From the NCBI GenBank assembly GCA_024404145.1, contig JAKSQK010000005.1, positions 1-64,000 on the forward strand: a stretch of 64,000 bases of DNA, read 5' to 3'. The position numbers and the translations under genes are program-made. The first letter of the stretch is position 1. Each line of letters starts with the position of its first letter. The stretch comes from Clostridia bacterium (GTDB lineage: Bacteria; Bacillota; Clostridia; Oscillospirales; Acutalibacteraceae). The notes below the pieces were generated by a model, which searched no databases, was not told the DNA's origin, and saw nothing but the letters and a program-made list of their open reading frames with translations. This document shows, in pieces, positions 1 through 64,000 of this stretch.

Positions 1-69
1 AATACTATTCGTCTTGGAGTAGTTATAAAACCGTTACAACAAAGAAAAAATAATCTATTTTACGGGTAA
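1..69 (+). CDS. 3' end of an unidentified gene (partial)
   Basis: Frame 1 is open from the window edge to a TAA at 67-69 and gives 22 residues ending in LFYG. A strong terminator follows 30 bases later, which fits the end of a transcription unit entering from the left. Too little is visible to name a family, and a short open frame could occur by chance. Confidence 0.3.
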   Translation, partial: NTIRLGVVIKPLQQRKNNLFYG

Positions 70-98
70 AAACAAGAATATTTTCGATAAAGTTAAAT

Positions 99-134
99 AA
101 ATCTCCCTTTCAAATATACGAAAGGGAGATTTTT
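99..134 (+). terminator. Rho-independent terminator before nifJ
   Basis: A perfect 11-bp stem (ATCTCCCTTTC at 101-111 with its complement at 120-130) closes an 8-base loop and is followed by TTTT. It insulates nifJ from whatever lies upstream. Confidence 0.85.
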
Positions 135-189
135 CTACAAAAAAATGTGAAAAGTCAAGGGGTAAAAGCGAAAAAATGCAAAAATTTAG

Positions 190-218
190 TTTACAAATGT
201 TTATAAAAGTGTTATGAT
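190..218 (+). promoter_or_regulatory. Predicted sigma-A promoter of nifJ
   Basis: The -35 box TTTACA (190-195) and -10 box TATGAT (213-218) are 17 bases apart. The gene start is 75 bases further on. No palindromic operator is obvious in the leader. Confidence 0.7.
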
Positions 219-292
219 ATAAGAGTATGAGAATGTCCTAAATTATGTTTGGTTTTCTCTCGCATAATAATATTATTTTGGAGGAATATTTA

Positions 293-3200
293 ATGTCCAG
301 AAAATTCAAGACTATGGATGGTAACAACGCTGCGGCTCATGTTTCTTATGCGTTTACCGAAGTTGCCGGAATTTATCCGATAACGCCATCCAGCCCGATG
401 GCTGACTATGTTGACCAGTGGTCTGCACAGGGCTTAAAGAATATCTTTGGCACAACCGTTAAGGTTGCCGAGATGCAGTCGGAAGCAGGTGCTTCTGGTA
501 CTGTTCACGGTTCACTTGCAGCCGGTGCGCTTACCACAACCTACACCGCTTCTCAGGGTCTTTTACTTATGATTCCGAATATGTACAAAATCGCAGGTGA
601 ATTGCTTCCTTGCGTATTCCATGTATCTGCTCGTTGCGTAGCAAGTCATGCTCTTAACATTTTCGGCGATCATTCGGATGTATATGCATGTCGTCAAACC
701 GGTTTTGCTATGCTTGCCGAAACAAATCCGCAGGAAGTTATGGATTTGGGCGCCGTTGCTCATTTGGCTTCCATCAAGGGAAGAGTTCCGTTCATCAACT
801 TCTTCGATGGTTTCCGTACCTCTCATGAAATTCAGAAAATTCAGGTATGGGATTATGATGACCTTAAAGAAATGTGCGATATGGATGCTGTTGAGGCATT
901 CCGTAAGAGAGCGCTTAACCCTGAGCGCCCCGTTATGCGTGGTTCTCATGAAAACGGCGATATTTTCTTCCAGCATAGAGAGGCATGTAATAAGTATTAC
1001 GATGCAATGCCTTCAATTGTTGAAGAATATATGGATAAGGTTAACGCAAAACTCGGCACAGACTATAAACTCTTTAACTATTACGGCGCTCCCGATGCTG
1101 AGCGTGTAATAATCGCTATGGGCTCTATCTGCGATGTTGCAGAAGAAGTTATAGATTATTTAACCGCTAACGGCGAAAAGGTAGGTCTTGTAAAGGTTCG
1201 CCTTTACCGTCCTTTCAGCGCAGAAAAGCTTGTTGAAGCAATTCCCGCTACAACAAAGAAGATAGCAGTTCTTGACCGTACAAAAGAGCCCGGTGCTCTC
1301 GGCGAACCTCTTTATATGGATGTTGTCGGCGCTCTCGCTCAAACCGGAAGACATATTGATGTTGTAATCGGCGGAAGATACGGTCTCGGTTCTAAGGATA
1401 CTCCTCCTTCATCTGTTTTCGCTGTATATAACGAACTCAAAAAGGATGCTCCGAAGAATCAGTTTACTATCGGTATTGTTGATGATGTTACAAATCTTTC
1501 ACTTGCCGAAGAAGAAGCTCCGAATACCGCAGCCGAAGGCACAAAAGAATGCAAGTTCTGGGGCTTGGGCGGCGACGGTACTGTTGGCGCTAATAAAGAC
1601 TCTATCAAAATCATCGGCGACCATACCGACAAATATGTTCAGGCATATTTCCAGTATGACTCAAAGAAAACCGGCGGTATCACCATTTCTCACTTGCGTT
1701 TTGGCGATAAGCCGATAAAGAGCCCTTATTACATAAATAAGGCAGACTTCGTTGCTTGTCATAACCCCTCTTATGTTGTTAAGGGTTATAAGATGGTTAA
1801 CGATGTTAAACCGGGCGGTGTATTCCTCATCAACTGCCAGTGGACTCCTGAGGAACTCGACGAGCATATGCCTGCCGAAGCCAAGAGATACATTGCTAAA
1901 AATAATATTCAACTTTATACAGTTAACGCTATCGACCTTGCTGCTAAAATCGGTCTTGGTAAGCGTACCAATACCGTTTTGCAGTCCGCTTTCTTTGCTC
2001 TTTCCGAAGTTCTTCCCCGTGAAGAAGCTATCGGCTATATGAAGGAAAAAGCTCAGAAGTTTATGAAGAAGGGTATCGAAATCGTTAAGATGAACGAGAA
2101 TGCCATTGATGCCGGTGCAACAGCTTATGTTAAGATAGATGTTCCGAGCAGTTGGGCTAACGCTACCGATAAGGCAGATGCCGCAAAGACCGAAGGTCCT
2201 GCTAAACTTGCTAAGATGGTAGATTCCGTTATGAAGCCGGTTGGCCTTATGGACGGCGATTCTCTTCCTGTTTCGGCATTTGAAGACTATGCCGACGGTA
2301 CATTCGAACAGGGCGCTTCGGCTTATGAAAAGCGTGGCGTTGCCGTTATGGTACCGGAATGGAATAATGATACATGTATAGGATGTAACAAGTGTTCATT
2401 CGTTTGTCCTCATGCTACTATTCGTCCGTTTGCTCTCAGTAACGACGAAAAGGCAAAGGCACCCTCAACCCTTAAAGTTGCAACAAAAGAAAAACTTGTT
2501 ACAAATAAGGGCTATGCTTATACAATGACTGTATCTCCTCTCGATTGTATGGGTTGCGGAGTTTGTGTTGGCGTTTGTCCTACAAATTCTCTTAAAATGG
2601 CTCCTCAGGAAGGTCAGCTTGGCGAACAGGCATCATTTGATTACTGCGTTGCGAATGTAACCGAAAAGGCAGATGTTGCCTCAAGCGCTAACATCATTTC
2701 TTCTCAGTTTAAGAAGCCGTTGCTCGAATTCTCCGGCTCTTGCGCAGGTTGTGCAGAAACATCTTATGCCCGTCTTATTACACAGCTCTTCGGCGACAGA
2801 ATGTATATTTCAAATGCAACCGGTTGTTCTTCAATTTGGGGCGGTCCTGCCGCTACATCTCCTTATACAACTAATGCCGAAGGACATGGTCCTGCTTGGG
2901 CTAACTCGCTCTTCGAGGATAATGCCGAGCATGGCTACGGTATGTATTTAGGTCAAAATGCTATTCGTGAGCGTCTTATTGATGATGTTAAGGGAATAGT
3001 TGCTTCCGATAAGGCAGCAGCCGAAGTTAAGGCAGCAGGTGAAACATATCTTGCAACACTTAATGACGGTGAAGCAAACGCAAAAGCTTCAAGCGATTTA
3101 GTTGCCGCTATCAAGAAAGCCGGACCTATGTGCGAAAAGTGCAACGATGTTCTTAATAACAGCGAATATCTCTCAAAGAAATCCGTTTGGATTTTCGGTG

Positions 3201-3835
3201 GAGACGGTTGGGCTTACGATATCGGATTTGGCGGTCTTGACCATGTTCTTGCAAGTGGTAAAGATGTAAATGTTATGGTATTTGATACCGAAGTTTACTC
3301 TAATACAGGCGGTCAGGCATCTAAGGCATCAAATATCGGTCAGGTTGCTCAGTTTGCAGCCGCCGGTAAAGCAATCGCTAAGAAATCTCTTGCCGAAATT
3401 GCAATGTCTTACGGATATATCTATGTTGCTCAAATCGCTATGGGCGCTGACCAAAATCAGACCCTCAAAGCAATTAAGGAAGCCGAAGCATACAACGGTC
3501 CTTCGCTTATCATCGGTTATGCTCCTTGCGAAATGCATTCGATTAAGGGCGGTATGGTTAACTGCCAGAGCGAAATGAAGAAAGCCGTTGACTGCGGTTA
3601 TTGGGACCTCTTCCGTTATAATCCTGCTCTCAAAGCCGAAGGCAAATCTCCGTTTAGTCTTGACAGCAAACCTGCTACAACCGACTATAAGGAATTCATC
3701 TTGGGCGAAGCTCGTTATTCTTCTCTTACCCGCTCATTCCCCGAAAGAGCAGAAGAACTCTTTGATGTTGCAGCTGAAACTGCAAAAGAGCGTCGAGCTC
3801 ATCTTGAAAAATTGGTTGAGCTTTACGGCAAATAA
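293..3835 (+). CDS. nifJ: Pyruvate:ferredoxin (flavodoxin) oxidoreductase
   Basis: This one-polypeptide enzyme of 1180 residues oxidises pyruvate with CoA to acetyl-CoA and CO2 in the cytoplasm and reduces ferredoxin, the central step of anaerobic pyruvate use. An N-terminal pyrimidine-binding POR domain is followed by two [4Fe-4S] motifs near residues 694 (CIGCNKCSFVCP) and 752 (CMGCGVCVGVCP). The proximal cluster ligands GSCAGC lie near 813 and the thiamine-diphosphate motif GDGWAYDIG near 970, ahead of EVYSNTGGQ. The start is ATG 293 rather than the in-frame ATG at 245, because GGAGG at 280-284 sits 8 bases upstream. It is a single-gene unit with its own promoter and terminator. Codon use is more biased than in neighbouring genes, as expected for high expression. 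Confidence 0.97.
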   Translation: MSRKFKTMDGNNAAAHVSYAFTEVAGIYPITPSSPMADYVDQWSAQGLKNIFGTTVKVAEMQSEAGASGTVHGSLAAGALTTTYTASQGLLLMIPNMYKIAGELLPCVFHVSARCVASHALNIFGDHSDVYACRQTGFAMLAETNPQEVMDLGAVAHLASIKGRVPFINFFDGFRTSHEIQKIQVWDYDDLKEMCDMDAVEAFRKRALNPERPVMRGSHENGDIFFQHREACNKYYDAMPSIVEEYMDKVNAKLGTDYKLFNYYGAPDAERVIIAMGSICDVAEEVIDYLTANGEKVGLVKVRLYRPFSAEKLVEAIPATTKKIAVLDRTKEPGALGEPLYMDVVGALAQTGRHIDVVIGGRYGLGSKDTPPSSVFAVYNELKKDAPKNQFTIGIVDDVTNLSLAEEEAPNTAAEGTKECKFWGLGGDGTVGANKDSIKIIGDHTDKYVQAYFQYDSKKTGGITISHLRFGDKPIKSPYYINKADFVACHNPSYVVKGYKMVNDVKPGGVFLINCQWTPEELDEHMPAEAKRYIAKNNIQLYTVNAIDLAAKIGLGKRTNTVLQSAFFALSEVLPREEAIGYMKEKAQKFMKKGIEIVKMNENAIDAGATAYVKIDVPSSWANATDKADAAKTEGPAKLAKMVDSVMKPVGLMDGDSLPVSAFEDYADGTFEQGASAYEKRGVAVMVPEWNNDTCIGCNKCSFVCPHATIRPFALSNDEKAKAPSTLKVATKEKLVTNKGYAYTMTVSPLDCMGCGVCVGVCPTNSLKMAPQEGQLGEQASFDYCVANVTEKADVASSANIISSQFKKPLLEFSGSCAGCAETSYARLITQLFGDRMYISNATGCSSIWGGPAATSPYTTNAEGHGPAWANSLFEDNAEHGYGMYLGQNAIRERLIDDVKGIVASDKAAAEVKAAGETYLATLNDGEANAKASSDLVAAIKKAGPMCEKCNDVLNNSEYLSKKSVWIFGGDGWAYDIGFGGLDHVLASGKDVNVMVFDTEVYSNTGGQASKASNIGQVAQFAAAGKAIAKKSLAEIAMSYGYIYVAQIAMGADQNQTLKAIKEAEAYNGPSLIIGYAPCEMHSIKGGMVNCQSEMKKAVDCGYWDLFRYNPALKAEGKSPFSLDSKPATTDYKEFILGEARYSSLTRSFPERAEELFDVAAETAKERRAHLEKLVELYGK

Positions 3836-3850
3836 TATTTTTGCAATAAT

Positions 3851-3885
3851 AAACCGTCTGCCGAATTCGGCAGACGGTTTTTTAT
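3851..3885 (+). terminator. Terminator of nifJ
   Basis: The stem AAACCGTCTGCCG / CGGCAGACGGTTT with a short AATT-type loop is followed by a run of T. It separates nifJ from the convergent rlmH gene. Confidence 0.9.
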
Positions 3886-3897
3886 CATATAAAACTT

Positions 3898-4377
3898 TTA
3901 TTTATGATAGGTTGAGCCCTCATTTATCATAAAGCCCCTGTAAATCTGTTCTAATAGTATAATCCTGAATAATTGATGCGGAAATGTCATCTTTGAAAGA
4001 GAAAGCTTAAAATCGGCTTTCTCTTTTATTTTTTGCGATAACCCATAGGAACTTCCGATAATAAAACATATATTTTTACCGAAATTTGATAAATCACTTA
4101 TTTTTTCGGCAAATTCTTCGCTTGAAATATCTTTCCCTTCAACCATAAGCGCAAATGTATAATAATCTTTTGGTATTTTCTTTTCTATCATTTCCGCTTC
4201 AAAAGATAAAGCACTTTCAATTTGCGATGCCGAAGGATTATCGGGCAAAGAGAAGGGCGAAAGTTCCGTAATTTCCAAATCGCAAAATCTTGAAAGCCGT
4301 TTTTCGTATTCGCTCCAAGCATTTTTGAGATATTGTTCCTTTAATTTTCCGAGAGCAATAATTTTAATCTTAATCAA
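3898..4377 (-). CDS. rlmH: 23S rRNA (pseudouridine1915-N3)-methyltransferase RlmH
   Basis: RlmH is a small SPOUT methyltransferase that uses S-adenosylmethionine to methylate pseudouridine 1915 of 23S rRNA in helix 69. The 159-residue length is typical. The N-terminus MIKIKIIALGKLK, the knot region with IIGSSYGLS and the C-terminal YHK all match the family. The start codon is TTG at 4377, overlapping the stop of the upstream hydrolase gene by 4 bases, so the two are translationally coupled. RlmH beside a WalJ-type hydrolase is a common Firmicutes arrangement. Confidence 0.95.
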   Translation of the reverse strand: MIKIKIIALGKLKEQYLKNAWSEYEKRLSRFCDLEITELSPFSLPDNPSASQIESALSFEAEMIEKKIPKDYYTFALMVEGKDISSEEFAEKISDLSNFGKNICFIIGSSYGLSQKIKEKADFKLSLSKMTFPHQLFRIILLEQIYRGFMINEGSTYHK

Positions 4378-5162
4378 AACGGTATAACCTCATTATTATT
4401 AGGATTTGCGGTGCTGAGCAAATAATCGCTGTTTATTTTTGCGCCCTTTACGGCAAGGGAAGTTTTGGCAGTATTAAGCGCTAACAGAGGAGTGTTGTTG
4501 TTTTGGCTTAAATGACCTAAGATAAAACGGTTGGTACCGCTTTCTAAAAGTCGGGGCAAGAACTCAGCGCAGGTTGTGTTGGAAAGATGGCCTTTATCGG
4601 ACAAAATTCTCGCTTTAAGATAGGGCGGATATATTCCGTTTTTGAGCATAGTTATATCGTGGTTTGATTCTATAAGACAAATATTCGAGCCCAAAAGATT
4701 ATTTACCGTATCTTCGGTTAAAATCCCCGTATCTGTGCATACAGATACTTTTGCACCGTTTTGAGCCGTAAAAGAATATCCGCTCGAACCGATACAGTCG
4801 TGGCTTGTTGCAAATCTTGAAACAACGGTGCTTCCTATCTCAATTTCGGTACCGTCTAAACCAATAGCATCGCATCGGCTCGGCAAAGAGTCTATTCTCG
4901 CCAAAGCATGAAGCGTTTCATTTGAGGCAAAGAGCGGAATATTGTTGTTTTTAAGAAATGTTTTTAGCCCTGCAATATGGTCGTAATGTTCGTGGGTAAT
5001 AAAAATTCCTCTGATTTCGCTTAAATCTCCGCCGATTTTTTCAAGCGCCAAAAGGAATGACTTATATGAGCAACCCATATCTACTAAAAAACTTCCGCCA
5101 TCTACCGAGATATAGGTGCAGTTTGCTTTTGAACCGCTGAAAAGCGGACAAATCCTTGACAT
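4374..5162 (-). CDS. walJ: MBL-fold metallohydrolase, WalJ/YycJ type
   Basis: This 262-residue metallo-beta-lactamase-fold protein carries the metal-binding motif THEHYDH and later conserved GHLS histidines. The family is related to WalJ (YycJ), reported as an exonuclease tied to genome maintenance or cell-wall control, but its exact substrate is unsettled. I start it at ATG 5162 because AAAGGAG lies 8 bases upstream; a GTG at 5171 overlaps that Shine-Dalgarno and is unlikely. No WalK/WalR two-component genes are in this window, unlike the Bacillus setting. Confidence 0.85.
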   Translation of the reverse strand: MSRICPLFSGSKANCTYISVDGGSFLVDMGCSYKSFLLALEKIGGDLSEIRGIFITHEHYDHIAGLKTFLKNNNIPLFASNETLHALARIDSLPSRCDAIGLDGTEIEIGSTVVSRFATSHDCIGSSGYSFTAQNGAKVSVCTDTGILTEDTVNNLLGSNICLIESNHDITMLKNGIYPPYLKARILSDKGHLSNTTCAEFLPRLLESGTNRFILGHLSQNNNTPLLALNTAKTSLAVKGAKINSDYLLSTANPNNNEVIPF

Positions 5163-5189
5163 AAGTTCCACTCCTTTTTCATAAAAATA

Positions 5190-5217
5190 TAGTGTGGCAA
5201 AAAAATTGCCACACTGA
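5190..5217 (-). terminator. Terminator of murA
   Basis: The inverted repeat GTGTGGCAA / TTGCCACAC (5192-5200 with 5206-5214), read leftward, precedes TATATTTTT. It lies between the murA stop and the walJ-type start. Some read-through into walJ-rlmH is likely because no clear promoter fits in the short gap. Confidence 0.6.
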
Positions 5218-5222
5218 TAATA

Positions 5223-6509
5223 TCAGGCATTTTTTTGAATTCCAAATTCGTTATGGTCGTCAATTCGTTTGATATCGGCGCCAAGAGCCGTAAGTTTTTC
5301 AGCAAATCTTTCGTATCCTCTGTCGATATGCTCAATATCTTCTACTGTTGTCTGTCCGTTTGCCATAAGACCGGCAATAATCATTGCGGCACCTGCCCGA
5401 AGGTCAACCGACTTAACGGGAGCGCCGTTCAGTTTATTTACGCCCGTAACAACAGCGGACTTTCCGTCAAGCTGGATATCTGCACCCATAAGTACAAGTT
5501 GTTCAACATATCGGAAACGGTTATCCCAAACGCCTTCGGTTACAATGCTTGTACCGTCGGCGACAGTTAAAAGGGTTGCAAACTGCGGCTGCATATCCGT
5601 AGGAAATCCCGGATGCGGCATAGTTTTTATATTGCATTTTTTGGGCTTTGAAGTCATTTTAACCCGTACCGATTCATCGTTTTCGGTAATCTCGGCACCG
5701 ACTTCAATAAGTTTTGCAATGATAGATTCCAAATGTTTTGGAGTTACATTGTTGATAAGAACATCGCCCATTGTAGCGGCGGCGGCAACCATATATGTTC
5801 CCGCTTCTATCTGGTCGGGAATAATACTGTAATTTGCGCCGTTTAAGTTTGATACACCACGGATTTTGATAACACCGGTACCGGCGCCCATAATATTTGC
5901 ACCCATAGAGTTTAGGAAGTTAGCAAGGTCAACGATATGCGGTTCTCTTGCGGCATTTTCAATTATGGTAAGCCCTTCGGCTTTTGTTGCCGCTAACATA
6001 ATATTTATTGTAGCACCTACCGAAACAACATCAAGATATACCGAACATCCTTTAAGCTTGAAAGCACGGGCATCTACCATTCCGTTTTCTATGGTAACCT
6101 TTGCGCCAAGTGCTTCAAAACCTTTAATATGTTGGTCAATAGGTCTTACTCCGAAATTGCAACCGCCGGGAGGCGAAACCCTTGCTTTATTGTTTCTGCC
6201 GAGCAGGGCACCTAAGAAATAGCTCGAAGCACGCATACCCTCGGCTATTTCCTTTGAAACAACAAAAGAGTTGACACTTCTCGGGTCAATCTGAACGGTA
6301 TTTTTATCTATTGCTTTTATTTCGGCGCCAAGCGATTTCAACGCATTTAATGAAGATGAAACATCGGATATTTCAGGCAGATTTTCTATTATACATGTCT
6401 CATCGCATAGCAAAACAGCGGGGATAATAGCTACCGCCGCATTTTTTGCGCCGCTTATATTAACAGTACCTTTAAGAGGGAAACCGCCGTTTATAACAAA
6501 TTTTTCCAA
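5223..6509 (-). CDS. murA: UDP-N-acetylglucosamine 1-carboxyvinyltransferase
   Basis: MurA transfers enolpyruvate from phosphoenolpyruvate to UDP-GlcNAc, the first committed step of peptidoglycan precursor synthesis in the cytoplasm. The 428-residue protein has the two-domain EPSP-synthase-like fold. The active-site loop GGCNFGVRPIDQH near residue 115 keeps the cysteine that fosfomycin alkylates, so a sensitive enzyme is predicted. The N-terminal substrate motif GGFPLKGTVNISGAKNAA is intact. The start is TTG 6509 with GGAAGTG five bases upstream. In Bacillus, murAA and spoIID are neighbours; here spoIID lies nearby but on the other strand, separated by a membrane-protein gene. Confidence 0.96.
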   Translation of the reverse strand: MEKFVINGGFPLKGTVNISGAKNAAVAIIPAVLLCDETCIIENLPEISDVSSSLNALKSLGAEIKAIDKNTVQIDPRSVNSFVVSKEIAEGMRASSYFLGALLGRNNKARVSPPGGCNFGVRPIDQHIKGFEALGAKVTIENGMVDARAFKLKGCSVYLDVVSVGATINIMLAATKAEGLTIIENAAREPHIVDLANFLNSMGANIMGAGTGVIKIRGVSNLNGANYSIIPDQIEAGTYMVAAAATMGDVLINNVTPKHLESIIAKLIEVGAEITENDESVRVKMTSKPKKCNIKTMPHPGFPTDMQPQFATLLTVADGTSIVTEGVWDNRFRYVEQLVLMGADIQLDGKSAVVTGVNKLNGAPVKSVDLRAGAAMIIAGLMANGQTTVEDIEHIDRGYERFAEKLTALGADIKRIDDHNEFGIQKNA

Positions 6510-6586
6510 ACTAACACTTCCGTTTTAATTCATAGCTTACTTTATATTATATCCTAGGATATGGCGAAAAATCGGACTATTTATTA

Positions 6587-7444
6587 TTAAAATTTATTTT
6601 TTGGGGATAGTTCGGTAGGCAAGACTCTTGCGCTTTCATCGTTATTTCTTTTTCTTTTGATGAGATTACTGTTTGCAAAAAAAGCATTCAAAAATGTCAA
6701 AACAAATATACCGGTTGAAACGAAAACGAGCATAAACGAAAAGTCGTTATGAAGAACAGACTGTTTTCCGGCAACGATGGCGATAAGTTGCGGTATCGCA
6801 AATGTTTCGCAAAAAGTAGCGGACAAAAATCCCAAAAGCATAAGCAGTTTAGGTCTTTTGCTGTTTGAATTAATATTATTTGCGATTTTAGCAAAGTAGA
6901 GCATGAAAACTGTTGTTGAGGTGGTTGCCAAAATCATTAAAGCATTTTCAGAAATAATCGGCGTTTTTGAAATTCTTACATAGGAATAAATCATTAAGAT
7001 AATCCAGTAAATAAGGGGAGCGATATAAAAAATCCTTTTGATATGGAAATATACGAATTTTTTGGCAGAATATAAGAGGAAAAACACACCGACTATAATA
7101 TTTACTGCGATGACAATAATATTAAAAATTTGAGAAAATGAAAAACCGCCGATTTTTGTGTAGAGCGAAAAAGCCCTTACGAACATACAAACACCAACTA
7201 AAAAAGACGATACGGAAATGCCCGTATTAACCCTCGGCATTTTTAGCGGACATCGCTTTATTTTGAAAGCAAAACCGCCGAAAACTATTGTCAGTAAAAA
7301 TAAAAGAAACGACAAAAACAACGGTTTGCTGCTTACGAAAAAGCCGGTTCGAACATCTGACGACTGAAAAATCTGAACAGTTCTGAGAAGAACCGAAATC
7401 GTAGCTATCAGGTAAAGTATGGAAAAATAATATTTAGTTTTCAT
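6587..7444 (-). CDS. Multi-pass membrane protein of unknown function
   Basis: I do not recognise this 285-residue protein. It has about eight hydrophobic segments spread along its whole length and short polar loops, with a basic, polar C-terminal tail (KRKRNNDESARV). No catalytic motif stands out. GAGG lies just upstream of ATG 7444. It sits between murA and the divergent spoIID, sharing a roughly 115-bp intergenic region with the latter, which must hold both promoters. A sporulation link is only a guess from position. Confidence 0.7.
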   Translation of the reverse strand: MKTKYYFSILYLIATISVLLRTVQIFQSSDVRTGFFVSSKPLFLSFLLFLLTIVFGGFAFKIKRCPLKMPRVNTGISVSSFLVGVCMFVRAFSLYTKIGGFSFSQIFNIIVIAVNIIVGVFFLLYSAKKFVYFHIKRIFYIAPLIYWIILMIYSYVRISKTPIISENALMILATTSTTVFMLYFAKIANNINSNSKRPKLLMLLGFLSATFCETFAIPQLIAIVAGKQSVLHNDFSFMLVFVSTGIFVLTFLNAFFANSNLIKRKRNNDESARVLPTELSPKNKF

Positions 7445-7559
7445 AAGTTAACCTCGATTATATGTGAAATACGCAAAATAATTATTATATAATATTATAT
7501 ATATAATATCTAATTTATGGTAAAAAGTCAATAGAAAACAATAAGGAAAAGGTAATATT

Positions 7560-8492
7560 ATGAAAAAGTTTATTTTTGGGTTCTTAATCATATTTTTCAT
7601 CTGTCTTGTATTGCCACTGTCGGTTAAAAATACCGATAAAAAAAATAAAACCGCCGTTATGGCGGTTAACAATGATACCTTTTATGAAAACAGTCGGGAT
7701 AATAAGTTCAAAGTTTTAATAACAAAAACAAATAAGACGGTTGAGCTTGAAGCAAAAGATTATGTATTCGGCTGTGTTGCATCGGAAATGCCGATAAGTT
7801 ATCATGAAGAGGCGCTGAAAGCTCAGGCGGTAGCTTCTTATACTTATGCTTTGAGGAAAAAGGAAAAAAGCAAAAAAGATTATGATTTAACCGATGATTA
7901 TAAGAAAGACCAATGCTACAAATCGGACGAGGAAATAAAGAAAAATTGGGGCAAAAACTACCAAAAAAACAAAGAAAAACTACAAAAAATAATAGATGAG
8001 GTATTAGGTCAGAAGTTGATTTATAACGGTCAAACGGCACTTGCGGTTTACCATTCTGTTTCCTGCGGAAAAACGCTCAGTTCAAAAGAGGTTTGGGGTA
8101 GCGAAATTCCTTATCTTGTTTCGCAAGACAGTTCTTTTGATAAACTTGCAGAAAAATATAAAACTGAGGTTTCGGTTAAAACCGATACTTTTATAAAGGA
8201 TTTTGCCATTCAAAACATAAAGGGCTTAAAATCTGAAAAAAGCCAAAACGGAAGAACCGATTTTCTTGTATCAGAAGATAAAAAGATAGATTCTTCAAAA
8301 ATTGCGGAAAAATACGGTCTTCGTTCATGCTGTTTTGATGTTTCGGTAAAAAAAGACAAGATGATATTTACGGTTTACGGCTATGGCCATGGGGTTGGAA
8401 TGAGTCAGAACGGTGCCGACTATATGGCAAAAAACGGCAGTAATTATAAAGAAATTTTACTCCATTATTATAAGGGGTGCGAGATTAAATAA
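7560..8492 (+). CDS. spoIID: SpoIID-type sporulation peptidoglycan lytic transglycosylase
   Basis: In sporulating Firmicutes, SpoIID works with SpoIIM and SpoIIP to degrade septal peptidoglycan during engulfment. The 310-residue protein has one N-terminal membrane anchor (about residues 3-22). The SpoIID domain follows, with EALKAQAVASYTYAL, the segment SVSCGKTLSSKEVWG and the C-terminal GYGHGVGMSQNGA. The charged stretch at about 95-150 is lysine-rich, as in relatives. It starts at ATG 7560 behind AAGG/AGGT and ends directly against the convergent antiporter gene with no terminator between. Confidence 0.9.
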   Translation: MKKFIFGFLIIFFICLVLPLSVKNTDKKNKTAVMAVNNDTFYENSRDNKFKVLITKTNKTVELEAKDYVFGCVASEMPISYHEEALKAQAVASYTYALRKKEKSKKDYDLTDDYKKDQCYKSDEEIKKNWGKNYQKNKEKLQKIIDEVLGQKLIYNGQTALAVYHSVSCGKTLSSKEVWGSEIPYLVSQDSSFDKLAEKYKTEVSVKTDTFIKDFAIQNIKGLKSEKSQNGRTDFLVSEDKKIDSSKIAEKYGLRSCCFDVSVKKDKMIFTVYGYGHGVGMSQNGADYMAKNGSNYKEILLHYYKGCEIK

Positions 8493-9674
8493 TTATTCCG
8501 ATTTTGCTTTGTTTTTGTAACAAAATTTAAGCATTACAGGCGTTGAGAGGGCGACGAAAACAACGCATAAAACAATTGCCGGAAGAAGTTTTTCGCTTAT
8601 GTAACCGGCGGTAATTCCTTTTTGCGCAACCATCAAAGCAACCTCTCCTCTTGCTACCATTCCAACACCGATTTTAAGCGAATCCGACCAGTCCATTTTA
8701 CATATTTTTGCCGCAACTCCGCAGCCGATTATTTTAGAAGCAACAGCCCCCAAAATAAGAAGAACGGCAAAAATTACGATTTTTGGAGTAATACCGGCAA
8801 TGTTTGTTTTAAGGCCTATACCCGCAAAGAAAACGGGGGAGAAGAGTACATATGATGCAACCGTAACTTTTTTGGCAACAAACTGTCTGGTGTCGGTAAG
8901 GTTACAAAGGATAACACCGGCAAAATATGCGCCGGTTATATCTGCAACGCCGAAAAAATGCTCTGCGCAAAATGCCATTAAAAAACAGAAAGCAAGTGCC
9001 CATACAGCAAGTCGTCTTGTGTTTGCATGATTTACCGATATCCTCTTAAAAATGTTATAAACAATAAATCCTACAACAACCGCAAAAACGAAGAAAAGCA
9101 GTATTTTAAGTATAACAATTCCCGGCTTGACCGAAGTATCTCCGACACCCGTTAAAACACTTAAAACAACTATTCCGATAATATCGTCTATTATCGCTGC
9201 CGAAAGGAGAGTTGTTCCGACCTTTGTTTTTAATTTTCCCATTTCGTTAAGCGTTTCAACCGTTATGCTGACACTTGTTGCGGAAAAAACAACTCCGATA
9301 AATGCCGCTTTCATAAGCGATGCAAATTTGAGAGTTTCGGCAAAGAATAAAAGATAAATTCCGCCGCAGAACAGAATGGGAACAAAAACACCCATAATGG
9401 CTATTAAACAAGCGGCAAGTCCTGTATTTTTGAGCTCGTTTATGTCGGTATCAATACCGGCGATAAACATAAGCATAATAACGCCTATTTCGGCGGTTTT
9501 AACAAGAAAATCGCTTTCTTGGAGAATTCCGAGACAGCTCGGCCCCAATAAAACACCGGCAACAAGAGCGCCAACAACCTGAGGCAAATGCACCTTTGCG
9601 GTTATAAGTCCGAAAAGTTTTGTGAATAAAAGTATTAACGCTAATGCAAGTAGAAATGTATAGTTCAAAGTCAT
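8493..9674 (-). CDS. Cation:proton antiporter, CPA2 (Kef/NapA) family
   Basis: This is an integral membrane antiporter of about 393 residues with roughly 12-13 hydrophobic segments, exchanging Na+ or K+ for protons. The N-terminal LHLPQVVG-like region and the SIDDIIGIVVLS segment with paired Asp residues (the ion-binding site in this family) support the call, as does the late VGMVARGEVALMVAQKG motif. It lacks the RCK/TrkA-N regulatory domain of true KefB/KefC, so it resembles shorter NapA/GerN-type proteins; GerN-like antiporters can act in spore germination. I place the start at ATG 9674; an in-frame TTG at 9686 would add four residues. Confidence 0.88.
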   Translation of the reverse strand: MTLNYTFLLALALILLFTKLFGLITAKVHLPQVVGALVAGVLLGPSCLGILQESDFLVKTAEIGVIMLMFIAGIDTDINELKNTGLAACLIAIMGVFVPILFCGGIYLLFFAETLKFASLMKAAFIGVVFSATSVSITVETLNEMGKLKTKVGTTLLSAAIIDDIIGIVVLSVLTGVGDTSVKPGIVILKILLFFVFAVVVGFIVYNIFKRISVNHANTRRLAVWALAFCFLMAFCAEHFFGVADITGAYFAGVILCNLTDTRQFVAKKVTVASYVLFSPVFFAGIGLKTNIAGITPKIVIFAVLLILGAVASKIIGCGVAAKICKMDWSDSLKIGVGMVARGEVALMVAQKGITAGYISEKLLPAIVLCVVFVALSTPVMLKFCYKNKAKSE

Positions 9675-9698
9675 TACTTCTTTCAAAGGAAATATTAA

Positions 9699-9720
9699 GG
9701 GAACATCGAAAGATGTTCCC
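9699..9720 (-). terminator. Terminator of the DUF1846 gene
   Basis: The perfect inverted repeat GGGAACATC / GATGTTCCC closes a four-base loop and, read leftward, is followed by the weakly T-rich TTAATATTT. It lies between the DUF1846 stop and the antiporter start. Confidence 0.65.
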
Positions 9721-9726
9721 GTTATT

Positions 9727-11208
9727 TTATGAATGATAGAGTTTCTTTGTCTGGTACTTCGGTTCGCAGGTCATATTAACACCGAGTTTTCTGAAAGTTT
9801 GCTCATCAACCCTTGCGAGGATAACGGTTGAATGGGCTTCAAGACCTTTGAGTTTTGAAAGACTGTCAAGCGCTTTTTTTGCAAGGTCGTTAGTAGCAGC
9901 GCAAATCGAAAGGGCAATTAAAACTTCGTCGATATGAAGGCGAGGATTATGGTTACCGAGTATTTCGGTTTTCATTTTTTGAACCGGCTCGATAATCGTT
10001 GGCGATAAGAGGTTTATATCGTCGGGTATACCGGCAACTTCTTTCAACGCATTAAGAAGCATTGAAGAAGAGGAACCTAAAAGGGAAGAGGTTTTTCCGG
10101 TAATAATCTTGCCATTGTCAAGTTCGATAGCAGAGGCGGGCGCGCCGGTTTCTTCGGCCTTTTTGTTGGCGGCACTGATAACCGGACGGTCGTTTATACT
10201 TATCTTTAACTGATTCATCAGAAGTTCAATTTTTGTAACTTCCGACTGTTCTCCCAAACCCTGTCTTACATTATCAAGAGCAGTATAATATCTGCGGATA
10301 ATTTCTTTGTTTGCGGCCTCTTTGCAAATCTGGTCATCGCATATTGCAAAACCTGCCATATTTACACCCATATCGGTAGGGCTTTTATATGGCGATTCGC
10401 CGAGAATTCCTTCCATCATAGCATTAAGAACGGGGAATATTTCGATATCTCTGTTATAGTTAACGGTAGTCTTGCCATAAGCTTCGAGATGGAACGGGTC
10501 TATCATATTAACATCATTAAGGTCGGCGGTTGCGGCTTCGTAGGCAACATTTACGGGATGTTTAAGCGGAATACTCCAAATCGGGAAGGTTTCAAATTTT
10601 GCATATCCTGCTGTAATTCCTCTTTTATGCTCATGATAAAGTTGGGAAAGGCAGGTTGCCATTTTTCCGCTTCCGGGGCCGGGGGCGGTTATAACAACGA
10701 GTTTTCTTGAAGTTTCGATATAATCATTCTTTCCGAAACCTTCTTCGCTGACAATAAGCGGGATATTAGAAGGATATTCCGCTATCGGATAATGACGGTA
10801 GGTTTTGATACCTAAACTGTTAAGGCGGTTTTCAAAAGCTATTGCAGACGGTTGACCTGTAAATCTTGTAATTACAACACTGCCGACATAAAGACCGATA
10901 CCTCTAAATGCATCTATCAGACGAAGCGTATCAAGGTCGTAAGTAATGCCGAGGTCGCCCCTGCGCTTGTTCTTTTCGATGGCATCGGCATTTATGGCGA
11001 TGATTATTTCGGCATCGTCTTTAAGTTCCAAAAGCATTTTGACCTTTGAATCTGGAGCAAATCCGGGTAAAACCCTTGAAGCATGGTAATCATCAAATAA
11101 CTTTCCGCCGAATTCCATATATAGCTTATCGCCGAACATAGCAATTCTGTCTCTTATGTTCTGCGATTGCAACTGAATGTATTTTTCGTTATCAAATCCT
11201 ACTTTCAA
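9727..11208 (-). CDS. DUF1846 (UPF0371) family protein
   Basis: The 493-residue protein matches the DUF1846 family over its full length: an N-terminal MKVGFDNEKY, a glycine-rich APGPGSGKMA segment near residue 175 that resembles a phosphate-binding loop, and the SLLGSSSSMLLN region. The family is widespread in anaerobic Firmicutes and its reaction is not established. The P-loop-like motif suggests nucleotide or phosphate binding. The start is TTG 11208: the residues right after it match the family's N-terminus, and AAGGGAAAG lies a short distance upstream. The gene has its own terminator and no operon partner. Confidence 0.9.
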   Translation of the reverse strand: MKVGFDNEKYIQLQSQNIRDRIAMFGDKLYMEFGGKLFDDYHASRVLPGFAPDSKVKMLLELKDDAEIIIAINADAIEKNKRRGDLGITYDLDTLRLIDAFRGIGLYVGSVVITRFTGQPSAIAFENRLNSLGIKTYRHYPIAEYPSNIPLIVSEEGFGKNDYIETSRKLVVITAPGPGSGKMATCLSQLYHEHKRGITAGYAKFETFPIWSIPLKHPVNVAYEAATADLNDVNMIDPFHLEAYGKTTVNYNRDIEIFPVLNAMMEGILGESPYKSPTDMGVNMAGFAICDDQICKEAANKEIIRRYYTALDNVRQGLGEQSEVTKIELLMNQLKISINDRPVISAANKKAEETGAPASAIELDNGKIITGKTSSLLGSSSSMLLNALKEVAGIPDDINLLSPTIIEPVQKMKTEILGNHNPRLHIDEVLIALSICAATNDLAKKALDSLSKLKGLEAHSTVILARVDEQTFRKLGVNMTCEPKYQTKKLYHS

Positions 11209-11375
11209 TATTTTTCTTTCCCTTCTAAACCTTTAATCCAAAGATATATTATAACAAAATCTCATTGTATATGCAATAGTTTTAAGCAAAAAAATTAAAT
11301 GAAATTGTTGGAAAACCGCTAAAAAAATCGAAAAAAGCAATTTATCAAAATTGTATAATTTTTTTAACATTTTGC

Positions 11376-11404
11376 TTGACAAATTGTAAATAATGTATTA
11401 TAAT
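11376..11404 (+). promoter_or_regulatory. Consensus sigma-A promoter of a small transcription unit
   Basis: TTGACA (11376-11381) and TATAAT (11399-11404) are both perfect consensus, 17 bases apart, making this the best promoter in the window. It drives rightward into the repeat-bearing non-coding stretch, not directly into argG, which has its own promoter after an intervening terminator. An imperfect palindrome (CAATTT-ATCA-AAATTG, 11338-11353) lies just upstream. Confidence 0.85.
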
Positions 11405-11410
11405 TAAAAT

Positions 11411-11635
11411 AGAAAAGAAAGGTGTGGATAAAAATGAAAGATACTCCACCGGAAAGTAATCTTAAATAAACCGAAAGAGGTGAGTCCGAAAATTACTTAA
11501 ATTTCTTTTCTAACGATATTATTATAAGGTGAGTCCGATGTACAAAATTTATTGATTTCAAACTATATTTAATTGGTGAGTCCGATGTACATTTAATATA
11601 TAAGGCGGGATTGTGTTTGCAGTCCCGCTTTTATT
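11411..11635 (+). ncRNA. Candidate structured small RNA or mini-ORF leader
   Basis: A unit of about 225 nt runs from a consensus promoter to a strong terminator (stem GCGGGA/TCCCGC at 11605-11628, then T-rich). AGAAAAGAAA (11411-11420) is perfectly complementary to 11502-11511 and could close a first domain. That domain would hold the hairpin GGTGTGGA/TCCACC (11421-11450) and the pairing AAGTAAT/ATTACTT. CGGA (11450-11453) with TCCG (11485-11488) would cross the last pairing as a pseudoknot. Three GGTGAGTCCG copies follow one another. It also holds very short ORFs with Shine-Dalgarno-like sequence: 11 codons at 11434, and MYKIY and MYI after repeats 2 and 3. I do not recognise it as T-box, 6S or any riboswitch class. 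RNA versus leader-peptide roles cannot be separated by reading alone. Confidence 0.55.
11479..11590 (+). repeat. Three-copy direct repeat GGTGAGTCCG(ATGTAC)
   Basis: Copies start at 11479, 11528 and 11575. The last two are identical over 16 bases (GGTGAGTCCGATGTAC) and the first shares ten. Spacings of 49 and 47 bases with unrelated A/T-rich spacers argue for selected motifs rather than a simple tandem duplication. GGTGA resembles the ribosome-binding core and ATG follows in two copies. Confidence 0.8.
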
Positions 11636-11638
11636 TTT
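11605..11638 (+). terminator. Terminator of the small unit upstream of argG
   Basis: The hairpin GCGGGATTG / CAgTCCCGC is followed by TTTTATTTTTTT. It separates the repeat-bearing transcript from argG. Confidence 0.85.
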
Positions 11639-11650
11639 TTGTTTTTAATA

Positions 11651-11679
11651 TTGACAAATGCTCTTTTTAGGTGTATCAT
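11651..11679 (+). promoter_or_regulatory. Predicted sigma-A promoter of argG-argH
   Basis: TTGACA (11651-11656) and TATCAT (11674-11679) are 17 bases apart, with argG starting 34 bases downstream. I could not recognise a convincing ARG box (ArgR operator) over it. Confidence 0.75.
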
Positions 11680-11713
11680 ATACTGCATAAATATTCAAAA
11701 AGAGGGTAATTTT

Positions 11714-12943
11714 ATGAAAAAAGAGTGCATAAAAAAGGTTATTCTTGCATATTCCGGTGGGCTTGATACTTCGATTATCATTCCCTGGCTTAAAGAAAAC
11801 TATAATAACTGTGAGGTTGTTGCGGTTTCGGGAAATGTCGGTCAGGCGGAGGAGCTTGAAGGTCTTGAAGAAAAAGCGCTTAAAACTGGCGCTTCAAAAC
11901 TCTATGTTCTTGACCAAACCGATGAATATGTTGATGATTTTATAATTCCGACCATGAAGGCGGGTGCATACTACGAGGATTATCTGCTCGGAACTTCACA
12001 TGCAAGGCCCTGTATAGCAAAGGGACTTGTTGATATTGCAATAAAGGAAAAAGCAGATGCCATTTGCCACGGTTGTACCGGAAAGGGCAATGATCAGGTT
12101 CGTTTTGAACTTGCGATAAAGCATTTTGCGCCCGAAATGCCTATTATTGCGCCTTGGAGAGAATGGGATATCAAGTCGAGAGATGAAGAAATCGACTATG
12201 CCGAAGCCCATAATATACCTCTTAAAATAAACAGAGAAACAAACTATTCAAAGGATAAAAACCTATGGCATTTATCCCATGAGGGTCTTGACCTTGAAGA
12301 TACCGGAAACGAGCCGATGTATGAAAAGAAGGGCTTTTTGGAAATGGGCGTATCGCCTATTGACGCTCCCGATGAGCCGACTTATATAGAGCTTGAATTT
12401 GAAAAAGGCGTTCCTACAAAGCTTGACGGTAAAAAGATGACCGCAAAAGAGATTATTCTAAAACTCAACGAACTCGGCGGCAAAAACGGTATCGGAATAA
12501 TAGATATCGTTGAAAACAGACTTGTCGGAATGAAATGCAGGGGCGTTTACGAAACTCCCGGAGGTACAATTCTTTATAAGGCGCATGAAGCTCTTGAAAG
12601 TATTTGTCTTGATAAACTTACAATGCATGAAAAGCAAAAATTATCCATAACCTTTGCCGAACTTGTTTATAACGGTCAGTGGTTTACTCCGCTGAGAGAA
12701 GCCCTTTCGGCATTCGTTGATAAAACTCAGGAAACGGTTACGGGAAAAGTAAGACTGAAACTTTACAAAGGCAATATTATAAAGGCGGGGGTTTGGAGTG
12801 ATTATTCGCTTTACAGCGAAGAAATTGCAACCTTCGGCGAAAGCGATTACGACCAAAAAGATTCCGCAGGATTTATAAATCTTTACGGTCTACCTATTAA
12901 AGTTCAGGCGCTTGTTGATAAGAAAAATAAGAAGGATAAATAA
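11714..12943 (+). CDS. argG: Argininosuccinate synthase
   Basis: ArgG joins citrulline and aspartate using ATP to give argininosuccinate, the penultimate step of arginine synthesis. The 409-residue protein is full length, with the PP-loop AYSGGLDTS near the N-terminus, then [10 protein letters not shown] and [12 protein letters not shown]. The start is ATG 11714, behind AGAGGG, rather than an in-frame codon further upstream. Its stop abuts the argH start with no gap, so the two are surely co-transcribed. No carbamoyl-phosphate or ornithine steps of the pathway are in this window. Confidence 0.97.
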
Positions 12944-14317
12944 ATGGCAAAAATGTGGGAAGGTGTTACAAGCGGTATAACCGATAGTTTAGCCGATGAT
13001 TTCAACTCTTCTATCGGTTTTGACAGCCGTATGTATGCCGAGGATATAAAAGGCAGTATGGTTCATGCCGAAATGCTTTCAAATAAGGGTATTATAGCCC
13101 AAGACGAAGCCGAAAAAATAATCGAGGGACTTGAAGGCATTTTAAGCGATATCGAAAACGGAACTTTGAAAATAGATTATTCATGCGAAGATATCCATAT
13201 GTTTATCGAAGCCGAACTTACGGGCCGCTTAGGCGAATTAGGCAAGAAACTTCATACCGCAAGAAGCCGAAACGATCAGGTTGCTCTTGATTTGCGCCTT
13301 AATATGAGGAAAGAAATCGACGAAATATCCGATTTACTTAAAGAATTTATCGGAATTATTTGCGATAAGGCGGAAGAAAATAAAGGGATAATTATGCCCG
13401 GTTATACCCATCTTCAAAGGGCGCAGCCGATAACATTCGGCCATCAGATTATGGCTTATGCCATGATGTTTTTAAGAGATATCGAAAGGTTGGCAGATGC
13501 GAAAAAACGGCTTAATATTTCGCCTATCGGCTCTTGCGCACTGGCAGGAACAACCTATAATACGGATAGGTTTTTCGAGGCGGAAAAATTAGGGTTTGAA
13601 GGGCCCTGTCTTAATTCTATAGACGGTGTTTCGGACAGAGATTTTGTTTTGGAAATTCTTTTCGATATTTCGGCAATTATGATGCATTTATCAAGATTTT
13701 CCGAAGAGATTATTCTTTGGTCGAGCTGGGAGTTTAAGTTTATAACTCTTGACGATGCTTATACAACCGGTTCCTCTATAATGCCACAGAAAAAGAACCC
13801 CGATATGGCTGAACTTGTTCGGGGTAAAACGGGCAGAGTTTACGGAGATTTAATGGCTTTGCTGACCACCCTTAAAGGCATACCACTTGCTTATAATAAA
13901 GATATGCAAGAGGATAAAGAGGGTGTTTTTGATGCCGTTGATACCGTTAAAATGTGCATAAAAATCTTTATCGGAATGATAAAAACCTTAAAAACAATAC
14001 CCGAAAATATGCTCAAAGCGGCGCAAAAGGGTTTTATAAATGCAACCGACCTTGCCGATTATCTTGTAAAAAAAGGCGAAAGTTTCAGAAATGCCTATAA
14101 AATTTCGGGTAAAATTGTTGCCGACTGTATGGAAAACGGTTATATTCTCGAAAATTATCCGCTTGAAAAGTATAAAGAAAAGAGCAGATTATTTGAAAGC
14201 GACCTTTATGACGCCATTGACCTTACCGAATGCGTAAATAAGCGCATAAGCTTTGGCGGAACGGGCATAAAATCGGTTGAAAATCAGATTTCGGTAGTAA
14301 GAGAAAAATTAAAATAA
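12944..14317 (+). CDS. argH: Argininosuccinate lyase
   Basis: ArgH splits argininosuccinate into arginine and fumarate. The 457-residue protein belongs to the fumarase/aspartase superfamily and shows the family signature GSSIMPQKKNPD near residues 276-287, whose loop carries the catalytic serine. SRNDQVALDLRL and GYTHLQRAQP complete the active-site regions. Translation starts directly after the argG stop. A strong terminator follows, closing the argGH operon. Confidence 0.97.
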   Translation: MAKMWEGVTSGITDSLADDFNSSIGFDSRMYAEDIKGSMVHAEMLSNKGIIAQDEAEKIIEGLEGILSDIENGTLKIDYSCEDIHMFIEAELTGRLGELGKKLHTARSRNDQVALDLRLNMRKEIDEISDLLKEFIGIICDKAEENKGIIMPGYTHLQRAQPITFGHQIMAYAMMFLRDIERLADAKKRLNISPIGSCALAGTTYNTDRFFEAEKLGFEGPCLNSIDGVSDRDFVLEILFDISAIMMHLSRFSEEIILWSSWEFKFITLDDAYTTGSSIMPQKKNPDMAELVRGKTGRVYGDLMALLTTLKGIPLAYNKDMQEDKEGVFDAVDTVKMCIKIFIGMIKTLKTIPENMLKAAQKGFINATDLADYLVKKGESFRNAYKISGKIVADCMENGYILENYPLEKYKEKSRLFESDLYDAIDLTECVNKRISFGGTGIKSVENQISVVREKLK

Positions 14318-14328
14318 CAAACAGTTTT

Positions 14329-14360
14329 GGAGTTCTGCAAACGGCAGAACTCCTTTTTTT
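14329..14360 (+). terminator. Terminator of argGH
   Basis: The perfect 10-bp stem GGAGTTCTGC / GCAGAACTCC has a five-base loop followed by seven T. Confidence 0.92.
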
Positions 14361-14361
14361 A

Positions 14362-14390
14362 TTGATTTGTATATGAAAATATGTTATGAT
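14362..14390 (+). promoter_or_regulatory. Predicted sigma-A promoter of the ABC-2 permease gene
   Basis: TTGATT (14362-14367) and TATGAT (14385-14390) are 17 bases apart. The promoter begins directly after the argH terminator. Confidence 0.65.
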
Positions 14391-14421
14391 ATATTTTAGA
14401 TTAAATTAAAGGAAAGATGTT

Positions 14422-15288
14422 ATGGCAGAAAAAACTTTTAAGACCGAAATAACTTCTAAACATAAATTGTTTGATTTGCATATTAGGGAAACTTTTGAAT
14501 ATAAAGACCTTATTTTTCTTTTTGTAAAGCGTGATTTCAAATCCCGTTATAAGCAAACTGTTTTAGGGCCGCTTTGGGCGATAATTCAGCCGTTGCTTAC
14601 AACCATTGTTTTTACCGTAATTTTCGGAAATTTAGCAAAACTGACAACCGCCGATGTTGCGGGAAAATATAATATTCCGAACTTTGTTTTTTATATGTCG
14701 GGAAACATTTGTTGGCAGTATTTTGCGGGTACTTTAAGCGCAACTTCAAGTACATTTTTAGCCAATAAAGGAACGATGGGAAAGGTATATTACCCAAGAC
14801 TTGTAACCCCGATTTCAACGGCTTTTTCCGGCTTGATTTCCTTTGGAATTCAACTTGTTATGCTTTTTGGATTTTGGACTTATTTTCTGATAAAAGGCGG
14901 AACGAGCATAAGGGTTTCGCCCATGCTTCTTATGATACCGCTTGTAATAATTCAGCTGATAGTTTTATCGGTAGGTTGCGGAATAATTATTTCCTCGGTT
15001 ACGACCAAATACCGTGATCTCAGTATGCTTGTCGGATTCGGGCTTTCGCTTTGGCATTATGCAACCCCGATAGCATACGGTTTAAGACTCATTCCGCAAA
15101 AATATGCATCAATTTATTTGCTTAATCCCGTAACCTCAATAATAACAACATTCAGATATGCAGTTTTGGGAGTAGGGTATTTTAACATCGGGTATTACCT
15201 TATAAGTTGGGCATTCAGTATAACCTTCTTCTTTATCGGAATTGTATTATTCAGCCGAATTGAAAGGGTATTTATGGATACAATTTAA
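14422..15288 (+). CDS. ABC-2 type polysaccharide/teichoic acid export permease (Wzm/TagG-like)
   Basis: The 288-residue protein has about six membrane segments and the ABC-2 polysaccharide permease pattern. This includes the cytoplasmic entry motif VKRDFKSRYKQTVLGPLW, the re-entrant IISSVTTKYRDLS region and a C-terminus ERVFMDTI, so it is complete. Such permeases export lipid-linked O-polysaccharides or teichoic acids with an ATPase partner (Wzt/TagH) that normally sits directly downstream. Here no ATPase gene follows: a terminator and then a phage-tail-like gene come next. The partner must be elsewhere or shared. It is a single-gene unit next to, but not part of, the large polysaccharide operon. 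Confidence 0.88.
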   Translation: MAEKTFKTEITSKHKLFDLHIRETFEYKDLIFLFVKRDFKSRYKQTVLGPLWAIIQPLLTTIVFTVIFGNLAKLTTADVAGKYNIPNFVFYMSGNICWQYFAGTLSATSSTFLANKGTMGKVYYPRLVTPISTAFSGLISFGIQLVMLFGFWTYFLIKGGTSIRVSPMLLMIPLVIIQLIVLSVGCGIIISSVTTKYRDLSMLVGFGLSLWHYATPIAYGLRLIPQKYASIYLLNPVTSIITTFRYAVLGVGYFNIGYYLISWAFSITFFFIGIVLFSRIERVFMDTI

Positions 15289-15302
15289 GTTTTTGGCTAT
15301 AA

Positions 15303-15335
15303 AACCGGCGCTTGTTAAAAAAGCGTCGGTTTTTT
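15303..15335 (+). terminator. Terminator of the ABC-2 permease gene
   Basis: The stem AACCGGCGCTT / AAGCGTCGGTT (one mismatch or wobble) is followed by five to six T. Confidence 0.85.
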
Positions 15336-15422
15336 GTCGTCGAATGTCGCAAATTTCGGGCTTATAATCATTATAGCGCACAGCAAAGATAAATAGATTT
15401 TTCTATTTGGAAAGGAGAACAA

Positions 15423-16925
15423 ATGATTGAAGCCAGTTTTGAGTGTCAGCAGATGACGCTCGAATATGTCGGCATAGTCGAGGACAGCGTAAGATTTCTT
15501 AAAATCCATTTTAATTTTGACGAATATTGGGACGGTGCAGAAAAAACGGCGGTTTTCGAGCATAACGGCGAAAAATATTTAGTTGCGCTCTGCGAAGGAA
15601 ACAGTATGTATCTCGGCAATAATACCTGCTATGTACCGCAAGAGGTAATCAAAGCAACAAGTTTTTTTGTTTCGGTCTTTGCGCAAAAAAACAATACCGT
15701 TATAACATCTTCATCGGAGCCGGTAACGGTAGAAGAAAGCAACGAAAACAAAAATATTCCGTCTGACCCTACGCCGTCATCTTGGACGCAGATGCTCGGC
15801 ATTGCAAACTATGCAAAAGAGGTTGCCGAAGCGGTCGAAGAAAGGGCGGACAGCGGAGAATTTGACGGTGTCGGAGTAGTTTCGGGCGGTACCGAAAATC
15901 AGATTTTGGCAAAGGCATCAAATGAAGATTATGATACAAAATGGGTTACTCCCGTAAATGCCTATTCGAAAACTGAATCCGATGCGGTATATGTTAAAAA
16001 AACGGTAAAAATAAACGAAAAACCGCTCGAAAACGATATTTCTTTAACCGCAAATGATGTCGGCGCATATGAAAAACCGTCGAACGGCATCCCGAAAAGC
16101 GACCTTTCAAGCGGTGTTAAATCGAGTCTTGCCAAAGCGGATACGGCTTTGCAGGAACACCAGAGTTTAACCGATTATGCCGAAAAAATATGGGTGGAAG
16201 ACAAGGGGTATCTGACCGAGCATCAAAGTTTAGTTAATTACTATACCAAAGGGCAGGTTGATAATCTTATTCCTACGGTTGACTCCGTTTATGACTTTGA
16301 AAGCCCTAATCCTCAAAGCGGAACTGCGCTCGGTTCGGCGATAGCAGATTTAACGCTTTATATCGATACGAAGGATGCTGAAAAGCAGGATAAACTTATT
16401 GCAGGAGATAATATTACTATCGACGAAAATAATGTTATAAGTTCGAGCGGTTCGGGCGGAAGTTTGGAAAAATGGGAACTTTTAGGCGAAATAACGCATG
16501 ACGGTTCAACTTCAAGATATTTCTTTTCGCAGGATTCAAACGGTAATCCGCTAAACCTGAAAGCGGCATCTGTTTTGATGGATAACTGCATAATAAACGA
16601 TATTTCAGATGAGCATTATATCGGCATAAACTTTAACAAAATCGGAAAAACTTATGCCTATTTTCAGAAAAATACTGCGATAACGCAACATGCCTTCATT
16701 TCGTTCACCAAAAAGAACGGATTTAATGTTATAGAGGGCAGTCATTTTGTTAGCGAAAACGGCGGATTTGCAAATTTGGGACAGGCATCGTTCCCGCTTA
16801 AAGAATTTCCCGTAAAATACGCAGACTCTCAAAGTAATTTAACTACTTGGCTGTGGATAGATATTGATTCAGGTTCAATTCTTAACAGCGGCGCAAAGTT
16901 TTATGTTTACGGAATAAAAGCATAA
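15423..16925 (+). CDS. Phage tail/baseplate-like structural protein (orphan)
   Basis: The 500-residue protein looks like a phage minor structural or receptor-binding protein. Its N-terminal 100 residues follow the baseplate-upper-protein pattern seen in Clostridia phages (a WDGAEKTAVF segment, then YVPQEVI and a beta-rich module). Tail-fibre-like pieces follow: LAKASNEDYDTKWVTP near 160, YSKTESDAVYVKK near 180, LSSGVKSSLAKADTALQ and YYTKGQVDNL near 273. After a GSGGS linker near 340 comes a beta-rich C-terminal domain that could bind a ligand. There is no signal peptide or membrane segment. AAAGGAG precedes ATG 15423, and terminators flank it on both sides. No capsid, portal, lysin or integrase gene is near. 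It could be a domesticated remnant or part of a dispersed tailocin-like system. Confidence 0.7.
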   Translation: MIEASFECQQMTLEYVGIVEDSVRFLKIHFNFDEYWDGAEKTAVFEHNGEKYLVALCEGNSMYLGNNTCYVPQEVIKATSFFVSVFAQKNNTVITSSSEPVTVEESNENKNIPSDPTPSSWTQMLGIANYAKEVAEAVEERADSGEFDGVGVVSGGTENQILAKASNEDYDTKWVTPVNAYSKTESDAVYVKKTVKINEKPLENDISLTANDVGAYEKPSNGIPKSDLSSGVKSSLAKADTALQEHQSLTDYAEKIWVEDKGYLTEHQSLVNYYTKGQVDNLIPTVDSVYDFESPNPQSGTALGSAIADLTLYIDTKDAEKQDKLIAGDNITIDENNVISSSGSGGSLEKWELLGEITHDGSTSRYFFSQDSNGNPLNLKAASVLMDNCIINDISDEHYIGINFNKIGKTYAYFQKNTAITQHAFISFTKKNGFNVIEGSHFVSENGGFANLGQASFPLKEFPVKYADSQSNLTTWLWIDIDSGSILNSGAKFYVYGIKA

Positions 16926-16933
16926 AGTAATGG

Positions 16934-16967
16934 CGGCAACCGTTTTTAGAAGCGGTTGCCGTTTTTT
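16934..16967 (+). terminator. Terminator of the phage-tail-like gene
   Basis: The perfect 9-bp stem CGGCAACCG / CGGTTGCCG is followed by six T. Confidence 0.92.
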
Positions 16968-16993
16968 GTTCGAAAAATCGTAATGATTTTCGT

Positions 16994-17011
16994 TTTTTTA
17001 TCAAAAATCGG
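16994..17011 (+). promoter_or_regulatory. Candidate operator shared with the glycogen operon
   Basis: TTTTTTATCAAAAATCGG lies immediately upstream of the -35 box of the polysaccharide promoter. The same 18 bases, in reverse orientation, lie just upstream of the glgB promoter (59117-59134). Here it also forms part of an inverted repeat, CAAAAATC-GGTT-GATTTTTG (17002-17021), that overlaps the -35 box. Confidence 0.45.
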
Positions 17012-17040
17012 TTGATTTTTGTGGTATATTGTGTTATTAT
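17012..17040 (+). promoter_or_regulatory. Predicted sigma-A promoter of the polysaccharide operon
   Basis: TTGATT (17012-17017) and TATTAT (17035-17040) are 17 bases apart. It is the only convincing promoter seen before the run of rightward genes that ends at 49342. Confidence 0.65.
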
Positions 17041-17101
17041 ATTATAACAAATAATTTGCTTTAATTTTTATGTATATATAAATAAATAAAAAAAGGGATG
17101 G

Positions 17102-18391
17102 ATGATTTTGGCTTTCGATTTTGTTAAAAAATTTGAAAAATTTGAAGATAAAGTTTGGCTTGCAACTCCTACTCCTCATCCGGAAATGTTGGAATACATA
17201 AAAGATGCTTACGATAAAAACTGGATGACAACAGCGGGAGAAAATCTTAATGAGGTTGAAAAAATCGCTGCTGAAAAAGCCGAGGTGAAATATGCCGTCG
17301 GTTTGTGCAACTGCACTTCGGCGCTCCATCTTTGCATAAAACTTGCAGGTGAAAAATTATACGGTAAACCGGCAATAAGCCATGGCGCCCTTGAAGGCAA
17401 AAAGGTTTTTTGCTCGGATATGACATTTGATGCCACCCTCAATCCCGTTGTATATGAGGGCGGTATTCCTGTTTTTATAGATACTGATGCCAATAGTTGG
17501 AATATGGATGCCGATGCGCTCGAAAAGGCATTTGAACTTCATCCCGATGTTAAACTTGTAGTAAGCGCCGAGCTTTACGGCTTCCCCGGAAGAATGGACG
17601 AAATCAAGCGTATTTGTGAAAAACACGGAGCGCTTTTAGTAGAAGATGCCGCCGAGGCGATGGGTGCTACTATTGATGGTAAACAATGCGGTTCGTTCGG
17701 TGATTATTCGGCAATAAGTTATAACGGAAACAAGATTATAACGGGAACATCGGGCGGTTGTCTTTTAACTAACAGTTTGGAAGATGCAAATCAAGCCCGA
17801 AAATGGAGTACCCAGTCAAGAGAAAATGCGCCGTGGTATCAGCATGAGCAGGTTGGATATAACTACCGTATGTCTAACTTTATTGCAGGTGCCGTAAGAG
17901 GTCAGTATCCATATCTTGAAGAGCATATCGCTCAAAAGAAAGCAGTTTACGAAAGATATAAAGAGGGACTTAAAGGTTTGCCCGTAAAGATGAACCCGAT
18001 AGTTGACGGAACCGAACCAAACTATTGGCTGTCGTCGCTTATCATTGATAAAAATGCGATGTGCAAACAGGTCAGAGATGACAGCAAAGCGCTTTATAAT
18101 CCCGAAAAGGGCAAGAGTTGTCCTACCGAGATTTTAGAGGCGTTGGCAACGATAAACGCAGAAGGCAGACCGATTTGGAAACCTATGCATATGCAACCGA
18201 TGTACCGTTTGCATGATTTTGTTACGAAATCGGGTAACGGAAGGGCTATGACAAACGCATATATATCGGGCGGAGTTTTCGATGTTGGTGCTGATATTTT
18301 CGATAGGGGCTGCTGTCTGCCGAGTGATAATAAGATGACCAAAGAACAGCAAGACAGGATTATTGAAGTAATCAGAGCTTGTTTTGAATGA
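17102..18391 (+). CDS. DegT/DnrJ/EryC1 sugar aminotransferase, PglE-like
   Basis: This PLP-dependent aminotransferase (429 residues) probably aminates C4 of a UDP-4-keto-6-deoxy-HexNAc, as PglE does in bacillosamine synthesis. The PLP site shows VEDAAEAMGA and, with the Schiff-base lysine, SYNGNKIITGTSGG. C-terminal WKPMHMQPM and GCCLPSDNKM also fit. It is longer than typical PglE by about 40 residues. The next genes are PglC-, PglD- and PglA-like, supporting the role, but the needed 4,6-dehydratase (PglF) is not in the window. The start is ATG 17102 or TTG 17108, both close behind AAAGGG. Confidence 0.88.
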   Translation: MILAFDFVKKFEKFEDKVWLATPTPHPEMLEYIKDAYDKNWMTTAGENLNEVEKIAAEKAEVKYAVGLCNCTSALHLCIKLAGEKLYGKPAISHGALEGKKVFCSDMTFDATLNPVVYEGGIPVFIDTDANSWNMDADALEKAFELHPDVKLVVSAELYGFPGRMDEIKRICEKHGALLVEDAAEAMGATIDGKQCGSFGDYSAISYNGNKIITGTSGGCLLTNSLEDANQARKWSTQSRENAPWYQHEQVGYNYRMSNFIAGAVRGQYPYLEEHIAQKKAVYERYKEGLKGLPVKMNPIVDGTEPNYWLSSLIIDKNAMCKQVRDDSKALYNPEKGKSCPTEILEALATINAEGRPIWKPMHMQPMYRLHDFVTKSGNGRAMTNAYISGGVFDVGADIFDRGCCLPSDNKMTKEQQDRIIEVIRACFE

Positions 18392-18406
18392 TAGGGGATA
18401 TATTGT

Positions 18407-19087
18407 TTGACTAATCAGGTTAAAAAGAAAGAGGAAAAAAAGAGGGCAACTTCAAGTTTTTATGCCAAGTATGTAAAAAGAATATTGGATATTTGCTGTG
18501 CTCTTATGGCAATAATAGTTTTTTCATGGCTATATTTAATCGTTGCATTTTTGGTTAGAATAAAACTCGGAAAACCGATTTTATTTAAGCAGGAACGCCC
18601 CGGTAAAGATGAAAAAATTTTTAATCTCTATAAGTTCAGAACGATGACCGATAAAAAAGACGAAAACGGAGAACTTTTGCCCGATAGCATTCGCCTTACC
18701 AAGTTCGGCAGATTTTTGAGAGCAACATCGCTTGATGAGCTTCCCGAAGCATTTAATATTCTAAAAGGCGATATGTCGGTTGTAGGGCCGAGACCGCTTC
18801 TTGTAAAATATTTACCGCTTTATAACGAGGAACAGCATCATAGACATGATGTCAGACCCGGACTTTCGGGATATGCTCAGGTTAACGGCAGAAATACTGT
18901 TTCTTGGGAAGAAAAATTCAAAATGGATGTTACATATACGGAAAATGTTACATTTATGCTTGATGCAAAGATTATTCTTCAAACTGTATTTAAGGCATTT
19001 ATAAAACAAGAGGGAATATCGTCTGATTCTTCCGAAACGATGGAAGAGTTTACGGGCAACCAAGTTAAACAGGAGATAACGGTATGA
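18407..19087 (+). CDS. Polyprenyl-phosphate phosphoglycosyltransferase, PglC-like
   Basis: This initiating enzyme transfers a phospho-sugar from a UDP-sugar to undecaprenyl phosphate at the inner face of the membrane. At 226 residues it is the short monotopic type (PglC/WcaJ C-terminal domain). It has one hydrophobic re-entrant helix near residues 27-50, then LFKQERPGKDEKIF, LYKFRTM, the catalytic pair region TSLDELPEAFNIL, MSVVGPRPLL and RPGLSGYAQVNGR. The start is TTG 18407 behind AGGGGA. The last ~25 residues are polar and non-conserved. It overlaps the acetyltransferase start by 4 bases. Confidence 0.93.
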   Translation: MTNQVKKKEEKKRATSSFYAKYVKRILDICCALMAIIVFSWLYLIVAFLVRIKLGKPILFKQERPGKDEKIFNLYKFRTMTDKKDENGELLPDSIRLTKFGRFLRATSLDELPEAFNILKGDMSVVGPRPLLVKYLPLYNEEQHHRHDVRPGLSGYAQVNGRNTVSWEEKFKMDVTYTENVTFMLDAKIILQTVFKAFIKQEGISSDSSETMEEFTGNQVKQEITV

Positions 19088-19671
19088 AAAAAGATGTTAT
19101 TATAATCGGCGCCGGCGGACACGGAAATGTTGTTGCCGATATAGTAAAACTAAACGGCGATAATCTTGTCGGTTTTTTAGACGATAAACCCGCCGATAAA
19201 GTTCTTGGTGCGGTAAGCGATTATGAAAAATACAAAGACTGTTATTTTGTTATTGCAATAGGAAATGCCGAAGTAAGAGAACAAATAAGCAAAAACAAAT
19301 GCAGATATTATACCGCCATTCATCCTTCGGCAATTATTTCTCCTTCTGCCGAAATAGGCGAGGGAACGGTTGTTATGCCGAATGCCGTAATAAATGCCGA
19401 TGCAAAAATCGGAAAGCATTGTATAATAAACACTTCTGCCGTTGTTGAGCATGATAACGAAATAGGGGATTTTGCTCATATATCGGTTGGCGCAAAACTC
19501 GGCGGAACAGTGCATATAGGCAAATCAACATGGGTAGGTATCGGCGCATGTATAAAGAATAATACGAATATCTGCGAAAACTGTCTTATCGGTGCGGGTG
19601 CCGTAGTAGTAAAAGATATTATGATCGGCGAGACCTATGTCGGAGTACCTGCTGAAAGGTTGGGAAAATGA
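19084..19671 (+). CDS. Sugar O/N-acetyltransferase, PglD-like hexapeptide family
   Basis: The 195-residue protein has the PglD architecture: an N-terminal Rossmann-like UDP-sugar-binding domain (IIGAGGHGNVVADIV) and a left-handed beta-helix of hexapeptide repeats. VVEHDNEIGDFAHIS contains the histidine used as base in PglD, and VGVPAERLGK ends the protein. It likely N-acetylates the 4-amino sugar made by the upstream aminotransferase, using acetyl-CoA. Start and stop overlap the neighbouring genes by 4 bases each, showing tight translational coupling. Confidence 0.92.
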   Translation: MKKDVIIIGAGGHGNVVADIVKLNGDNLVGFLDDKPADKVLGAVSDYEKYKDCYFVIAIGNAEVREQISKNKCRYYTAIHPSAIISPSAEIGEGTVVMPNAVINADAKIGKHCIINTSAVVEHDNEIGDFAHISVGAKLGGTVHIGKSTWVGIGACIKNNTNICENCLIGAGAVVVKDIMIGETYVGVPAERLGK

Positions 19672-20762
19672 AGATAGTTGTTTTGGCTAACTTTGCTATG
19701 GGGCTTTATAAATTCAGAAAAGAACTTATAGAAGAACTTTGCAAAGATAATGAAGTTTATATAGTTTTGCCCGATGGCGAGTTTATTGAGGAACTTAAAA
19801 AAATCGGCTGTAAATTCATTCCGTTTGAGTTTAATCGCAGAGGAATAAATCCGATAGCCGATTTTAATCAAATAATAAGATATAAAAAAATACTCAAATC
19901 GTTAAAACCCGATGTTGTTTTATCCTATACGATAAAGCCCAATGTTTACGGCGGAATTGCTTCGAGCAGTCTCAAAATCCCGTATATAGCGAATGTTACG
20001 GGGCTTGGAACTTCGATAGAAAACGGCGGACTTTTGGGTTTTATATCGACAACGCTATATAAGATAGGTCTTAAAAAGGCGAGTTGTGTTTTCTTTCAAA
20101 ATGAGAACAACAAAAAGCTTTTTGAGGATAAAAAAATCGTTTCCGGAAAAACCCGTTTAATTCCCGGCTCAGGCGTAAACCTCTCCAACCATAATTTAGA
20201 GGAATACGAGAGCGATGCCGAAGGAATAAGGTTTTTGTTTATCGGAAGGATTATGAAAGATAAGGGAATAGGCGAGTTGCTTGATGCTTTTGATGTTATA
20301 AGCGCCAAATATCCAAATGTATCGCTTGATATTGTAGGCGGTTGCGATGAGGATTATTCGGCTGTTTTAGAGGAAAAAGCCGAAAGCGGATTTATTACAT
20401 ATCACGGTCAACAAAAGCAGGTTCACGAATTTATTAAAAATTCACATTGTACCGTCTTACCATCTTACCATGAGGGACTTGCAAATGTTTTGCTTGAATC
20501 AGCTTCAACCGGCAGACCGGTTATAGCATCGAGAGTTCCCGGTTGCATAGAAACTTTTGATGAGGGCATAACCGGTTTCGGTTGCGAAGTTAAAAGTTAT
20601 GAAAGTTTGGCGAAAGCGATGGAAAAGTTTATCGTTCTTTCGTTAGATGAGAAAAAACAGATGGGGCTTAACGGCCGTAAAAAAGTTGAAAAAGAATTCG
20701 ATAGAAGTATCGTAATAGATGCTTATATTGATGAAATAAATAATATAAAAAAACCGATTTGA
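19668..20762 (+). CDS. Glycosyltransferase family 4, PglA-like
   Basis: The 364-residue cytoplasmic, membrane-associated GT-B enzyme resembles PglA-type transferases that add the second sugar (GalNAc in the known case) to the lipid-linked initiating amino sugar. It shows the acceptor-side motif TIKPNVYGGIAS, LFIGRIMKDKGIGELLDAF near the donor site and SYHEGLANVLLESASTGRPVIA, the EX7E-type motif of GT4. A UDP-GlcNAc/GalNAc C4-epimerase is encoded two genes downstream, which would supply such a donor. Confidence 0.9.
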   Translation: MKIVVLANFAMGLYKFRKELIEELCKDNEVYIVLPDGEFIEELKKIGCKFIPFEFNRRGINPIADFNQIIRYKKILKSLKPDVVLSYTIKPNVYGGIASSSLKIPYIANVTGLGTSIENGGLLGFISTTLYKIGLKKASCVFFQNENNKKLFEDKKIVSGKTRLIPGSGVNLSNHNLEEYESDAEGIRFLFIGRIMKDKGIGELLDAFDVISAKYPNVSLDIVGGCDEDYSAVLEEKAESGFITYHGQQKQVHEFIKNSHCTVLPSYHEGLANVLLESASTGRPVIASRVPGCIETFDEGITGFGCEVKSYESLAKAMEKFIVLSLDEKKQMGLNGRKKVEKEFDRSIVIDAYIDEINNIKKPI

Positions 20763-20777
20763 TAGGAGTTTGTTATA

Positions 20778-22097
20778 ATGTCGCTTTATGAAAAAATTGT
20801 AAAAAGAGAAGAAAAGGTTGCTTTGGTAGGTCTTGGTTATGTCGGAATGCCTATTGCAGTTGAGTTTTCAAAGCATGTTGATGTTATCGGCTTTGATATC
20901 AACAAAGCAAAGGTTGAGGCATATAAGAACGGAACCGACCCTACGCTCGAAGTCGGAGATGAAGCAATAAAATCCTGTAATGTTTGCTGGACTTCGGACG
21001 AATCAAAACTTAAAGAGGCAAAGTTTATAATAGTTGCCGTTCCGACGCCCGTAAACGATGATACAACCCCCGATTTAACTCCGGTTATCGGCTCTTCCGA
21101 AATTGTCGGCAGAAACCTTACAAAAGGTTCGATAGTTGTATATGAATCAACCGTTTATCCGGGTGTTACGGAGGAAACCTGTATTCCGATTTTGGAAAAA
21201 GAGTCGGGTCTTAAATGCGGAGTTGACTTTAAGGTAGGATATAGCCCCGAAAGAATAAATCCGGGCGATAAAGTTCATAGACTTACAACTATAAAGAAGA
21301 TAGTTTCGGGTATGGATGCCGAATCGCTCGAAGAAATAGCAAATGTTTATAAAATCGTAGTTGAAGCAGGTGTTCATAAAGCTTCCTGTATAAAGGTTGC
21401 CGAAGCCGCAAAGGTTATCGAAAACAGTCAGCGCGATATTAACATTGCTTTTATGAACGAACTTTCTATTATTTTTAATAAAATGGGAATAGATACGCTT
21501 GAAGTTTTGGAAGCAGCCGGAACAAAATGGAACTTCCTTCCGTTTAAGCCGGGTCTTGTAGGAGGTCATTGCATCGGTATAGACCCGTATTATCTTACCT
21601 ACCGTGCAGAACAGTTCGGCTATCATTCTCAAATTATACTTTCGGGCAGAAGGATAAACGACGATATGGGCAAATATGTTGCCGAGCAAACCGTAAAGCA
21701 ACTGATAGCTGCCAATAAATCCATTAAAACGGCAAGAGTCGGTTGTCTTGGTATAACCTTTAAGGAAGACTGCCCCGATACCCGTAATTCAAAGGTAAAC
21801 GATATTCTCAAAGAACTCGGTGAATACGGCATTAAACCTATCGTTTGCGACCCCGTTGCAGATGCGCCCGATGCTAAAAAATTCTACGGTGTGGATTTAG
21901 TTCCGATTGAGGAACTTAACAATTTGGACTGCCTTATTATCGCAGTTGCTCATAACGAATTTAAGGCGCTTACAAATGATGATATCGCAAAGATGTTTGC
22001 CGATAAGGATAATTCAAGAAATGTTATAGTCGATGTTAAGGGTGTTCGCAATAAGGATGAGCTTAAAGCACTCGGATATCGCTATTTCAGATTATGA
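20778..22097 (+). CDS. UDP-N-acetylhexosamine 6-dehydrogenase (WbpO/TviB-like)
   Basis: This UDP-glucose/GDP-mannose dehydrogenase family enzyme (439 residues) oxidises C6 of a UDP-HexNAc to the uronic acid with two NAD+. The N-terminal NAD motif GLGYVGMPIA, the KVAEAAKVIENSQRDINIAF segment and the catalytic cysteine in GGHCIGIDPYYL are intact. The sequence closely follows TviB/WbpO, which make UDP-GalNAcA or UDP-GlcNAcA for Vi antigen and O-antigen. It is paired with a WbpP/TviC-type epimerase just downstream, so UDP-GalNAcA is the most likely product. Confidence 0.93.
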   Translation: MSLYEKIVKREEKVALVGLGYVGMPIAVEFSKHVDVIGFDINKAKVEAYKNGTDPTLEVGDEAIKSCNVCWTSDESKLKEAKFIIVAVPTPVNDDTTPDLTPVIGSSEIVGRNLTKGSIVVYESTVYPGVTEETCIPILEKESGLKCGVDFKVGYSPERINPGDKVHRLTTIKKIVSGMDAESLEEIANVYKIVVEAGVHKASCIKVAEAAKVIENSQRDINIAFMNELSIIFNKMGIDTLEVLEAAGTKWNFLPFKPGLVGGHCIGIDPYYLTYRAEQFGYHSQIILSGRRINDDMGKYVAEQTVKQLIAANKSIKTARVGCLGITFKEDCPDTRNSKVNDILKELGEYGIKPIVCDPVADAPDAKKFYGVDLVPIEELNNLDCLIIAVAHNEFKALTNDDIAKMFADKDNSRNVIVDVKGVRNKDELKALGYRYFRL

Positions 22098-22113
22098 TAC
22101 GAAGGAAAAATAA

Positions 22114-23088
22114 ATGAAATATCAAGAACTAAAATTTCCAAAAGATTCTTTGTTTTTAGTAACGGGCGGAGCAGGTTTTATCGGCTCTAATATATGCGAG
22201 GCGCTTCTTAAAATGGGCTATAAAGTTCGTTGCCTTGATGACCTTTCAACAGGAAAGCAGAAAAATGTAGATATGTTTGCCGATAATCCTAACTATGAGT
22301 TTATAAAGGGCGATATTAAGGATTTCGATACCTGTATGAAGGCATGTGAGGGTGTCGATTATGTTATGAACGAAGCCGCTTGGGGAAGCGTTCCCCGTTC
22401 TATTGAAATGCCTCTTTTCTACTGTGCCAATAATATTCAGGGTACACTTAATATGATGGAGGCCTCCCGTCAGCAAGGGGTTAAAACCTTTGTTTATGCT
22501 TCGAGTTCATCGGTTTACGGCGACGAGCCGAACCTTCCTAAAACCGAGGGCATTGAAGGAAATCTTTTGTCGCCTTATGCGCTGACAAAGCGTTGCGATG
22601 AGGAATGGGCAAAGCAGTATTCAATGCATTACGGGCTTAAAACGGTAGGTCTCAGATATTTTAATGTTTTCGGCAGAAGGCAGGACCCGAACGGCGCTTA
22701 TGCTGCCGTAATTCCGAAATTTATTAAAATGCTCTTAAACGATGAACAGCCGACAATAAACGGCGACGGCAGACAGTCAAGAGATTTTACATATATTGAA
22801 AATGTAATCGAGGCAAACTTAAAGGCATGTCTTGCCCCGGACGAAGCTTCGGGACAAGCATTTAATGTTGCTTTTGGCGGAAGAGAATATTTAATTGATA
22901 TCTACTATACCTTAACAAAGGCGCTCAATAAGGAAATCGAGCCGAATTTCGGCCCCGACAGAAAAGGCGATATCAAGCATAGTAACGCTGATATCAGTAA
23001 AGCTAAAAAACTACTCGGTTACGACCCGCAGTACGATTTTGCAACGGGACTTAACGAAGCAATCGAGTGGTATAAGGAGAATTTGTAA
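22114..23088 (+). CDS. UDP-HexNAc/HexNAcA C4-epimerase (WbpP/TviC-like)
   Basis: This extended short-chain dehydrogenase (324 residues) has the NAD motif TGGAGFIGSNICEAL, serines at YASSSSVYGDE, the catalytic YALTK (Tyr-X3-Lys) and the diagnostic RYFNVFGRRQDPNGAYAAVIP of the WbpP/TviC group. Those enzymes interconvert UDP-GlcNAc(A) and UDP-GalNAc(A). Together with the preceding dehydrogenase it should supply UDP-GalNAcA and possibly UDP-GalNAc. Its TAA overlaps the next ATG by one base. Confidence 0.94.
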   Translation: MKYQELKFPKDSLFLVTGGAGFIGSNICEALLKMGYKVRCLDDLSTGKQKNVDMFADNPNYEFIKGDIKDFDTCMKACEGVDYVMNEAAWGSVPRSIEMPLFYCANNIQGTLNMMEASRQQGVKTFVYASSSSVYGDEPNLPKTEGIEGNLLSPYALTKRCDEEWAKQYSMHYGLKTVGLRYFNVFGRRQDPNGAYAAVIPKFIKMLLNDEQPTINGDGRQSRDFTYIENVIEANLKACLAPDEASGQAFNVAFGGREYLIDIYYTLTKALNKEIEPNFGPDRKGDIKHSNADISKAKKLLGYDPQYDFATGLNEAIEWYKENL

Positions 23089-24020
23089 TGATTATTGAAA
23101 AAATTAAGACCGTGCTTTATTACATAATACCTTCAATGAATCATTGGCCGCTGACATTTGTTGCGCTTAAAGCTATGCGCTCATATAAGAAGAGAAACGG
23201 CTATACTTTTGATATATACCATCCGAAGAGTTTTGCAGAGAAAATTCTCACTTATACAGTTTTATATGACAATTCAAAAAATTCAAAAGCCGTTGATAAA
23301 TATGAATTTAAGAGTTATATAAAAGAAAAATTAGGCAAAGACGGTTACACTATTCCCGCTTATAAAGTTTGGAATAATATTGACGAGGTTAAAAGAGATT
23401 GGGATGATTTGCCAAATGAATTCTTTATCAAATCGACTATTTCCTGCTCCGGCGCTAATATGTTTGCGGTAAAAGACAAAGCATCGCTTGATAAAGAAAA
23501 AGCATTTTCCGAAATCAATAAATGGTTCAAACCGAGAAATACCAGATTAAATAGTTACAATAGGGTATATTGGTCGGCAAAACCCCGTGTTATTGCTGAA
23601 AAATTTATGAGTGATTTTGATAAAGACGATTTGCAAGATTATAAATTTTACTGTTTTAACGGCGAACCTTTGTTATTGCATACCACTACAAGAGACTTTG
23701 AAAACTTTAACTATCCGAGAACTTTTTTCGATATGGATTGGAATAAGATAGATGTATCTCTTATTGACCACCCAACCGCAGATTCCGTGCCAAAGCCAAA
23801 ACATTTTGAAGAGATGAAAGAATTGGCAAGAACATTATCGAAAGATTTAGTTTTTGCGAGGATAGACTTATACGAGGGAGAAGAACATCCTCTCGTTGGC
23901 GAAGTAACATTAGGCGATCCTGCCTGTCCGATAAAGCCGTTGTCTTTTGACAGAGAATTGGGCGATAAATTTGATTTGCCGCTTGAAAAGCTCGATAAGT
24001 GTTTATTATGGAAAAAGTAA
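23088..24020 (+). CDS. TupA-like ATP-grasp protein
   Basis: The 310-residue protein matches the TupA-like ATP-grasp family, with an N-terminal FAEKILTYTVLYDNS segment, FIKSTISCSGANMF (phosphate-binding loop region near residue 113), a CFNGEPLLLH strand and a C-terminal Mg-binding FARIDLY / GEVTLGDPA region. TupA of an alkaliphilic Bacillus is needed for teichuronopeptide, a uronic-acid and amino-acid cell-wall polymer. An amide-forming ligase acting on the GalNAcA made by the two preceding genes is therefore plausible, but some relatives are labelled glycosyltransferases without proof. Confidence 0.85.
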   Translation: MIIEKIKTVLYYIIPSMNHWPLTFVALKAMRSYKKRNGYTFDIYHPKSFAEKILTYTVLYDNSKNSKAVDKYEFKSYIKEKLGKDGYTIPAYKVWNNIDEVKRDWDDLPNEFFIKSTISCSGANMFAVKDKASLDKEKAFSEINKWFKPRNTRLNSYNRVYWSAKPRVIAEKFMSDFDKDDLQDYKFYCFNGEPLLLHTTTRDFENFNYPRTFFDMDWNKIDVSLIDHPTADSVPKPKHFEEMKELARTLSKDLVFARIDLYEGEEHPLVGEVTLGDPACPIKPLSFDRELGDKFDLPLEKLDKCLLWKK

Positions 24021-24673
24021 TATTTTTTGATTTTTGTGATACTCTTGTCAATATGCAAACGGCAAATGCTTTTGTTGAATTTGTCTTAAAAGATTATCCT
24101 AAAAAGGCAAAAAGAATGCGGATAAAAATTAAAATTATTGCAAAACTGAAAATCAGAAGAATTTTGCAATTATTTTTCCCCGACATGTCTTTTTATAAGC
24201 AGATGCGTTTACTTGCATTAAAGGGTATAACTTGCTCGGAATTAGAAGCAAAAGCGGAAATGTTTTATAATCAAATAGTCAAGTCGAATTTAATAGCCCA
24301 AACAATTCAAGAACTGAATGACTTTCAAAATTCAGATGATACGGTTGTTATTGTCAGCGCCGGATATGAAATATATTTGAAGTATTTTTGTAAAGATTAC
24401 GGAATAAATCATTTGTTTGCAACTGAATTTGAATTCAAAGATGATGTTTTTACGGGCCATTGTATTGGTAAAGACTGCATAGAACAAGAAAAAGTTAAAA
24501 GGATAAAAGATTTTGATAACTTTGATTATAAGGTCTGTTTTTCCGATTCCGATTCGGATTTACCGTTGTTTCAATACTGCGATGAGCGAATTGCCGTTTT
24601 GAATAAAGAAAAATACAATGATAAAATACCCGTTTGGGTAGAAGAAATAAATGCGAAAGTGATATGGCACTGA
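24008..24673 (+). CDS. HAD-superfamily phosphatase-like protein (PSP-type), Cys in motif I
   Basis: The 221-residue protein resembles phosphoserine-phosphatase-type HAD hydrolases: motif I FDFCDTL, motif II IVSAG and motif IV FSDSDSDLPLF. In the usual DxDGT motif the second Asp is the general acid/base; here that position is Cys, so DFCDT keeps the nucleophile but not the acid. The same form is, from memory, common in capsule-cluster HADs. It may dephosphorylate a small amino-acid precursor for the adjacent aminotransferase. The start is ATG 24008, inside the end of the TupA-like gene; a GTG at 23999 would add three residues. Confidence 0.8.
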   Translation: MEKVIFFDFCDTLVNMQTANAFVEFVLKDYPKKAKRMRIKIKIIAKLKIRRILQLFFPDMSFYKQMRLLALKGITCSELEAKAEMFYNQIVKSNLIAQTIQELNDFQNSDDTVVIVSAGYEIYLKYFCKDYGINHLFATEFEFKDDVFTGHCIGKDCIEQEKVKRIKDFDNFDYKVCFSDSDSDLPLFQYCDERIAVLNKEKYNDKIPVWVEEINAKVIWH

Positions 24674-25779
24674 ATATGAAATACATAAATAAATATTTAC
24701 GCAACCTTAAACCCTATAAGTTAGCAAGTCATAAAATTTGGAATGTTGAGCCGAAAAAGAGGAATGACATTTTGAAGCTGGACTGGAATGAATCTACCTG
24801 TCCGCCTTCTCCTAAGGTAAAAGAGGCGCTTAACAACCTGTTATCTCAGGATAATTTTTTCAATTTATATCCTTCAACCTATAATGAAAAACTTTTATCA
24901 AAATTAAGCGATTATGTCGGTATGCCGGTCGATAATATTCAATACTTTGCAAGTTCTGACTCGTTGCATGAATATATAGCAAAGCTTTATATCAGTATCG
25001 GAGATCCGGTTTTAATTCTTTGGCCCTCTTATGATAATTTCAGGTTAACAGCCGAAGTAAACGGGGCAAAACTTTATTTTTCGGAGCTTACCGATAAATT
25101 TGAGTTCGATTTTAACAAATTTTCTTCCGACATTGAGCGGATAAACCCATCGCTCGTTTATATTTGTAATCCGAATAATCCTACCGGAACATTGGTAACA
25201 CCCGACCAAATCAAGAATTTACTTACCGCATTTCCCGATACGATGTTTCTTATTGACGAAGCATATTCGGAATTTTCAAAGGTAAGCGTTAATTCTTATG
25301 TAACAGAGTATGACAATTTATTGGTAACTCATACTATGTCGAAAGCTTTTGCACTTGCTAATTTCCGTTTTGGATATCTCGTTTCATCGAAAGAGAATAT
25401 AAAAGATATTTCAAGAATCAGGAATCCGAAAAATATAACAACATTTACTCAAAATGCCGTAATAGCTGCATTATCCGATGTTGATTATATGTGGAAATAT
25501 GTAGAAGAAGTAAATTCTGCAAAAAAGTGGTTTACAGAAGAAATCAATAGTTTGGATTCGCGCGTTAAAGTATATCACAGCAACGGAAATTTTGTGCTCA
25601 TAAAATGCGCTGATGTTCAAATAAAGGATAAAATTGTAGAGCGTTTAGCCGAAAATAATATTTTTGTTCGTGATGTAAATCAAAGCGAAACATTAAAGAA
25701 CTGTTTCAGAGTAACTATCGGAAACCGAAAAGATATGGAAAAGGTTTTTGATAATTTGAAAAAAATACTATTAGGTTAA
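24664..25779 (+). CDS. HisC-like class I/II PLP aminotransferase
   Basis: This 371-residue fold-type-I PLP enzyme resembles histidinol-phosphate aminotransferase and CobD-type enzymes. It shows LDWNESTCPPSP near the N-terminus, CNPNNPTG, LIDEAYSEF, and the PLP lysine in HTMSKAFALANFRFGY. A role in histidine synthesis is unlikely because no his gene is near and it is embedded in a polysaccharide operon. It follows an HAD phosphatase (10-base overlap) and precedes an opine-dehydrogenase-like gene, suggesting a pathway to a special amino acid. A CobD-like decarboxylase role cannot be excluded. The start is ATG 24664, with ATG 24676 as an alternative. Confidence 0.85.
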   Translation: MALNMKYINKYLRNLKPYKLASHKIWNVEPKKRNDILKLDWNESTCPPSPKVKEALNNLLSQDNFFNLYPSTYNEKLLSKLSDYVGMPVDNIQYFASSDSLHEYIAKLYISIGDPVLILWPSYDNFRLTAEVNGAKLYFSELTDKFEFDFNKFSSDIERINPSLVYICNPNNPTGTLVTPDQIKNLLTAFPDTMFLIDEAYSEFSKVSVNSYVTEYDNLLVTHTMSKAFALANFRFGYLVSSKENIKDISRIRNPKNITTFTQNAVIAALSDVDYMWKYVEEVNSAKKWFTEEINSLDSRVKVYHSNGNFVLIKCADVQIKDKIVERLAENNIFVRDVNQSETLKNCFRVTIGNRKDMEKVFDNLKKILLG

Positions 25780-25890
25780 ATATTAAGCGAATTTTTGATA
25801 CCGTTTTGAATTTCGGTTATTCCGAAAGCGGTTGAAGATTTACATAAAACAGATTTAATTATTACCAAATCACCATAGGAGGCAGATATA

Positions 25891-26844
25891 ATGAATTGCA
25901 TCGGTTTTCCAATCAACGATAAAGAAAACGAAAACAGAAGAGCCCTAATTCCGGAACATTTGGCAAATATAAAAAATGTAAACTGTTTGTATTTCGAAAA
26001 AGGTTACGGAGATGTTTTGGGTTATAGCGATTCGGACTATGAAAAAATGGGGGCGCATATTGTCGATAGAAAAACAGTTCTTTCAAAGCCCATTATTTGC
26101 GACCCGAAAATAGGTGATGCCGGATACTTGAACGAACTGAAAAATCAAACCCTTTTCGGCTGGGTACATGCTGTTCAAAACCGAGATATCACCGATATTT
26201 TGATTAACAATAAACTTTCGGCATATTGCTGGGAAGATATGCATGATAGGGGAAGGCATGTTTTTTGGAGAAATAATGAAATTGCGGGAGAAGCCGCAAT
26301 AATGCATGCTTTTCAATGCTTTGGGCTTATGCCGAAGGGCTCAAAAGTTGCTTTGATAGGAAGGGGCAATGTTTCTTCCGGTGCGTTAAGGATTTTAACG
26401 CTTTTGGGCGCCGATGTTACCATTTATTCCCGAAATGTTGAATCGTTGTTCAGAGATGAATTTTCAAAATATGATGTTATAGTAAATGCTTTGCTTTGGG
26501 ATGTTTACAGAAAAGACCATCTCATTTATCGGGAAGATTTGAAAAAAATGAAAAAAAACAGCATGATAATTGATATAAGTTGCGATAGGGCAGGTGCTAT
26601 CGAATCAAGCATACCTACGACAATAGAAAATCCTTATTATTATGTTGACGGAGTATTTCATTATGTTGTTGACCATACCCCGAGTTTGGTGTACAAAACA
26701 ACATCAAAAGCAATTTCTGTTGAAGTTGCAAAATATATTGATTTGTTGGTTGAAGGCAAAGAAAATAACATATTAAAAAATGCAAAATGTATGGAAAACG
26801 GTCAAATAATTGATAAAAGAATCAATGATTTTCAAAATCGTTAA
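25891..26844 (+). CDS. N5-(carboxyethyl)ornithine synthase-like dehydrogenase
   Basis: The 317-residue protein belongs to the alanine dehydrogenase/PNT family and follows the carboxyethyl-ornithine synthase branch: GFPINDKENENRRALIP at the N-terminus, WEDMHDRGRHVFWRNNEIAGEAA near 120, the nucleotide-binding GRGNVSSGALRIL near 157, and VVDHTPSLVYKTTS. The known enzyme condenses pyruvate with ornithine (or lysine) using NADPH to make an opine. Carboxyethyl-lysine is known amide-linked to uronic acids in some bacterial O-antigens, which makes this gene's presence in a GalNAcA locus notable. GGAGG precedes the start. The substrate here is inferred. Confidence 0.85.
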   Translation: MNCIGFPINDKENENRRALIPEHLANIKNVNCLYFEKGYGDVLGYSDSDYEKMGAHIVDRKTVLSKPIICDPKIGDAGYLNELKNQTLFGWVHAVQNRDITDILINNKLSAYCWEDMHDRGRHVFWRNNEIAGEAAIMHAFQCFGLMPKGSKVALIGRGNVSSGALRILTLLGADVTIYSRNVESLFRDEFSKYDVIVNALLWDVYRKDHLIYREDLKKMKKNSMIIDISCDRAGAIESSIPTTIENPYYYVDGVFHYVVDHTPSLVYKTTSKAISVEVAKYIDLLVEGKENNILKNAKCMENGQIIDKRINDFQNR

Positions 26845-26895
26845 GTTAACTTAATCATTATTAAGTTTTCATTATGTGAAAAAGGAGTCAAAAGT

Positions 26896-28128
26896 ATGAT
26901 AAAAATCGGAAAACCGTATTTATCCGAAACGGAAAACGGTGCAACAAGACTTTGTGCAATAGTAAATTATGACGGTAAAGATGAAGAAATTTGGTATGAA
27001 GTTGAGCAAGAGTTTTCAAAATATTTGTGTTTTGAAAGAGCAGATGCGTTTTTACTTGCTTTTCTTCCTTATGCTATGGCATTCAAACATGATATTGAAA
27101 TATCTGCACCGATATCTGAAAGATTGTTTTATCAATTAACTAATTATTATATTCCCGCTTTAAGTAAATTTTCTAATTATTACAGTTTGATAAAAATTAT
27201 TCCGGAATCTCTTGATTCAACAAATTATGTTGTAGGAAACGGTGTCGGAACCGGATTTTCTGCCGGAGTAGATTCTTTTTATTCTGTATGCAAACATTTA
27301 GAAAATAGGGAAGAATCCTTCCGCTTAACCCATCTTACATTTTTTAAGGTCGGAGCGACCGGCTCTTACGGCGGAGAAAAGGCCGACGAGACTTTCCGCC
27401 ATAGAGTTGAAAAATTCAGAAGTTTCGGCGCAAAACGCGGGCTTAAATTCGTTACGGTTGATTCAAATGTCAGCGAACATGCAAGAATGAGTTTTAACTA
27501 TATTCATACATTCCGTTCGGTGTCGGCAGTTTTGGCGCTTCAAAAATTATTCGGAAAATATTATTATTCAGCAGGTGAAACCGTTGGAAGTTTTAAGATA
27601 AATCCTATCGCCAGTTCGTATTTTGATATTTTTAATCTTGAAAATTTTGCGGTTGAGGGAATGACCCTTTACAGCACCGGTTGCGACTGTGAAAGAACTG
27701 AAAAGCAAGAATATATTTCTCATTTTGAAGATTCATACGATTTGCTTAATGTTTGTAACAGCGAGGCGGAAAACTGTTGTAGGTGCGAAAAATGTATTCG
27801 TACAATGGCGGCTTTCTATTCTCTCGGAGTTTTGGATAAATATAAAAATGCATTCGACCTCGATTATTTTTACAATAATTTCAGTTCTTGTATGGCTTTG
27901 CTTATCGGCAAAAAATTCGACGGTACTGTCGAAGGAAATCTTGATGCCATTCTTGTTAAAGATATAAAAAAATCGGGACGAAAGATACCGTTTTCAGCTT
28001 ATATTAAGGCAATTCCCGTTGCTTTCAAAGCATTTGCTTACAGAGTTGCAAGAAAAATCAAACCTATTAGAAAGTGGTATCATAAAAAGATGCATGATGA
28101 ATTAGGTTGCAACTATAACGACGGTTGA
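26896..28128 (+). CDS. PP-loop ATP-pyrophosphatase-like protein of unknown substrate
   Basis: I know no function for this 410-residue protein. An N-terminal domain of about 115 residues precedes a PP-loop, GTGFSAGVDSFYSV (near 120), a variant of SGGxDS that marks ATP-dependent adenylating enzymes such as QueC, NAD synthetase and asparagine synthetase. Near 290 the cysteine cluster CCRCEKCIRTM resembles a zinc site as in QueC-like enzymes. The basic C-terminal tail (RVARKIKPIRKWYHKK) may touch the membrane. Placed between an opine-dehydrogenase-like and a CapK-type enzyme, it could form an amide, amidine or thio group on the amino acid or sugar. GGAG precedes ATG 26896. Confidence 0.8.
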   Translation: MIKIGKPYLSETENGATRLCAIVNYDGKDEEIWYEVEQEFSKYLCFERADAFLLAFLPYAMAFKHDIEISAPISERLFYQLTNYYIPALSKFSNYYSLIKIIPESLDSTNYVVGNGVGTGFSAGVDSFYSVCKHLENREESFRLTHLTFFKVGATGSYGGEKADETFRHRVEKFRSFGAKRGLKFVTVDSNVSEHARMSFNYIHTFRSVSAVLALQKLFGKYYYSAGETVGSFKINPIASSYFDIFNLENFAVEGMTLYSTGCDCERTEKQEYISHFEDSYDLLNVCNSEAENCCRCEKCIRTMAAFYSLGVLDKYKNAFDLDYFYNNFSSCMALLIGKKFDGTVEGNLDAILVKDIKKSGRKIPFSAYIKAIPVAFKAFAYRVARKIKPIRKWYHKKMHDELGCNYNDG

Positions 28129-28139
28129 TGGTAGGTTAT

Positions 28140-29492
28140 ATGGATTTTACTAAAATATATAATTCATCTCCTGTATTTTTTCAAAATATCATGACAACGG
28201 TACAGGGCTATATTTATAAAAAAGAAAGATACGGTAAGGCATATAAAGATGCGCTTAACGAGTTTAACGGCAGAGATTATTCCGACCTTAACTCTCTTCA
28301 AAATTATCAATGGGAGCGCTTTTCGGAGCTTTTAAGATTTGCCGTTAATAACAGTCCGTTTTATAAGGATTTTTATAAGGACATTGATATCGAAAAGGTA
28401 ATAAACTCAAAGGATATCACCCTGCTTCCCGTTCTCGAAAAGGAAACAGTAAGGCAAAATATTGATAAAATGTATGCTATTCCTTTGAGCGATGCGGTAG
28501 TAAGTAATACGAGCGGAACTACCGGAAAATCCATGAAGTTTTATTATTTGGGCGAGGACCTCGAGCGCCGTATGGCATATCTTGACGCCTTTAAGCAAAA
28601 GCATGGATTTATTGCCGGTAAAATGAAAAGAGCAAGTTTTAATTCTTCTAAAATTGTTCCGCCAAACTCAAAAAACAACATTTTTTGGCGCGATAATCTC
28701 TCGATAAAACAGAGGATTTATTCGGGGTATCACTGCAAGTCGGATAATTGCAAATATTATGTTGATAATCTTAATATTTATAAACCCGATTCGCTTGACG
28801 GATATCCTTCGGCAATGTATGAATTGGCAAAATATATTATTGATAATAATGTTTCGTTGACCTTTACTCCCGTCGCCATATTCCCGACCGCCGAAACATT
28901 ATTACCACATTACCGAGAGGTAATTGAAAAAGCATTTAACTGTCCTGTTAGGGACCAGTATGCTTCGAGCGAGGGTGCGCCGTTCATAACCGAATGTAAA
29001 TGCGGAAAACTTCATTACTGTATGGATACGGGAATAATTGAGTTTTCGGAAGATGGCAGAATGCTCGTAACCTGTTTTGAAACTCACGGCACTCCGCTTA
29101 TAAGATACGATATCGGCGACAGAGCGTTTTTATCGGAAGAAAAAGACTGTGAATGCGGTTGCGGTATGCCTATTGTTGACCGCATAGAAGGCCGTTCGCT
29201 TGATTATATACTTTCGCCCGAAAACGGAAAGTTTACTTCGATATATATGTCCCTTGTCAGCAGTGAATTTTCAAACTGTATGAAGGCAATGCAGTTTGTT
29301 CAAAACGAACTTACCGCCGTTGATGTTTACCTCGAAACAGATGAAAACTATGATGTTTCAATGAATAAAATAATCGAGGATAAACTTCATTATTCGCTTG
29401 GCGAAAAAATGGAAATTCGAATACATACAGTTGATGAAATAGAAAAAGAGCCGAGCGGTAAATTCAGGTTGATAAAAAATAATATTATTTGA
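28140..29492 (+). CDS. CapK/PaaK-type adenylate-forming enzyme
   Basis: The 450-residue protein is an ANL-superfamily enzyme like phenylacetate-CoA ligase and CapK of capsule clusters. It shows the AMP-binding loop NTSGTTGKSMKFYYLG near 122, DGYPSAMYELAKYI, QYASSEGAPFITEC, TPLIRYDIGDRAF and a C-terminal EPSGKFRLI with the late lysine region. A cysteine-rich CECGCGMP insert may bind metal. It probably activates a carboxylic acid, such as the amino acid or opine, as an adenylate. The start is ATG 28140 behind GGTAGG; earlier in-frame codons overlap the previous gene's end. Confidence 0.87.
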   Translation: MDFTKIYNSSPVFFQNIMTTVQGYIYKKERYGKAYKDALNEFNGRDYSDLNSLQNYQWERFSELLRFAVNNSPFYKDFYKDIDIEKVINSKDITLLPVLEKETVRQNIDKMYAIPLSDAVVSNTSGTTGKSMKFYYLGEDLERRMAYLDAFKQKHGFIAGKMKRASFNSSKIVPPNSKNNIFWRDNLSIKQRIYSGYHCKSDNCKYYVDNLNIYKPDSLDGYPSAMYELAKYIIDNNVSLTFTPVAIFPTAETLLPHYREVIEKAFNCPVRDQYASSEGAPFITECKCGKLHYCMDTGIIEFSEDGRMLVTCFETHGTPLIRYDIGDRAFLSEEKDCECGCGMPIVDRIEGRSLDYILSPENGKFTSIYMSLVSSEFSNCMKAMQFVQNELTAVDVYLETDENYDVSMNKIIEDKLHYSLGEKMEIRIHTVDEIEKEPSGKFRLIKNNII

Positions 29493-29520
29493 TGGTATAA
29501 TATTTTTAAGGAGTATAAGG

Positions 29521-30639
29521 ATGTTAAGCAATTTGTATAAAAAAATACTGGTATCTTTTGATAACAGAAAATTTGCATTTATTAAACTAAAAACGGCAAT
29601 AGCCGAAGATGTCGCCATTTTTTCCAAACGAAAATTTTATAATACTGTTAAATGGACCAAGGAGCAAAAGGCGGAGTTTGATGCTTATTGGAAAAGAATA
29701 TACGGCAAAAAAATCTCCGATAAATGGCATCGTCTTTATGAAGCATCATCGGGCAAATTCTGTATCAATTATATTCCTGAAAAAATGTATACAACCCTTA
29801 TTGAAACAACATTAAACGACAGGCGTTATGCGAGATGTCTTGATGATAAGTTTATGGTTGAATTGTTATCAAAAAACTGTGGCTGTGTTGTCCCCGAAAC
29901 TGTCGGTGGCTGTACCGGCAACCGTTATTTCGGTTGTGATAGAAAACCGATAGATAAAAAAACACTAATTGATATTTTGAAAAATACCGAAAATTCGGTC
30001 ATCAAACCGACTTCCGGTTCAAGCTCGGGGCAGGGTATTTTGTTTTTTGATTCTTTATCCGATAAAACCGATAAAGAAATTGAAAATATTATCGATTCAT
30101 ACGGCGAACATTTTATTATTCAAAAGAAAATCGAACAAAACCCTGTATTTTCGGCATTAAACGATAGTTCTATCAATACTGTAAGAATAACTACTTATAT
30201 TGTTGACGGTGAGATTTACCATGTACCTCTGTTTTTCAGAATAGGTCGAAAAGGAAAGCTTGTTGATAATGTTCATGCCGGCGGACTTTGTATCGGTGTA
30301 ACCGATGACGGAAGTTTAAGCAAAGAAGCATATCTTCTCGGCTACGGCGACAACAGCAAAAAATATACCTCTCATCCAGACAGTAACATTAAATTTGAAG
30401 GTTACATATTGCCTAATATGAAAGAAATAATTGCCGCCGCTTATAAGGTGCAGTCAAATATGCCTGCTACAAACATTGTTTCTTGGGATTTTACGCTTGA
30501 TAAGGATAATAATCCCGTTCTTATTGAGGCAAATATTATGGGACAAGGTATATGGGCTTCTCAGATGATACACGGAAAAGGTCCTTTCGGAGAGCAAACA
30601 GAAAAGATAATCAAGGAGATTAGAAATGGCAGAAAATAA
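29521..30639 (+). CDS. Sugar-transfer-associated ATP-grasp protein
   Basis: The 372-residue protein matches the ATP-grasp family found in polysaccharide loci. It has a basic N-terminal domain of about 90 residues, the phosphate-binding loop KPTSGSSSGQGI near 161, a SSINTVRITTYIVDG segment and Mg-ligand motifs WDFTLDKDNNPVLIEAN near the end. ATP-grasp enzymes ligate a carboxylate to an amine via an acylphosphate. It is the second such gene here, with a TupA-like one upstream, so two distinct amide bonds may be made. GGAG precedes ATG 29521, and it overlaps the next gene by 14 bases. Confidence 0.86.
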   Translation: MLSNLYKKILVSFDNRKFAFIKLKTAIAEDVAIFSKRKFYNTVKWTKEQKAEFDAYWKRIYGKKISDKWHRLYEASSGKFCINYIPEKMYTTLIETTLNDRRYARCLDDKFMVELLSKNCGCVVPETVGGCTGNRYFGCDRKPIDKKTLIDILKNTENSVIKPTSGSSSGQGILFFDSLSDKTDKEIENIIDSYGEHFIIQKKIEQNPVFSALNDSSINTVRITTYIVDGEIYHVPLFFRIGRKGKLVDNVHAGGLCIGVTDDGSLSKEAYLLGYGDNSKKYTSHPDSNIKFEGYILPNMKEIIAAAYKVQSNMPATNIVSWDFTLDKDNNPVLIEANIMGQGIWASQMIHGKGPFGEQTEKIIKEIRNGRK

Positions 30640-31738
30640 TCCAAACGATAAAGAACCCATAAGAGTTCTTTGTGTTTTTTCATCGCTCGACCGAGGCGGT
30701 GCAGAGTCAATGTGTATGAACCTTTACCGCAATATTGACAGAAGTAAAGTTCAGTTTGATTTTGTAAAACATTCCTCAAAAAAAGGCAGCTTTGAAGACG
30801 AAATTATTTCGCTCGGAGGAAAAATTTTCGAGGCGCCGAGATATAGCGCAAAAACCCATTTTCAATATACGAGATGGTGGAAAAATCATTTGAAAAACCA
30901 TTCTGAACATAAGATAATCCACGGACATTTCTTTTCAATTTCGCCTATTTATTTTTCGGTTGCACATAAATTCGGTTGCAAAACCGTTGCTCATTCTCAT
31001 TGTGCGCAGCCAAATAGAAACGGTTTATACAGAAAACTAAAAATGCATATTGTTATGCAAACGGAAAAACATTCCGATTATTGTTTTGCGTGTAACGAGG
31101 AGTCGGGCAAGTGGCTTTTTCCGCATAAACAATTTACCGTTATTAACAATGCGATAGATACTGAACTCTATTCATATAACCCTTCTTTGCGCAAAGAAGT
31201 TAAAAGCGAGTTTAACTTAGGCGATGATATAACGGTTGGAACGGTAGGAAGTATGCAGTCGGTTAAAAATCCCTTCGGGATTATAGCAATTATGAAGGAA
31301 ATTTGCGCTAAAAGTCCGAATGCCAAACTTTTATGGGTCGGCGAAGGCGAACTTCATACCAAAATAGAAGAGAGCATCAAAGAAAACAACCTTCAAGATA
31401 ATATAATTTTAACCGGAATAAGAAGCGATGTTAACCGTCTGATGCAGGGAATGGATGTATTTATTCTTCCGTCATTTTCGGAAGGTTTGCCCGTTGTTTC
31501 AATAGAGGCACAGGCATCAGCACTTCCTTGTTTTTTCAGCGACCGAGTTTCAGAAGATACAAATATTTTAGGTGATTGCAGATATCTTCCGCTTGATAAT
31601 CCGAAATTATGGGCAGAGCAGATACTTAATCTTGAATATGAGCGGAAAGATACTCATAAAGAGGTTGCAAATGCCGGATATGATGTTAAAAAAACTGCTT
31701 TGTATTTGCAGAATTTTTATTTAGATTTAATCTCTTGA
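30626..31738 (+). CDS. Glycosyltransferase family 4
   Basis: This 370-residue GT-B enzyme shows VFSSLDRGGAESMCMNLYR at the N-terminus, the donor-side GTVGSMQSVKNPFGIIAIM and SEGLPVVSIEAQASALP (EX7E motif). The HGHFFSISPIYFSVAH and AHSHCAQPNR segments are typical of EpsF/GT1-like transferases of Firmicutes exopolysaccharide loci. It retains an activated-sugar site but donor and acceptor cannot be read from sequence. It starts inside the ATP-grasp gene, behind GGAG. Confidence 0.9.
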   Translation: MAENNPNDKEPIRVLCVFSSLDRGGAESMCMNLYRNIDRSKVQFDFVKHSSKKGSFEDEIISLGGKIFEAPRYSAKTHFQYTRWWKNHLKNHSEHKIIHGHFFSISPIYFSVAHKFGCKTVAHSHCAQPNRNGLYRKLKMHIVMQTEKHSDYCFACNEESGKWLFPHKQFTVINNAIDTELYSYNPSLRKEVKSEFNLGDDITVGTVGSMQSVKNPFGIIAIMKEICAKSPNAKLLWVGEGELHTKIEESIKENNLQDNIILTGIRSDVNRLMQGMDVFILPSFSEGLPVVSIEAQASALPCFFSDRVSEDTNILGDCRYLPLDNPKLWAEQILNLEYERKDTHKEVANAGYDVKKTALYLQNFYLDLIS

Positions 31739-31750
31739 AAGGGAATCAGT

Positions 31751-32641
31751 ATGGCAAAAATAACAGTTTTTACCCCTGCTTATAACAGGGCACATACGAT
31801 TGAGCGAACATACAAAAGTCTTTGCGAACAAACATGTAAGGATTTTATTTGGATGGTTATTGATGACGGCTCAACCGACAATACCGCAGAGCTTGTTAAA
31901 AAATGGCAGACTGCCGATAACGGATTTGAAATTGAGTATTATTATAAAAAGAACGGCGGTATGCATACGGCTCATAATTTAGCATACGAGAAGATAAAAA
32001 CCGAGCTTAATGTTTGTATTGATTCTGATGACGGAATGCCCGAAACGGCAGTTGAAGATATATTGAATTTTTGGAAAGAAAACGGTTCAAAAGATGTTGC
32101 CGGAATAGTTGCTCTTGACAGCGATTTTGATGGCAATGTTTTAGGTACCCGTTTGCCTAAGGGCGTTAAAATCGCATCTACCGAAGATGTTTATTCAAAA
32201 TATCACTGCACCGGCGATAAAAAATTCATTTACCGAACCGAAATTATAAATTCGGTTGCGCCTTATCCCGAATTTGAGGGCGAAAAATTAGTGGCTCTCG
32301 GCTATAAATATACTTTGGTTGCCGATAACTATGATATGCTTTTAATGGATAAGGTTGTATGCCTTGTCGATTATCAAATTGACGGTTCTTCAAATACGAT
32401 TTTTAAGCAGTATTTACAAAGCCCCAGAGGTTTCGCCGCAGGGAAAATCCTCCGTATGACGAGAACTAAAAGCAGACGGGACAGGATAAAAACAATTGCG
32501 CACTATATTGCTGAATGTAGAATTGCAAAGGATAAGGACTGGCTTAAAAATTCGCCATATAAAATAAGAACGGTTCTTTTTTATCCGTTAGGGTTTGCAC
32601 TTGAAAAATATATTCGCTATGTTAACAGAAAACTGAAATAG
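31751..32641 (+). CDS. Glycosyltransferase family 2
   Basis: This 296-residue GT-A enzyme begins with TVFTPAYNRAHTIERTYKSL and has DDGSTDNT and the metal-binding NVCIDSDDGMPE. The C-terminal third is basic and ends in EKYIRYVNRKLK. Its final 16 codons recur, nearly identical, about 630 bases downstream (33218-33270), after the acetyltransferase gene, marking a recombination scar. Donor and acceptor are unknown. Confidence 0.92.
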   Translation: MAKITVFTPAYNRAHTIERTYKSLCEQTCKDFIWMVIDDGSTDNTAELVKKWQTADNGFEIEYYYKKNGGMHTAHNLAYEKIKTELNVCIDSDDGMPETAVEDILNFWKENGSKDVAGIVALDSDFDGNVLGTRLPKGVKIASTEDVYSKYHCTGDKKFIYRTEIINSVAPYPEFEGEKLVALGYKYTLVADNYDMLLMDKVVCLVDYQIDGSSNTIFKQYLQSPRGFAAGKILRMTRTKSRRDRIKTIAHYIAECRIAKDKDWLKNSPYKIRTVLFYPLGFALEKYIRYVNRKLK

Positions 32642-32700
32642 TTTTGTTTTCTTGTTTATTAAAGTAATAGTCAATTGTTTTTTAATATCGGGAGGTTAAG

Positions 32701-33141
32701 ATGATAGGATACTATTATTGTTATGAAAGAGCCGTTCGCCGCATTTCTTTGCTAAATAGGAAAAAGCACGGTGAATTCTTGTCAAGATTTTTTTCTTCAC
32801 TTATTCGTATTATTTATCCATGTGATATTGATTGCCATGCAAAAATTGGCGAAAATGTTCGCATTCCTCATGCTACGGGAATAGTTATAGGATATTCGGC
32901 AGTAATTGAAGATGATGTTTTAATAATGTCAGGTGTTGTAATCGGCAGTAGATTTGACCATAATGGAGAGCGTGGTCATGCAACGATTAAAAAAGGTGCA
33001 ATGCTTGGTGCAAATTGTGTTATTTTAGGTAGAATTACAGTTGGCGAAGGTGCAAAAATCGGTGCCGGTGCCGTAGTAACAAAAGATGTACCGCCAAACG
33101 CAACGGTAGTCGGTGTAAACAAAATTATAAAAACATCTTAA
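32701..33141 (+). CDS. Hexapeptide-repeat (CysE-like) acetyltransferase
   Basis: The 146-residue left-handed beta-helix protein resembles serine acetyltransferase-type O-acetyltransferases (CysE/WcaB), with DIDCHAKIGENVRIPHATGIVIG, GKI-like loops and GAGAVVTKDVPPNATVVG. The usual GTVH-type loop is replaced by SRFDHNGERGH. It probably O-acetylates a sugar of the polymer. GGGAGG lies upstream of ATG 32701. Codon choice differs somewhat from neighbours (more GGA, GCA and ATA), and a copy of the end of the upstream GT gene follows it, so this gene looks like a recent insertion. Confidence 0.88.
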   Translation: MIGYYYCYERAVRRISLLNRKKHGEFLSRFFSSLIRIIYPCDIDCHAKIGENVRIPHATGIVIGYSAVIEDDVLIMSGVVIGSRFDHNGERGHATIKKGAMLGANCVILGRITVGEGAKIGAGAVVTKDVPPNATVVGVNKIIKTS

Positions 33142-33217
33142 AAGAGATTAAAAATGCAAAAACAATGCGAGTTTATGTATATTTGAAAATCTAAACCGTA
33201 GTGATTATCAAAATAAC

Positions 33218-33270
33218 GGTTTGCGCTTAGAAAATATATTCGCTATGTTAACAGAAAACTAAAATAGTTT
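33218..33270 (+). pseudogene. Remnant copy of a GT2 gene 3' end
   Basis: About 53 bases repeat the end and stop of the GT2 gene at 32592-32644. In frame it reads FALRKYIRYVNRKLK-stop against FALEKYIRYVNRKLK-stop. Two of the few differences are synonymous (gca/gcg, ctg/cta), so the copy seems to come from a diverged homologous coding sequence rather than a fresh duplication. The rest of the 33142-33292 gap holds no gene. Confidence 0.75.
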
Positions 33271-33292
33271 TTTTTGAAAGGTTAAATTTTAG

Positions 33293-34405
33293 ATGGTTAT
33301 TTATTGGATAATATATATTTGGGCTATGTTCTTTTCGTTTATGTATAAAAACAATACGAAAAAAAGCGTTATTCAAACGAAAAACGGCGTTTATGAAAAA
33401 CAAATATACAGCGTTATTTATGTGTTGATAACACTATTTGCTTTGTGGTTTTTTGTTGGATTCAGAACGGGCGGTGTCGGCGATACTGCAAATTATATTT
33501 ACAGATACCGAATAACTCCTACCACTTTTGAGTTCCCCTCATTTTCTTCAACTTATTTAATGGAGTTTTTGAGAAGATTTTTCAAAGCATTTGTTTCAAC
33601 CAACCCGACTGTATGGCTTTTATTTGTTGCAACAATTACGGTTATTCCGTTGGCTGCGGGACTTGCAGAATTCTCTATCGACCTTGGCGTTTCTATTTCT
33701 TTCTATATTTTAAGCGGTTGTTTCGAGTATTTTTTCAACGGTGCAAGACAGCTTATCGCTATCGCCATTTGTTTTTATGCGGCAAAATATCTTGTAAGAG
33801 AAAAAGTTGTCCATTATGTTATACTTGTAGGAGTAGCGTCGCTTTTCCACCCATCGTCTTTGGTTATGTTATCGGCGATAGTTTTGTATAAGATTAAACC
33901 TTGGAGTAACTATACTACCGTAATTATCGCTTTTTGTGTTGTTTTGCTTTTATTGCCGAAATCATTTACGGCAGACTTGGTTACTGATGCAACTGCGGGA
34001 ACATCCTATTCGGCATACGGCAGGTCGCTTCAAACAAACGGCGCAAACCCCGTAAGGTCGGTCGTTATGGTTATCCCCACAGTTCTTTCATATCTTTTCC
34101 GTGAAAAAATCAAAGAGCTTGACGACCCGATTCTTAATTTTTCGGTTAATATGAGTCTTGTTAACTCTTTATTATATGTTTTCGCAATATTCTATAACGC
34201 CTTGGTTGTTACAAGAATTGCAGCATATTTTATTGTATTTCTTATGGTTCTTTATCCATACTTATTCAATTATGTTTTGCCCAAAGGGTCAAAGTATTTT
34301 AAGGGACTTTTTTATATATTTTTCTTGATTTATTTTATTTATCAAATGTATTTTATCTACGGAGGTTTGCCGTACAGAAGTACAACCCTCGGCATAAGAG
34401 CATAA
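33293..34405 (+). CDS. EpsG-family polysaccharide polymerase (Wzy-like)
   Basis: The 370-residue membrane protein has about ten hydrophobic segments and the EpsG pattern: FRTGGVGDTANYIYRYR in an early extracytoplasmic loop, FFNGARQLIAIAICF and SLFHPSSLVMLSA. EpsG/Wzy proteins join lipid-linked repeat units on the outer face of the membrane. It is the only polymerase candidate in the operon and goes with the Wzx flippase downstream. AAAGG lies somewhat far from ATG 33293. The GT2 remnant just upstream suggests this gene once followed a GT2 gene directly. Confidence 0.87.
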   Translation: MVIYWIIYIWAMFFSFMYKNNTKKSVIQTKNGVYEKQIYSVIYVLITLFALWFFVGFRTGGVGDTANYIYRYRITPTTFEFPSFSSTYLMEFLRRFFKAFVSTNPTVWLLFVATITVIPLAAGLAEFSIDLGVSISFYILSGCFEYFFNGARQLIAIAICFYAAKYLVREKVVHYVILVGVASLFHPSSLVMLSAIVLYKIKPWSNYTTVIIAFCVVLLLLPKSFTADLVTDATAGTSYSAYGRSLQTNGANPVRSVVMVIPTVLSYLFREKIKELDDPILNFSVNMSLVNSLLYVFAIFYNALVVTRIAAYFIVFLMVLYPYLFNYVLPKGSKYFKGLFYIFFLIYFIYQMYFIYGGLPYRSTTLGIRA

Positions 34406-34465
34406 TTAAATTGCGCTTTATTAAAGCGCCAACCTCAGTCGCTTTTGAAAGAAACGGTGATTATT

Positions 34466-35593
34466 ATGAAGCCAAAGACAAAAGTTTTATTCCTTATTCA
34501 GGATTTGAAACACGGCGGAGCCGAAAAGGTTCTTGTTAACCTTGCAAATAATCTTGATAAAACAAAATATGATGTAACGGTTAAAACTCTTTTTAATAAA
34601 GGCGTTCATATAAAGAATATAAAAAACGATGTTACATATATAAAAGGTCTTCCTTTTGAATTTCGGGGTAATTCGCATATCATAAAGAAAATTCCCCCAA
34701 AATGGCTTTACCGTTTTTTTGTTAAGGATAAATATGATATTGTTGCCGCCTTTCTCGAAGGAAATGCAACAAGAGTTTTATCGGGTTGCACCGATGAAAA
34801 AACCAAAAAAGTTGCATGGATACATATAGAAATGCCCAGCATAAAAACTTCATTTTCTTCAAACGATGAAGCGGCAAGAGAGTATTCGAAATTTGATGAT
34901 ATAATCTGTGTTTCCGAAACCGTAAAAGAGGCATTCGAAAAGGCAGCAAATAAAAAATTCGAAAATATAGAAGTTTTATATAATGTTAACGAAACCGAAC
35001 AGATTATCGAAAAAAGCAACGAAATAATAGATGATATCAAATTTAATAAGGATAAGATAAATCTTATTTCGGTTGCAAAAATGGTGCCCTCAAAGGGCTA
35101 TGACCGACTTATACCCGTTATCGCAAAACTAAATAAGGAACTAAATAATATTTTGCATTTGTATTTGCTCGGAATAGGAGAGCAACAAGACGAACTCGAA
35201 AAAATAGCCAAGCAAAACGGCGCTTCGGATTTTGTAACTTTTTTGGGTTTCAAGGAAAATCCTTATAAGTATGTAAAACAGGCGGATTTATATGTATGCT
35301 CTTCGAGAAAAGAAGGTTTTTCAACCGCTGTTACGGAAGCGCTTGTTGTCGGAACTGCGGTTGTATCGACAAATTGTTCGGGTGCTTATGAGTTGCTTGG
35401 AAACAATAATGAATACGGAATTGTAACCGATAACAGCGAAGAGGGAATATATAACGGCATAAAAGATATGGTAATCGGTGAAAAATATAAAGATTATTCA
35501 GTTAAGGCATTGGCAAGGGGTAAAGAGTTCAGTACGCAAAATACGACAAAGGCAGTTGAAAAAATGTTTGAAAGGTTGATAACTAATGAATAA
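34466..35593 (+). CDS. Glycosyltransferase family 4
   Basis: This GT-B enzyme of about 375 residues has LFLIQDLKHGGAEKVLVNLAN at its N-terminus, SVAKMVPSKGYDRLIPVI on the donor side and SSRKEGFSTAVTEALVVGTAVV (EX7E). The closest recognisable group is GT4 transferases of capsule clusters. The start is ATG 34466, five bases after GGTGA; an in-frame TTG at 34445 is less likely. It overlaps the next gene by 8 bases. Confidence 0.9.
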   Translation: MKPKTKVLFLIQDLKHGGAEKVLVNLANNLDKTKYDVTVKTLFNKGVHIKNIKNDVTYIKGLPFEFRGNSHIIKKIPPKWLYRFFVKDKYDIVAAFLEGNATRVLSGCTDEKTKKVAWIHIEMPSIKTSFSSNDEAAREYSKFDDIICVSETVKEAFEKAANKKFENIEVLYNVNETEQIIEKSNEIIDDIKFNKDKINLISVAKMVPSKGYDRLIPVIAKLNKELNNILHLYLLGIGEQQDELEKIAKQNGASDFVTFLGFKENPYKYVKQADLYVCSSRKEGFSTAVTEALVVGTAVVSTNCSGAYELLGNNNEYGIVTDNSEEGIYNGIKDMVIGEKYKDYSVKALARGKEFSTQNTTKAVEKMFERLITNE

Positions 35594-36671
35594 TGCTATT
35601 GCAATTATTACAAGTTATGATGGCCCGTACGGCGGAAATTTCATTGCTTCAATTAAAGCGCTTGACAAGAAAATAAAAGATAACGGTTATAAAACGGTTT
35701 ATATTTTTCAAAGAAAAGTTAAAGATTTTTCTTGGATTCAGCAGGTAATCGGCTTTGCCGATAAGGTGTATTTTTTAGAGTATAAACCTAATTCATTAAG
35801 TAATGTAAAAGAAATAAGAAAAATACTGTTATCGGAGAATGTTAAGCTTATTTATTCGAGAATGGGCGGTTGGGATTTAGCGGCTCATTTTGCGGCACTT
35901 AAACTTCCTATTGTTTGGCATATGGAAATGGAGCCGAATTTATCGGTAAAATCAAAAAGGATTAAATATTTCGGAAAATACCGAATTTTAAGCAACAAAA
36001 ATGTTTATTCAGTTGCCGTTTCAAACCCCGGCGCCGATACGCTTAATACTCTTAATCTTAAAAACAAGTGTATTTCGATACCGAATGCGGCGGCTATTGA
36101 TAAACTTATAAAAAAGGACGAGCCGAATTTTAATAAAACCCCAATTAAAAACCTCATTGTTTTCGGATATAATCCTTATGTTAAAGGGCTTGATTTGGTA
36201 TTTGATGCGTTAGAGGTAATAAATAAAGACGAAACAAAATGCAAACTCCTTATTTCTGCGCAGGAACTGACTTATAAATATACCGAAAGCCGTTACGGCA
36301 ACAATATTCCCTCATGGGCGGAATTATTAGAGCCGACCGAGAATGTTTCGGAAATTTATAACAGGGCGGATATAATGATATCTTCGAGTCGGCGAGAGGG
36401 CTTTTCGTTCTGTCTGCTTGAAGCATTATATTCGGGGTTGCCGTCTGTTTATTCCGATATCCCCGGCACAAACTGGGCAGACGAGATGAAGGGCGTTTAC
36501 CGTTTTGAAAGCGGAAATGCGAATGACCTCATAAGGGCAATAAACGAATGTATGGAACATTCGGTTACTAAGAATGAGCAAGAGCATAACCGAAAACTCA
36601 TAACCGAAAAGTATTCGCTCGATGTGTGGACAGAAAAGTTTATCAAATTATTTAACAGTATATTAAAGTAA
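35586..36671 (+). CDS. Glycosyltransferase family 4
   Basis: The 361-residue protein has a GT-B layout with a less typical N-terminus (AIITSYDGPYGGNFIASI), a central FGYNPYVKGLDLVFDALEVI and a clear C-terminal SSRREGFSFCLLEALYSGLPSV (EX7E motif). The N-domain is divergent, so the acceptor may be unusual. It starts at ATG 35586 behind AAAGG, inside the previous gene's end. Confidence 0.87.
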   Translation: MNNAIAIITSYDGPYGGNFIASIKALDKKIKDNGYKTVYIFQRKVKDFSWIQQVIGFADKVYFLEYKPNSLSNVKEIRKILLSENVKLIYSRMGGWDLAAHFAALKLPIVWHMEMEPNLSVKSKRIKYFGKYRILSNKNVYSVAVSNPGADTLNTLNLKNKCISIPNAAAIDKLIKKDEPNFNKTPIKNLIVFGYNPYVKGLDLVFDALEVINKDETKCKLLISAQELTYKYTESRYGNNIPSWAELLEPTENVSEIYNRADIMISSSRREGFSFCLLEALYSGLPSVYSDIPGTNWADEMKGVYRFESGNANDLIRAINECMEHSVTKNEQEHNRKLITEKYSLDVWTEKFIKLFNSILK

Positions 36672-36682
36672 AAGGATTTTTT

Positions 36683-37522
36683 ATGGTTAATACGGAACTT
36701 CTTGATAAAAATGATGCAAAAATATATTTGCTTTATCTTTTGAAAAACATTTATAAAATAACAGAAGAAAATGATATTCCCATTTATGCAAGTGGCGGAA
36801 CCTGTCTTGGTGCGGTAAGGCATAAAGGTATGATACCTTGGGATGACGATATAGATTTAATGATTTTCCGCAAAGATTATCAAAAATTCGTAACTCTTTG
36901 CGAAAGGTTATTGCCCAGTCCCATCGTTATAAGAACAAGGGAAAACGACCCGCTTTTTTATCAAGAATTTGCAAAGGTTTGCTTTTTAGACGACAACGGC
37001 AAATATACCGAGTTATCTATTGATATATTTGAACTTGACGAAACAAATCCAAACAGAAAACTCTTCCGCAGTATTCAAAATTTTGTTAAATCGAGTTTAT
37101 ATCATATAAAAATGTATAAGGTTACAAAATCAGAGCAGGGCGATTTTCATTCGAAATCCTTTGCAAAGGGAATACTGCTTGGTTTCTTTTCTTTTTTGCT
37201 GCCGATTAAGACAATAGATAAATTACTCTTAAAAACACTGACGGCAGAAAAAAAGAGCGGAGATTATCTTGTTAATTGGGGAGCCGCCTACCATTATACT
37301 AAGGCAACATATCCCAAAAAAGCATTCGGAACTCCAAAGAAAATGCCGTTTGAGAATACATATGTTTGGGCCGAAGAATATCCCGAAATGATTCTTGAAC
37401 AGTTATACGGAAAGAATTATATGAATCCGCCTCCGCCCGAAAAACGGACTGACCACGGGGTTAAAGCATTTACTTGCAGTAAATTAGATTTTGAAAAAAT
37501 TAAAAAAGAAGTGGGTATGTAA
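36683..37522 (+). CDS. LicD-family phosphotransferase
   Basis: LicD proteins move a phospho-substituent such as phosphocholine from its CDP carrier onto a sugar. The 279-residue protein has the core ASGGTCLGAVRHKGMIPWDDDIDL near residue 36 with the catalytic Asp cluster, followed by SIDIFELDE. CDP precursors could come from the TagD-like cytidylyltransferase directly downstream (CDP-glycerol) or the LicC-like gene at 48494 (CDP-choline), so the substituent is uncertain. Confidence 0.9.
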   Translation: MVNTELLDKNDAKIYLLYLLKNIYKITEENDIPIYASGGTCLGAVRHKGMIPWDDDIDLMIFRKDYQKFVTLCERLLPSPIVIRTRENDPLFYQEFAKVCFLDDNGKYTELSIDIFELDETNPNRKLFRSIQNFVKSSLYHIKMYKVTKSEQGDFHSKSFAKGILLGFFSFLLPIKTIDKLLLKTLTAEKKSGDYLVNWGAAYHYTKATYPKKAFGTPKKMPFENTYVWAEEYPEMILEQLYGKNYMNPPPPEKRTDHGVKAFTCSKLDFEKIKKEVGM

Positions 37523-37523
37523 A

Positions 37524-37934
37524 TTGATTATCGGATATACTCAGGGAACATACGATATGTTTCATATAGGACATTTGAATATTTTCAGAAATGCTAAAAA
37601 ATATTGCGATTATTTAATAGTCGGAGTAAACTCCGATGATTTGGTAAAGCAGTATAAAAACAAATCGGTAATTGTTCCGTTAGCAGAGCGTATGGATATA
37701 GTATCTTCCATAAAATATGTTGATGAAGTTATCGAATGTAATACATTGGATAAAAACGAAATACTAAAAAAAGTTCATTTCGATAAAATTTTCATCGGCG
37801 ATGACTGGAAGGGCAATAAGCGCTGGGTTGAAACTGAAAAAGAAATGAAAGAAAAGGGCATTGAGCTTGTCTTTTTACCGCATACCGACGGTACAAGTTC
37901 AACCGTTCTGAGAGAAAAATTAAATGGGTATTAA
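37524..37934 (+). CDS. tagD: Glycerol-3-phosphate cytidylyltransferase (TagD-like)
   Basis: This 136-residue nucleotidyltransferase makes CDP-glycerol from CTP and glycerol 3-phosphate. It has the GTYDMFHIGHLNIF motif with HxGH, VGVNSDDLV, and a C-terminal TSSTVLREKL in place of ISTTxI. The start is TTG 37524 behind GAAGTGGG and directly after the licD-type stop, giving a family-length protein. Adjacent to a LicD-family gene, it suggests glycerol-phosphate decoration. Related enzymes can use other polyol or amino-alcohol phosphates. Confidence 0.9.
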   Translation: MIIGYTQGTYDMFHIGHLNIFRNAKKYCDYLIVGVNSDDLVKQYKNKSVIVPLAERMDIVSSIKYVDEVIECNTLDKNEILKKVHFDKIFIGDDWKGNKRWVETEKEMKEKGIELVFLPHTDGTSSTVLREKLNGY

Positions 37935-38421
37935 ATCTTTCTTAATTGATGTTTGGGAAGAAAAAATCATTGAGGGCACAAACAGAAAAGCTCTTAAAAG
38001 AATAATCAAAGCCAACAAAATGTACCATCAAGGGAACTTTCTTTCTAAGTTTATCGCTATGAAAATACATAATTCCAATATCAAAAAATACGGTTGCGAG
38101 GTTTACCCACAAGCAACAATAGGGGAAGGATTATACATTCCCCATTGTGTTGGTATTACGGTTGGCAGTACAACCGTTTTGGGAAAGAACTGTACAATAT
38201 TTCCCAATGTTGTATTTGGCGCAAAATACAGCCCGAGCGAGAAAAATCCAAACGGAAGAAGACACGCAAAATGCGGAGATAACTGTGTTTTCGGCGCTAA
38301 TTCAACAATTCTCGGCGATATAACTATCGGCAATAATGTTACTGTCGGCGCAGGTGCCGTTGTTACAAAAGATTTACCCGACGGCGTAACCGTTGTCGGT
38401 AATAATAAAATTATTTATTAA
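37924..38421 (+). CDS. Serine acetyltransferase-like hexapeptide protein
   Basis: The 165-residue protein has a short helical N-terminus and a left-handed beta-helix with GEGLYIPHCVGITVG, FPNVVFGAKYSPSEKNPNGRRHAKCGDNCVFGANSTILG and GAGAVVTKDLPDGVTVVG. It is shorter than biosynthetic CysE and fits sugar O-acetyltransferases in capsule loci. It starts 10 bases before the previous stop, with only a weak Shine-Dalgarno, which suggests coupled translation. Confidence 0.88.
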   Translation: MGIKSFLIDVWEEKIIEGTNRKALKRIIKANKMYHQGNFLSKFIAMKIHNSNIKKYGCEVYPQATIGEGLYIPHCVGITVGSTTVLGKNCTIFPNVVFGAKYSPSEKNPNGRRHAKCGDNCVFGANSTILGDITIGNNVTVGAGAVVTKDLPDGVTVVGNNKIIY

Positions 38422-38431
38422 GGTGAAATAT

Positions 38432-39673
38432 TTGGATAAAGTACTTATAGTAAACTATGCCGGACTCGGTATGGGCGGCGTTGAAAAGTATCTTCATATT
38501 TTAATGCTTGAAGCACTTAAAGACGGCAACCGAGTTATATGGATTACGGCCCCTGAAAATGTTAAAAATTCGGTTTTCAGAGATGTTTCGGAAAATGAAA
38601 ATATCGAAAAGGTTTATTATAAACCTAAACTGTATTTTTTCGGTTTAGGCCATCCGAAACTTAATATCTCCAAAGCGGATATGGTTACAATGGTTAGTTT
38701 TAATCAGGAAAACTATATTTGGGGAGAATATTTCAGAAAGAAATACAACTGCAAATCTTTCGACCATTTCTTTATTCTTATGAATTTTTTCGGCGCATCT
38801 GCCTATCCCGAAGACCGAAAAGAGCAGTTTTCATATTTTAAGAAAAGAAGAAAAAAATTATCCGAAAAAATTGCGGTTAAACTTGCAAAAACGGATAGTT
38901 TAAGAGCTTTTGATAAGAAACAACTCGTTTATTATGATGAAAGATATAATTTAGGCATTAATACAACAACGGAAAAATGCTTAAAGAGAAATACAAAGTA
39001 TTATCCGCTAACCGAAGAAGAACTCAAAGCGAAGGCAGAAGAGCGCAAAAAGAGATTTGATATTGTTGCCTGTTCGAGATTTGATTTTCCGCATAAGGCG
39101 TTCTTGGTAGGTTTGCTTAAAGAATTTGAAGCAATACATAATAAATATCCGCAAACAAAACTTTTTATCGTAGGCGACGGCGACTCAAAGGCGCAACTCT
39201 TAAATGAGCTTGAAACCTTATCGGAAAATGCAAAGAGTGCTATTGAACTGACGGGAACGCTTAATATCGAAGAACTTGAATCGCTTCATAAAAACAGTCA
39301 GGCTGCGGTTTCTCTTGCCGGTTGCGCAACATCTTCCGCTATCATAGCTCTGCCTACTCTAATTGCAAGGCATAATACATATAATTGCGAAACCTACGGT
39401 TTTATGCACGAGGCAAAGTCTACTTTAAGGGAAGATTCCGGCAGTCCGATTTTTCCGTTTCTTGAAAAAATTATTACCTGCTCAAATGATGAATATGTTC
39501 AAATCGCAAAAGCGGGTTCGGATTATTTGTTAGGGAAGAAAGAGTATAATCCTTTATATATATTAAAAGAAAAATCAAGCAGCAATAAACCTATTGCAAC
39601 AAAATGGGATATTTTTGTAAACGCAATTTGTTTCAGTACTGCGTTTATATACAGAAAGATTATTAAAAAATAA
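38432..39673 (+). CDS. Glycosyltransferase family 4-like
   Basis: The 413-residue protein begins LIVNYAGLGMGGVEKYLHILML, the typical GT4 opening, and has a donor-side SRFDFPHKAFLVGLLKEFEAI and VGDGDSKAQLLNEL. The EX7E motif is degenerate (AAVSLAGCATSSAIIALPTL), so catalysis or donor use may differ. A long polar central insertion near residues 145-200 is lysine-rich. The start is TTG 38432 behind AAGGTGA. An upstream extension would overlap the acetyltransferase gene without a ribosome site. Confidence 0.82.
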   Translation: MDKVLIVNYAGLGMGGVEKYLHILMLEALKDGNRVIWITAPENVKNSVFRDVSENENIEKVYYKPKLYFFGLGHPKLNISKADMVTMVSFNQENYIWGEYFRKKYNCKSFDHFFILMNFFGASAYPEDRKEQFSYFKKRRKKLSEKIAVKLAKTDSLRAFDKKQLVYYDERYNLGINTTTEKCLKRNTKYYPLTEEELKAKAEERKKRFDIVACSRFDFPHKAFLVGLLKEFEAIHNKYPQTKLFIVGDGDSKAQLLNELETLSENAKSAIELTGTLNIEELESLHKNSQAAVSLAGCATSSAIIALPTLIARHNTYNCETYGFMHEAKSTLREDSGSPIFPFLEKIITCSNDEYVQIAKAGSDYLLGKKEYNPLYILKEKSSSNKPIATKWDIFVNAICFSTAFIYRKIIKK

Positions 39674-39701
39674 GCAAGTTTATTAAAGAGGTTAATTATC
39701 A

Positions 39702-41177
39702 ATGGGAAAAAGAGAAGAGTTTTCTAAGAATTTCTTTTGGCGCTTTTTCGAAAGAACCTGCGCCCAAATGGTTGCAACGGTTGTCGGAATTGTTTTGGCA
39801 AGACTTTTGGCGCCGGAAGCATTCGGAACGGTATCGCTTATCAATGTATTTATTGCTATTTTACAAGTGTTTGTTGACAGCGGTCTCGGAAATGCGCTTA
39901 TCCAAAAAAAGAATGCCGATAATATAGATTTTTCAACGGTATTTTTTACAAATATGTTCGTCTGTACCGTGCTTTATATCGGGCTTTTCTTTGCGGCTCC
40001 GCTTATTGCAAAATTCTATAATAATCCCGATTTTACAAAATATACCCGTGTTTTAGGTCTTGTACTCATTCTTTCGGGTGTTAAAAATTTGCAACAAGCT
40101 TATGTTTCAAAGCAAATGATATTCAAAAAGTTTTTCTATGCAACGCTCGGCGGAACAATAACCGCCGGAGTAGTCGGCATAATCTTGGCTTATTTAGGTT
40201 TTGGCGCTTGGGCAATTATTGCGCAACATCTCGTTAACCTTACCATTGATACTTTGGTTCTTTGGATTACGGTTAAATGGAGACCGCAACTTTCTTTCTC
40301 ATTTAAGCGCCTTAAAGGTCTTTATTCTTTCGGTTGGAAAATGCTGGCATCGGGTTTACTTACCGAAATTTACGACAATATCAGGTCGTTGCTTATCGGA
40401 AAAAAATATTCGGAAGCCGACTTGGCATATTATAATCAGGGCCGTACATATCCGAGCTTTTTGATAGGAAATATAAATTCTTCAATAAATTCCGTTTTAT
40501 TCCCGATGATGTCAAAAGAGCAGGATAGCGTTGAGGGGCTTAAAGCGATGACAAAGCGCTCAATAACCGTTTCAACCTATCTTTTAGCGCCTGTTCTTAT
40601 GGGATTTGCGGCAGTTTCAAAGTCATTTGTAACCTTGGTTCTTACGGAAAAATGGCTGCCTACAATTCCTTATATATATATTTTTTGCTTTACATTTATG
40701 TTCTCTCCGATACATACCGCAAACTTAAATGCCATAAAGGCGCTCGGCAGAAGCGATTTGTTTTTGAAACTTGAAATCATTAAAAAGGTTGTGGGAATAA
40801 CCCTGCTTTTAATATCTTTCCCGTTTGGTCCACTTGCAATGGCTTACAGCGCTCTTGTTGCAAGTATTATGAATCAGGTTATCAACTCATGGCCGAATAA
40901 AAAACTGCTTAAATACAGATATTTAGAGCAAATAAAAGATATTTGCCCTAATATATTAAAGGCAGTATTTATGGCTTTATGCGTTTATTCGGTTAACTTT
41001 TTGCATCTTAACAGCATTTTAACGCTTATTATTCAGATACCTCTCGGCGGAATTATTTATGTTTCAACATCTGTAATCTTCAAAAACCCCTCTTTCTTTT
41101 ATATTTGGGGAATGGTTGGCCCTAAGGTAAATGAAGTTTTGCGTAAATTTTTCAAAAGGAATAAGACAAATTCTTAA
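39702..41177 (+). CDS. Wzx-type polysaccharide flippase (MOP/PST family)
   Basis: The 491-residue membrane protein has about 12-14 hydrophobic segments and resembles the WzxC/TuaB branch: VARLLAPEAFGTVSLINVFIA-like N-terminal region, DSGLGNALIQKK, KYSEADLAYYNQG and a C-terminal positive tail (FKRNKTNS). It would flip undecaprenyl-diphosphate-linked repeat units to the outer face for the EpsG-like polymerase. A complete Wzx/Wzy pair in the operon argues that the separate ABC-2 permease at 14422 serves another polymer. Confidence 0.92.
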   Translation: MGKREEFSKNFFWRFFERTCAQMVATVVGIVLARLLAPEAFGTVSLINVFIAILQVFVDSGLGNALIQKKNADNIDFSTVFFTNMFVCTVLYIGLFFAAPLIAKFYNNPDFTKYTRVLGLVLILSGVKNLQQAYVSKQMIFKKFFYATLGGTITAGVVGIILAYLGFGAWAIIAQHLVNLTIDTLVLWITVKWRPQLSFSFKRLKGLYSFGWKMLASGLLTEIYDNIRSLLIGKKYSEADLAYYNQGRTYPSFLIGNINSSINSVLFPMMSKEQDSVEGLKAMTKRSITVSTYLLAPVLMGFAAVSKSFVTLVLTEKWLPTIPYIYIFCFTFMFSPIHTANLNAIKALGRSDLFLKLEIIKKVVGITLLLISFPFGPLAMAYSALVASIMNQVINSWPNKKLLKYRYLEQIKDICPNILKAVFMALCVYSVNFLHLNSILTLIIQIPLGGIIYVSTSVIFKNPSFFYIWGMVGPKVNEVLRKFFKRNKTNS

Positions 41178-41191
41178 TAAGGGGATATAAT

Positions 41192-42292
41192 ATGCCTATC
41201 AATGTAACCCGTTCTTCAATGCCGGATTTCGGCGAATACTGCGAAGAAATCAAAGAATTATGGGATAGCCATTGGCTTACAAATATGGGAGTAAAGCATA
41301 AACAGTTGGAATCGGACTTGCTTTCGTATTTGAAAGCGGATAATATAACACTTTATGTTAACGGCCATTTAGCGCTTGAAAATATTATCGCAGCATTCGG
41401 TTTTGCTAAAAACAGCGAAATTATTACTTCGCCTTTTACATTTGCATCAACTACCCATGCGATAGTAAGAAACGGACTGACCCCCGTTTTTTGTGATGTA
41501 AATAAAGATGATTATACAATAGATGCTTCCAAAATTGAGGATTTGATTACCGATAAAACCGTTGCAATTTTGCCCGTTCATGTTTACGGAAATATCTGCG
41601 ATGTTGAAAAAATAAAGGCAATAGCCGATAAGCATAACTTAAAAGTTATATACGATGCTGCCCATGCTTTCGGCGTTAAATATAAGGGAATAAGTGCGGC
41701 CAATTTTGGCGATGCTTCAATGTTCAGTTTTCATGCCACAAAAGTTTTCAATACTATTGAGGGCGGCGCCGTTACATATAAAGACAGCAGTCTTTCGGAA
41801 GTTCTAAACGACCTTAAAAACTTCGGTGTTCACGGGCCCGAATCGGTGAAATTTGTCGGCGGAAACGCAAAAATGAATGAATTTGCCGCTGCAATGGGTA
41901 TTTGTAATCTGAGGCATATCGGCGGCGAAATCTCAAAGCGCAAAAAGGTTGTTGAGCATTATCTAAACCGTCTTTCAGGCGTAAAAGGTATAAAAACTTG
42001 GGCGTTGCAGGAAAATGTAACTTCCAATTATGCTTATTTTCCCGTTGTTTTTGATGATTATAAATATACTCGTGATGAGATTTTTGAAAAGTTAAAGCAA
42101 AACGATATTATTGCAAGAAAGTATTTTTATCCGCTTACCAATTCTTTCGAGTGTTTCGAGGGGCAAAAAGGATTCGATGTTAACGATACTCCCGTTGCAA
42201 AATATATTGCCGATAGGGTTTTAACATTACCGCTTTATGCCGATTTATCTCTCGAAACTGTCGATAAAATATGTGATATTATTTTGGATTAG
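41192..42292 (+). CDS. DegT/DnrJ sugar aminotransferase, VioA/FdtB-like
   Basis: The 366-residue PLP enzyme shows INVTRSSMPDFGEYCEEI-type N-terminus, ITSPFTFASTTHAI, YDAAHAFGVKYKG and the PLP-lysine segment SFHATKVFNTIEGGA, which is characteristic of dTDP-4-amino-4,6-dideoxyglucose/galactose transaminases. It would aminate dTDP-4-keto-6-deoxyglucose; the required RmlA and RmlB are not in this window. It is the second sugar aminotransferase of the operon and clearly different from the first. Confidence 0.9.
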   Translation: MPINVTRSSMPDFGEYCEEIKELWDSHWLTNMGVKHKQLESDLLSYLKADNITLYVNGHLALENIIAAFGFAKNSEIITSPFTFASTTHAIVRNGLTPVFCDVNKDDYTIDASKIEDLITDKTVAILPVHVYGNICDVEKIKAIADKHNLKVIYDAAHAFGVKYKGISAANFGDASMFSFHATKVFNTIEGGAVTYKDSSLSEVLNDLKNFGVHGPESVKFVGGNAKMNEFAAAMGICNLRHIGGEISKRKKVVEHYLNRLSGVKGIKTWALQENVTSNYAYFPVVFDDYKYTRDEIFEKLKQNDIIARKYFYPLTNSFECFEGQKGFDVNDTPVAKYIADRVLTLPLYADLSLETVDKICDIILD

Positions 42293-42301
42293 GGTGATAG
42301 T

Positions 42302-43408
42302 ATGTCTGCTACATTAGTACAGTCTTCGGCAAAAAGCGAAAAAAGATTAGGCAATATGGATTTGTTGCGAACAATTTGCGCAATACTTGTAGTTTATAAC
42401 CATTTTTACATCTATATTTCCGGAGAAAATGGATTTTTGTTATCCATGCCTCTTTATACGCAAATAGTTTATAGGGTTTTGTTTTCTTTGTCTGTAACAG
42501 CTGTCCCGTTGTTTTTTGTTATTTCCGGCTATTTTTCAGTCAGTTCAAAAAAGCAATGCTTGGGCAAAGTTGTGTCATTGTTTTTTATGACATTTGTTTA
42601 TAGCAACATTCAGGAAATAGCATTTTTCGTCAAACAGATATTAGTAGATAAAACTTTTAATTTTAACTTTGTATTTTTAGTTAAAAACTATTATTTCTAT
42701 TTATTCTGCGGTATATATATTCTTTCTCCTTATATCAATAAACTGTTAATTTCATTAAGTAAGAAAGAATATAAGAGACTGATTATCATTATGTTTTTGT
42801 TGGTTTCTGTTTGGTCTACGATAATAAATATGTATGCTTCTTTCGCAAAGATAGATGATATCAGCAGTGTGTTCTTTACCAGCAGAACAGGAACATCAAT
42901 GGGTTTTAACATCGTAAATTTTTCTATGTTTTATATTATCGGCGGGTATTTCAAATTGCATTATACTCCCAAAAGCAAAGATAAAACGGTCTTTCTTTTT
43001 GTTTTACTAATATCCTCTGCAATTACATCAATCGGTTATTTTGTATCTCGTCCCTTTTCAAAAGTTTCGTTATATTATGACAGTATTTTCGTAGTTGCTT
43101 CTGCTATATCCCTTTTCGTTCTGTTTTTGAATATGAATATGAGATACAATTCTGCCGTATCCTTTGCGGGAAAGAAAACTTACGGTACTTTTTTAATTCA
43201 CAGTTTTGTTGATGCTTGTGTAGCAACCTTTATCAGCGCTGAAAATGTCTTTAAGCAAAGCCCCATAGGATTTATCTTTGTTTTTCTGATTTTTGTACTG
43301 GGCGTTTACATTCTTTCTTTGATTACCACTTCGGTATTGCAGTTTATAGGCAAACCTATAAGTAACATTTGGAAGAAAACTAAGATTTATAATATTCCAT
43401 TTATTTAG
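42302..43408 (+). CDS. Membrane acyltransferase, acyltransferase-3 family
   Basis: The 368-residue protein has about ten hydrophobic segments and the family's N-terminal MDLLRTICAILVVYNHFYIY (Arg and His of the active region) and SGYFSVSSKKQ. Such enzymes move acetyl or other acyl groups to extracytoplasmic sugars. The gene is visibly more A+T-rich than the neighbouring transferases and uses more TTT/TTA codons, as does the next gene, so the pair may have been acquired together. Confidence 0.88.
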   Translation: MSATLVQSSAKSEKRLGNMDLLRTICAILVVYNHFYIYISGENGFLLSMPLYTQIVYRVLFSLSVTAVPLFFVISGYFSVSSKKQCLGKVVSLFFMTFVYSNIQEIAFFVKQILVDKTFNFNFVFLVKNYYFYLFCGIYILSPYINKLLISLSKKEYKRLIIIMFLLVSVWSTIINMYASFAKIDDISSVFFTSRTGTSMGFNIVNFSMFYIIGGYFKLHYTPKSKDKTVFLFVLLISSAITSIGYFVSRPFSKVSLYYDSIFVVASAISLFVLFLNMNMRYNSAVSFAGKKTYGTFLIHSFVDACVATFISAENVFKQSPIGFIFVFLIFVLGVYILSLITTSVLQFIGKPISNIWKKTKIYNIPFI

Positions 43409-43418
43409 GAGAGAAAAA

Positions 43419-44489
43419 GTGGAAAAAACAGGATTAAAAAAAGAGCGCGATTCTAATTTAGAGTTGTTCAGAATCGTTACAATGCTATTTATTATTGCCC
43501 ATCATTATGTCGTAAATTCGGGACTCGGAGGTTCCGAAGGGCTCATTTTTTCTAATTATACTTCTTGGCGTTCGCTGTTTTTATTATGCTTTGGCGCATT
43601 CGGAAAAACAGGAATAAATTGTTTTGTAATGATAACCGGATATTTTATGTGTAAATCAAATATAACTCTTAAAAAGTTCTTAAAACTTTTGCTTGAAGTT
43701 ATGTTTTATAAGATAGGTATTTATTTGATTTTTTGCATTACCGGTTATACAAAAATTTCTCTTTTCGCTTTGTTAGACGCAATAATACCCACAAGAGAAA
43801 TAGCAGGTAATTTTACAGGAACATATTTAGTATTCTTTTTGGCAATTCCTTTTTTGAATGCATTGATCAGAAATCTAAATGAAAAACAGCATATTAGACT
43901 GATTTTGTTATCTTGTTTTGTTTATGTTTTCTTCGGAAATATAATCAAATTCAGTGTTCAAATGAATTATTTTTCATGGTATATGGTTATATACTTCATA
44001 GCTTCATACATAAGACTTTATCCAAAAGATTTATTTAATAATAAAAAACTTTGCGGTCTTATGTTTTTAACATCTGTTCTTCTTTCTTTGCTTTCGGTTA
44101 TTGCGTTAGCTTTTATCGGCAAAAAATTAAATATGAATTTATCATATTTCTTTATGAGCGATACAAATGCAATTTTTGCCGTAACAAACGGAATCACAGG
44201 ATTTTTGTTCTTCAAAAATTTAGAAATAAAACAGAGCCGATTTATAAATGCGGTTGCTTCAACAACATTCGGTGTATTTCTTATTCATGCAAGTAGCAAT
44301 TTAATGAGAAAGTGGCTTTGGGAGGATGTATTAAATAATGTAGGAGTTTATTCTTCCAAGTATATGCCGATTCATGCCGTTTGCAGTGTTATGGGTATCT
44401 TTATTGTATGCTCGGCAATTGATTATTTAAGAATTAAATTTATCGAGAAACCGGCGTTTAAGTTTATCAATTCCAAGATTAAAGATTAG
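43419..44489 (+). CDS. Membrane acyltransferase, acyltransferase-3 family
   Basis: The 356-residue protein has the same layout as its upstream neighbour: NLELFRIVTMLFIIAHHYVVNSG at the N-terminus, MITGYFMCKSN, and about ten membrane segments. The GTG start at 43419 lies just after AGGAGAG. The two proteins are clearly homologous but much diverged, so they probably modify different positions. A stretch of about 74 bases with no feature follows. Confidence 0.87.
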   Translation: MEKTGLKKERDSNLELFRIVTMLFIIAHHYVVNSGLGGSEGLIFSNYTSWRSLFLLCFGAFGKTGINCFVMITGYFMCKSNITLKKFLKLLLEVMFYKIGIYLIFCITGYTKISLFALLDAIIPTREIAGNFTGTYLVFFLAIPFLNALIRNLNEKQHIRLILLSCFVYVFFGNIIKFSVQMNYFSWYMVIYFIASYIRLYPKDLFNNKKLCGLMFLTSVLLSLLSVIALAFIGKKLNMNLSYFFMSDTNAIFAVTNGITGFLFFKNLEIKQSRFINAVASTTFGVFLIHASSNLMRKWLWEDVLNNVGVYSSKYMPIHAVCSVMGIFIVCSAIDYLRIKFIEKPAFKFINSKIKD

Positions 44490-44563
44490 TATTGTAAACC
44501 CCCAAAATATAAAAACTGTTTTATTAAATTTAATTCCTTTAACTTCTATACGGGAGGCAGATA

Positions 44564-45541
44564 ATGGACGCTATATTATTTGCATTTTTGTTATCGGTTG
44601 CTGTGTTTATAAGGCCTCAAAAGAATATGTCCGAATCTTTGTCTATCGAAAACACTCTTTCGTTAAGAGGCATAATGGCAGTAGCCATCGTTTTACATCA
44701 TATGGCGGAAAAAACTCTTGAAGGCAGATTTTTCCCCTTTATGATACATATGGGATATTTAATCGTTGCCGTTTTCTTTTTCCTATCGGGATACGGTCTT
44801 ATGTTTTCCTATAATAAAAAGGGCAAAGAATACCTTAAAGGTTTTTGGAAAAAAAGAATACTTTATTTATTTTTGGTTTTCATACTCGTTTCGGTTATTT
44901 ATTCGGTTTATCATCTTATAATAGGCGACTTTGTTTTCAGAATTACAATAGCCGAAAACTCATGGTATATCCCCGTTCAAATCGTTTTATATATTATCTT
45001 TTTCGTATCTTTCAAGGTATTAGGCGAAAAGAATAAAGCGGTTGCAATACTATCTGTTTTCGTTTTGCAGACTATACTGACTGCGCTTCTTATAATAATG
45101 CGCTATAAAAACTATTGGTATATGTCGAACTATGCGTTTTTCATAGGAATACTGTTTGCGCAAAACAAAGGAAAAATTGATGATATACTTAAAAAGTATT
45201 ATTGGTTTGCGCTTTTTGGCAGTATAGTAATGTTTTTGGGATTCAGTTACCTGCCGAGATTTATAGGTCTTTATGATTATTGCAGAATGGTATCAACTGT
45301 TTTCTTCTGTTTGATTATCGTTTTGATTTTTAATAAAATAAAAATTTCGGGTAAATTATGGTCGTTTATCGGCGGATTTTCTTTGGAACTTTATTTGATA
45401 CACGGACTTGTATATCTTGTTTTGCGCCGATTTATTGATAACAATATTTTATGGACGGTCTTAACGGTTGCAATTTCTCTGCCACTCGCTTTCTTGTTAT
45501 CAAAAGCAGATAAAGCGATAAAAAAAGGATTAAAAATATGA
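44564..45541 (+). CDS. Membrane acyltransferase, acyltransferase-3 family (third copy)
   Basis: The 325-residue protein has an N-terminal membrane anchor, SLRGIMAVAIVLHHMAEKT, FFFLSGYGLMFSYNKKGKEYL and around ten hydrophobic segments, again the acyltransferase-3 pattern. Its base composition is closer to the operon average than that of the two preceding genes. It overlaps the PIG-L-type deacetylase by 4 bases (ATGA), suggesting that deacetylation and acylation act on the same sugar. GGGAGG precedes ATG 44564. Confidence 0.87.
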   Translation: MDAILFAFLLSVAVFIRPQKNMSESLSIENTLSLRGIMAVAIVLHHMAEKTLEGRFFPFMIHMGYLIVAVFFFLSGYGLMFSYNKKGKEYLKGFWKKRILYLFLVFILVSVIYSVYHLIIGDFVFRITIAENSWYIPVQIVLYIIFFVSFKVLGEKNKAVAILSVFVLQTILTALLIIMRYKNYWYMSNYAFFIGILFAQNKGKIDDILKKYYWFALFGSIVMFLGFSYLPRFIGLYDYCRMVSTVFFCLIIVLIFNKIKISGKLWSFIGGFSLELYLIHGLVYLVLRRFIDNNILWTVLTVAISLPLAFLLSKADKAIKKGLKI

Positions 45542-46167
45542 GAGAAGTTTTACATAAGTTATATTATCTTTCGGGCTTGATTTTTTGCAGAATATGTCTT
45601 TGCTTTTGGAGTTTAAGAGATATATTCTCAAAACCCGAAACCGAAAGTGTGCTTTTTGTTGCCCACCCCGACGATGATACTTTGTTTTTCCATCAGTTTA
45701 TCAAAGAAAACAAACCCTATGTTTGTCTTATGACAACGGGTTATTCGTTTAGAAGACTGCCTTGCTTTTTTAAGGTTATGAAACAGTATGGGGTAAGATA
45801 CAGGGCATATCCGCTTCGTTCGAGAGAAGAAAGGGCAAACCTGCTCGAAAAACAGGTCAAAACCGTTCTCAATATTAAGAACTTCAAAATTATCGCTACC
45901 CATAATGAAAACGGAGAATACGGCCATGAAGAGCATATAAGAGTTCATAATGCGGTAGTAAATGTTGCAAAGGGCAAAAATGTTAAGATTTACTGCCCCG
46001 AAAAAAGAGAAAACATAGAAAACTATCCCGCTTCGGAAAGTATAATCGCCGAAAAAGAATACATTTTTAAGAATTTATATACAACCGAGGCATGGGTTTT
46101 AGATGAAGAAGATGCAGGAACGCCCGTTTGGGTAAAAAACGAGCATCTTGAAAGAATTGATTTTTAG
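45538..46167 (+). CDS. PIG-L family deacetylase
   Basis: The 209-residue protein is a zinc-dependent LmbE/PIG-L N-deacetylase with the motif AHPDDDTLFF near residue 41 and the second metal site GHEEHIRVH. An N-terminal hydrophobic stretch (about residues 5-25) may anchor it to the membrane. Family members remove acetyl from GlcNAc-type groups. It is coupled to the upstream acyltransferase, so it may free an amine that is then acylated. Confidence 0.9.
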   Translation: MREVLHKLYYLSGLIFCRICLCFWSLRDIFSKPETESVLFVAHPDDDTLFFHQFIKENKPYVCLMTTGYSFRRLPCFFKVMKQYGVRYRAYPLRSREERANLLEKQVKTVLNIKNFKIIATHNENGEYGHEEHIRVHNAVVNVAKGKNVKIYCPEKRENIENYPASESIIAEKEYIFKNLYTTEAWVLDEEDAGTPVWVKNEHLERIDF

Positions 46168-46197
46168 TATTTTTCACAAAAAATCGGAGGTGAAAAA

Positions 46198-47211
46198 ATG
46201 GTTAAAATATCTTTTGTAGTACCTTTATACAATATTGAAGCTTATGCGGAAGAATGTATTATCAGCATATTGAATCAAACCGAAAAAGATATTGAAATCA
46301 TTTTAGTTGACGACGGTTCAACCGACAAAACTGCGGAAATTTGCGACGGTTTTGCAAAAAAAGACGATAGAATAACCGTTATTCATAAAATTAACGGAGG
46401 ACCGTCGGAAGCCCGTCTTTCAGGTTTCAAAAAGGCAAACGGAAAATACCTTTTGTTTATCGACGGCGATGATTATATTGAACCCGAAATGGCAGAATCT
46501 CTTTATGACAGCGCCGAAAAAAACGATGCCGATGTTGTTATGTGCGGTTATTATACGAATTATAGGGGAATTCAAGCAAAATTCCTCTTGCCTTTTGAAG
46601 ACGGAACGGTAATAAAAAATGAAGATATAACGCAAAAATATATTCAGCCCTTTATAGGTACTAAAAAGGGCGGAATAAATCTACCGAGATTTTTATGCTT
46701 TAAGCTTTATAAGAGGGAATTGATAGAAGAATCCTATTTTAAGCATGAAGAGATTTTTTATTCCGAAGATGTTGTTTTCAACCTTTTATATACCGATAAG
46801 GTCGATACGATAGCGGTTGTTAACAAACCGTTTTACCATTATAGATGTGTAAATAATTCTTTAAGCAACCGATATAGAAAAAATAAATGGTTCCTTTGTA
46901 AAAATCTTTATTATTTCCTGAATGATTATCTCGAAGAAAGGCAGATATCTTTTGATAATGAACGGCTTATGGCAACCCTTAGGGAATGTATTTTCGTTTG
47001 CATAGATAATGCCGTTATGAAGGGAAAATACCGATTATTTTTGAAAGATATAAGACAAATAAGAAAAGATAAAATAATAAATCTAAACGGTATAAAGAAC
47101 GCCTCTGAATCAAAGTCTGTAAAAATTTCACTTGCATTGTTTAAGATGCGAATTTATTTACCGCTCTATGTTATAAGAAAATACCGTTTGAAAATTGCTT
47201 CGAGATTATAA
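46198..47211 (+). CDS. Glycosyltransferase family 2
   Basis: This 337-residue GT-A enzyme opens with ISFVVPLYNIEAYAEECIISI, followed by DDGSTDKTAEICD, NGGPSEARLSGFKKA and the metal-binding LFIDGDDYIEPEM. A strong GGAGGTG lies before ATG 46198. The C-terminal part is basic and helical, typical of capsule GT2 enzymes. Its end overlaps the possible upstream extension of the next ORF, but the chosen start of that ORF lies beyond it. Confidence 0.93.
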   Translation: MVKISFVVPLYNIEAYAEECIISILNQTEKDIEIILVDDGSTDKTAEICDGFAKKDDRITVIHKINGGPSEARLSGFKKANGKYLLFIDGDDYIEPEMAESLYDSAEKNDADVVMCGYYTNYRGIQAKFLLPFEDGTVIKNEDITQKYIQPFIGTKKGGINLPRFLCFKLYKRELIEESYFKHEEIFYSEDVVFNLLYTDKVDTIAVVNKPFYHYRCVNNSLSNRYRKNKWFLCKNLYYFLNDYLEERQISFDNERLMATLRECIFVCIDNAVMKGKYRLFLKDIRQIRKDKIINLNGIKNASESKSVKISLALFKMRIYLPLYVIRKYRLKIASRL

Positions 47212-47233
47212 TTTCATTAAAGGACGGAATGTT

Positions 47234-48436
47234 ATGATTTCCAATGAAAAAAAATATTTTTTGAATTTCGTTAAGGATTATCTGAATTTTGATAAATCTG
47301 TCTGCAACGAAAATCTGAACTGGCAGAATATTTATCAACTTTCAAGAAAGCATCAGATTACCGGTATTATTTTTAATCAGGCATCATCTTTTATCAGCGA
47401 TGATGTTGTTAAAGATGCAATGTTTACTTCAAGCGCAAAGGAACTTGTATATTATAAAAAACGGACTGCGCTTTATGCTCAAATTGCCGAAAGTTTTTCA
47501 AAAGAGAATATCCCGTTCTTTTCCGTTAAGGGTCTTAATACGGCGAAATATTATCCAAATCCAAATAACAGAACAATGGGTGATAGCGATATAATTATTC
47601 CGACAGAAAAACTCAAAAAGGCAGATAAAGCGCTTAAAAAACTCGGATTTTCATATCATCAGTCAACCGAATTTGAAAGCATATATAAGAAAAACGGAAT
47701 GATGTTCGAAATCCATGACCATTTGCTTTATGATGAAATCGCAAATAATAAGGAAGATATTACCTTCGGCGATGATGCATGGAAGTTGACTCTTCCTATG
47801 GAAAATACAAGCGAAGTAAAACTTGACGAGAGTTTTCATTTCATATTTCTTGTTCTTCATCTTAAAAAGCATTTGATTCATAAAGGCGCAGGATTTAGGC
47901 AGTTTATCGACCTTTATGTTACCGCAAAAAAAGCAAATCTTGACTGGAATTATATAGTTGATAACCTTAAATATCTCGATTTATTTAAGTTTGCGCAGGT
48001 CTGTGCAAAACTCACTTGTATTTGGTTTAGTAAAGACAGTAATTCGCCTTACGGTTTCAAATTACCAAAACTTGAAGATGAATTTGTTGAAACGGCAACC
48101 GAAAAAATATTTGCAAACGGAATTTTCGGTTTTCATGACGATGCTAATAGGCATAATACCGCTATACAAAACGAAATATTAAAAGAAGATTATAGTTCTT
48201 TTAAGCGATTTGTTTCTAAAATCCGAGTTGTTTTTCCAAGATATAATGACATCAGATTTATTAAAAAATACTCATTTGTTGACCGAAGACCCTATCTTTT
48301 GCCTATTGCTTGGACTTACAGGATTATTATGGTTATTTTCGGCAAACACCCGAAAACAATTTCGGGCAACAACGAGAAGTTTTCCGATATCGTTAATGAG
48401 AGAAAAAACTTTTTGGAAAAGTTTGGCTTGATATAA
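47234..48436 (+). CDS. Uncharacterised nucleotidyltransferase-fold protein (NTP_transf_5 type)
   Basis: The 400-residue protein matches the nucleotidyltransferase family often found in capsule and lasso-peptide loci. After an alpha-helical N-terminal domain comes FFSVKGLNTAKYYPNPNNRTMGDSDIIIP, with the paired acidic residues of the active site, then EIHDHLL and FLVLHLKKHLIHKGAGFRQFID. The true reaction is not known; transfer of a nucleotide or phospho-group is likely. It starts at ATG 47234 behind AAAGGACGG. It lies between a GT2 gene and the LicC-like gene. Confidence 0.8.
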   Translation: MISNEKKYFLNFVKDYLNFDKSVCNENLNWQNIYQLSRKHQITGIIFNQASSFISDDVVKDAMFTSSAKELVYYKKRTALYAQIAESFSKENIPFFSVKGLNTAKYYPNPNNRTMGDSDIIIPTEKLKKADKALKKLGFSYHQSTEFESIYKKNGMMFEIHDHLLYDEIANNKEDITFGDDAWKLTLPMENTSEVKLDESFHFIFLVLHLKKHLIHKGAGFRQFIDLYVTAKKANLDWNYIVDNLKYLDLFKFAQVCAKLTCIWFSKDSNSPYGFKLPKLEDEFVETATEKIFANGIFGFHDDANRHNTAIQNEILKEDYSSFKRFVSKIRVVFPRYNDIRFIKKYSFVDRRPYLLPIAWTYRIIMVIFGKHPKTISGNNEKFSDIVNERKNFLEKFGLI

Positions 48437-48493
48437 TTACATTCATATAGTATAATACTTTTGCATTCTTGAAATATTATAAGGATTATGTGT

Positions 48494-49342
48494 ATGAATT
48501 TGAAAAAATGCGAATTTGAAAGCTTGATTTTCATTCTCGAAACCGGCAAGATTAAAGACGGCGAGACTGTAAAATCATTAGAAAATAAAGGCCTTGTAAA
48601 AAACGGAAACATAACCAAAAAAGGATTTTCGGAGCTAGAACCATATAGGGTTAAAAGGGCGGTGCTGTTTGCCGCCGGTCGTGGCGAACGGTTAAGACCG
48701 CTTACCGATACTATTCCAAAACCGCTCATAAGAGTAAAAAGTAAGCGTATTATTGATACGCTTATTGATGCTTGTTTAGAGGCAGGTATTGAAGAAATAT
48801 ATGTAGTAAGAGGGTATTTGGCGGCAGTTTTTGATGAACTTAAAGAAAAATATCCGAATATTCATTTTATTGATAACGAAATTTATAATGAATGTAATAA
48901 TATTTCTTCTGCTTATGCCGCAAGAGAATATATAAATAATGCCTATTTGTTTGAGTCAGACTTGGTTTTGGCAAACCCCAAACTCATAAAAAAATATCAG
49001 TATTCATCTAATGTTTTGGGAATTAAAGCCGAAAAATGCGATGACTGGACGGTTTTGGTAGATGAAAACGGATTTGTTTATGACCATGTCAAGGGCGCCG
49101 AAAACTGCTATAAGCAGGTTGGAATTTATTATATAAATGAGCAAGACGGCAAAAAATATGCAGGTCATGTTTCGGCGGCTATGGATACTGTTGAAGGCAG
49201 AATGATGTTCTGGGAAGATGTAATCCATAAACTCCATAGGGACGAATATGAAATAAGCATTCGTGAATGTTTGGAAGAAGATACCATGGAAATCGACAGT
49301 CTTCAAGAATTGATAGCCATTGATAAATCTTATGAAAAATAA
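48494..49342 (+). CDS. LicC-like phosphocholine cytidylyltransferase with N-terminal winged helix
   Basis: The 282-residue protein has a short winged-helix-like N-terminus (about residues 1-50) fused to a nucleotidyltransferase: VLFAAGRGERLRPLTDTIPKPLI near 58 and NECNNISSAYAARE near 135, which is characteristic of LicC. LicC makes CDP-choline from phosphocholine. LicA (choline kinase) and LicB (transporter) are absent from the operon, so choline may not be the real substrate. ATG 48494 sits nine bases after AAGG; ATG 48488 is closer than usual. It is the last gene of the operon. Confidence 0.88.
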   Translation: MNLKKCEFESLIFILETGKIKDGETVKSLENKGLVKNGNITKKGFSELEPYRVKRAVLFAAGRGERLRPLTDTIPKPLIRVKSKRIIDTLIDACLEAGIEEIYVVRGYLAAVFDELKEKYPNIHFIDNEIYNECNNISSAYAAREYINNAYLFESDLVLANPKLIKKYQYSSNVLGIKAEKCDDWTVLVDENGFVYDHVKGAENCYKQVGIYYINEQDGKKYAGHVSAAMDTVEGRMMFWEDVIHKLHRDEYEISIRECLEEDTMEIDSLQELIAIDKSYEK

Positions 49343-49366
49343 AAGGAGCCCGAGGGCTCCTTTTTT
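49343..49366. terminator. Bidirectional terminator ending the polysaccharide operon
   Basis: The stem AAGGAGCCC / GGGCTCCTT with a two-base loop is followed by T6 rightward and by TTTTATTTTT leftward. It ends both the LicC-like gene and the convergent DUF378 gene. Confidence 0.9.
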
Positions 49367-49574
49367 AATGCGCTGTAACAACTTCGTCGTCGTTTTTGAA
49401 GAGAAGGGAGATACACCAAATACCTGCAAGGGCAATTACGGTATAGATAATTCTTGCGAGAATAGCATCGCTTCCGCCGAAAATCCAGGCAACAAGGTCA
49501 AACTGAAACAGACCTACAAGCCCCCAGTTCAGCGAACCGATAATTGAAAGTATGAGACAAATTTTATCAAACAT
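49365..49574 (-). CDS. DUF378 family small membrane protein
   Basis: The 69-residue protein has two membrane segments and the DUF378 pattern: ICLILSIIGSLNWGLVGLF, then LARIIYTVIALAGIWCI and an acidic tail. The family is of unknown function and common in Firmicutes. The start is ATG 49574 because AGAGGTG lies a few bases upstream; the longer frame lacks a ribosome site. Confidence 0.88.
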   Translation of the reverse strand: MFDKICLILSIIGSLNWGLVGLFQFDLVAWIFGGSDAILARIIYTVIALAGIWCISLLFKNDDEVVTAH

Positions 49575-49646
49575 TTTTTCACCTCTGTATCTCAATAGAA
49601 TACTATTATTATGCCAAAATTCTAAGATAATAAACATTTTTTCTTA

Positions 49647-49680
49647 AAAACGCCTATCGGAGTTGCCGATAGGCGTTTTA
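49647..49680 (-). terminator. Terminator of the spore-protein gene
   Basis: The perfect stem AAACGCCTATCGG / CCGATAGGCGTTT with a five-base loop is followed leftward by a T-rich run. Confidence 0.88.
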
Positions 49681-49694
49681 TTAAAGACAATCCT

Positions 49695-49871
49695 TTACTT
49701 TTGTTTGTTCCCGTATGCTTCAATCATCTTTTTAACCATCTGACCGCCAACAGAACCTGCCTGTTTAGAAGTGAGGTTCCCATTATAACCGTCTTTTAAG
49801 TTTACGCCTACTTCATTAGCGGCTTCCATCTTCAAACGGTCAAGGGACTTTTTTATAGGTTGTTTTGCCAC
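49695..49871 (-). CDS. Alpha/beta-type small acid-soluble spore protein
   Basis: The 58-residue DNA-binding spore protein would coat and protect DNA in the spore core. It has LDRLKMEAANEVGV, the conserved NGNLTSKQAGSVGGQMVKKMIE core and a GNKQK tail. In the known family the germination protease cuts within the segment before the core. The chosen GTG start at 49871 lies 6-8 bases after AAGGGGTG; a GTG at 49880 overlaps that site. It supports a spore-forming host. Confidence 0.93.
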   Translation of the reverse strand: MAKQPIKKSLDRLKMEAANEVGVNLKDGYNGNLTSKQAGSVGGQMVKKMIEAYGNKQK

Positions 49872-50063
49872 TTTTTTCACCCCTTATATATCGTATCGGC
49901 GTTTGCAATAGTATTTTATGAAAATAACAAGAGATTATAATAGGTAAATTTTGCGATTTTTGTCAATATATTTTTTGTCGTATAAAGCGGTAAAAAAATA
50001 ATGCAAAATGAATAAATATATGTTATAATATTATAAATAATTGCAGTTTTCGGGAGGAAAGAA

Positions 50064-51341
50064 ATGTCGGTTACAAAATTTGAAATTTCAAAAGGTACAG
50101 AGGGTTTGTTTATAAAAAATTCCCGTTTCAAAACAACCCTTGTTTCATTTAATTTCTATTTACCGCTTGAAAAAGAGAAAGCAGCGTTGTTTGCTCTGCT
50201 TCCGTTTGTTATGACAACTTGCAGCAAAGACTATTCCGATTTCAGAAAACTCAACTTCAAATTAAGCAAGTTATACGGTGCCGAACTTACGGCATCGGCT
50301 GAAAAAACAGGTGATTATCAGCTTCTTAAAATGTCTATTTCGGTTATAGGCGATAAATATGCGCTTGACGGCGAGGTTTTAACCGCCGAAGCCATTAAAC
50401 TTTTATGCAGTTTGATTTTTGAGCCGAAGATTATAAATGGGGCTTTTTGTGAAAGCGATGTTGAAAGGGAAAAGCGCAAGGCAATAGAACATATAAAAGG
50501 TGAATTTTCCGAAAAAAGGATTTATGCCAAAAACCGCCTTATAAGCGAAATGTATAAAAACGATGCTTATGGTATCCCGAAATGCGGAACGGTAGAAGAT
50601 GTTGAAAAGATAAACGGCAAAAGTTTATTTGCCGCTTGGCAGGAGATTTTGACCAAAGCATTCGTAAGAGTAAATGTTATTGCCGATAATATGCCGAACG
50701 GTCTTTTCGATGATATTGCCGAAAGATTTTCGGCGGTTGAAAGAAATAATATAACCGATATTTACAATACTAAAAAGACCGAAGAGGCGAAAGAGGTTAA
50801 AATAATTACCGAGAAAAGCGAGGTTAATCAGGGTAAACTCGTTATGGGATTCAGTCTTGATAAAGAGTTTTCAGACCCATGCGTTGCCGATTCATTTGTT
50901 GCTGCCGATATTTTCGGCGGCGGCCCGTATTCGAAACTATTTTCAAATGTCAGAGAAAAAATGAGTTTATGTTATTATTGCAGTGCCCGTTCGGTTAGGG
51001 TTAAAGGGCTTGTAACGGTTGAAAGCGGAATAGAAGCCAAAAATGCCGAAAAAACGCAAGAAGCGGTTTTGGAACAGCTAAAAATGCTTAAAGAAGGCAA
51101 TATAACCGATGACGAAATAAATTCATCGGTTTTGGCACTTTCGGATTCGCTAAACCGCTATAATGACAGCAGTGAAGGTTTGGAATCATGGTATTCAACA
51201 AGAATTTTTGACAAGCAACTTATTACACCCGAGGAATATTCCGAAAAGGTTAAAGCGGTTACAAAGGACGAAATAATAAAAGCCGCAAACGGCATAAAAC
51301 TTCATACTGTATTTTTGCTGTTGCCGGAGGATGAAAAGTGA
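50064..51341 (+). CDS. ymfF: M16-family peptidase-like protein, YmfF type (no zinc motif)
   Basis: The 425-residue protein has the M16 (insulinase/processing peptidase) fold, but I see no HxxEH zinc motif, as in the inactive partner of YmfF/YmfH pairs. Conserved M16B pieces include FGGGPYSKLFSNVREK and SLCYYCSARS. It likely pairs with the active homologue encoded directly downstream. GGGAGG precedes ATG 50064. Its stop overlaps the next start by one base. Confidence 0.88.
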   Translation: MSVTKFEISKGTEGLFIKNSRFKTTLVSFNFYLPLEKEKAALFALLPFVMTTCSKDYSDFRKLNFKLSKLYGAELTASAEKTGDYQLLKMSISVIGDKYALDGEVLTAEAIKLLCSLIFEPKIINGAFCESDVEREKRKAIEHIKGEFSEKRIYAKNRLISEMYKNDAYGIPKCGTVEDVEKINGKSLFAAWQEILTKAFVRVNVIADNMPNGLFDDIAERFSAVERNNITDIYNTKKTEEAKEVKIITEKSEVNQGKLVMGFSLDKEFSDPCVADSFVAADIFGGGPYSKLFSNVREKMSLCYYCSARSVRVKGLVTVESGIEAKNAEKTQEAVLEQLKMLKEGNITDDEINSSVLALSDSLNRYNDSSEGLESWYSTRIFDKQLITPEEYSEKVKAVTKDEIIKAANGIKLHTVFLLLPEDEK

Positions 51342-52609
51342 TGAAAAGAGAAATTTTTGAAAGTTCGATAGGCGAATCGTATGTTAAAGCGGTTCTTCCG
51401 TCGGGGGTTACGGTTTATGTTTTTGAGAAACCTCAGTATAATTCCTGCCATGCGATTTACGGTACAAAATACGGCTCTATTGACAACTGCTTTTCGGTAA
51501 ACGGCGGTGAGCCGATAAAGGTTCCCGACGGCATAGCCCATTATCTTGAACATAAACTTTTTGAAAGCGAGGAAGGCGATGCTTTCGACCGCTTTGCAAA
51601 AACGGGGGCGTCCGCCAACGCCTTTACTTCATTTGACAGAACCTGCTATCTTTTTTCCTGTTCCGACAGAGTTTACGAAAATCTTGAAATATTGCTTGAT
51701 TTTGTAGGCCATCCTTATTTTACCGAGGAAACGGTAAGAAAAGAGCAGGGAATTATCGGTCAGGAAATAAGAATGTATGATGACAGTCCGAGTTGGCGAG
51801 TAACATTTAATATGCTCGAAAATATGTATCATAATCATCCCATTAAAATCGACATTGCCGGAACGGTTGAATCTATCGCCCAAATAAATGCCGACCTTCT
51901 CTATAAATGTTACGAAACATTTTATAATCCTAGCAATATGTTTGTTTGCGTTGTGGGAAATGTTGATACCGAAAGAGTACTTGAAATTTGCAAAAAAATG
52001 ATTGCGGATAAACCTAAAATTGAGATAGAAAGATTTTTCGGCTCAGAACCGCAAAGCATAAAAAACCCTTTTGTTGAGCAAAAACTTTCGGTTGCAAATC
52101 CCATTTTCTGCCTTGGATTCAAGCAGAAAATCACTTCGCCGTTCAGACGGCTTAAATCAAAGGTTTGCGTATCTTTGCTTCTTGAAATATTATGCGGAGA
52201 ATGTTCTCCTCTTTACGAAGAATTGATAAATAACGGGCTTATAAATGATGAGTTTTCTTATGAATACTTTAACGGTTATAATTATGCCTGTGTTATGTTT
52301 GACGGCGAATCCGACAACCCGAAAGCGGTTGAAAAGGCGATAAAAGATGAAATAAAGCGACTTAGAAAAAACGGAATTGATAAAAAACTGTTTTCTGCCG
52401 TTAAATGCGGACTTTACGGCGATGCTATCCGTCAGTACAACTCGGTCAGAGGAATTTGTATGAACCTAACCGAGGGCGCTGTTTTCGATTATGATATTTT
52501 AGAAGAAATAAAACTTCTTAAATCCGTAACGCTTGATGATGTTTATAAACGGCTTGATATTTTTGATGATGACCTATCGGTTTTATCGGTGGTAAATCCT
52601 TTGGAGTGA
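51341..52609 (+). CDS. ymfH: M16-family zinc metallopeptidase, YmfH type
   Basis: The 422-residue protein carries the inverted zinc motif HYLEHKLF (HxxEH), followed by ASANAFTSFDRTCYLF and a downstream Glu in KEQGIIGQEIRMYDD, all as in active M16 peptidases. In related Firmicutes the YmfF/YmfH pair is named for an EF-P modification link, though its substrate is unsettled. The start is ATG 51341, 10 bases after GGAGG; a GTG at 51338 is the alternative. Confidence 0.92.
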   Translation: MKREIFESSIGESYVKAVLPSGVTVYVFEKPQYNSCHAIYGTKYGSIDNCFSVNGGEPIKVPDGIAHYLEHKLFESEEGDAFDRFAKTGASANAFTSFDRTCYLFSCSDRVYENLEILLDFVGHPYFTEETVRKEQGIIGQEIRMYDDSPSWRVTFNMLENMYHNHPIKIDIAGTVESIAQINADLLYKCYETFYNPSNMFVCVVGNVDTERVLEICKKMIADKPKIEIERFFGSEPQSIKNPFVEQKLSVANPIFCLGFKQKITSPFRRLKSKVCVSLLLEILCGECSPLYEELINNGLINDEFSYEYFNGYNYACVMFDGESDNPKAVEKAIKDEIKRLRKNGIDKKLFSAVKCGLYGDAIRQYNSVRGICMNLTEGAVFDYDILEEIKLLKSVTLDDVYKRLDIFDDDLSVLSVVNPLE

Positions 52610-52613
52610 GTTT

Positions 52614-53516
52614 ATGCAAGAAGTAACTATTTTCGGAATACACTTAAAACTTAATCCCATTGCCTTTACGCTTCCCATAGGAAACGGCTGGGATATTTAT
52701 TGGTATGGCATAATAATTGCAACGGGTTTTGTTTTGGCTCTTATTTTTGCCTACAAAAACTACAAAAGATTTAATCTTGATATAGACAGAGTTCTTGATG
52801 TTATCTTGGTAACAACGCCTATATCCATACTTTGCGCCCGTACATATTATCTTATTTTTGACGGCGAAAAACTTGAAAGTTTTTCTGATTTTTTCGGTTT
52901 CGGAAATTCGGGATTTTCGGGTCTTGCAATATACGGCGCCGTAATGGGTGCCTTCGTTTGCGGACTTATTATGTGTAAAATAAGGCGGGTTAAAGTTCTT
53001 GATATGTTTGATTTGGCGGCGCTCGGCTTCCTTATCGGACAAGCAATTGGAAGATGGGGCAATTTTGTTAATCAAGAAGCATTCGGAGGCCCTACGAACA
53101 GTAGTTGGTGGGGTATGACGAGTGAAAATGTGCGCTCTGATTTCCTGCTGAATGGATATGACCCTCAAGCCCTTGCGCACCCCTGTTTTTTATATGAATC
53201 GGTTTGGTGCATAATAGGATTTTTTATAATAAATAAGTTTAGCAAAAACCGAAAATTTTCGGGTCAGGTTGTTTTAATGTACTGTGTTTGGTACGGTTTC
53301 GGAAGGGCAATAATCGAACTTTTAAGAACCGACAGTCTGATGATAGGCAGACTTAAAGTTTCTTGCCTTTTGTCTGTTGTGGTTTGTATTGCTTCGGCTG
53401 TTTTATTATATGTTTTCCTTAAAAAATACAACGGCGATAAAAACGAGGGCAACTATGTTCCGATGATAGTAACAGAGCAAGAAAATAAGGAGACCGAAAG
53501 CAATGAAGATAATTGA
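52614..53516 (+). CDS. lgt: Phosphatidylglycerol:prolipoprotein diacylglyceryl transferase
   Basis: Lgt attaches diacylglycerol to the lipobox cysteine of prolipoproteins in the membrane. The 300-residue protein has seven or so membrane segments, the conserved WYGIIIATG near the N-terminus, the signature GRWGNFVNQEAFGGPT, HPCFLYES and a YGFGRAIIELLRTDS segment. The last ~30 residues are acidic and non-conserved. It begins four bases after ymfH and overlaps folD by 14 bases. Confidence 0.95.
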   Translation: MQEVTIFGIHLKLNPIAFTLPIGNGWDIYWYGIIIATGFVLALIFAYKNYKRFNLDIDRVLDVILVTTPISILCARTYYLIFDGEKLESFSDFFGFGNSGFSGLAIYGAVMGAFVCGLIMCKIRRVKVLDMFDLAALGFLIGQAIGRWGNFVNQEAFGGPTNSSWWGMTSENVRSDFLLNGYDPQALAHPCFLYESVWCIIGFFIINKFSKNRKFSGQVVLMYCVWYGFGRAIIELLRTDSLMIGRLKVSCLLSVVVCIASAVLLYVFLKKYNGDKNEGNYVPMIVTEQENKETESNEDN

Positions 53517-54351
53517 CGGAAAATCCGTTTCGGCGGCGGTTAAAGAAGAAACAAAACAAGAAGTCAAAGAACTTAAATCAAAGGGAATAAGTGTCGGTCT
53601 TGCGGTTATATTAGTCGGCGAAGACCCCGCATCAAAAATCTATGTTGCCAACAAGAAAAAGGCATGTGAAGATTTAGGCATTATATCGGAAGAATACCTT
53701 TTGCCCGAAACCGCAACAACAAAGGAACTTTTAGAGCTTATTGATGTTCTTAACAACGAAAAGAGCATAAACGGAATTCTTTGTCAGTTACCGCTTCCAA
53801 ATAATATTGATGAAAAAACCGTTATAAATGCAATTTCGCCCGAGAAAGATGTTGATGCGTTTCATCCTTCAAATGTCGGCAGAATTATGATAGGCGACTA
53901 TGATTTTGTCCCTTGTACACCCGCCGGAATAATGGAAATGCTTAAATATTATAATATTGAAATTTCGGGCAAAACTTGTGTTGTAATCGGTAGGTCTAAT
54001 ATTGTAGGCAAACCTATGAGTATGCTCCTTTTGCATCAAAACGGAACCGTTACAACCTGCCATTCGAGAACAAAAGATTTGGCGGAAGTTACAAAAAAAG
54101 CTGATATTTTAGTATCGGCGGTCGGCAAAGCAAATTTTGTTAAGGCGGATATGGTAAAAGACGGCGCCGTTGTAATTGATGTCGGAATGAACAGAGAAAA
54201 CGGAAAACTTTGCGGCGATGTTTGTTTTGAGGAAGTTTCCGAAAAAGCATCATACATTACTCCCGTTCCGGGCGGTGTAGGGCCTATGACTATCGCAATG
54301 CTTATGAAAAATACACTTACTGCTTCGAAAAAGCAAAATAATATAAAATAG
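53503..54351 (+). CDS. folD: Bifunctional methylenetetrahydrofolate dehydrogenase/cyclohydrolase
   Basis: FolD interconverts 5,10-methylene-THF and 10-formyl-THF. The 282-residue protein has the catalytic YVANKKKACEDLGI with its lysine, GILCQLPLPNNID, the cofactor-binding VIGRSNIVGKPMSMLLL and the C-terminal PVPGGVGPMTIAMLM. A GGAG site lies inside lgt, so the two are coupled. It probably shares a transcript with ymfFH, lgt and the following gene. Confidence 0.96.
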   Translation: MKIIDGKSVSAAVKEETKQEVKELKSKGISVGLAVILVGEDPASKIYVANKKKACEDLGIISEEYLLPETATTKELLELIDVLNNEKSINGILCQLPLPNNIDEKTVINAISPEKDVDAFHPSNVGRIMIGDYDFVPCTPAGIMEMLKYYNIEISGKTCVVIGRSNIVGKPMSMLLLHQNGTVTTCHSRTKDLAEVTKKADILVSAVGKANFVKADMVKDGAVVIDVGMNRENGKLCGDVCFEEVSEKASYITPVPGGVGPMTIAMLMKNTLTASKKQNNIK

Positions 54352-54362
54352 GGTGTGGGGAT

Positions 54363-55052
54363 TTGAAAAAAATCACTTTTCTTTTAACCTTAATACTGCT
54401 CATTTTTGTATTCTCCTTTTCGGCTTTTGCGGCAAATAGAGATTTTACCGTTAAAATTCCCAAAAGTTATACCGCCGTTTATGCTGATGAATCGAAAGCC
54501 GAACTGTCAAAAAAACTCGGTATGGAAGAAGAAAAACTTCAAGATTATTACAGCGATAACGGTATCGAACTTTTGGCAATTAGCCAAGATAACAAATCGC
54601 AGATAATAGTTTCCGAAAAGAAAGATGACTTTTCGGTTAAAACCGAAAATCTTTCGGCATATAGCGATAACGATATCAAAAAGCTCGGAAAAGAGCTTGT
54701 TAAGGATATAAAACTTGCATTTGTTATAGAAAACCGTAATTCCAAAAAATTCATAAAAATTTCGGTCAGAAAAAACGATAGCGGCGGAGAATTTACCGCA
54801 ACGCAGTTTATAACCGTTGCAAACGGAAAATTGTATAACATTTCGTTTTTATCCGAAGGCAAAGAATTAGATAAACAAAACCTTAAAATTCTTGATTCAT
54901 TTTCGGTTAATGAAGAAAAGTCGGATTCGGGGATATCCTTGTTTATTACGATATTTATAGATGTTGCAATTGCCGGTTTTGCGGCAATAATCGTATTGAT
55001 GATTTACGGTATAATAAAAAACAAAATTAAAAACGAAAAAGAAGAGAACTGA
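54363..55052 (+). CDS. Secreted/membrane-anchored protein of unknown function
   Basis: I do not recognise this 229-residue protein. It has a signal peptide (hydrophobic 5-20, AFA before the likely cut) and an extracytoplasmic domain of about 170 residues rich in Lys, Asp and Ser. A C-terminal membrane helix (about 188-215) is followed by a short charged cytoplasmic tail. The VKIPKSYTAVYAD segment followed by beta-rich blocks suggests a sensor- or lipoprotein-like domain. The start is TTG 54363. It is the last gene of the ymfF-folD run. Confidence 0.75.
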   Translation: MKKITFLLTLILLIFVFSFSAFAANRDFTVKIPKSYTAVYADESKAELSKKLGMEEEKLQDYYSDNGIELLAISQDNKSQIIVSEKKDDFSVKTENLSAYSDNDIKKLGKELVKDIKLAFVIENRNSKKFIKISVRKNDSGGEFTATQFITVANGKLYNISFLSEGKELDKQNLKILDSFSVNEEKSDSGISLFITIFIDVAIAGFAAIIVLMIYGIIKNKIKNEKEEN

Positions 55053-55076
55053 TTTTTTATCAGTTCTCTTCTTTTA
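55041..55076. terminator. Bidirectional terminator between convergent genes
   Basis: GAAGAGAACTGAT (55041-55053) pairs with its complement at 55059-55071 around a short T-rich loop. It overlaps the stop region of both convergent genes. Confidence 0.85.
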
Positions 55077-55841
55077 TATATTCAAATTTCCGCTTCTCGA
55101 ATAGAAGAAAATATACTGCTGTACTATACCGCCGTATTCTTCTGCACATTTCGGAAGCCCTTCGGGGAAAAGAATTTCCATCGCTCTTTTAATCCAAACA
55201 TCTTTCGGAAACGCCTTAAAATGTTTGAGCGAAAAAAGCAGAGTACAGTCGGCAACTTTGGGGCCTACGCCTTTTATCTTCATAAGTTCCTGCCTTGCAA
55301 AATCGGTATCGGCGCCGTAAAGATTATTTAGGTTGACTTCGCCGTTATAAACCTTGTTTGCGGCATCAATTATGTACTTTGCCCTGAATCCCATTCTGAT
55401 ATCGGCAAGGTCTTCAACGCTTAAACGGGATAAGACTTCGGCGGTAGGGAAGGCATATAAATCGTTCTCGATTTTTTCGCCGTATTTCTTGCAAAGCCGT
55501 TCTATAATACCCTTAATTCTCGGGATATTGTTGTTTTGCGAAATGATGAACGAGCAAAGCGTTTCAAAAGGTTCTTGATTTAGAATTCTGATTCCGCTGC
55601 CGAAAGCGGAAGCTTTATTTAATATGGCATCTGATTTTATTTCTTCGATTATTTTTGCATAATCTCGGCCTAAATCAAAATAATCATACCAGATATTAAG
55701 AAAATCCTCTTTTGAAGTGTTTTCTAAAATAATAGTGCCTTTTTCCTCTTTGATTACAAGTTTTTTGTTAAAAGCAACGCCGACCCAGCCGTTGTCTTTT
55801 TTTACCCATCTGAATGATTGACCGCAGTCAAGCGTCATCAA
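55074..55841 (-). CDS. ogg: 8-oxoguanine DNA glycosylase/AP lyase, OGG1 type
   Basis: The enzyme excises 8-oxoguanine paired with C and cuts the strand by beta-elimination. The visible part has TLDCGQSFRW, LCSFIISQNNNIPRIKGII, the helix-hairpin-helix GVGPKVADC with the catalytic lysine, and FPKDVW with the catalytic aspartate. The given start (TTG 55841) cuts off conserved sequence: the frame stays open upstream and encodes a family-like N-terminus (ISYQNGNVYIKNAKNFDL). No ATG, GTG or TTG opens it; only ATT codons at 55895 and 55907 follow the ribosome-site-like GGGGTGAT. Identity is secure, the true start is not. Confidence 0.9.
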   Translation of the reverse strand: MMTLDCGQSFRWVKKDNGWVGVAFNKKLVIKEEKGTIILENTSKEDFLNIWYDYFDLGRDYAKIIEEIKSDAILNKASAFGSGIRILNQEPFETLCSFIISQNNNIPRIKGIIERLCKKYGEKIENDLYAFPTAEVLSRLSVEDLADIRMGFRAKYIIDAANKVYNGEVNLNNLYGADTDFARQELMKIKGVGPKVADCTLLFSLKHFKAFPKDVWIKRAMEILFPEGLPKCAEEYGGIVQQYIFFYSRSGNLNI

Positions 55842-55923
55842 AAGGTCGAAATTTTTTGCATTTTTTATATAAACATTTCCGTTTTGATATGAAATACCGT
55901 TCGTAATATCACCCCATAATATA

Positions 55924-55952
55924 TTGTTATTATATATTTTTTATGATATAAT
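55924..55952 (+). promoter_or_regulatory. Predicted sigma-A promoter of the DUF6062 gene
   Basis: TTGTTA (55924-55929) and a perfect TATAAT (55947-55952) are 17 bases apart, 34 bases before the gene start. Confidence 0.65.
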
Positions 55953-55985
55953 ATCAAGCGGAATTACTTTTTAGGAGAATGATTT

Positions 55986-56681
55986 ATGCGGGATGATATT
56001 TGTACCATACCGGTATCGGAAGTTTTTGAGGTAAAGGACGGCTGTCCCATATGCAGAATGCGCCATACCGTTGAGGAGAAAATTCTCAACTATATTTTAG
56101 GCGATGCGATGATGGAGCCCGATGTAAGAATTGAAACAAACAAAAAGGGATTTTGTACCGAACATCTTAATAAAATGATGAACAGGAGAGGCCGTCTTCA
56201 ATTAGCGCTTATGCTTGAAACTCATATAAAAGAGGTTAACTCAAAGATTTTCGAAAAGAATTTCTTAAACGGCGCAAATAAAAAAGCGGGGAAAATCGAA
56301 AAGTTAAGCGACAGTTGTTTTATATGCGATAAAATGGACTGGGGCTTTGAACATATGATAGATACAATATACCGTTGTTACGAAAAAGAAAGGGATTTCA
56401 GAAACCTTTTTGATGCTCAGCCACAGTTTTGTATGCCGCATTATGAACTGTTGATAAACGGCGCCAATAAGAAAAATATGCCTAAATATTATAAAGAGTT
56501 TTGTTCGAGTATAACTAAGATTACAGCGCAATATACCGAAAAACTTTGCGAGGATATATCTAAATACTGTATGATGTACGATTACAGAAGTTCGGCGGGA
56601 AAAGATGCCGACTGGGGCGATTCTAAAACTGCGGTTGAAAGAATCGTTGCTTTTCTTAACGGTGAAATTCCGAAAGAATAA
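55986..56681 (+). CDS. DUF6062 family cysteine-rich protein
   Basis: The 231-residue cytoplasmic protein has two similar halves, each with a CxxC followed by FCxxH: GCPICRM with GFCTEHL, and SCFICDK with FCMPHY. This suggests two zinc sites in duplicated helical domains. The family is common in gut Clostridia and its role is unknown. AGGAG precedes ATG 55986. No operon partner follows closely. Confidence 0.85.
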   Translation: MRDDICTIPVSEVFEVKDGCPICRMRHTVEEKILNYILGDAMMEPDVRIETNKKGFCTEHLNKMMNRRGRLQLALMLETHIKEVNSKIFEKNFLNGANKKAGKIEKLSDSCFICDKMDWGFEHMIDTIYRCYEKERDFRNLFDAQPQFCMPHYELLINGANKKNMPKYYKEFCSSITKITAQYTEKLCEDISKYCMMYDYRSSAGKDADWGDSKTAVERIVAFLNGEIPKE

Positions 56682-56764
56682 TGTCGATAAATTTTAGTAG
56701 TGAAACTGAATATAATTTTTAATTTCGTCCAAAAATATATAAAAAGATTTAAGGACGGTATTTT

Positions 56765-57055
56765 ATGGTAAAGGGAGTTAACAAAAGCATAATCGAGATA
56801 AACAATACAGGCAGCGAAGTTTTTGAAAGAATAGTTTTTTATGTTTCGCCGAAGTTTTCTTCTCTCGGCGCAAAAACACTCCAAAAAGCAACCGATGAAA
56901 TCGGAACTTTCCTTAATTTTGATATAGAGTCAGATAATACTTTAAGACTGAGAATAAAGCGGAAAGAACTTAGAAAAAAGGTTGTTATTCTATCATCGGG
57001 CGGTGCGCTTTTAATCGGTGCGGCGCTGTTTGTTCTGTTTAAGTTTGTTTTGTGA
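56765..57055 (+). CDS. Small single-pass membrane protein of unknown function
   Basis: The 96-residue protein has a polar N-terminal domain of about 65 residues (INNTGSEVFERIVFYVSP, then an alpha/beta pattern) and one C-terminal membrane helix after a basic patch (RIKRKELRKKV), so the N-domain should face the cytoplasm. AAGGACGG lies upstream. I do not recognise the family. It precedes two membrane-protein genes but a separate promoter lies between. Confidence 0.7.
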   Translation: MVKGVNKSIIEINNTGSEVFERIVFYVSPKFSSLGAKTLQKATDEIGTFLNFDIESDNTLRLRIKRKELRKKVVILSSGGALLIGAALFVLFKFVL

Positions 57056-57066
57056 TGCAGTAATTC

Positions 57067-57095
57067 TTGCTTTTAATGGGATTTTCGGGTATAAT
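57067..57095 (+). promoter_or_regulatory. Predicted sigma-A promoter of the 57145-58652 gene pair
   Basis: TTGCTT (57067-57072) and a perfect TATAAT (57090-57095) are 17 bases apart. Confidence 0.6.
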
Positions 57096-57144
57096 TGATA
57101 AAGAATTTTAGTTTTCTGCCATTTCGGAAAGGAATAATTGTTAA

Positions 57145-57870
57145 ATGAAGGACATTTTGAAAAACGGAGCATCGGTTTTTTTAAGGGTGCTCGTCGTTGC
57201 CGTTATGAGTTTGATAGTTACGGCGTCTATCGGAGTTTTATGCACCGCCGTTTTTACCGATGATATCGGATATACGGCTTTTGTTACAGATAAGGAAGGA
57301 AAGCAGGTAGATAAATATACATATTACTATGCCGACGGGGAAGATACCCTTATAAACGAATATACCGCAAAAGGTTATTCAATTAGGAAGGCAACCGAAA
57401 TCAGCAAACTTACGGGCAAAGGCGCCGTGATAAACAATGTTACTTCGCAGAGTATATCGGTTATTATGCTTTTTATTTTTATTTATAATAAACTCTTTTC
57501 GCTCGGTAATGCGGATAATAACCTTTCAAATTTCGGCCATATAAAAGCCGATAAGTTTAAGGGGCTTAAAATCGGTCTTGTTGCTATGATACCGAGTTTT
57601 ATTTTATTTGTTGTAATTGCGGTTTTAGGACTGGCATTTAAGAGCAATATTACGGTATCTCTCTTTACTCTGCCTCATTTTTATATCTTCCAAATACTAA
57701 AAGCGATTATCGGCGATACGCTTGTTTTAAGCGGTCTTTCGGTTTGGCAGTTTTTGTTAATTTTCCTTTCGCTTTTTGCCGTTCCGATAGTGGCGTTTCT
57801 TTCTTACTATCTCGGATATAAGGATATTTTAATTCTTGAAAAAATAATCTATAAGAAGAAAAAGGTGTAA
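57145..57870 (+). CDS. Multi-pass membrane protein of unknown function
   Basis: The 241-residue protein has an N-terminal membrane helix (residues 10-35), an extracytoplasmic loop of about 65 polar residues, and four further helices. The loop contains a tyrosine-rich stretch (DKYTYYYADGE). I cannot name a family. It ends two bases before the YesL-like gene, so they form an operon. Confidence 0.7.
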   Translation: MKDILKNGASVFLRVLVVAVMSLIVTASIGVLCTAVFTDDIGYTAFVTDKEGKQVDKYTYYYADGEDTLINEYTAKGYSIRKATEISKLTGKGAVINNVTSQSISVIMLFIFIYNKLFSLGNADNNLSNFGHIKADKFKGLKIGLVAMIPSFILFVVIAVLGLAFKSNITVSLFTLPHFYIFQILKAIIGDTLVLSGLSVWQFLLIFLSLFAVPIVAFLSYYLGYKDILILEKIIYKKKKV

Positions 57871-57872
57871 AA

Positions 57873-58652
57873 ATGGCAGGTTTTTTTGGGCTTTTTAATT
57901 ATGAAAAAGAGGGTCCCGGCATCGAAAAAGATGCCCCTAAAAAGAAAAGGTTCATCGTATTTTTTGAAACATTTTTCAGGAATATTTGGAAGTTTATTTC
58001 GGTAAATGCAGTATATCTTTTGCTGTCGATTCCGATTATAACTAACGGCCTTGCAAATGTCGGAATTACGAATGTTACAAGAAATGTTGCAAGGGACAAA
58101 CATTCTTTTATGGTTTCCGATTTTTTCGATACGGTAAAGAAAAACTGGAAACAGGCGACTGCCGTTTCGGTTATAAATACAGTTTCGTATTTTTTACTCT
58201 TCTTTGCATTTAGGTTTTACTATACATCAAGCGGAAAATTTGCGGTTGTAGGGCTTGGAATATGCCTTGCGATATTCATAATCTTTACCTTTATGAACTT
58301 CTTTATCTGGACCCTTATGATAACATTCAGCTTTTCGCTTAAACAACTTTATGCAAACAGTTTCAAATTTGCCTTTATAAATCTCCCCAAAAACTTTTTA
58401 TGCGGTATAGTTTTGCTTATTGTTTACGGAATAAATTTAGGTCTTGTTTGGCTTATAAACAGTTATGGCGTTATTCTTATAGAACTTTTGGTCGCAATAC
58501 TTACTTTCCCCGCATTCAGATTTTTACTTATTCAGTTTTGTACATTTGACAGCATAAAAACATTTATTATCGACCCATATTATAAAGAACATCCCGGCGA
58601 AGATATCGAAAAACGAAGGGATTTGGGGCTCGAAATTCCCGAAGAAGAATAG
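57873..58652 (+). CDS. YesL-like (DUF624) membrane protein
   Basis: The 259-residue protein resembles the DUF624/YesL family: after a polar N-terminus of about 35 residues comes FFRNIWKFISVNAVYLLLSIPI, then about five more membrane segments and a polar acidic tail. YesL-type proteins often sit beside carbohydrate ABC transporter genes, but none is here. AAAGGTG precedes ATG 57873. The terminator downstream ends the pair. Confidence 0.72.
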   Translation: MAGFFGLFNYEKEGPGIEKDAPKKKRFIVFFETFFRNIWKFISVNAVYLLLSIPIITNGLANVGITNVTRNVARDKHSFMVSDFFDTVKKNWKQATAVSVINTVSYFLLFFAFRFYYTSSGKFAVVGLGICLAIFIIFTFMNFFIWTLMITFSFSLKQLYANSFKFAFINLPKNFLCGIVLLIVYGINLGLVWLINSYGVILIELLVAILTFPAFRFLLIQFCTFDSIKTFIIDPYYKEHPGEDIEKRRDLGLEIPEEE

Positions 58653-58675
58653 TTTGTTTTTTTAATTTCACCTTA

Positions 58676-58708
58676 AAGGTACCGAGATTTATCTTGGTGC
58701 CTTTTTTG
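58676..58708 (+). terminator. Terminator after the YesL-like gene
   Basis: AAGGTACCGAGAT pairs with ATCTTGGTGCCTT (with one G-T wobble) around a short loop and is followed by a T-run. Confidence 0.85.
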
Positions 58709-58774
58709 TTTTTGTACCGCCTTTTTGTTATTTAAGTTTTTCGTTTTTCATATAATTGTTTGAGGTGGTTTTAA

Positions 58775-59041
58775 TTGCGATGCAGAATAGATGAGCTTAA
58801 AAATAAACAGGTTGTTTGCGTTAAAGACGGCTATGTTCTCGGATATATAGGCGATATCGAACTTGATACCGAAAGCGGAAAACTCATTTCAATTATTATT
58901 TTCGGCAATTTGAGATTTTTAGGACTTTTAGGCAGAGAGAAGGATATCGTCATTCCTTTTGAAGATATTGTTGTGATAGGCGAAGAAACGGTGCTTGTGA
59001 GTACAAATTCGGTTATTGGATATAATAAAACAGAGCATTAA
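58775..59041 (+). CDS. ymxH: YlmC/YmxH family sporulation protein (PRC-barrel)
   Basis: The 88-residue protein is a single PRC-barrel-like domain of the YlmC/YmxH group: MRCRIDELKNKQVVCV at the start, GYIGDIELDTESGKLISI, and FEDIVVIGEETVLV. The group is conserved in spore formers, with unclear molecular role. The start is TTG 58775 behind GAGGTGG. The following 160 bases before glgB hold only the glycogen promoter region. Confidence 0.9.
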   Translation: MRCRIDELKNKQVVCVKDGYVLGYIGDIELDTESGKLISIIIFGNLRFLGLLGREKDIVIPFEDIVVIGEETVLVSTNSVIGYNKTEH

Positions 59042-59116
59042 ATTCATTATAACTGAAAAACGCCAGATTTTTGTATATGTTGCACAAAAAATAGAATAAA
59101 ACATTTTCGCTTCTTG

Positions 59117-59134
59117 CCGATTTTTGATAAAAAA
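59117..59134 (-). promoter_or_regulatory. Candidate operator shared with the polysaccharide promoter
   Basis: CCGATTTTTGATAAAAAA is the exact reverse complement of the 18-base element at 16994-17011. It ends five bases before the glgB -35 box. Locally it is part of the inverted repeat GATTTTT-GATA-AAAAATC (59119-59136). Confidence 0.45.
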
Positions 59135-59138
59135 TCAA

Positions 59139-59167
59139 TTGAAAATAATAAAAAATACTGATATAAT
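59139..59167 (+). promoter_or_regulatory. Predicted sigma-A promoter of the glycogen operon
   Basis: TTGAAA (59139-59144) and a perfect TATAAT (59162-59167) are 17 bases apart, 38 bases before glgB. Confidence 0.8.
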
Positions 59168-59204
59168 TATAAGAGAATGTATCAAAACTAAGGGGGATTA
59201 AAGG

Positions 59205-61067
59205 TTGAACGCCTATTTTGACAATTTCGGTTCATATATTAAAGCCGATTTATATAAATACCTCGGCTCTTTCTTAAAGGGCAAAAAAGCGACATTCAGG
59301 GTATGGGCGCCGAATGCAAAGTCCGTAAGTGTAGTAGGAAATTTCAACAACTGGGATATTTCAAAAAACATAATGTGCGGAAGCGAAAGCGGAGTTTTCG
59401 AAACCGAGATATGCGGCATATCGGATTATGATATATATAAGTATGCCATAACATCTTATGACGGTAAGGTTACCCTTAAAAGCGACCCGTTTGCCCGTCA
59501 TTTCGAAACGGCTCCTCATAATGCTTCAAAGATTTATAAGGATAAAAAGCATATTTGGCGAGATAAAGAATATAGAAGTTCCATAAAAGAAAAGAACATC
59601 TATGAATCTCCCGTTAACATATATGAAGTTCATATCGGTTCTTGGAACTGCTTTGAAAACGGCAACCGATTCGATTATGTAACACTTGCGAAAAAGCTTT
59701 CGGCTTATGTTAAAAAAATGGGATATACCCATATAGAGTTAATGCCTGTTACCGAGCATCCTTTTGAGGGTTCTTGGGGTTATCAGGTTACGGGATATTT
59801 TGCTCCGACTTCAAGATACGGAACTCCCGATGATTTCAAAGAGTTTGTTGATATAATGCACGAAAACGGAATAGGCGTTATTCTCGACTGGGTTCCGGCG
59901 CATTTCCCGAAAGACGAGTTCGGGCTTTACCGCTTTGACGGGACTGCCTGTTACGAATATGAAGACCCGAGAAAGGGCGAACATAAGGAATGGGGAACCT
60001 GCGTTTTTGATTACGGAAAACCTCAGGTTATGAGTTTTTTGGTTTCGAGCGCTTGTTTTTGGATAAAAGAATTTCATATAGACGGTCTTAGGGTTGATGC
60101 AGTAGCATCTATGCTTTATCTTGATTATGGCAGAAAAGACGGCGAATGGATTCCGAATGCCTACGGCACAAGGGAAAATCTTGAAGCGGTTGAATTGCTT
60201 AAACAAATAAATATTGCGGTATTTAATGCCAACCCCAAGGTTATGATGATAGCCGAGGAATCAACCGCATGGCCGCTTGTTACAAAACCGCCTCACGATG
60301 GCGGACTCGGTTTTAATTTCAAGTGGAATATGGGCTGGATGAACGATATGCTTCGGTATATGTCGCTTGACCCGCTTTTCAGAAAACATAATCACGACTG
60401 CTTGACTTTTTCATTTTTCTATGCTTTTTCCGAAAACTTCTGTTTGCCGATTTCCCATGATGAGATAGTTCACGGCAAATGCTCTATGATAAATAAAATG
60501 CCGGGAGAATATGAAAGCAAGTTTGATAATCTTCGTGCATTTTATGCATATATGATGGCGCATCCCGGCAAGAAACTTTTGTTTATGGGGCAAGAATTTG
60601 CGCAGTTTATCGAATGGAATTACGAACAGCCGCTTGACTGGTTTTTGCTTGAATATGACACCCATAAAAATATGCAAAAGTATGTTAAAGAACTCAATGC
60701 CTTTTATAAGAAAAGTTCTCCTCTTTACGAAATAGATTATTCTTGGGAGGGATTTTCTTGGATTGCCAACGATGATAACGAGCAAAGTATTATCGCATTC
60801 AGGAGAATGGATAAATCGGGCAACGAGATTATATGTGTTTGCAATTTTGTACCCGTAGCGAGAGAAAATTACCGTATCGGTGTTCCGAGAAAGGGGAATT
60901 ACAGGCCGGTATTTTGCAGCGATTATTCGAAGTTCGGCGGAAAAACCGATGAACTTCAAACCTATAAAAGCGAGGAGATACCGATGCACGGATATGATAA
61001 TTCAATAGAAATAAAAGTACCTGCGATGTCGGTTACCTATTATAAGGCACCGAAGGGTAAAAAATAA
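59205..61067 (+). CDS. glgB: 1,4-alpha-glucan branching enzyme
   Basis: GlgB cuts alpha-1,4 chains and re-joins them as alpha-1,6 branches in glycogen. The 620-residue GH13 enzyme has an N-terminal CBM48 domain (ATFRVWAPNAKSVSVVGNFNNW). The catalytic regions are DWVPAHFPKD, GLRVDAVASMLYLDYGR with the nucleophile Asp, AEES with the acid Glu, and PISHDEIVHGK. The length fits the short form lacking the extra N-terminal domain of E. coli GlgB. The start is TTG 59205, nine bases after AGGGGG. It opens the operon glgB-glgC-glgD-glgA. Confidence 0.96.
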   Translation: MNAYFDNFGSYIKADLYKYLGSFLKGKKATFRVWAPNAKSVSVVGNFNNWDISKNIMCGSESGVFETEICGISDYDIYKYAITSYDGKVTLKSDPFARHFETAPHNASKIYKDKKHIWRDKEYRSSIKEKNIYESPVNIYEVHIGSWNCFENGNRFDYVTLAKKLSAYVKKMGYTHIELMPVTEHPFEGSWGYQVTGYFAPTSRYGTPDDFKEFVDIMHENGIGVILDWVPAHFPKDEFGLYRFDGTACYEYEDPRKGEHKEWGTCVFDYGKPQVMSFLVSSACFWIKEFHIDGLRVDAVASMLYLDYGRKDGEWIPNAYGTRENLEAVELLKQINIAVFNANPKVMMIAEESTAWPLVTKPPHDGGLGFNFKWNMGWMNDMLRYMSLDPLFRKHNHDCLTFSFFYAFSENFCLPISHDEIVHGKCSMINKMPGEYESKFDNLRAFYAYMMAHPGKKLLFMGQEFAQFIEWNYEQPLDWFLLEYDTHKNMQKYVKELNAFYKKSSPLYEIDYSWEGFSWIANDDNEQSIIAFRRMDKSGNEIICVCNFVPVARENYRIGVPRKGNYRPVFCSDYSKFGGKTDELQTYKSEEIPMHGYDNSIEIKVPAMSVTYYKAPKGKK

Positions 61068-61091
61068 ATTCAGAAGGATAGTAGAATTTTT

Positions 61092-62306
61092 ATGACAAAC
61101 AAAAAATGTGTTGCTATGTTACTTGCCGGCGGTCAGGGAAGCAGACTCGGTGTTTTAACCGGAAAACTTGCAAAACCTGCCGTTCCTTACGGCGGAAAAT
61201 ACAGAATTATTGATTTTCCGCTTTCAAACTGTATAAATTCCGGCATAGATACCGTTGGAATTTTAACGCAGTACAAACCGCTTGAACTTAACGACTATAT
61301 CGGCTCGGGAAAGCCGTGGGACCTTGACAGGTCTAACGGCGGAGTTCATATCCTGCCGCCGTATCAGGGTCAAAAGGGTGGCGACTGGTATAAGGGAACT
61401 GCAAATGCAATATATCAAAATTTAGGGTTCATAGAAAGATATAACCCTAAATTCGTTATAGTTTTATCCGGCGACCATATATATAAAATGGACTATTCCA
61501 AGATGATAAATCAGCATCAGAATTCGGGCTCGGCATGTACTATTTCGGTTATGCAGGTGCCTTATGATGAGGCATCGAGATTCGGTATTATGAATACAAA
61601 TCCCGATGATACTATATATGAGTTTGAGGAAAAGCCGAAAGAGCCCAAGAGCAATTTGGCTTCAATGGGTATATATGTTTTTTCGTTCGATAAACTTAAA
61701 AAGTATTTAATCGAAGACGAAAACAATAAAAATTCTTCAAATGATTTCGGCAAAGATGTTATTCCCGCAATGCTTAATAACGGCGAAAAACTTATGGTTT
61801 ACCGTTTTACCGATTATTGGAAAGATGTAGGAACGGTTGATTCGCTTTGGGACGCAAATCTCGATTTGCTTAACCCTAAAATTCATCTTAATCTATCCGA
61901 TCCCAACTGGAAAATTTATTCAAGAACGAGCGCTCTTCCGCCGCATCATATAACCGATTCGGCTAAGGTTGAAAATTCGCTTATAACCGAGGGCTGTTTT
62001 GTTTCGGGAAAAATCGACTATTCGATTCTCTATGAGAATGTCAGAATAGAAGAGGGGGCAACGGTAGAATATTCTCTTGTAATGCCGGGCGCCGTAGTAA
62101 AGAAAGGCGCTGTTGTAAAGTATTCCATCATTGCCGAAAATGTAACGGTTGAGGAAAATGCTTCGGTCGGCGAAGAACCGTATTATAATAATGCCGATGA
62201 ATGGGGAATTGCCGTAGTCGGCGAAGGTTTAACAATAGGTAAAGGCGCAAAGGTCGGCGCAAAACAGATGATAACCGAGAATGTCAAAGAAGGTGAGATA
62301 ATATGA
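61092..62306 (+). CDS. glgC: Glucose-1-phosphate adenylyltransferase, catalytic subunit
   Basis: GlgC makes ADP-glucose from ATP and glucose 1-phosphate, the controlled step of glycogen synthesis. The 404-residue protein has the intact pyrophosphorylase motif [42 protein letters not shown] with the catalytic Asp, [10 protein letters not shown] and the C-terminal beta-helix. Its stop overlaps the glgD start (ATGA), which fits a fixed GlgC:GlgD ratio for a mixed complex. Confidence 0.96.
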
Positions 62307-63415
62307 GGGCAAACGCAGTTTCAGCGGTAATTTTTTCAAACTCCAACGATATAGCATTAAAGGAGTTGACTGAAAATCGGTCAATGTCTTCTCTGCCTTT
62401 CGGCGGAAGATACCGCCTTATAGATTTTGCTCTTTCAAATCTCTCAAACGCCGGTATATCGGATATAGGTATTATTACAAAGGAAAATTACCGTTCGCTT
62501 ATGGACCATGTCGGAAGCGGATTATACTGGGACCTTGACCGTAAAAGAGGCGGTCTTCGTATCATTCCGCCGTTTATAACCGGCGAAAGTCAGTTAAACG
62601 GTTTTGCAGATATATCTAAAAGAGCTGCGGAATTTGTATCCCGCTTGAATTCGGAATATGTTATCGTTTGCGAATCCGGAACGGTTGCCAATTTTGATAT
62701 CGGCGCTTTTATTGCTTATCATATAGAAAAAGATGCCGATATAACATTGTTCTACCGCAAAGCAGAATGTGCCGATAAATTTAAGAATACAATTAAATTT
62801 GATATTAAAAACGGCAAAATAGTCGGCGCCGTAAAGGCAAACCGTTCTTCGGAAAGCGGAAACTATTCGTTAGGAACTGCCATATTCAAAAAATCGGTGT
62901 TTTTGAATTTTGCCGAGTTTTCAAAATCAAAAAAGAGCGAAGATGCTTTTTTAACGCTTATCTCGGAGAACAAAAACAATTATCGCATTTACGGATTTGA
63001 GCATAAAGGATTCGCCGCCGTTATAGATTCGAGAAAATCCTTCTTTGAAAGCAATATGAAACTGTTTTCAGAAGATGTACGAAAGGATTTATTTAATAAG
63101 GAGCGTCCTGTTTTTACCAAAACGAGAGATGATATGCCAACGAGATACGGTATTTTTTCCGATGTTAAGGAAAGTCTTGTCGCCGATGGTTGTATTATCG
63201 AAGGAACGGTCAAAAATTCGGTACTGTTCAGAGGCGTAAGAGTTCATAAAGGCGCCAAGGTTGAAAATTCGATTTTGATGCAGGGTGTTGAGGTCGGCGA
63301 AAATGCGGTTGTCCGATATGTCGTTGCCGATAAAAATTCGGTTATAACTGCAAATACACCGATAAAAGGCACCAAGCATAAAGCATTTATAGTTAAGAAA
63401 AATCAAGTTTTATAA
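62303..63415 (+). CDS. glgD: Glucose-1-phosphate adenylyltransferase subunit GlgD
   Basis: The 370-residue protein is a GlgC homologue in which the N-terminal nucleotide-binding motif is degraded: GGxGxRLxxLTxxRAKP has become [19 protein letters not shown], while [21 protein letters not shown] and [13 protein letters not shown] remain. In Firmicutes GlgD acts as a non- or weakly catalytic partner that modulates GlgC. The beta-helix tail is present. GGTGAG sits before ATG 62303. Confidence 0.95.
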
Positions 63416-63429
63416 TAACGGAGAAAGAT

Positions 63430-64000
63430 ATGAAAATACTGTTTGCAACAAGCGAGGCAGAGCCCTTTGCAAAATCGGGCGGACTTGCCGATGTTTCGGG
63501 CGCTCTTCCTAAGGCGCTTAGAAAAAGAATGGTAGGCGCAAGGGTTATTATGCCTTTGTATGATACTATTCAACCCGAAATGAAGGAAAAGATGACCTTT
63601 ATTACGAATATTACCGTACCTGTTTCTTGGCGAAGGCAGTACTGCGGTGTTTTTGAAGCCCATATGAACGGCGTTATCTACTATTTCATAGATAATCAGT
63701 ACTATTTCAAAAGGGACGGGCTTTACGGATATTATGACGATGCGGAGCGCTTTGCGTTCTTTTCCCGCGCCGTTTTGGAGGTAATAAAGCATATCGGATT
63801 TAAGCCCGAGATAATCCACTGCAACGACTGGCAAACGGCAATGATTCCGGTATATCTTACCGAAATGTACTCAAAAGACCCGTACTATGCCGATATAAAA
63901 ACCGTATTTACAATTCATAATATTCAGTATCAGGGTAAATACGGAATGGAACTTTACGGCGATGTTTTGGGCCTTCCTGAGGGCAGGGAAAGTATCGTTG
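63430..64000 (+). CDS. glgA: Glycogen synthase (5' part, continues beyond the window)
   Basis: GlgA elongates alpha-1,4-glucan with ADP-glucose. The visible 190 residues start MKILFATSEAEPFAKSGGLADV, with the KSGGLADV motif that binds ADP-glucose, then LPKALRKR, IHCNDWQTA and FTIHNIQYQG, all typical of GT5 GlgA. GGAGAAAG precedes ATG 63430, 14 bases after glgD. The frame is open to the window end, so this is a truncation by the window edge and not a broken gene. Confidence 0.94.
   Translation, partial: MKILFATSEAEPFAKSGGLADVSGALPKALRKRMVGARVIMPLYDTIQPEMKEKMTFITNITVPVSWRRQYCGVFEAHMNGVIYYFIDNQYYFKRDGLYGYYDDAERFAFFSRAVLEVIKHIGFKPEIIHCNDWQTAMIPVYLTEMYSKDPYYADIKTVFTIHNIQYQGKYGMELYGDVLGLPEGRESIV

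Follow-up and report, generated by a model that had tools for sequence, protein, structure and literature searches.

Lambda bar is a bacterial minigene, and the dual-function RNAs RNAIII and SgrS each carry one ORF of tens of codons together with an antisense seed. In the study of axe-txe, a two-codon minigene was argued to protect its RNA via ribosome pausing (PMC8708949). According to a review, the Bacillus 5' leaders that stabilize whole untranslated RNAs commonly depend on a strong Shine-Dalgarno (SD) sequence, which need not be accompanied by a start codon (PMC3997798). Here, we analyze a locus in a 64,000-nt stretch of Clostridia bacterium DNA (the window) at which the sequence predicts an RNA made largely of such elements. 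We found no description of a dedicated minigene-array RNA in Rfam 15 or in the open-licence literature searched.

The locus occupies positions 11376 to 11638, with a minus-strand gene (9727 to 11208) on one side and argG (start near 11715) on the other; argG and the other gene names used here are by-eye readings of protein sequence. An earlier reading made from the letters alone (the sequence-only reading) had described a perfect consensus promoter and a strong terminator with no normal gene between them, and this description was borne out, as no normal gene was found between the two (Table 1). The three repeats that it had reported are also present, as copies of GGTGAGTCCG spaced 49 and 47 nt apart, with a 17-nt identity between the second and the third. 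This 10-mer has just three copies in the entire 1.28-Mb genome, no reverse complements, and no control matches. A fourth site had been overlooked, namely, a hairpin-masked 11-codon reading frame that we call micro-ORF 1. The RNA is predicted to start near 11411 and to run for ~225 nt, and its fold beats 199 of 200 shuffles (z -2.95). The 10-bp complementarity between 11411-11420 and 11502-11511 noted in the earlier reading does exist in the sequence but is not a conserved structure; in the four closest relatives 69% of cells pair, no better than in shuffles.

Table 1. Predicted features of the locus, in window coordinates
Feature	Position	Strand	Basis or remark
Sigma-70/A promoter	11376..11404	+	TTGACA-17-TATAAT, 12/12 consensus hexamer bases; conserved in 24 aligned genus members
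SD region of micro-ORF 1, AGGTGTGGAT	11420..11429	+	Pairing possible with codons 11445-11450 (TCCACC)
Micro-ORF 1, MKDTPPESNLK-stop, 11 codons	11434..11469	+	SD-preceded; M..PP..K ORF shared by most of the 47 genus loci
Unit 1, GGTGAGTCCG	11479..11488	+	Without AUG; AAA at 11489
Unit 2, GGTGAGTCCG, predicted translation-initiation site	11528..11537	+	Repeat and genus unit pattern
Mini-ORF MYKIY-stop	11538..11555	+	Read from sequence
Unit 3, GGTGAGTCCG, predicted translation-initiation site	11575..11584	+	Repeat and genus unit pattern
Minigene MYI-stop	11585..11596	+	Read from sequence
Intrinsic terminator	11602..11640	+	Stem 11602-11631, then TATTTTTTTG; stem begins 17 nt past the A of the last AUG

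A covariance search of the window against Rfam 15 gave no matches at gathering and only chance-level scores below it, the best of which (the L20 leader, 23.5 vs. 58.7 bits) was carried by the terminator. The proposal of the sequence-only reading that the locus makes a discrete, undescribed RNA is supported. The genome's match to 6S RNA (RF00013) sits on contig C11, not at this locus.

Using BLAST in 60 relatives, we obtained clear matches confined to the window's genus. A model of the 5' part, based on sequence alone and built with 24 genus sequences that match it by construction because they were included, has exactly one strong match (E < 1e-10) in 60 of 70 genus genomes and one strong copy in 38 of the 39 genus genomes of high quality; conservation in related genomes had been proposed beforehand as a check, and it was found. 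The strict unit pattern is present in 47 of the 70 genomes, with no control matches. The loci share a common plan: a promoter (TTGACAAATTGT...TATAAT), a leader rich in purines, a micro-ORF of the form M[KR][ED]x[TVI]PP[AE]...K-stop (in most loci), one to several GGTGANNCC-R-AUG units, and a terminator, which we detected 3' of the final site at 44 of the 47 loci. Unit copy number and spacer sequence differ between species, and neighbor genes differ among genus members (argG, DUF1292-like, lepA-like, L34-like, and ABC-transporter-like, by eye). A scan for GGTGANNCCRATGTACANTTAA across 84,980 species genomes yielded 28 loci, each of them in an uncultured Clostridia, Oscillospiraceae, or Ruminococcaceae metagenome-assembled genome; many of these genomes carry the names of ruminant, horse, or rabbit gut samples. 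As judged from these comparisons, the window feature is an RNA family with one gene per genome that is core in an uncultured gut Clostridia genus, and its single-copy, near-universal retention argues for a real role in these bacteria.

Matches to GGTGGAGCCGATGTACA in several families were discarded, as they lie inside a conserved reading frame on the opposite strand (gyrB-like, by eye), and most viral-contig matches to the unit pattern are coding or chance. The near-palindrome AAAAGTTATTAACTTTT, often found before the promoter, abuts the -35 box upstream in most genus members and is degenerate in the window's species (upstream of 11376); it is a possible operator or UP element.

Each unit is made up of GGUGA (often with AAAG or GGAG 5' of it), a fixed spacer ending in CC-R, and usually AUG. 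GGUGA falls within AAAGGAGGUGAUCC, the usual complement of the 16S 3' end and presumably also that of this genus (16S is absent from the assembly); at least 5 nt of AAAGGAGGUGAUCC are found upstream of the first ATG in 34 of 53 long window ORFs vs. 7.4% of all ATGs. The PP micro-ORF starts from a unit in two loci (L029 and L045), and L041 is alike except that UUG replaces AUG. AUG is present in 109 of the 153 units in the 47 genus loci, and 78% of these reach a stop within 3 codons vs. 24.5% when the 60 nt 3' of AUG are shuffled, percentages drawn from loci that are related by descent and hence from nonindependent events. Since AUGUACANUUAA is itself a conserved string, we counted apart the 43 AUG units with a second codon other than UAC, of which 93% stop within 3 codons (products MK, 25 times, and MG, MH, MF, ME, MR, MC, MNN, MHN, MVL, and others). 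The minigene peptide sequence varies between units and its shortness is constant; some last units open 8- to 13-codon ORFs, not minigenes. Most AUG units in the genus have the SD, the start codon, and the stop within a few codons that characterize a minigene. An NTG reading of the AUG-less units, with MSPK-type peptides in frame, was dropped because it would leave no spacer between the SD and the start codon. The pattern across the genus fits units that are predicted translation-initiation sites, as the sequence-only reading had suggested in describing the repeats as resembling ribosome-binding sites that open mini-ORFs.

The window has four evenly spaced sites (55, 49, and 47 nt), with the start of micro-ORF 1 lying 55 nt upstream of 11489, where the start codon of repeat 1 would be. 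Across the genus loci, for which micro-ORF 1, the units, and an additional 9-codon ORF found in the array of some species were listed as start sites, 139 of the 171 start-to-start distances fall within 45 to 61 nt and none is shorter than 45 nt. Random placement with the same end points gave a mean of 22 cases at 45 to 61 nt and 76 below 45 nt (extremes over 2000 trials, 37 and 61, respectively). The ~50-nt distance is reached by differing routes, from unit to unit, from ORF1 to unit (mostly 55 to 58 nt), and from the 9-codon ORF to unit (mostly 48 to 49 nt), and the micro-ORF stop is nearly always 18 or 19 nt from the next AUG. Some species have gaps of 100 to 270 nt between sites. Because an initiating ribosome covers roughly 35 to 55 nt, the sites appear to lie about as close together as ribosomes can sit. 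The even spacing could partly stem from tandem duplication of a ~50-nt unit; spacers are alike within some loci, not in the window.

The first site is also masked, as the SD region of micro-ORF 1 pairs with the ORF's own PP codons in 19 of the 26 distinct sequences from the genus (mean z -2.7); in L005, L006, and L044 both arms of the masking hairpin have changed with pairing kept, and in L013 and L018 (AGCG/CGCU) and L087 (GAGG/CCUC) other hairpins cover the same SD. Sequence comparison thus leaves the gene, its start sites, short ORFs, spacing, masking, and single-copy conservation well supported. In one subclade (L010, L011, and L020), ORF1 starts with GTG or TTG and has lost its own stop; it stays open across the first unit and ends at the in-frame stop of the minigene.

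Our preferred reading, to which we give about an even chance, is that the array RNA loads a file of initiating ribosomes and is a regulatory RNA that ribosomes protect, that titrates ribosomes, or both. A stand-alone RNA would extend from the strong sigma-A promoter to the intrinsic terminator, with a body formed by a tandem array of translation-initiation sites. The first site would open the hairpin-masked ORF of ~11 codons, and the others would open start-stop minigenes of 2 to 3 codons or lack an AUG. With 45 to 61 nt between sites, there would be about one initiating ribosome per site; ribosomes would load at each, run for 1 to 3 codons, terminate, and be replaced, such that the RNA carries a file of them. 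In Firmicutes, the 5'-3' decay route is closed off by a ribosome bound at an SD, and the array RNA would consequently be very stable. Units with and without AUG could both work, since a strong SD stabilizes RNA even without a start codon. If abundant, the RNA would draw initiating ribosomes or initiator tRNA away from other mRNAs. We infer ribosome occupancy, RNA stability, and the regulatory outcome; because most sites open ORFs of 2 to 3 codons, the job is probably holding ribosomes, not making protein. Among the functions floated in the sequence-only reading, sequestration of ribosomes comes close to this explanation.

A longer sister RNA, which likewise begins with the unit, occurs in other genera and families. 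Its 5' part consists of a promoter and then CACAGAAAGGGUGANNCCRAUG-x-stop at the predicted 5' end, with minigenes such as MYK, MYR, MYS, MYN, MYNQ, MF, MI, and MKK. A body of variable length follows (176 to 475 nt from the unit to the 3' module), and the 3' module comprises GAAAGAGAGGUUAA and a 9-codon ORF, MLDIKSEQK, with its stop codon in the stem of the terminator. When the order was searched with a covariance model of the module, matches came from 44 of 290 genomes (up to four copies each) and 26 of 147 genera (loci L098-L102, L110, L115-L118, and L190-L224), and the RNA reaches a second order of the class (L138 and L139). Within the window's genus, about 11 of 70 genomes have it, and the window's own genome is not among them. 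At the class level, most MLD-pattern matches are coding or chance; the pattern gave 50 raw matches on viral contigs, and a search of phage and plasmid records found no sister RNA. One IMG/VR contig classed as viral (L123) has a sister RNA at 10809-10830 with an amidase-like ORF within ~1 kb after it, a region that may be host DNA flanking a prophage. The terminator loop GGTGAAAGA is common to both RNA types, with differing stems (L018, L019, and L021; sister L115, L116, L117, and L061), and the variable middle of sister RNAs has a recurrent small hairpin with a loop like GCUUAA or ACUUAC (CUCGCUUAAGAG and CCCACUUACGGG; e.g., L099, ~1830-1850).

We put forward only tentatively, as something possible rather than expected, that the array RNA represents a new RNA-gene class, core in the genus and accompanied by a sister class in the order at large, that would act as a ribosome dock by reversibly holding initiating ribosomes at a series of start-stop minigenes spaced one ribosome apart. 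Counter to pure docking, micro-ORF 1 and the sister MLDIK ORF look conserved as peptides. A rival proposal, which we find unlikely, is that the RNA is a polycistronic mRNA encoding functional micropeptides (M..TPP..K, MIVRxxxIK, and the sister MLDIKSEQK), with the minigenes as coupling or insulating elements. The Pro codons of micro-ORF 1 have invariant positions 1 and 2 and a free position 3 in 37 loci, and this freedom suggests coding, but SD pairing with the PP codons constrains those same bases. Synonymous codons in MLDIK (Leu TTA/TTG/CTG/CTC and Lys AAG/AAA), its length of 9 codons in 21 of 22 cases, and the fixed distance from micro-ORF stop to next AUG also fit micropeptides. However, several loci lack the PP ORF and have a unit as their first site (L014, L017, L059, L072, and L090 among them), in the window ORF1 is the only micro-ORF, and across the genus the minigene peptides are unconserved.

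The units without AUG, about a quarter of the total (about 40), still keep UGAGUCC. They are what a base-pairing or protein-binding regulatory RNA would lead one to expect, with the repeats GGUGANNCC(R) as binding sites and their likeness to start sites secondary. We consider this improbable: the full 10-mer has no complement in its own genome, and the start-stop frames, the replacement of AUG by UUG, and the 18- to 19-nt rule play no part in such a scheme.

Less probable again is a leader or attenuator, in which ribosomes on the last minigene would disturb the terminator and cause readthrough into the next gene. The last AUG is 15 to 17 nt ahead of the terminator in several species, and the position of the stop codon in the sister RNA is suggestive of this arrangement. 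So are L034 (~1993-2014) and L058 (~186-207 and ~1066-1087), where a lone intergenic minigene, GGAGGTGAGTCCAATGTACAATTAA, has a terminator directly after it, as a tandem pair in L058; these solitary minigenes are possibly attenuators in a mobile element. Yet the terminator is up to ~190 nt further on in other relatives, and the genes past it vary in identity and orientation for both RNA types, with no consistent gene found downstream of the sister RNA. An argG leader or attenuator was rejected for want of a conserved gene downstream, and a near-consensus promoter-like site at 11651-11679 belongs to argG itself, so that the "leader" of the sequence-only reading, controlling a downstream gene, found no support. 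A chance or decaying repeat without function, for which one might cite the variation in unit copy number and spacer sequence by species, is scarcely credible given near-universal single-copy conservation in the genus and constrained start-stop frames and spacing.

If the preferred reading of a ribosome-loaded array is true, what selection has shaped here is an RNA with ribosome occupancy itself as its product, and the array would offer a natural system for the study of initiation, termination, and recycling. It would also be, to our knowledge, the first dedicated RNA made of a start-stop minigene array. The parts are of known kinds; the architecture, a dedicated RNA built as a minigene array, appears to be new. 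Similar RNAs may be widespread, because ORFs of 2 to 3 codons escape gene finders.

Each of the closest described systems shares part of this architecture. Like the STAB-SD elements of Bacillus cry3A, hbs, and aprE (PMC3997798), both RNA types have a strong SD near the 5' end (~10 to 20 nt from the predicted start) that would need no start codon, and a ribosome that guards the RNA against decay there would do so here; the STAB-SD is one SD in an ordinary mRNA leader, whereas here an array runs along an RNA without a main gene. The minigenes of lambda bar and axe-txe mg2 (PMC8708949) likewise combine an SD with AUG-X-stop, and the dominance of termination and peptidyl-tRNA drop-off would extend to the window RNA, but they are single and inside other transcripts rather than tandem in a dedicated RNA gene. 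Leader-peptide attenuators have a short ORF near or overlapping an intrinsic terminator, an arrangement that may be shared in some species and in the sister RNA, but no consistent downstream gene accompanies either RNA type. RNAIII and SgrS are also stand-alone RNAs carrying a short ORF, from which the window RNA differs in having several start sites and no seed that we could find. Finally, 6S RNA differs in sequence and fold but is likewise a core stand-alone RNA, and in the proposed reading the window RNA would, as 6S RNA does, hold a central machine by mimicry; by this analogy, which we offer with the same reserve as the docking proposal itself, a ribosome dock might be the translation-side counterpart of 6S RNA, which holds RNA polymerase.
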